DNA from: Candidatus Cloacimonadota bacterium
GTDB taxonomy: Bacteria; Cloacimonadota; Cloacimonadia; JGIOTU-2; B8-G9
NCBI GenBank assembly: GCA_003647765.1
Contig: QMNM01000059.1
Location: 1-7,509, forward strand
Direction of reading: 5' to 3'
DNA: 7,509 nt
Shown here: one piece after another, positions 1 through 7,509 of the stretch
How the letters are laid out: every line of letters begins with the position of its first letter
Position numbering within the stretch: position 1 is the first letter of the stretch
Made by a program: the position numbers and the translations under genes
The notes under the pieces: generated by a model
The model's database searches: none
What the model was told of the DNA's origin: nothing
What the model saw: the letters and a program-made list of their open reading frames with translations, nothing else

Positions 1-12
1 AAAACTTTTACA

Positions 13-1053
13 TTAAAATAATAAATTAGCATCATCAGAAGTAGATTCTTTCTGAACCTTATCTTCCATCTCTTTTTTTAATCCCTCTGTAATCCAATCA
101 ATCTTGTTTCTTGTTTCAGACCAAAATAATCTTTCTTCATCGTCATATATATCGGATACCAACGGTCTAGCATAATTAATACTGTTGTTGACTAATATAT
201 TTGATTCTTTATCATTCTTCTTTCTAAATACTATAAGAAACTCATTAACCTTTAAGCAGTTTAGATTAGTAATTGCTTGGTTATACAATGGATGTCTTTT
301 AACAGGTGATAATTCCAATACTATCTCATCAACCAAATCAACACCCATCTCTTGAATAAAATGAACCCACTCATCCTTAAGATTTAGATACTCACCTTTT
401 CTTCTAAAGTTAGCAATCTTAACGGCAATAAAACCACCAGGTTTTAATTTGTTTATGGACTTCTGAATAATCGTTTGAAACATAGCATCAAACTTTGATT
501 TGTCGGACAAATCAGATAGTTGTGTTCCGTTCACTGGCTCTTCATATTTTTCAAGATTCCAAAATGGTGGATCAGTAATCACACAATCAACAGAATCATC
601 TTCAATATACTTGTCCATGTACTCACTACTATCATTAATAAGTTCTATATTATTTGTTCTCTCAAATTGTTCTTTCAACTTAACCAAATGGTCTTGTTGT
701 ATTTTGAACCTTTTATCAGTAATCTCAAATCCAATAAAATTTCTCTTTAATAGGAATGGGACAAAAGAAGATGAATGACCAGCAAATGGATCAAGCACAG
801 TGTCGTTCTCTGCAGACCAAAATTCAACTATCCTTTTATGATACTCTTTATTCCAACCAGATAGATAACCACCAGTACCAGCTTTAATCCAATCATCTTT
901 TCCTTTTGATAACTGCTCTTCTTTATATACAGTGTCACATATGTCCTCAATTAAATTGTTTCTCTTATAATTCCATATTGACTTTGGTTCAAATGATAAT
1001 TCATAATTACCTTGTTTACCTAATCGTTTTGCATAAGGTAGATTTTCTTCCAT
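13..1053 (-). CDS. DNA amino-methyltransferase (N6-adenine or N4-cytosine), DPPF type
   Basis: This 346-residue protein should transfer a methyl group from S-adenosylmethionine to an exocyclic amino group of a DNA base. The SAM-binding motif I reads DPFAG at residues 88-92, and the catalytic motif IV reads DPPFW at 161-165. An LKPGGF strand-turn at 203-208 is typical of class I methyltransferases. Motif I precedes motif IV, unlike the beta-class order usual in restriction-modification enzymes. Motif I continues HSSS rather than the common GxG. The ATG at 1053 has AAGGA six bases upstream, and a TATAAT lies at 1082-1087 on the same strand. No restriction endonuclease or target-recognition partner is visible, so it looks like an orphan, phage- or plasmid-type enzyme. 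The family is confident, but the modified base and target site cannot be told. RNA methylation is a less likely alternative. Confidence 0.87.
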   Translation of the reverse strand: MEENLPYAKRLGKQGNYELSFEPKSIWNYKRNNLIEDICDTVYKEEQLSKGKDDWIKAGTGGYLSGWNKEYHKRIVEFWSAENDTVLDPFAGHSSSFVPFLLKRNFIGFEITDKRFKIQQDHLVKLKEQFERTNNIELINDSSEYMDKYIEDDSVDCVITDPPFWNLEKYEEPVNGTQLSDLSDKSKFDAMFQTIIQKSINKLKPGGFIAVKIANFRRKGEYLNLKDEWVHFIQEMGVDLVDEIVLELSPVKRHPLYNQAITNLNCLKVNEFLIVFRKKNDKESNILVNNSINYARPLVSDIYDDEERLFWSETRNKIDWITEGLKKEMEDKVQKESTSDDANLLF

Positions 1054-1081
1054 ATTATATCCTTGGTTCTAATTGGTATTA

Positions 1082-1099
1082 ATTATACATTTAATTATA
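1082..1099 (-). promoter_or_regulatory. candidate -10 boxes for the methyltransferase gene
   Basis: Reading the minus strand there are two TATAAT hexamers, at 1099-1094 and 1087-1082, the second preceded directly by TG. The nearer one would start RNA about 22 bases before the ATG at 1053, which leaves room for the visible AAGGA ribosome site. No clear TTGACA -35 is seen. In DNA this AT-rich such boxes also arise by chance. Confidence 0.4.
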
Positions 1100-1100
1100 A

Positions 1101-1168
1101 GTTCTGATAAGAACAAGGGCTATGCCCTCTCTTGTCTCGGAGAGTGTCCTCGGACATAAATTCACTCT
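1101..1168. repeat. cluster of small inverted repeats (GC-richer island)
   Basis: Four short stem-loops lie almost end to end. They are GTTC/GAAC (1101-1114), AGGGC-tat-GCCCT (1116-1128), CTCTC/GAGAG (1127-1144) and TGTCC-tc-GGACA (1145-1156). An outer pair AGAGTG (1141-1146) and CACTCT (1163-1168) encloses the last one. TGTCTCGGA at 1133-1141 is nearly repeated as TGTCCTCGGA at 1145-1154. The island is clearly richer in G+C than its surroundings. It sits between the methyltransferase promoter and the iterons, so it may belong to the origin (primosome assembly, single-strand initiation or a small RNA). The role is not established. Confidence 0.5.
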
Positions 1169-1258
1169 TCTTTAAGATTCTTTATTCTATTCTTTAGAGA
1201 TTTTCAATCGGTTAAATATACATATTAATAAGGTGTTATAATTGGACTAAAAATAAAA

Positions 1259-1351
1259 CTTCACATTCTACTCTTACTAACTTCACATTCTACTCTTACC
1301 AAAATCCAAAAACTTCACATTCTACTCTTACCTTCACATTCTACTCTTACC
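1259..1351 (+). repeat. iteron array of the replication origin (four direct repeats)
   Basis: Four direct copies of CTTCACATTCTACTCTTACC occur at 1259-1278 (last base T), 1281-1300, 1313-1332 and 1332-1351, the last two sharing one C. Start-to-start distances are 22, 32 and 19 bases, so the first two steps are near two and three helical turns. Direct repeats of this length just upstream of a Rep_3 initiator are the standard binding sites for monomeric Rep in iteron plasmids. No canonical TTATCCACA DnaA box was found beside them. The AT-rich stretch at about 1352-1427 is a candidate unwinding element. Confidence 0.88.
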
Positions 1352-1399
1352 ATAAAACTTTATACTACACACTATTAAATGTAAAGAAATAACTACATA

Positions 1400-1412
1400 T
1401 ATAATGTATAAT
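1400..1412 (+). promoter_or_regulatory. candidate promoter of the rep gene
   Basis: Two TATAAT hexamers occur at 1400-1405 and 1407-1412, about 50-60 bases before the rep ATG. RNA from either would start near 1412-1420, just upstream of the inverted iteron core at 1428-1441. Rep bound there could block it. No convincing -35 hexamer is seen. Confidence 0.45.
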
Positions 1413-1427
1413 TAAATACACAATATA

Positions 1428-1441
1428 GGTAAGAGTAGAAT
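1428..1441 (-). promoter_or_regulatory. inverted iteron core, likely Rep autoregulatory operator
   Basis: GGTAAGAGTAGAAT is the exact reverse complement of the last 14 bases of the iteron (ATTCTACTCTTACC). It lies 19 bases before the rep start codon. In iteron plasmids, Rep commonly represses its own gene through inverted iteron-like half-sites near the promoter. Here only one inverted copy is visible rather than a paired palindrome. The match is seen directly and the function is inferred. Confidence 0.72.
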
Positions 1442-1460
1442 ATCAACAAAAGGATAATAT

Positions 1461-2672
1461 ATGAGAAAAGACATTTTTGAAGTTCATAAACCTAGTGCTT
1501 TAATTAGTGCTGAATACAAAACTCCAATCATACAGAGAGGTAGAATAAAAGGTTACGAGCATTACACATTGACACCAATTCAACATGATGCTATGAATTA
1601 TATGTGTTATATTGCTAGAGAACAAATTCATAAGAGGGTTAAAGTTGCTGAAACAATTGAAGCATTTTCTTCTGAGGATGAATTATTTGAATTTTTAGAG
1701 GTTCAACATTTTGAGATTAATCTTAAAGAGTTGTCAGATTTTACAGACAAGTATAAACACAAGCAAGATAAGAATGAGTTATCTGCAATATTGGATGCTC
1801 TTTGTGCCGTTCAAGTAAAAGTTGGAATATTCAAACAAGATGCGGCACTTGGTGAAATTCATGCAGTAAAAACAATGTCATTGCTACGAAATTATACACG
1901 AGTAACAAATAGCACTGTTGCTGATTTCCAATTAGAACCAGAAATACTATTAGGATGGATTCATAAGACTAAACCATTCGCAAAACTATATCTAAAGATT
2001 CAGACAAAATTGAAACTTACTTACTCCAAAATACTTTACGAGAACTGTAAAGATTATGAACGTTTGAAAAAGCCCCTCACAAAATCTTTTGAAGATTGGG
2101 TTAGAGTTCTTGGTATAGATAAGACAAAATCAAACACTGGAACTCCAAGTCAATTAAAAGCAGCTTATCTTAATAAAGCCATAAAAGAGATAAATGAACA
2201 CACTGATATTTTTATTGATGATATTAAGGGTAAAAAAACAGATGGTAAAACTATTATGACTGTTGAATTTCATACACAGAAATGCGATTTAATTGAAGAT
2301 GACGATGCAAATTTATCAATTGATGAACAGATAATGAAATCGAAGAAATTAACTATTGCACACGAGCGATTAAATAAGTCAAAACAGTATCAAACAATAA
2401 CAAATGAAAAGGCTTGGTTGAAGAAAACAGTTGAATCAATCACAGATGATTTTGTACATCAATTAGATATGATAGAAGAGGCAAAGTTAGTATTGGATAC
2501 ATTTGACATTAAACCTTTTATGGATAAGCTAACAAATAAATATAGTGATTTTATTGGTATGAAGGATTACAAGCTAATATACTTATTTGATGAAACAAAA
2601 GGGGATATAACTAAAAATGCCCTTGAAACTTATAAGATATTAGAATCTCTTGCAGATGAGATTATTAGTTAA
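1461..2672 (+). CDS. Replication initiator protein, Rep_3 / RepB family
   Basis: This 403-residue protein is the likely plasmid replication initiator, binding the iterons at 1259-1351 and recruiting the host replication machinery. Residues about 35-170 fit the first winged-helix domain, beginning with an LTPIQ-type helix. Residues about 175-270 fit the second winged-helix domain. Family hallmarks there are a KLYLKIQTKLKLTYSKILYE-like segment (175-194), an FEDWVRVLGI helix (210-219), a lysine-rich helix leading to AIKEINEHTDI (240-250), and a strand ending VEF (268-270). The remaining C-terminal part, about 275-403, is charged, mostly helical and longer than in minimal Rep proteins. AAAGGA stands six bases before the ATG. 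The stop overlaps the stop of the convergent gene in one TTAA. Rep level is probably set by the inverted iteron upstream. Confidence 0.88.
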   Translation: MRKDIFEVHKPSALISAEYKTPIIQRGRIKGYEHYTLTPIQHDAMNYMCYIAREQIHKRVKVAETIEAFSSEDELFEFLEVQHFEINLKELSDFTDKYKHKQDKNELSAILDALCAVQVKVGIFKQDAALGEIHAVKTMSLLRNYTRVTNSTVADFQLEPEILLGWIHKTKPFAKLYLKIQTKLKLTYSKILYENCKDYERLKKPLTKSFEDWVRVLGIDKTKSNTGTPSQLKAAYLNKAIKEINEHTDIFIDDIKGKKTDGKTIMTVEFHTQKCDLIEDDDANLSIDEQIMKSKKLTIAHERLNKSKQYQTITNEKAWLKKTVESITDDFVHQLDMIEEAKLVLDTFDIKPFMDKLTNKYSDFIGMKDYKLIYLFDETKGDITKNALETYKILESLADEIIS

Positions 2673-2998
2673 GACTTATACTTTATATCTGCGATAATTT
2701 CTGAAAAGTCGTCTAAGAATTTCTGAAAAGATTTAATTTTCTTTAATTTTCTGAATGACTTTTTATCACTCCCCAAATAAAACATCATATCAATTTTTGT
2801 TGAATATGGTAATGAACTTGCATACTCCACTAATTCTCCAATCATTGCTTCATCTTTTCTAAAGTGATTAAATATTGCTGCCAAATCATCTGTAAGTAAT
2901 AATGAAGTGTCTACTACATAATCACCTATATTGATTTGTAGTGATTGTGGTTGGTGGTCAAGATGTGCTTCTTTTAGTAATTCTTCAAATGGATTCAT
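2669..2998 (-). CDS. small hypothetical protein (109 aa)
   Basis: I do not recognise this protein. It has no signal peptide, membrane segment or cysteine cluster, so it is probably cytosolic. An N-terminal amphipathic stretch (residues 1-11) is followed by a short strand-rich part (about 20-35), helices, and a lysine-rich C-terminal helix pair (about 79-107). AGGA six bases before the ATG supports the start. It follows the 3024-3416 gene after 25 bases on the same strand, so the two may be co-transcribed. It converges on rep, and the two stop codons share TTAA at 2669-2672. It lacks the C-terminal PE tail seen in the other array genes. Confidence 0.72.
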   Translation of the reverse strand: MNPFEELLKEAHLDHQPQSLQINIGDYVVDTSLLLTDDLAAIFNHFRKDEAMIGELVEYASSLPYSTKIDMMFYLGSDKKSFRKLKKIKSFQKFLDDFSEIIADIKYKS

Positions 2999-3023
2999 TT
3001 ATATTCCTAATTTTTAATGTATT

Positions 3024-3416
3024 TTACAAAATGTTAAACTGATAATTAATCATTTCAATAAAATCATCATTTACATATTTTATGTATTGCTCAGGGTATT
3101 TCGTAAATAGAACTTCAAGTTCTCTATAAAATTGTTTCTGGATTTTATTTTCAAAATAAGGACCGGAAATAGCGAATAAAACCATAGTGTTTATTAGTAA
3201 ATAATCTTTATTTGTGTAGAAGCTACTTAATTGTCTTTCATGTTTTTCAAATAAAGCCCCGTTTGTTATTGGTAATTTATCTATGTTTCCCCATCCATCA
3301 TGTATAACTGAAATTACTTGAAAGGTATAGATATTAATTTCTACATCGTGTAATCGAACAGTATAGAATTTCCCATCTGGACGTGAAAAATAAAAGTAAT
3401 CTTTGTTATATTCCAA
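3024..3416 (-). CDS. small hypothetical protein (130 aa), TTG start, internal YPEQYI
   Basis: I do not recognise this protein. The start is probably TTG at 3416: AGGA lies six bases upstream, the N-terminus is compositionally normal, and the next in-frame ATG is far inside. The first half looks strand-rich with aromatic and charged residues, and the second half is helical. Residues 107-112 read YPEQYI after a helix, closely resembling the C-terminal tails of the neighbouring small proteins. Here the chain continues for 18 more residues (113-130). A minus-strand TATAAT at 3449-3444 would give a leader of about 20 bases. It probably forms an operon with the gene at 2669-2998. No function can be assigned. 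Confidence 0.7.
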   Translation of the reverse strand: MEYNKDYFYFSRPDGKFYTVRLHDVEINIYTFQVISVIHDGWGNIDKLPITNGALFEKHERQLSSFYTNKDYLLINTMVLFAISGPYFENKIQKQFYRELEVLFTKYPEQYIKYVNDDFIEMINYQFNIL

Positions 3417-3443
3417 ATAAAATCCTATTTAATAAATTAATGG

Positions 3444-3459
3444 ATTATATCATATAAAT
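3444..3459. promoter_or_regulatory. divergent candidate -10 boxes between two unknown genes
   Basis: The intergenic stretch 3417-3485 separates diverging genes. On the minus strand TATAAT occupies 3449-3444, and on the plus strand TATAAA occupies 3454-3459. Each would start RNA about 20 bases before its gene's start codon (3416 and 3486). The two promoters would overlap, so a regulator here could control both. No -35 hexamers are clear. Confidence 0.4.
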
Positions 3460-3485
3460 ACTTAAAAAGATATAAAGGTGTTATA

Positions 3486-3812
3486 ATGAGAGTAAATGAT
3501 TTATTAAATGAAGTTAGTGTATATCGTAATAATTCTGTGAAAGTTATGATGGTGCAATCTGCAATTGATAAACTGTTCCCAACCAATGAAACAAGTGAAA
3601 GACCTATAATAAAAAATGATAGTGAAGGTTTATATATCACACTTGATAAGATTCAGATGTTGAATTACATTAATAATGGTATGGGTAGTTTCATTTTAGT
3701 AGATGATAAGTTTGTAGATGATTATAAGAATATAAGAAAATATTACATTCATTACAATAAGACAATAGAAGCACCAAAGAAGACTCCTATGAACCTGAAA
3801 AAAGAAGCTTAA
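3486..3812 (+). CDS. small hypothetical protein (108 aa)
   Basis: I do not recognise this protein. It starts with MRVNDLLNEV, has a central mixed strand and helix region with acidic patches (about 60-80), and ends in a lysine-rich tail (98-108). There are no membrane segments or catalytic motifs. AAGGTG lies five or six bases before the ATG. It is the only plus-strand gene inside an otherwise minus-strand block of small genes. Its stop overlaps that of the convergent gene at 3809-4126 within TTAA. The basic tail could suggest nucleic-acid contact, but this is a guess from charge alone. Confidence 0.7.
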   Translation: MRVNDLLNEVSVYRNNSVKVMMVQSAIDKLFPTNETSERPIIKNDSEGLYITLDKIQMLNYINNGMGSFILVDDKFVDDYKNIRKYYIHYNKTIEAPKKTPMNLKKEA

Positions 3813-3827
3813 CTCTGTAAAGCTTCT
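3798..3827 (-). terminator. intrinsic terminator of the minus-strand small-gene operon
   Basis: A perfect eight-base inverted repeat, AGAAGCTT (3803-3810) and AAGCTTCT (3820-3827), encloses a nine-base loop. On the minus strand the second arm runs into an unbroken T tract (positions 3803-3798), which is the form of a Rho-independent terminator. The stop codons of the two convergent genes lie inside it. On the plus strand no T tract follows, so termination is mainly of the minus-strand transcript. Confidence 0.68.
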
Positions 3828-4126
3828 AAATCTTCAATTGACTTACCCCAATTAACTCTTGAGTGTTCTGGCCATTTCTTAAGTTTAGAGATAGCTAAAC
3901 CTTGTGCCCAATGAAAATTCTTATCAGAATATCGTTTATTTGTGGACATTGCTTCAAAAGCAACAGCAACTAATTCCATATCAGTAGCACGGTTTGTTTC
4001 GTTTTGTAAGGCTTCTTGCATACCGTTGGTACATGCCGTAATAGCCTTGTTCAACATTGCTGGGTTGTTTTTAATTGTTGTAGTAATGTTGCCTAAAAAT
4101 CTCATTTCTTCTTCAAAAGTAAGCAT
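3809..4126 (-). CDS. small hypothetical helical protein (105 aa)
   Basis: I do not recognise this protein. It looks almost entirely helical: an acidic start (EEE at 5-7), long polar helices through about residue 60, an aromatic patch FHWAQG (71-76), then SKLKKWPEHSRVNW (80-93). The WPE at 85-87 weakly recalls the PE tails of the upstream genes, but it is internal and 18 residues follow it. AAAGGA is well placed before the ATG at 4126. It is the last gene before the terminator at 3798-3827, separated from the upstream gene by 47 bases that contain a 12-base palindrome. Confidence 0.72.
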   Translation of the reverse strand: MLTFEEEMRFLGNITTTIKNNPAMLNKAITACTNGMQEALQNETNRATDMELVAVAFEAMSTNKRYSDKNFHWAQGLAISKLKKWPEHSRVNWGKSIEDLEALQS

Positions 4127-4160
4127 ATATTTCCTTTAATATTTCGTACATCATACCATA

Positions 4161-4172
4161 TTTAAGCTTAAA
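4161..4172. repeat. 12-base perfect palindrome between two operon genes
   Basis: TTTAAGCTTAAA is a perfect palindrome one base beyond the stop codon of the 4174-4416 gene and upstream of the next gene's ribosome site. It could be an operator or an RNA-processing site, but it has no loop and no T tract, so it is not a standard terminator. An AT-rich palindrome of this size can also occur by chance. Confidence 0.35.
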
Positions 4173-4173
4173 C

Positions 4174-4416
4174 TTAGATTAATAACTCTGGGTGTTCTTT
4201 GAAATTTAATATCATGTTTAATCTACGAAGTAATAACATAAACATTTTGTCATCAAAAGAATTGCTTTTAGAGTTCATCAATAACTTGATAAGTGGGACA
4301 CAATCACTCTTGTCCATAGTATTAAAATCCCTTGGTCTATAAGTTCTATTCACCAAATCTATTTCTTCTTTATTAAGGGGTTTTAAGTCCAAGTCTAAAA
4401 TAGAAGTTAAACCCAT
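4174..4416 (-). CDS. small hypothetical protein (80 aa) ending HPELLI
   Basis: I do not recognise this protein. An acidic, leucine-rich N-terminus (MGLTSILDLDLKPLNKEE) leads to a polar middle (about 22-37), then a long helix (about 56-72) with a hydrophobic and arginine-rich face, and the tail HPELLI at 75-80. The ATG at 4416 lies inside the last codons of the upstream gene, giving a 10-base overlap. The site before it, AGAATT, is a poor ribosome site, so translation probably depends on coupling to that gene. The tail is not needed as a ribosome site here because the next gene starts 47 bases later with its own AAAGGA. This supports selection on the peptide itself. Confidence 0.68.
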   Translation of the reverse strand: MGLTSILDLDLKPLNKEEIDLVNRTYRPRDFNTMDKSDCVPLIKLLMNSKSNSFDDKMFMLLLRRLNMILNFKEHPELLI

Positions 4417-4664
4417 AATTCTGGCGATTCATTCATAAATTTCTTAACAATATATTTTGGAACTAAATAATATCCTTGGAAACTAATATTCCATTTACTC
4501 AATTGAATATGTGGCTCTTGCATCATTAATACTGATTTCTTATCTTCAAAATAAATCTTTCCACCATCAACTTTTTTAACCTTGAATATTGTGTCCTTTG
4601 TTACTGAATACAAATATTGACCCTTTCTAACATAACTTTCACTAATATCTAAGAAATTATTCAT
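4407..4664 (-). CDS. small hypothetical beta-rich protein (85 aa) ending SPELWV
   Basis: I do not recognise this protein. Residues about 16-65 alternate hydrophobic and polar residues (LYSVTKDTIFKVKKV, GKIYFEDKKSVLM, ISFQGYYLV) and look like a small beta barrel. A short helix (70-78) and the tail SPELWV (80-85) follow. An ATG at 4670 is also open, but I prefer the ATG at 4664. It forms an ATGA overlap with the upstream stop and sits eight bases after GGAG, whereas 4670 is only two bases from it. The gene overlaps its downstream neighbour by 10 bases. It is a middle gene of the tightly packed minus-strand operon. Confidence 0.7.
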   Translation of the reverse strand: MNNFLDISESYVRKGQYLYSVTKDTIFKVKKVDGGKIYFEDKKSVLMMQEPHIQLSKWNISFQGYYLVPKYIVKKFMNESPELWV

Positions 4665-4993
4665 ATCCATTTCTCCGGGTATTTTAATTTTGATTGTTCG
4701 ACTAAATCTTTGAAATAATCATCCATCTGCACATTAATTCTTGAAGCTTCATATACACTAAATTTAAGGAAAGCATCTTCATCTTCAAAAACATTACTAC
4801 TTATTGACCACTCATCTACACTTTCATAAATATCGTCCAGCGGACACATAAAATAAAATCGTTCTCCGTCATCCATTCTGTGTGTTGTATGTGTATGCAC
4901 CATTGGTATAATGGATTCAAAATAATCCTTATTAAAGGTCTGAAAGAAACCTCTCTGTAATAAATATATTTTATTTATTTCTAAATCATTCAT
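4661..4993 (-). CDS. small hypothetical acidic protein (110 aa) ending YPEKWI
   Basis: I do not recognise this protein. It is acidic and aromatic, with a histidine-rich segment HTHTTH at 33-38 followed by a strand FYFMCPLDD (46-54), an acidic stretch (52-73), and a C-terminal helix (about 89-103) leading to the tail YPEKWI at 105-110. The frame is open from a TTG at 4999, but the ATG at 4993 is preferred because it overlaps the upstream TGA as ATGA and has GAGG seven bases before it. The histidines could bind a metal, but no known motif is completed. It is co-translated with both neighbours. Confidence 0.7.
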   Translation of the reverse strand: MNDLEINKIYLLQRGFFQTFNKDYFESIIPMVHTHTTHRMDDGERFYFMCPLDDIYESVDEWSISSNVFEDEDAFLKFSVYEASRINVQMDDYFKDLVEQSKLKYPEKWI

Positions 4994-5250
4994 AACCAAG
5001 CCTCTGGGTACGTATCTATTGGCTTCAATAAATGTAATTCTGTAAGAACCCTATTCGCATTCTTATTCATACTATAAGCCGAGTGCTTTTCAGATACATT
5101 AGTTATTTTTAATACAAAGTTCCTAACAAACGGAAACCCAAATTTTAATACCATTTCTTCTGCAGATATTCGTGGATTGACCATACAATCAATGGACTTC
5201 ATTTTTTTTATCTCTATATCTATATCTTTTTCTGGTTTGTTTATGTTCAT
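4990..5250 (-). CDS. small hypothetical protein (86 aa) ending YPEAWL
   Basis: I do not recognise this protein. A charged, lysine-rich and acidic N-terminus (1-19) precedes a hydrophobic segment FGFPFVRNFVLKI (37-49) that is too polar to be a membrane helix. A helix (about 63-75), a short linker and the tail YPEAWL (81-86) follow. AGGA lies eight bases before the ATG at 5250. It begins the overlapped run of four genes, because its TGA overlaps the next ATG. Its last codons CCAGAGGCTT are identical in DNA to those at the end of the 5300-5605 gene, although only this copy overlaps a following start codon. Confidence 0.7.
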   Translation of the reverse strand: MNINKPEKDIDIEIKKMKSIDCMVNPRISAEEMVLKFGFPFVRNFVLKITNVSEKHSAYSMNKNANRVLTELHLLKPIDTYPEAWL

Positions 5251-5299
5251 ATTTTAATCCTAATTTTATTGCTATATATTACCATAATAAATCTTAATA

Positions 5300-5605
5300 T
5301 TAAATTAAAGCCTCTGGATATAGATATTCCATTTCAGCCATAAATTCTTTTGTGAAGTATAATTTGATACTTCCACCGGTAGTTTGGAATGTTATTCCGT
5401 CAACAACCATAACTTGAGGGTAATATTGTTTTATGGCAGAGTTTATTTCACTCTTTAATTTATGGATGGTCTGTTCTGATTGGATTTCAAAGGTATATTT
5501 CTCATATATCTCTTGAACTAAAGGGAAAAGTGAAACAGCATTGTATTTATTTTGGTTCTCTAATTGAACCATTATTTGAGGTATATTCATATGTATATTA
5601 TACAT
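5300..5605 (-). CDS. small hypothetical protein (101 aa) ending YPEALI
   Basis: I do not recognise this protein. It has a polar helical first half (about 9-60), then strands around residues 64-84 (VMVVDGITFQTTGGSIKLYF), a helix (86-94) and the tail YPEALI (96-101). The start is uncertain: ATGs at 5605 and 5590 both lack a Shine-Dalgarno site. A TATAAT at 5602-5597 would start RNA close to 5590, so the shorter form could be read from a leaderless message. The longer frame is listed as the conservative choice. It diverges from the kinase gene at 5644 with 38 bases between. An antitoxin role for that kinase is possible by position only. Confidence 0.66.
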   Translation of the reverse strand: MYNIHMNIPQIMVQLENQNKYNAVSLFPLVQEIYEKYTFEIQSEQTIHKLKSEINSAIKQYYPQVMVVDGITFQTTGGSIKLYFTKEFMAEMEYLYPEALI

Positions 5606-5638
5606 TAAAGGAAGATTTAAGTATAACTTCTATATAAT
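5597..5638. promoter_or_regulatory. divergent candidate promoters with very short or no leaders
   Basis: TATAAT occurs on the minus strand at 5602-5597 and on the plus strand at 5633-5638, as an inverted pair TATTATA/TATAATA. The plus box ends five bases before the ATG at 5644. The minus box ends six bases before the ATG at 5590. Neither gene has a good Shine-Dalgarno site, so both messages may begin at or beside the start codon. A second minus-strand box, TATACT at 5625-5620, would give a short leader to the ATG at 5605. Confidence 0.42.
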
Positions 5639-5643
5639 AAGAA

Positions 5644-6219
5644 ATGAAAAAAATACAAATAACAGATATTAAAAATATCACGGATAAACCGCTCTATATT
5701 CTTATAGCAGGTGCAATTGGTTCTGGCAAAAGTACAGTAGTATCAAAATACTTATCAGATTTTAATATAGTAGATCCTGATATTTTCACTATGCAATTGG
5801 GTCGTGGAGTATATGACGATAAACATGTAGCAACCTCTATGGCAATGACAAAGGCTACGGTCTTATCATTATTAAAAGGTGATGAATCTTTTATACAACA
5901 AGGAACATCAGCCAATCTACAATCTTCATTGAATAAAATGATGAATGCCAAGAAGAATGGGTTTACTACTATATTATTATATGTAGATACCCCACTTGAA
6001 AAATCAATTGAAAATGTAACCAATAGAACTGATAGAAATAATATTCCATCGTATAAAGTTGAAAGAACACATAACGGTGCGTTATTAACTTATCAAGTTT
6101 TAACAGATACAGTTGAAGATATGTCGAGAGTTATTCCATCTTTACAAAGCACACTTTTAACTATGGAAGCGGCACAGGCTCTTACTGACTATACTATCCA
6201 CTATAAAAATTCTTATTAA
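5644..6219 (+). CDS. zeta-toxin-like / phage-type P-loop kinase
   Basis: This 191-residue protein is a P-loop nucleotide kinase resembling the zeta toxin and related AAA_33-type kinases. Zeta toxins phosphorylate UDP-activated sugars, while relatives phosphorylate nucleic acids or small molecules. Walker A reads GAIGSGKS at 23-30. A VDPD motif (43-46), a GTSANL segment (87-92) where zeta proteins have their substrate-side motif, a LLYVDTP strand (111-117), and arginines R128, R131 and R141 in the lid region all fit the family. It is shorter than typical zeta toxins of about 270 residues. No epsilon antitoxin is recognisable. The divergent 5300-5605 product is the only close neighbour upstream. 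No ribosome site is strong. The fold is confident, but toxin activity is not shown. Confidence 0.8.
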   Translation: MKKIQITDIKNITDKPLYILIAGAIGSGKSTVVSKYLSDFNIVDPDIFTMQLGRGVYDDKHVATSMAMTKATVLSLLKGDESFIQQGTSANLQSSLNKMMNAKKNGFTTILLYVDTPLEKSIENVTNRTDRNNIPSYKVERTHNGALLTYQVLTDTVEDMSRVIPSLQSTLLTMEAAQALTDYTIHYKNSY

Positions 6220-6226
6220 TTTTTTG

Positions 6227-6286
6227 TATAATGATTTCCAAGGTATTTGAGATAACTTCAAAACTAACCTAAAGATAACTTCAAAA
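6227..6286 (+). promoter_or_regulatory. promoter and tandem 14-base repeats before the polymerase-like gene
   Basis: TATAAT at 6227-6232 follows a T tract and would give a leader of about 57 bases. Inside that leader AGATAACTTCAAAA occurs twice, at 6250-6263 and 6273-6286, exactly 23 bases apart or about two helical turns. The second copy runs into the AAGGA ribosome site at about 6285-6289. A protein or RNA binding the repeats could therefore control transcription or translation of the gene at 6296. Confidence 0.5.
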
Positions 6287-6295
6287 GGAAACATT

Positions 6296-7144
6296 ATGCA
6301 AGATAATATTGCTACAGTCTTTAGTCAATACATTAAAGACAACGATTTAACACAAGATAACTACAACGCGAAATTACATGAAATTTCTTACATCACATTC
6401 TTCAATGATATAACATCTAATATTTTAGGTGCTCCATTATATACACATGATAAATGCCCCACTACAACAAACTCAATTGTTTATATTGCTGATTCAGCAA
6501 AAGAAATGTTTATTTCAGGAGTAGATATTCTGACTATTAATTCATTATATCATGGTGCTATAACACGACTTGAGTATAATTACCCAAATTACCCAGAGTT
6601 TCTTAATAGTATGTTCTCTTTGCGAAAGAAGATGAAGAAAAAAGCTTTTAATGAAGATATTTACCATGAAGCAAACCTTACTCAGACTCTCATTAAAATA
6701 TATTTGAATTTAGTTTATGGAATGATTGATAATGCACAGTCAATACTTACTTCTTCACACGATACACCACGATCATTTATTGTGGAAAGTTCAAGAAAAG
6801 CAATATTAAGTGTTACAGCATTCCTATTAAATAAGGGTATTCCAGTGTATTACATTGACACTGATGAAATTCACTGTGGAAGTATTTCATTAGAGAATTA
6901 TGCTGAACTTCAAGACTACTATAATGATACTTCAAAAACACATATAGATACTAAAATTTCTACTATGAATAAAGATTCTGATGGTTTTACGAATGGATAC
7001 TACAAGGCTAAAAAACAATTTGTTCTTGGTGCAAAAACTAAGATGCAAGGTTTGAATGAAGTAAATGACACTAATGTGAAGTTTGATAACAAGAAATACT
7101 TTGGTGTCACTTTTCCACATCAATTTCCAGAATATGCGATATAA
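6296..7144 (+). CDS. mini family B DNA polymerase-like palm protein, degenerate motif A
   Basis: This 282-residue protein matches the palm and fingers core of family B DNA polymerases. Motif B is K134-xxx-N138-xx-Y141-G142 (consensus KxxxNSxYG). Motif C is Y186-I-D188-T-D190-E. A KKxY-like motif, AKKQFVLGAKTKMQGL, lies at 238-253. The finger segment SLRKKMKKKA (108-117) precedes motif B as expected. Motif A appears as NSLYHGAI (82-89), but the position of the metal-binding Asp, three before Ser83, is Thr80; the nearest Asp is D77. There is no room for the 3'-5' exonuclease domain, and full enzymes are at least twice as long. AAGGA six bases before the ATG and its own promoter region indicate a real gene rather than a 3' remnant. 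It ends FPEYAI, like the minus-strand small proteins. It may be inactive or need a partner chain. Confidence 0.78.
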   Translation: MQDNIATVFSQYIKDNDLTQDNYNAKLHEISYITFFNDITSNILGAPLYTHDKCPTTTNSIVYIADSAKEMFISGVDILTINSLYHGAITRLEYNYPNYPEFLNSMFSLRKKMKKKAFNEDIYHEANLTQTLIKIYLNLVYGMIDNAQSILTSSHDTPRSFIVESSRKAILSVTAFLLNKGIPVYYIDTDEIHCGSISLENYAELQDYYNDTSKTHIDTKISTMNKDSDGFTNGYYKAKKQFVLGAKTKMQGLNEVNDTNVKFDNKKYFGVTFPHQFPEYAI

Positions 7145-7147
7145 TTA

Positions 7148-7509
7148 ATGAATGTATTAAGTTTATTTGATGGATTAAGTGGTGGTAGAATAGCACTTGA
7201 TCGATTAGGAATTAAAGTGGATAATTATTATTCATCTGAAATTGATAAGTATGCTATACAAGTATCAACGGACAATTACCCAGATATAATCAGACTTGGT
7301 AGTATTATAGACTTGACAGAAGAACAATTACTGGCACTACCAAAGATTGACTTATTAATTGGTGGTTCTCCATGTCAAGGTTTTTCATTGGCTGGTCATC
7401 AAAAAGGTTCTTCAACAAAAGAGGGAATTGATGTTGTAAGTTTGGAACAATATTTAGACCTTAAGGAACAAGGGTTTGAATTTAACGGACAGTCATATCT
7501 TTTTTGGGA
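7148..7509 (+). CDS. C5-cytosine DNA methyltransferase, N-terminal part (cut by window end)
   Basis: This gene encodes an enzyme that methylates carbon 5 of cytosine in DNA using S-adenosylmethionine. The 120 visible residues start with motif I SLFDGLSGGRIAL (5-17). The acidic SAM contact SEID (30-33) follows, and motif IV GGSPCQGFS (72-80) carries the catalytic Cys76. After motif IV comes a charged segment (about 84-115) before GQSYLFW, a variant I recall from phage enzymes. The ATG is four bases after the TAA of the polymerase-like gene and no ribosome site is evident, so translation is probably coupled. Its N-terminus MNVLSLFDG is typical of the family. The remaining motifs and the target-recognition domain lie beyond the window. 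Confidence 0.92.
   Translation, partial: MNVLSLFDGLSGGRIALDRLGIKVDNYYSSEIDKYAIQVSTDNYPDIIRLGSIIDLTEEQLLALPKIDLLIGGSPCQGFSLAGHQKGSSTKEGIDVVSLEQYLDLKEQGFEFNGQSYLFW

Follow-up and report, generated by a model that had tools for sequence, protein, structure and literature searches.

A conserved C-terminal Pro-Glu tail on dozens of small proteins of a T4-like jumbo phage lineage probably docks them to one common partner

Introduction

Several described systems rely on short peptides at protein termini. The C-terminal tip of bacterial SSB combines an acidic stretch with Ile-Pro-Phe and a free carboxylate, and Clp signals are typically hydrophobic C-termini. The capsid targeting sequence of the phage T4 internal proteins is N-terminal and is found on late-expressed proteins. 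Also in T4, gp43, gp33 and gp55 carry interchangeable C-terminal epitopes for the gp45 sliding clamp (PMC2988020).

The tail described here, referred to as the PE tail, can be compared with each of these. Like the T4 clamp epitopes, it is a short hydrophobic and acidic C-terminal segment common to otherwise unrelated phage proteins, but it occurs on dozens of small proteins rather than three, and its sequence differs. It resembles the SSB tip in being an acidic and then hydrophobic C-terminal peptide with a free carboxylate; SSB, however, is one hub carrier with many binding partners, whereas the PE tail is found on many carriers. With ssrA-type and other Clp C-degrons it shares a hydrophobic C-terminus, and Clp components are encoded by the phage, although the PE tail is genome-encoded and lies right after a predicted helix. 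Finally, the T4 capsid targeting sequence is likewise one terminal signal common to diverse small proteins, but it is N-terminal and late, whereas the PE tail is C-terminal and accompanied by early-type promoter motifs. Here, we report that the shared tail on dozens of small phage proteins is real and selected, and that it probably docks all of them to one partner.

Results

The window, the whole stretch of DNA analyzed, is an entire contig of 7,509 b from a mixed MAG that holds fragments of a T4-like jumbo phage; approximately 80 of the 360 contigs of this MAG were read, piecewise. The phage was assigned as T4-like from gp23, a gp21-type protease, baseplate, topoisomerase II and clamp loader. 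A 290-kb relative of the phage, G003, is available in IMG/VR as a single, independent record. The Rep3-type initiator-like protein of the window (1461..2672, plus strand), which is without the tail, has a distant homologue in G003 (25% identity), and it is in part for this reason that the contig is placed with the phage. IMG/VR searches with polymerase, helicase, CoaD-like and terminase sequences recovered no close relatives other than G003 and fragments, and searches of GTDB contigs yielded none. Among isolate phages, tblastn with a subset of the tailed proteins detected no relatives of these proteins.

An earlier note on this DNA claimed C-terminal tails on six otherwise different proteins, and all six tails are found precisely where it placed them. 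Five belong to an array of co-directional small genes (80-112 aa) on the minus strand (4174..5605). YPEALI (5303..5320) ends a 101-aa ORF (5300-5605, stop at 5300-5302), YPEAWL (4993..5010) an 86-aa ORF (4990-5250), YPEKWI (4664..4681) the ORF at 4661-4999 (likely start ATG at 4993), SPELWV (4410..4427) an 87-aa ORF (4407-4670), and HPELLI (4177..4194) an 80-aa ORF (4174-4416). The sixth, FPEYAI (7124..7141, plus strand), ends a 282-aa polymerase-B-like protein (6296..7144), whose similarity to DNA_pol_B is weak (E 0.0032, short of the cut-off) and which has KxxxNxxYG and YxDTD motifs. The polymerase genes of the phage are in pieces, with another polymerase-B piece on contig C324. When the six tailed proteins of the window were compared with each other by BLASTP (E<=1e-3), no matches were obtained.

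Correcting the earlier note, ATGA stop/start overlaps are present at only two of the six tails, YPEAWL and YPEKWI. CCAGAGG in the codons of the former doubles as a Shine-Dalgarno sequence, as does CCGGAG in those of the latter for the next gene. The ATG of the gene after SPELWV lies within the tail codons, 10 nt ahead of where the SPELWV stop finishes. The next start is ~50 nt from YPEALI, too far for these codons to act as its ribosome site, and is also ~50 nt from HPELLI, where no overlap exists. FPEYAI lies 3 nt before a start, but the spacing is unfit for a Shine-Dalgarno sequence.

Beyond the window, a PExx[ILV] C-terminus was found in 51 of 171 ORFs on 20 contigs from the window's bin, where 0.10 would be expected from internal occurrences; the observed share is inflated, since these contigs were picked for carrying tails. 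For G003, the corresponding values are 27 of 337 ORFs and 0.19 expected (binomial P 6e-49). The tail is thereby carried by ~8% of G003 ORFs and by ~30% of those on tail-bearing contigs. Its position is strictly fixed: the PE dipeptide occurs at offset -5/-4 51 times on the 20 contigs and 28 times in G003, and no more than once at each neighbouring offset. The motif takes the form [YFHN]-P-E-x-[LWFMY]-[IVL]-COOH, typically Tyr-Pro-Glu-x-Trp-Ile, with acidic residues directly upstream. Nearly all tailed proteins are 50-220 aa in length and their genes form tight arrays, the 27 tails of G003 falling mostly in two clusters. No tails are present on the G003 genes at 40-170 kb, structural ones included, or on the gp23 capsid, gp21-type protease, TerL, clamp loader and gp55-like genes checked. 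Tail-pattern scans of IMG/VR (22 contigs in one, 2 in another) revealed many tails in G003 only. Because the tail is absent from all 390 ORFs in a 200-kb sample of phage GAP32 and from all 76 ORFs in 41 kb of a Lak phage, it is rejected as a general trait of T4-like jumbo phages, and the best reading is that it is confined to a phage lineage.

A selected tail is expected to persist in homologues, and this is what was observed. In nine orthologue pairs with a body identity of 31.5% (range 25-40%), Pro, Glu and the final I/L/V are kept in 9/9, and synonymous differences at the P or E codons are seen in five. Conservation of these residues despite such diverged bodies indicates that selection acts on the peptide. 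The G003 orthologue of ORF 4990-5250 (L079:12333-12584) ends in YPELWI, and that of ORF 4174-4416 (L077:15830-16063) in NPELLI.

Apart from a few paralogues, the tailed proteins do differ from one another outside the tail, as the earlier note had claimed for its six. With the last 8 residues removed, the tailed bodies form only pairs at E<=1e-3; profile comparisons among tailed families gave no body matches and Foldseek likewise returned nothing, so a simple shared fold is rejected. Detectable relationships link the L013 trio with L021_509 and L079_8665, the members of the L014/L079 quartet, and L003_6253 with L020_2873. The trio and the quartet are paralogues, and part of the set may therefore share one ancestor. 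These relationships, together with the helical pattern ahead of the tail in many tailed proteins, would fit an old and very diverged paralogue family whose common fold has stayed conserved only in the tail, which would have no external partner. However, most bodies are dissimilar, the polymerase-B-like protein also bears the tail, and the end-fixed Pro-Glu register exceeds what a common fold usually demands. Predicted folds differ as well: AlphaFold models of two tailed proteins, built at low depth from alignments of two sequences each, are all-helical in one case and helix plus sheet in the other, although both end in a helix, a short break and one helical turn. Both models make the tail part of the fold, with moderate confidence (pLDDT ~73-80), and it might thus pack against the protein that carries it. 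Taken together, common ancestry as the whole explanation is considered unlikely.

Among functional alternatives, the main rival to docking is a C-degron, because the phage encodes ClpS, ClpA and ClpP. The tail would then mark early proteins for removal by the phage ClpA/ClpP, with ClpS adjoining, and would so determine when the early phase ends. G003 encodes ClpS (PF02617, 6e-27), a ClpA-like two-AAA unfoldase in which, judged by eye, a VGF loop occupies the probable docking site for ClpP, and also a ClpP-like peptidase (PF00574), which need not be the head protease since a separate gp21-type prohead protease is present. One contig in the window's bin encodes a ClpP relative (66% identity), and the hydrophobic C-terminus is typical of Clp signals. 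Nevertheless, the tail directly follows a predicted helix rather than a long flexible extension, GAP32 has ClpA and ClpS yet carries the tail on none of the 390 ORFs sampled, and no direct tie between the tail and Clp was found; of the three Clp components, only ClpP was found in the window's bin, although the empty result for ClpA has little weight. A degron role is thus judged distinctly unlikely. 'Acinetobacter phage MD-2021a', which appeared as the closest ClpA match, was dropped, as the record is a bacterial chromosome.

Upstream of the genes in the G003 arrays at 217-290 kb, 9 matches to TGTATAAT and 6 to TATAAATA were found, compared with 0 and 17, respectively, in the structural region (Fisher 1.8e-4). 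This suggests that the tailed genes are expressed early, as judged only from promoter-like motifs in AT-rich DNA. Such putative timing bears on a virion or procapsid targeting signal, which would be the C-terminal counterpart of the T4 internal-protein sequence. T4 does offer a precedent, since a single short terminal signal is found there on diverse small proteins, and G003 has the gp21-type prohead protease. In T4, however, the signal occupies the N-terminus of proteins made late, while the present tail is at the extreme C-terminus; late TATAAATA motifs are also scarcer in the tail arrays than in the structural region, and the 40-170 kb genes, including structural ones, are tailless. Targeting to the virion is therefore highly improbable, and the early-type motifs likewise speak against the virion as the partner, one of the candidates in the earlier note.

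On the 20 contigs, GAG is used in 20 of the 21 tails at ATGA overlaps, with a spacing of 8 nt from GAG to ATG, versus 8 of the 30 other tails; the overall GAG share in the codons of these contigs is 0.25. Ribosome-site use thus appears layered on the peptide. That the tail merely translates a Shine-Dalgarno sequence (CCRGAG) held at constant spacing from an ATGA overlap is rejected as its sole cause, since enrichment extends beyond ATGA junctions (30 of 51 tails, and 23 of 27 in G003, lie elsewhere, mostly with GAA), tails in the other frames that could hold a ribosome site (Arg-Arg, Gly-Gly) are not seen, and orthologues keep the peptide although codons and junction type change. As a second role of these codons, however, the ribosome site stands.

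Discussion

The common terminal tag proposed from the window is upheld, under protein-level selection, by its fixed register, conservation in orthologues, independence of ATGA junctions and mostly dissimilar bodies; the partners proposed for it fared less well. For a PDZ-like receptor, a search with one PDZ model (PDZ_2, PF13180) was positive in 14 of 14 control genomes, otherwise matched host-bin contigs only, and had no match in G003. Against a simple version of a replication hub, the gp55-like protein of G003 (phrog_234, 1e-18) ends in DIAHRD and a polymerase-related C-terminal piece (L074:3161-3811) in SHKIKE, both without the tail. As T4 gp55 does bear the clamp epitope, the end of the gp55-like protein also speaks against a T4-type clamp epitope; among the polymerase pieces the picture is mixed, since the polymerase-B-like protein of the window does end in FPEYAI.

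We favour, with a probability of roughly 0.6, a lineage-specific C-terminal docking motif of early phage proteins with one common partner. According to the models, Pro-Glu may start an extra helical turn after the last body helix. This turn, with acidic residues directly before the tail, would offer a pair of hydrophobic side chains and the C-terminal carboxylate to a groove on the common partner. Unrelated early proteins would in this way be assembled on a single machine or delivered to it, by analogy with T4 polymerase, gp33 and gp55, which reach the sliding clamp via interchangeable C-terminal epitopes.

G003 also carries a second C-terminal tail, [FY]LPxE[VI]KDIF[IV]F (core LPxEVKDIF[IV]F), on 42 genes of an adjacent array, whose bodies have no detectable similarity to one another; it is not enriched in the window's bin. 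Like the PE tail, it is common to an array of proteins with dissimilar bodies, but it differs in sequence and spans ~12-20 residues. This second tag suggests that early proteins are sorted into sets, and a search of the literature found no description of such sorting of early phage proteins into tagged sets. Tentatively, the phage could possess an address-label system of at least two C-terminal tags, each on an array of unrelated early proteins and each directing those proteins to a separate receptor made by the phage (for example a protease, a chaperone or a takeover complex).

In jumbo phages, small early genes without a known function number in the hundreds, and the tag provides a handle on a fixed subset of them. 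It allows this gene class to be recognized without homology, and a single peptide used as bait could identify the machine served by all tailed proteins.

Distribution and register of the C-terminal tail

A shared C-terminal tail (PExx[ILV], with Pro-Glu at positions -5/-4; here termed the PE tail) had been described for six proteins of the window, and all six are present. The window is a complete 7,509-b contig in a metagenome-assembled genome (MAG) of 1.97 Mb and 360 contigs, in which no SSU rRNA was found. This bin is mixed, comprising chromosome contigs and numerous AT-rich contigs whose small ORFs are packed and co-directional; it is incomplete and may contain more than one phage. A codon-pattern scan of the MAG for PExx-hydrophobic-stop gave 104 matches (46 in the reversed control), which cluster on small contigs. 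The flagged contigs yielded 49 tailed ORFs on first reading, and more were added later. ORF calls were mechanical throughout. The expected enrichment at C-termini was borne out: PExx[ILV] forms the C-terminus of 51 of the 171 ORFs on 20 tail-bearing contigs (83 kb), where internal occurrences predict 0.10. Pro-Glu lies at -5/-4 in all 51, with at most one occurrence at each other offset tested. Since these contigs were selected for carrying tails, the fixed register and an independent genome provide a less biased test.

An IMG/VR scan with one exact tail form matched 22 contigs. One record, IMGVR_UViG_3300026521_000003 (G003; 289,880 b, GC 0.27), has 12 tails within 12.8 kb. Over the whole record, 27 of 337 ORFs are tailed, against an expected 0.19; they lie at 179-196, 219-240 and 286 kb.

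Relatedness of the tail-bearing phages

G003 encodes gp23 capsid, S77 prohead protease, baseplate wedge and sheath stabiliser proteins, as well as topoisomerase II, SbcC, ribonucleotide reductase, gp44 and a gp55-like factor; by gene content it is T4-like. Among jumbo myoviruses, Vibrio phage 2.275.O and Erwinia phages, for instance, have capsid proteins that match its own at ~32-34%. Matches to the "Acinetobacter phage MD-2021a" record (CAKLQF020000008; L157-L159) are not phage matches, because that record carries the annotation of a bacterial chromosome. Many bin contigs are collinear with G003 (e.g., C164 over 217.9-222.2 kb and C304 over 228-230 kb), and the intein-interrupted terminase nuclease half on contig C320 is 61% identical to that of G003; at the sequence level, the bin and G003 are related. 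In the sequence pieces read (L-numbers), an intein C-terminal part precedes the terminase nuclease half (L022:1809-3038, L077:16327-17640, L043:2861-4174), and L043 also has a homing endonuclease close by. G003 encodes DnaJ (L069:7158-8159), and its 144-146 kb stretch is collinear with a contig on which a tailed ORF adjoins DnaK (L010:2384-4270).

The window encodes a DNA methylase, an initiator of the Rep3 type, a kinase resembling AAA/zeta-toxin proteins, a polymerase-B-like protein and small ORFs; by eye, it also has the beginning of a cytosine methylase. Iteron-like tandem CTTCACATTCTACTCTTACC repeats (1258-1350) lie upstream of the initiator gene, and a 42-b element ahead of it (1430-1471) recurs at 86% on another bin contig (G000:C129:5701-5742).

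Conservation of the tail and diversity of the bodies

The earlier note made its case depend on homologues keeping the tail, and they do: Pro, Glu and the final I/L/V are retained in all nine tailed orthologue pairs, whose bodies share 276 of 876 residues (31.5%). Synonymous differences at the P or E codons occur in five of the nine. Among the pairs are HPELLI and NPELLI (window 4174-4416) and YPEAWL and YPELWI (window 4990-5250). Tailless neighbour genes are tailless in both phages, including a PsiE-like pair (family named by eye) with 59% identity. Relaxed variants are few: YPQNFI, NAEKFI and, from a sequence closely related to C320, RYPQYCI.

Nearly all tailed proteins are 50-220 aa long. 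The claim that their bodies are otherwise different holds for most, which lack detectable kinship, but not for all: among 79 proteins stripped of their last eight residues, links at E<=1e-3 were found, in pairs alone. The tail logo reads Y/F/H/N at -6, P at -5, E at -4, L/W/F at -2 and I/V/L at -1. E/K/D stand at -8/-7, preceded by a periodic helical pattern. Two AlphaFold models, built on shallow, two-sequence alignments, are all-helical and helix-plus-sheet (mean pLDDT 77 and 64), and neither has a fold match; both are predicted to end in a helix, a break and a single helical turn across the tail. The tail is not found on gp23, the gp21-type protease, terminase, clamp loader or gp55-like factor.

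Polymerase-B-like motifs (DVASMYPS, MMMNSTYG) stand isolated in small tailed ORFs (L079:19355-19813, L079:17666-18175, L014:3425-3769), separate from the phage's other polymerase piece (G003 4449-5252 / L110). The polymerase-B-like protein of the window (6296-7144) has KxxxNxxYG and YxDTD; by eye, its motif-A-like stretch, TINSLYHG, lacks the usual Asp. Chromosome contigs (L011, L023, L027, L038, L042) encode large proteins with KKMxLLR/K-like ends, which recall type IX secretion tails, a C-terminal signal different from the PE tail.

Promoter-like motifs in G003 differ by region: the structural region has TATAAATA (T4 late type), the surroundings of the replication genes have TGTAAAAT, and the small-gene arrays have TGTATAAT. 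These classes suggest, without proof, that the tailed genes are early.

Possible functions of the tail

It is possible that the tail is a degron, because genes for ClpS, a ClpA-like unfoldase and a ClpP-like peptidase are present in G003 and the bin has a ClpP relative at 66% identity (loci of this set: L075:19506-19814, L155:40-2343, L153:1501-2328; L154:1474-2334). However, the comparison phage GAP32 has ClpA and ClpS yet carries the tail in 0 of 390 ORFs, and the tail directly follows a helix. The gp55-like factor is tailless, which speaks against a T4-style clamp epitope. No PDZ_2 domain was found in G003. That the tail is a by-product of gene overlap is ruled out by 30 own tails and 23 of the 27 in G003 that lie away from ATGA overlaps. 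At the overlaps, GAG encodes the Glu of 20 of 21 own tails, which places GGAG or AGAGG-like sites 8 nt upstream of the ATG; elsewhere it does so in 8 of 30 (Fisher 6.6e-7). What stays constant is therefore the peptide, whose codons additionally serve as a ribosome site where the next gene follows directly.

Interchangeable C-terminal docking epitopes can be shared by unrelated proteins of a T4-like phage (PMC2988020). By analogy, our working model is that the PE tail would be a C-terminal docking epitope on unrelated phage proteins. A second tail, [FY]LPxE[VI]K[DS]IF[IV]F, ends 42 mostly consecutive G003 genes at 237-284 kb (L078-L082, 236768-283565); their bodies, minus 25 residues, show no BLASTP links at E<=1e-3, and the bin of the window shows no enrichment of this second tail. 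A putative sorting role gains appeal from the two neighbouring arrays, each with its own tail.

Follow-up and report, generated by a model that had tools for sequence, protein, structure and literature searches.

A diverged family B DNA polymerase core in a 282-residue protein encoded on a plasmid-like contig of a Candidatus Cloacimonadota bacterium

The open reading frame at positions 6296..7144 (+ strand) of the 7509 bp window analysed here, which is the entire contig C85, encodes a protein of 282 residues, named P0001, in which profile matches and hhalign comparisons identify a truncated family B DNA polymerase (PolB) core. Residues ~99-196 constitute this diverged core. The best explanation for P0001, held with about even confidence, is that it is a truncated, inactive pseudo-polymerase, i.e. 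a PolB segment located on an iteron plasmid. Its features are those of an inactive remnant or of one half of a polymerase rather than of a new miniature enzyme.

A coding gene on a fragment with an iteron-type replicon

The P0001 ORF is a real gene. It starts with an ATG codon, which is preceded at a distance of 5 nt by the Shine-Dalgarno-like sequence AAAAGGAA (6283..6290, + strand). The GC content by codon position (0.37/0.30/0.22) is coding-like, codon usage gives a positive score in frame 0 alone, and the chance of encountering 282 open codons at the local base composition is ~1e-10. The initial annotation had assigned to the gene its own promoter-like region and ribosome site; the ribosome site is confirmed but the promoter is not, as nine promoter-like matches were found compared to 11.3 expected in shuffles. 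The frame can be extended upstream by 14-15 codons. No motif A is present in these in-frame codons, nor in any frame of the 180 bases that precede the gene.

The window originates from a metagenome-assembled genome (MAG) of 1.97 Mb in 360 contigs with a completeness of 88.8%. Its ends do not overlap and contig C85 is therefore a fragment, which most probably derives from a plasmid or a plasmid-like phage. It is incomplete at the right end, where the last gene, the start of a C5 methyltransferase gene that begins 3 bases past the P0001 stop codon, runs off the contig. A Rep_3-type replication initiator gene (1461..2672, + strand), recognized by Pfam and NCBIfam profile matches and indicative of a plasmid context, is preceded by four iterons of ~19 nt each (CTTCACATTCTACTCTTAC; 1256..1355, + strand), a combination that suggests theta replication. 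An inverted partial iteron copy is located between the iterons and the start of rep (1427-1446). The initiator gave no tblastn match among 72,556 plasmids. The contig also contains a gene for an N4/N6-type DNA methyltransferase and a series of small unknown genes. A zeta-toxin/polynucleotide-kinase-like P-loop protein, which has no obvious antitoxin and shows a weak match to the MADS defence protein mad8 (E=1e-4), is encoded at 5644-6219, immediately ahead of the PolB-like gene and the C5 methyltransferase gene.

P0001 ends with the tail FPEYAI (7124..7141, + strand), a motif shared by six proteins of the window. The pattern [YFSH]PE-x-[AWL]-[ILV]-stop terminates 6 of the 13 complete window proteins (HPELLI, SPELWV, YPEKWI, YPEAWL, YPEALI and FPEYAI), for which the chance is ~1e-22, and occurs once internally. 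The tail-bearing genes are located at 4174-4416, 4407-4670, 4661-4999, 4990-5250 and 5300-5605 (all - strand), and at 6296-7144 (+ strand). This PExxI-like tail might serve for sorting, degradation or the binding of a partner. Among the overlapping small genes there are three whose PE codons coincide with the would-be ribosome site of the next gene.

Fingers and motifs B and C of family B polymerases

The sole Pfam match of P0001 was PF00136 (E=0.0032), whose 16.7 bits are below the curated cut-off of 23, and its sole NCBIfam match was PRK05761, a family B polymerase model (E=7.6e-4). When the whole protein was analysed by hhalign, canonical PolB palm profiles (built from phage, haloviral and E. 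coli PolBs) reached 91-92% and a second set of profiles based on protein-primed PolBs reached 48-83%, while shuffles did not exceed 0.9%. Analysis by segment showed that residues 99-146 match canonical PolBs at 92-93% (z 13-15) and that residues 99-196 do so with a z of 20; core probabilities overall were 91-95%, with z 12-20 versus shuffles. Motif C scored with protein-primed PolBs too. No score was obtained for residues 197-282 with either the canonical or the protein-primed profiles, and a narrow protein-primed profile applied to the whole of P0001 was barely above shuffles. HMMER searches with small profiles were weak: P0001 topped 20,001 sequences, yet remained close to the best shuffles, which it failed to exceed in a larger set. 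Individual haloviral polymerases, on the other hand, align in register across residues 100-207 (L117, z 8.3). These results uphold the initial proposal of a PolB-like, exonuclease-free protein of only 282 residues, a length much below that of a polymerase. CGTase matches of P0001 in the PDB were dismissed as compositional.

The fingers, delineated by hhalign of segment 99-146 against canonical PolB profiles, correspond to residues 99-133 (PEFLNSMFSLRKKMKKK...; 6590..6694, + strand) and are followed by motif B, KIYLNLVYG (residues 134-142; 6695..6721, + strand), which according to hhalign and the alignment carries the characteristic K134-x3-N138-x2-Y141-G142 arrangement; for fingers and motif B the hhalign probabilities were 92-95% with z 13-20. 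Motif C, YIDTDE (residues 186-191; 6851..6868, + strand), was placed by hhalign with D188-T-D190 in register. Further downstream, KKQF (239-242) or LGAKTK (244-249) is a candidate KKxY or KxY primer-binding motif (7010..7042, + strand) with two possible registers; the region scores significantly in neither PolB family. That motifs B, C and KKxY-like occur in this order had been observed before, and the observation holds: the whole motif string was found in 0 of 200,000 shuffles, and motifs B and C alone in five of 200,000. The spacing between motifs B and C is 54, compared with 52-53 in canonical PolBs and ~73-76 in protein-primed PolBs, indicating that the TPR2 that protein-primed enzymes contain between these motifs is lacking. 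The 3'-5' exonuclease domain and the thumb are also absent from the 282 residues.

P0001 thus resembles the canonical RNA/DNA-primed PolBs of haloviruses and T4-like phages (HCTV-5, T4 gp43) in its fingers, motifs B and C, KKxY-like site and B-C spacing. It differs from them in having no N-terminal domain, exonuclease or thumb, in its unrecognisable pre-fingers region, and in having DTDE instead of the DTDS of the canonical haloviral and T4-like enzymes.

The N-terminal segment and motif A

The initial annotation had designated T80-I-N-S-L-Y85 (6533..6550, + strand) as motif A, with Thr80 at the position of the metal-binding aspartate. SLY is literally present at residues 83-85, three residues after Thr80, but the assignment is not supported. 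When residues 1-98 were compared with the canonical PolB pre-fingers region, 304 of 400 shuffles scored at least equally well, and segment 47-98 gave a z of about 1 against the canonical profiles. As residues 1-98 are unlike the canonical pre-fingers region, a motif A at 80-85 is disfavoured.

Residues 5-98 (6308..6589, + strand) displayed a weak, consistent match to protein-primed PolBs and none to canonical ones. Using 42 protein-primed PolBs, picked without L017 (a sequence that was first found via P0001), the mean observed for residues 1-98 was reached by 0 of 400 shuffles. In 39 of the 42 alignments D77 falls on the Asp that is conserved in 'TDVDFxIIxxxY', close to where TPR1 ends. The earlier suggestion that D77 is the metal ligand in a compact enzyme is not supported. 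A multiple alignment gave the same register, placing DKC, N59, D77, Y85, LNxxYGM, DTD, LGAK and GL on conserved columns. Residues 5-98 may thus be a TPR1-like segment. Motif A of protein-primed PolBs is located ~12 residues ahead of the point that is paired with Met1. P0001 apparently begins just after motif A, and would hence lack the true aspartate; judged from its sequence, the metal-binding Asp of PolB motif A (Dx2SLYP) appears to be missing, a Thr being present at the sole SLY. Asp249 of Dx2SLYP is cited as critical in PMC6921018, which also describes TPR1 residues, including Glu291, Arg306 and Glu322, within the phi29 range 265-358.

Structural models were of low confidence. AF2 run on the single P0001 sequence gave a pLDDT of 33. 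A second model, which is circular as evidence since it was built on a protein-primed alignment of IMG/VR loci, had a mean pLDDT of 48 with residues 31-95 as its best part. Residues 5-105 of this low-confidence, circular model superimposed on phi29 265-358 (Z 5.4, rmsd 3.5, 82 residues), and several unrelated chains scored equally high against it. The VIA comparison also returned TnpB, Wzc, RRF and other chains, which were rejected as covering only a long helical stretch with low pLDDT.

The two halves of P0001 point to different branches of the family: to canonical PolBs in the case of the fingers and the B-C spacing, and to protein-primed ones in that of the N-terminal segment. P0001 shares with protein-primed PolBs (Astrithrvirus type, phi29) the elements DKC...N..VYIAD...VD...Y, LNxxYGM, LGAK and GL in register, but unlike these it lacks exonuclease, motif A, the TPR2 region and thumb, contains KTK for KxY, and has no identified terminal-protein gene on the incomplete contig. 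The view that P0001 is wholly protein-primed was weakened; its strength came partly from L017, which had been chosen for similarity, and it was retested without that sequence. L017 (MT835939.1, 179-2530) is a clear gut-phage protein-primed PolB without a Pfam match even at E=10, so that part of the protein-primed PolB group is invisible to Pfam. An assignment of D38 as motif A, obtained with a MAFFT alignment, was discarded because it depends on the alignment and residues 1-98 score no better than shuffles against the canonical pre-fingers region.

Origin of P0001 and alternative readings

Under the preferred explanation, P0001 would consist of the fingers and the motif B/motif C part of the palm with a TPR1-like segment ahead, starting about a dozen residues after the expected motif A and ending without a thumb. 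It may have originated as a phage polymerase segment that was captured and whose frame is still open, and would now either be decaying or be retained as a DNA- or partner-binding protein. The intact frame and normal codon use argue against simple decay. On its own P0001 should not polymerise DNA, as it has no exonuclease, no thumb and no identifiable motif A aspartate, a residue that the prototype of the protein-primed enzymes requires.

No relatives of P0001 were found in phages, plasmids, IMG/VR, ~85,000 genomes or 124 genomes of the phylum, all of the latter belonging to the same class. The IMG/VR scans were based on exact and degenerate motif patterns, widened using altered copies of P0001, and tblastn searches of phages and plasmids, with E-values of up to 10 accepted, produced a single match, itself a protein-primed PolB. 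Remote relatives do have this region at the 3' end of a longer polymerase gene, yet a close homologue that would show a recent break was not detected.

An unlikely though by no means negligible alternative is that P0001 is the C-terminal subunit of a split polymerase, that the part of the plasmid not covered by the contig encodes an N-terminal protein with the exonuclease and motif A, and that the two chains together form an active enzyme. Phages commonly have split PolB genes, as seen in PAC2, PTm1, F379, VPALA and KP13-7, and one has been described in MIJ3 (PMC6892783). Like the split PolBs of MIJ3, PTm1 and Campylobacter phages, P0001 is a polymerase portion encoded by a separate short ORF; its start falls on a domain boundary, the ORF is an intact coding frame, and its contig is not complete. 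Unlike those, it has no intein and no partner was found in the MAG: the PF03104 exonuclease is absent from the whole 88.8% complete MAG, and neither PF03175 nor any protein-primed profile matched elsewhere in it, so that the separate exonuclease or N-terminal PolB gene looked for did not emerge. Moreover, none of the known splits that were compared lies directly past motif A; they fall within the intein at motif C or at other places. P0001 in addition lacks TPR2-like spacing and the thumb. The only other PolB of the MAG, on contig C324, was rejected as a partner, since it is a polymerase of the jumbo-phage type that includes half of an intein. This T4-like fragment (L006; G000:C324, 479-1276) has its DTDS motif interrupted by an N-terminal intein half that terminates in a stop codon, adjoins a convergent GGDEF-EAL gene, and is closest to the Pseudomonas phages PA5oct and MIJ3, which have a split PolB with an intein.

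Also doubtful is the view that residues 80-85 of P0001 are the motif A of a compact PolB, in which Thr80 replaces the aspartate and D77 is perhaps used instead. By eye 'SLYHGAITRLEYNYP' looks like 'SLYPSIIRTLNISP', the B-C spacing is canonical, and one small protein-primed profile built without L017 dissents from the other results by setting residues 67-90, and with these T80, on motif A (z 4.4); within the canonical profile can3, too, motif A is the best-scoring position, though not significantly so (z 0.8). Against this, residues 1-98 do not rise above shuffles in the canonical comparison, nearly all protein-primed alignments take another register, and only ~15 residues would separate SLY from the fingers, compared to ~45 in real PolBs.

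We regard it as improbable that P0001 is a stably kept, plasmid-borne PolB derivative of fingers and palm only, in which TPR1 is present and motif A absent, and which either serves as a non-catalytic factor that binds DNA or a primase/terminal protein, or has its active site completed in trans by a separate exonuclease/motif A chain, the polymerase being split directly behind its first catalytic aspartate. Finally, it is very improbable that the true gene is longer and lost its N-terminal half by a frameshift or an assembly error in this metagenomic contig: the MAG is fragmented and homologous polymerases have 570-900 aa, but the upstream region consists of the intact kinase gene and a short spacer without motif A, and the thumb is missing at the other end as well, just ahead of the methyltransferase gene.

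Both the pseudo-polymerase and the split-subunit options of the initial annotation stay. Caution about the inactivity of P0001 is warranted, because archaeal PolB2, labelled inactivated from its sequence (Rogozin 2008, PMC2527604), proved active in later work (Feng 2022, PMC8764526). P0001 is like PolB2 and other supposedly inactivated PolBs in belonging to family B with catalytic features lost. Active PolB2, however, is full-length with a disrupted motif C, whereas P0001 has kept motif C and misses its N-terminal half.

As it stands, the case of P0001 mainly cautions that, in a fragment of a diverged polymerase, a short 'SLY' is insufficient to call a motif A whose catalytic residue is mutated. 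If selection keeps P0001, the protein would show which part of a PolB is useful without catalysis or, alternatively, would reveal a split point inside the palm that is unseen in the phages compared.
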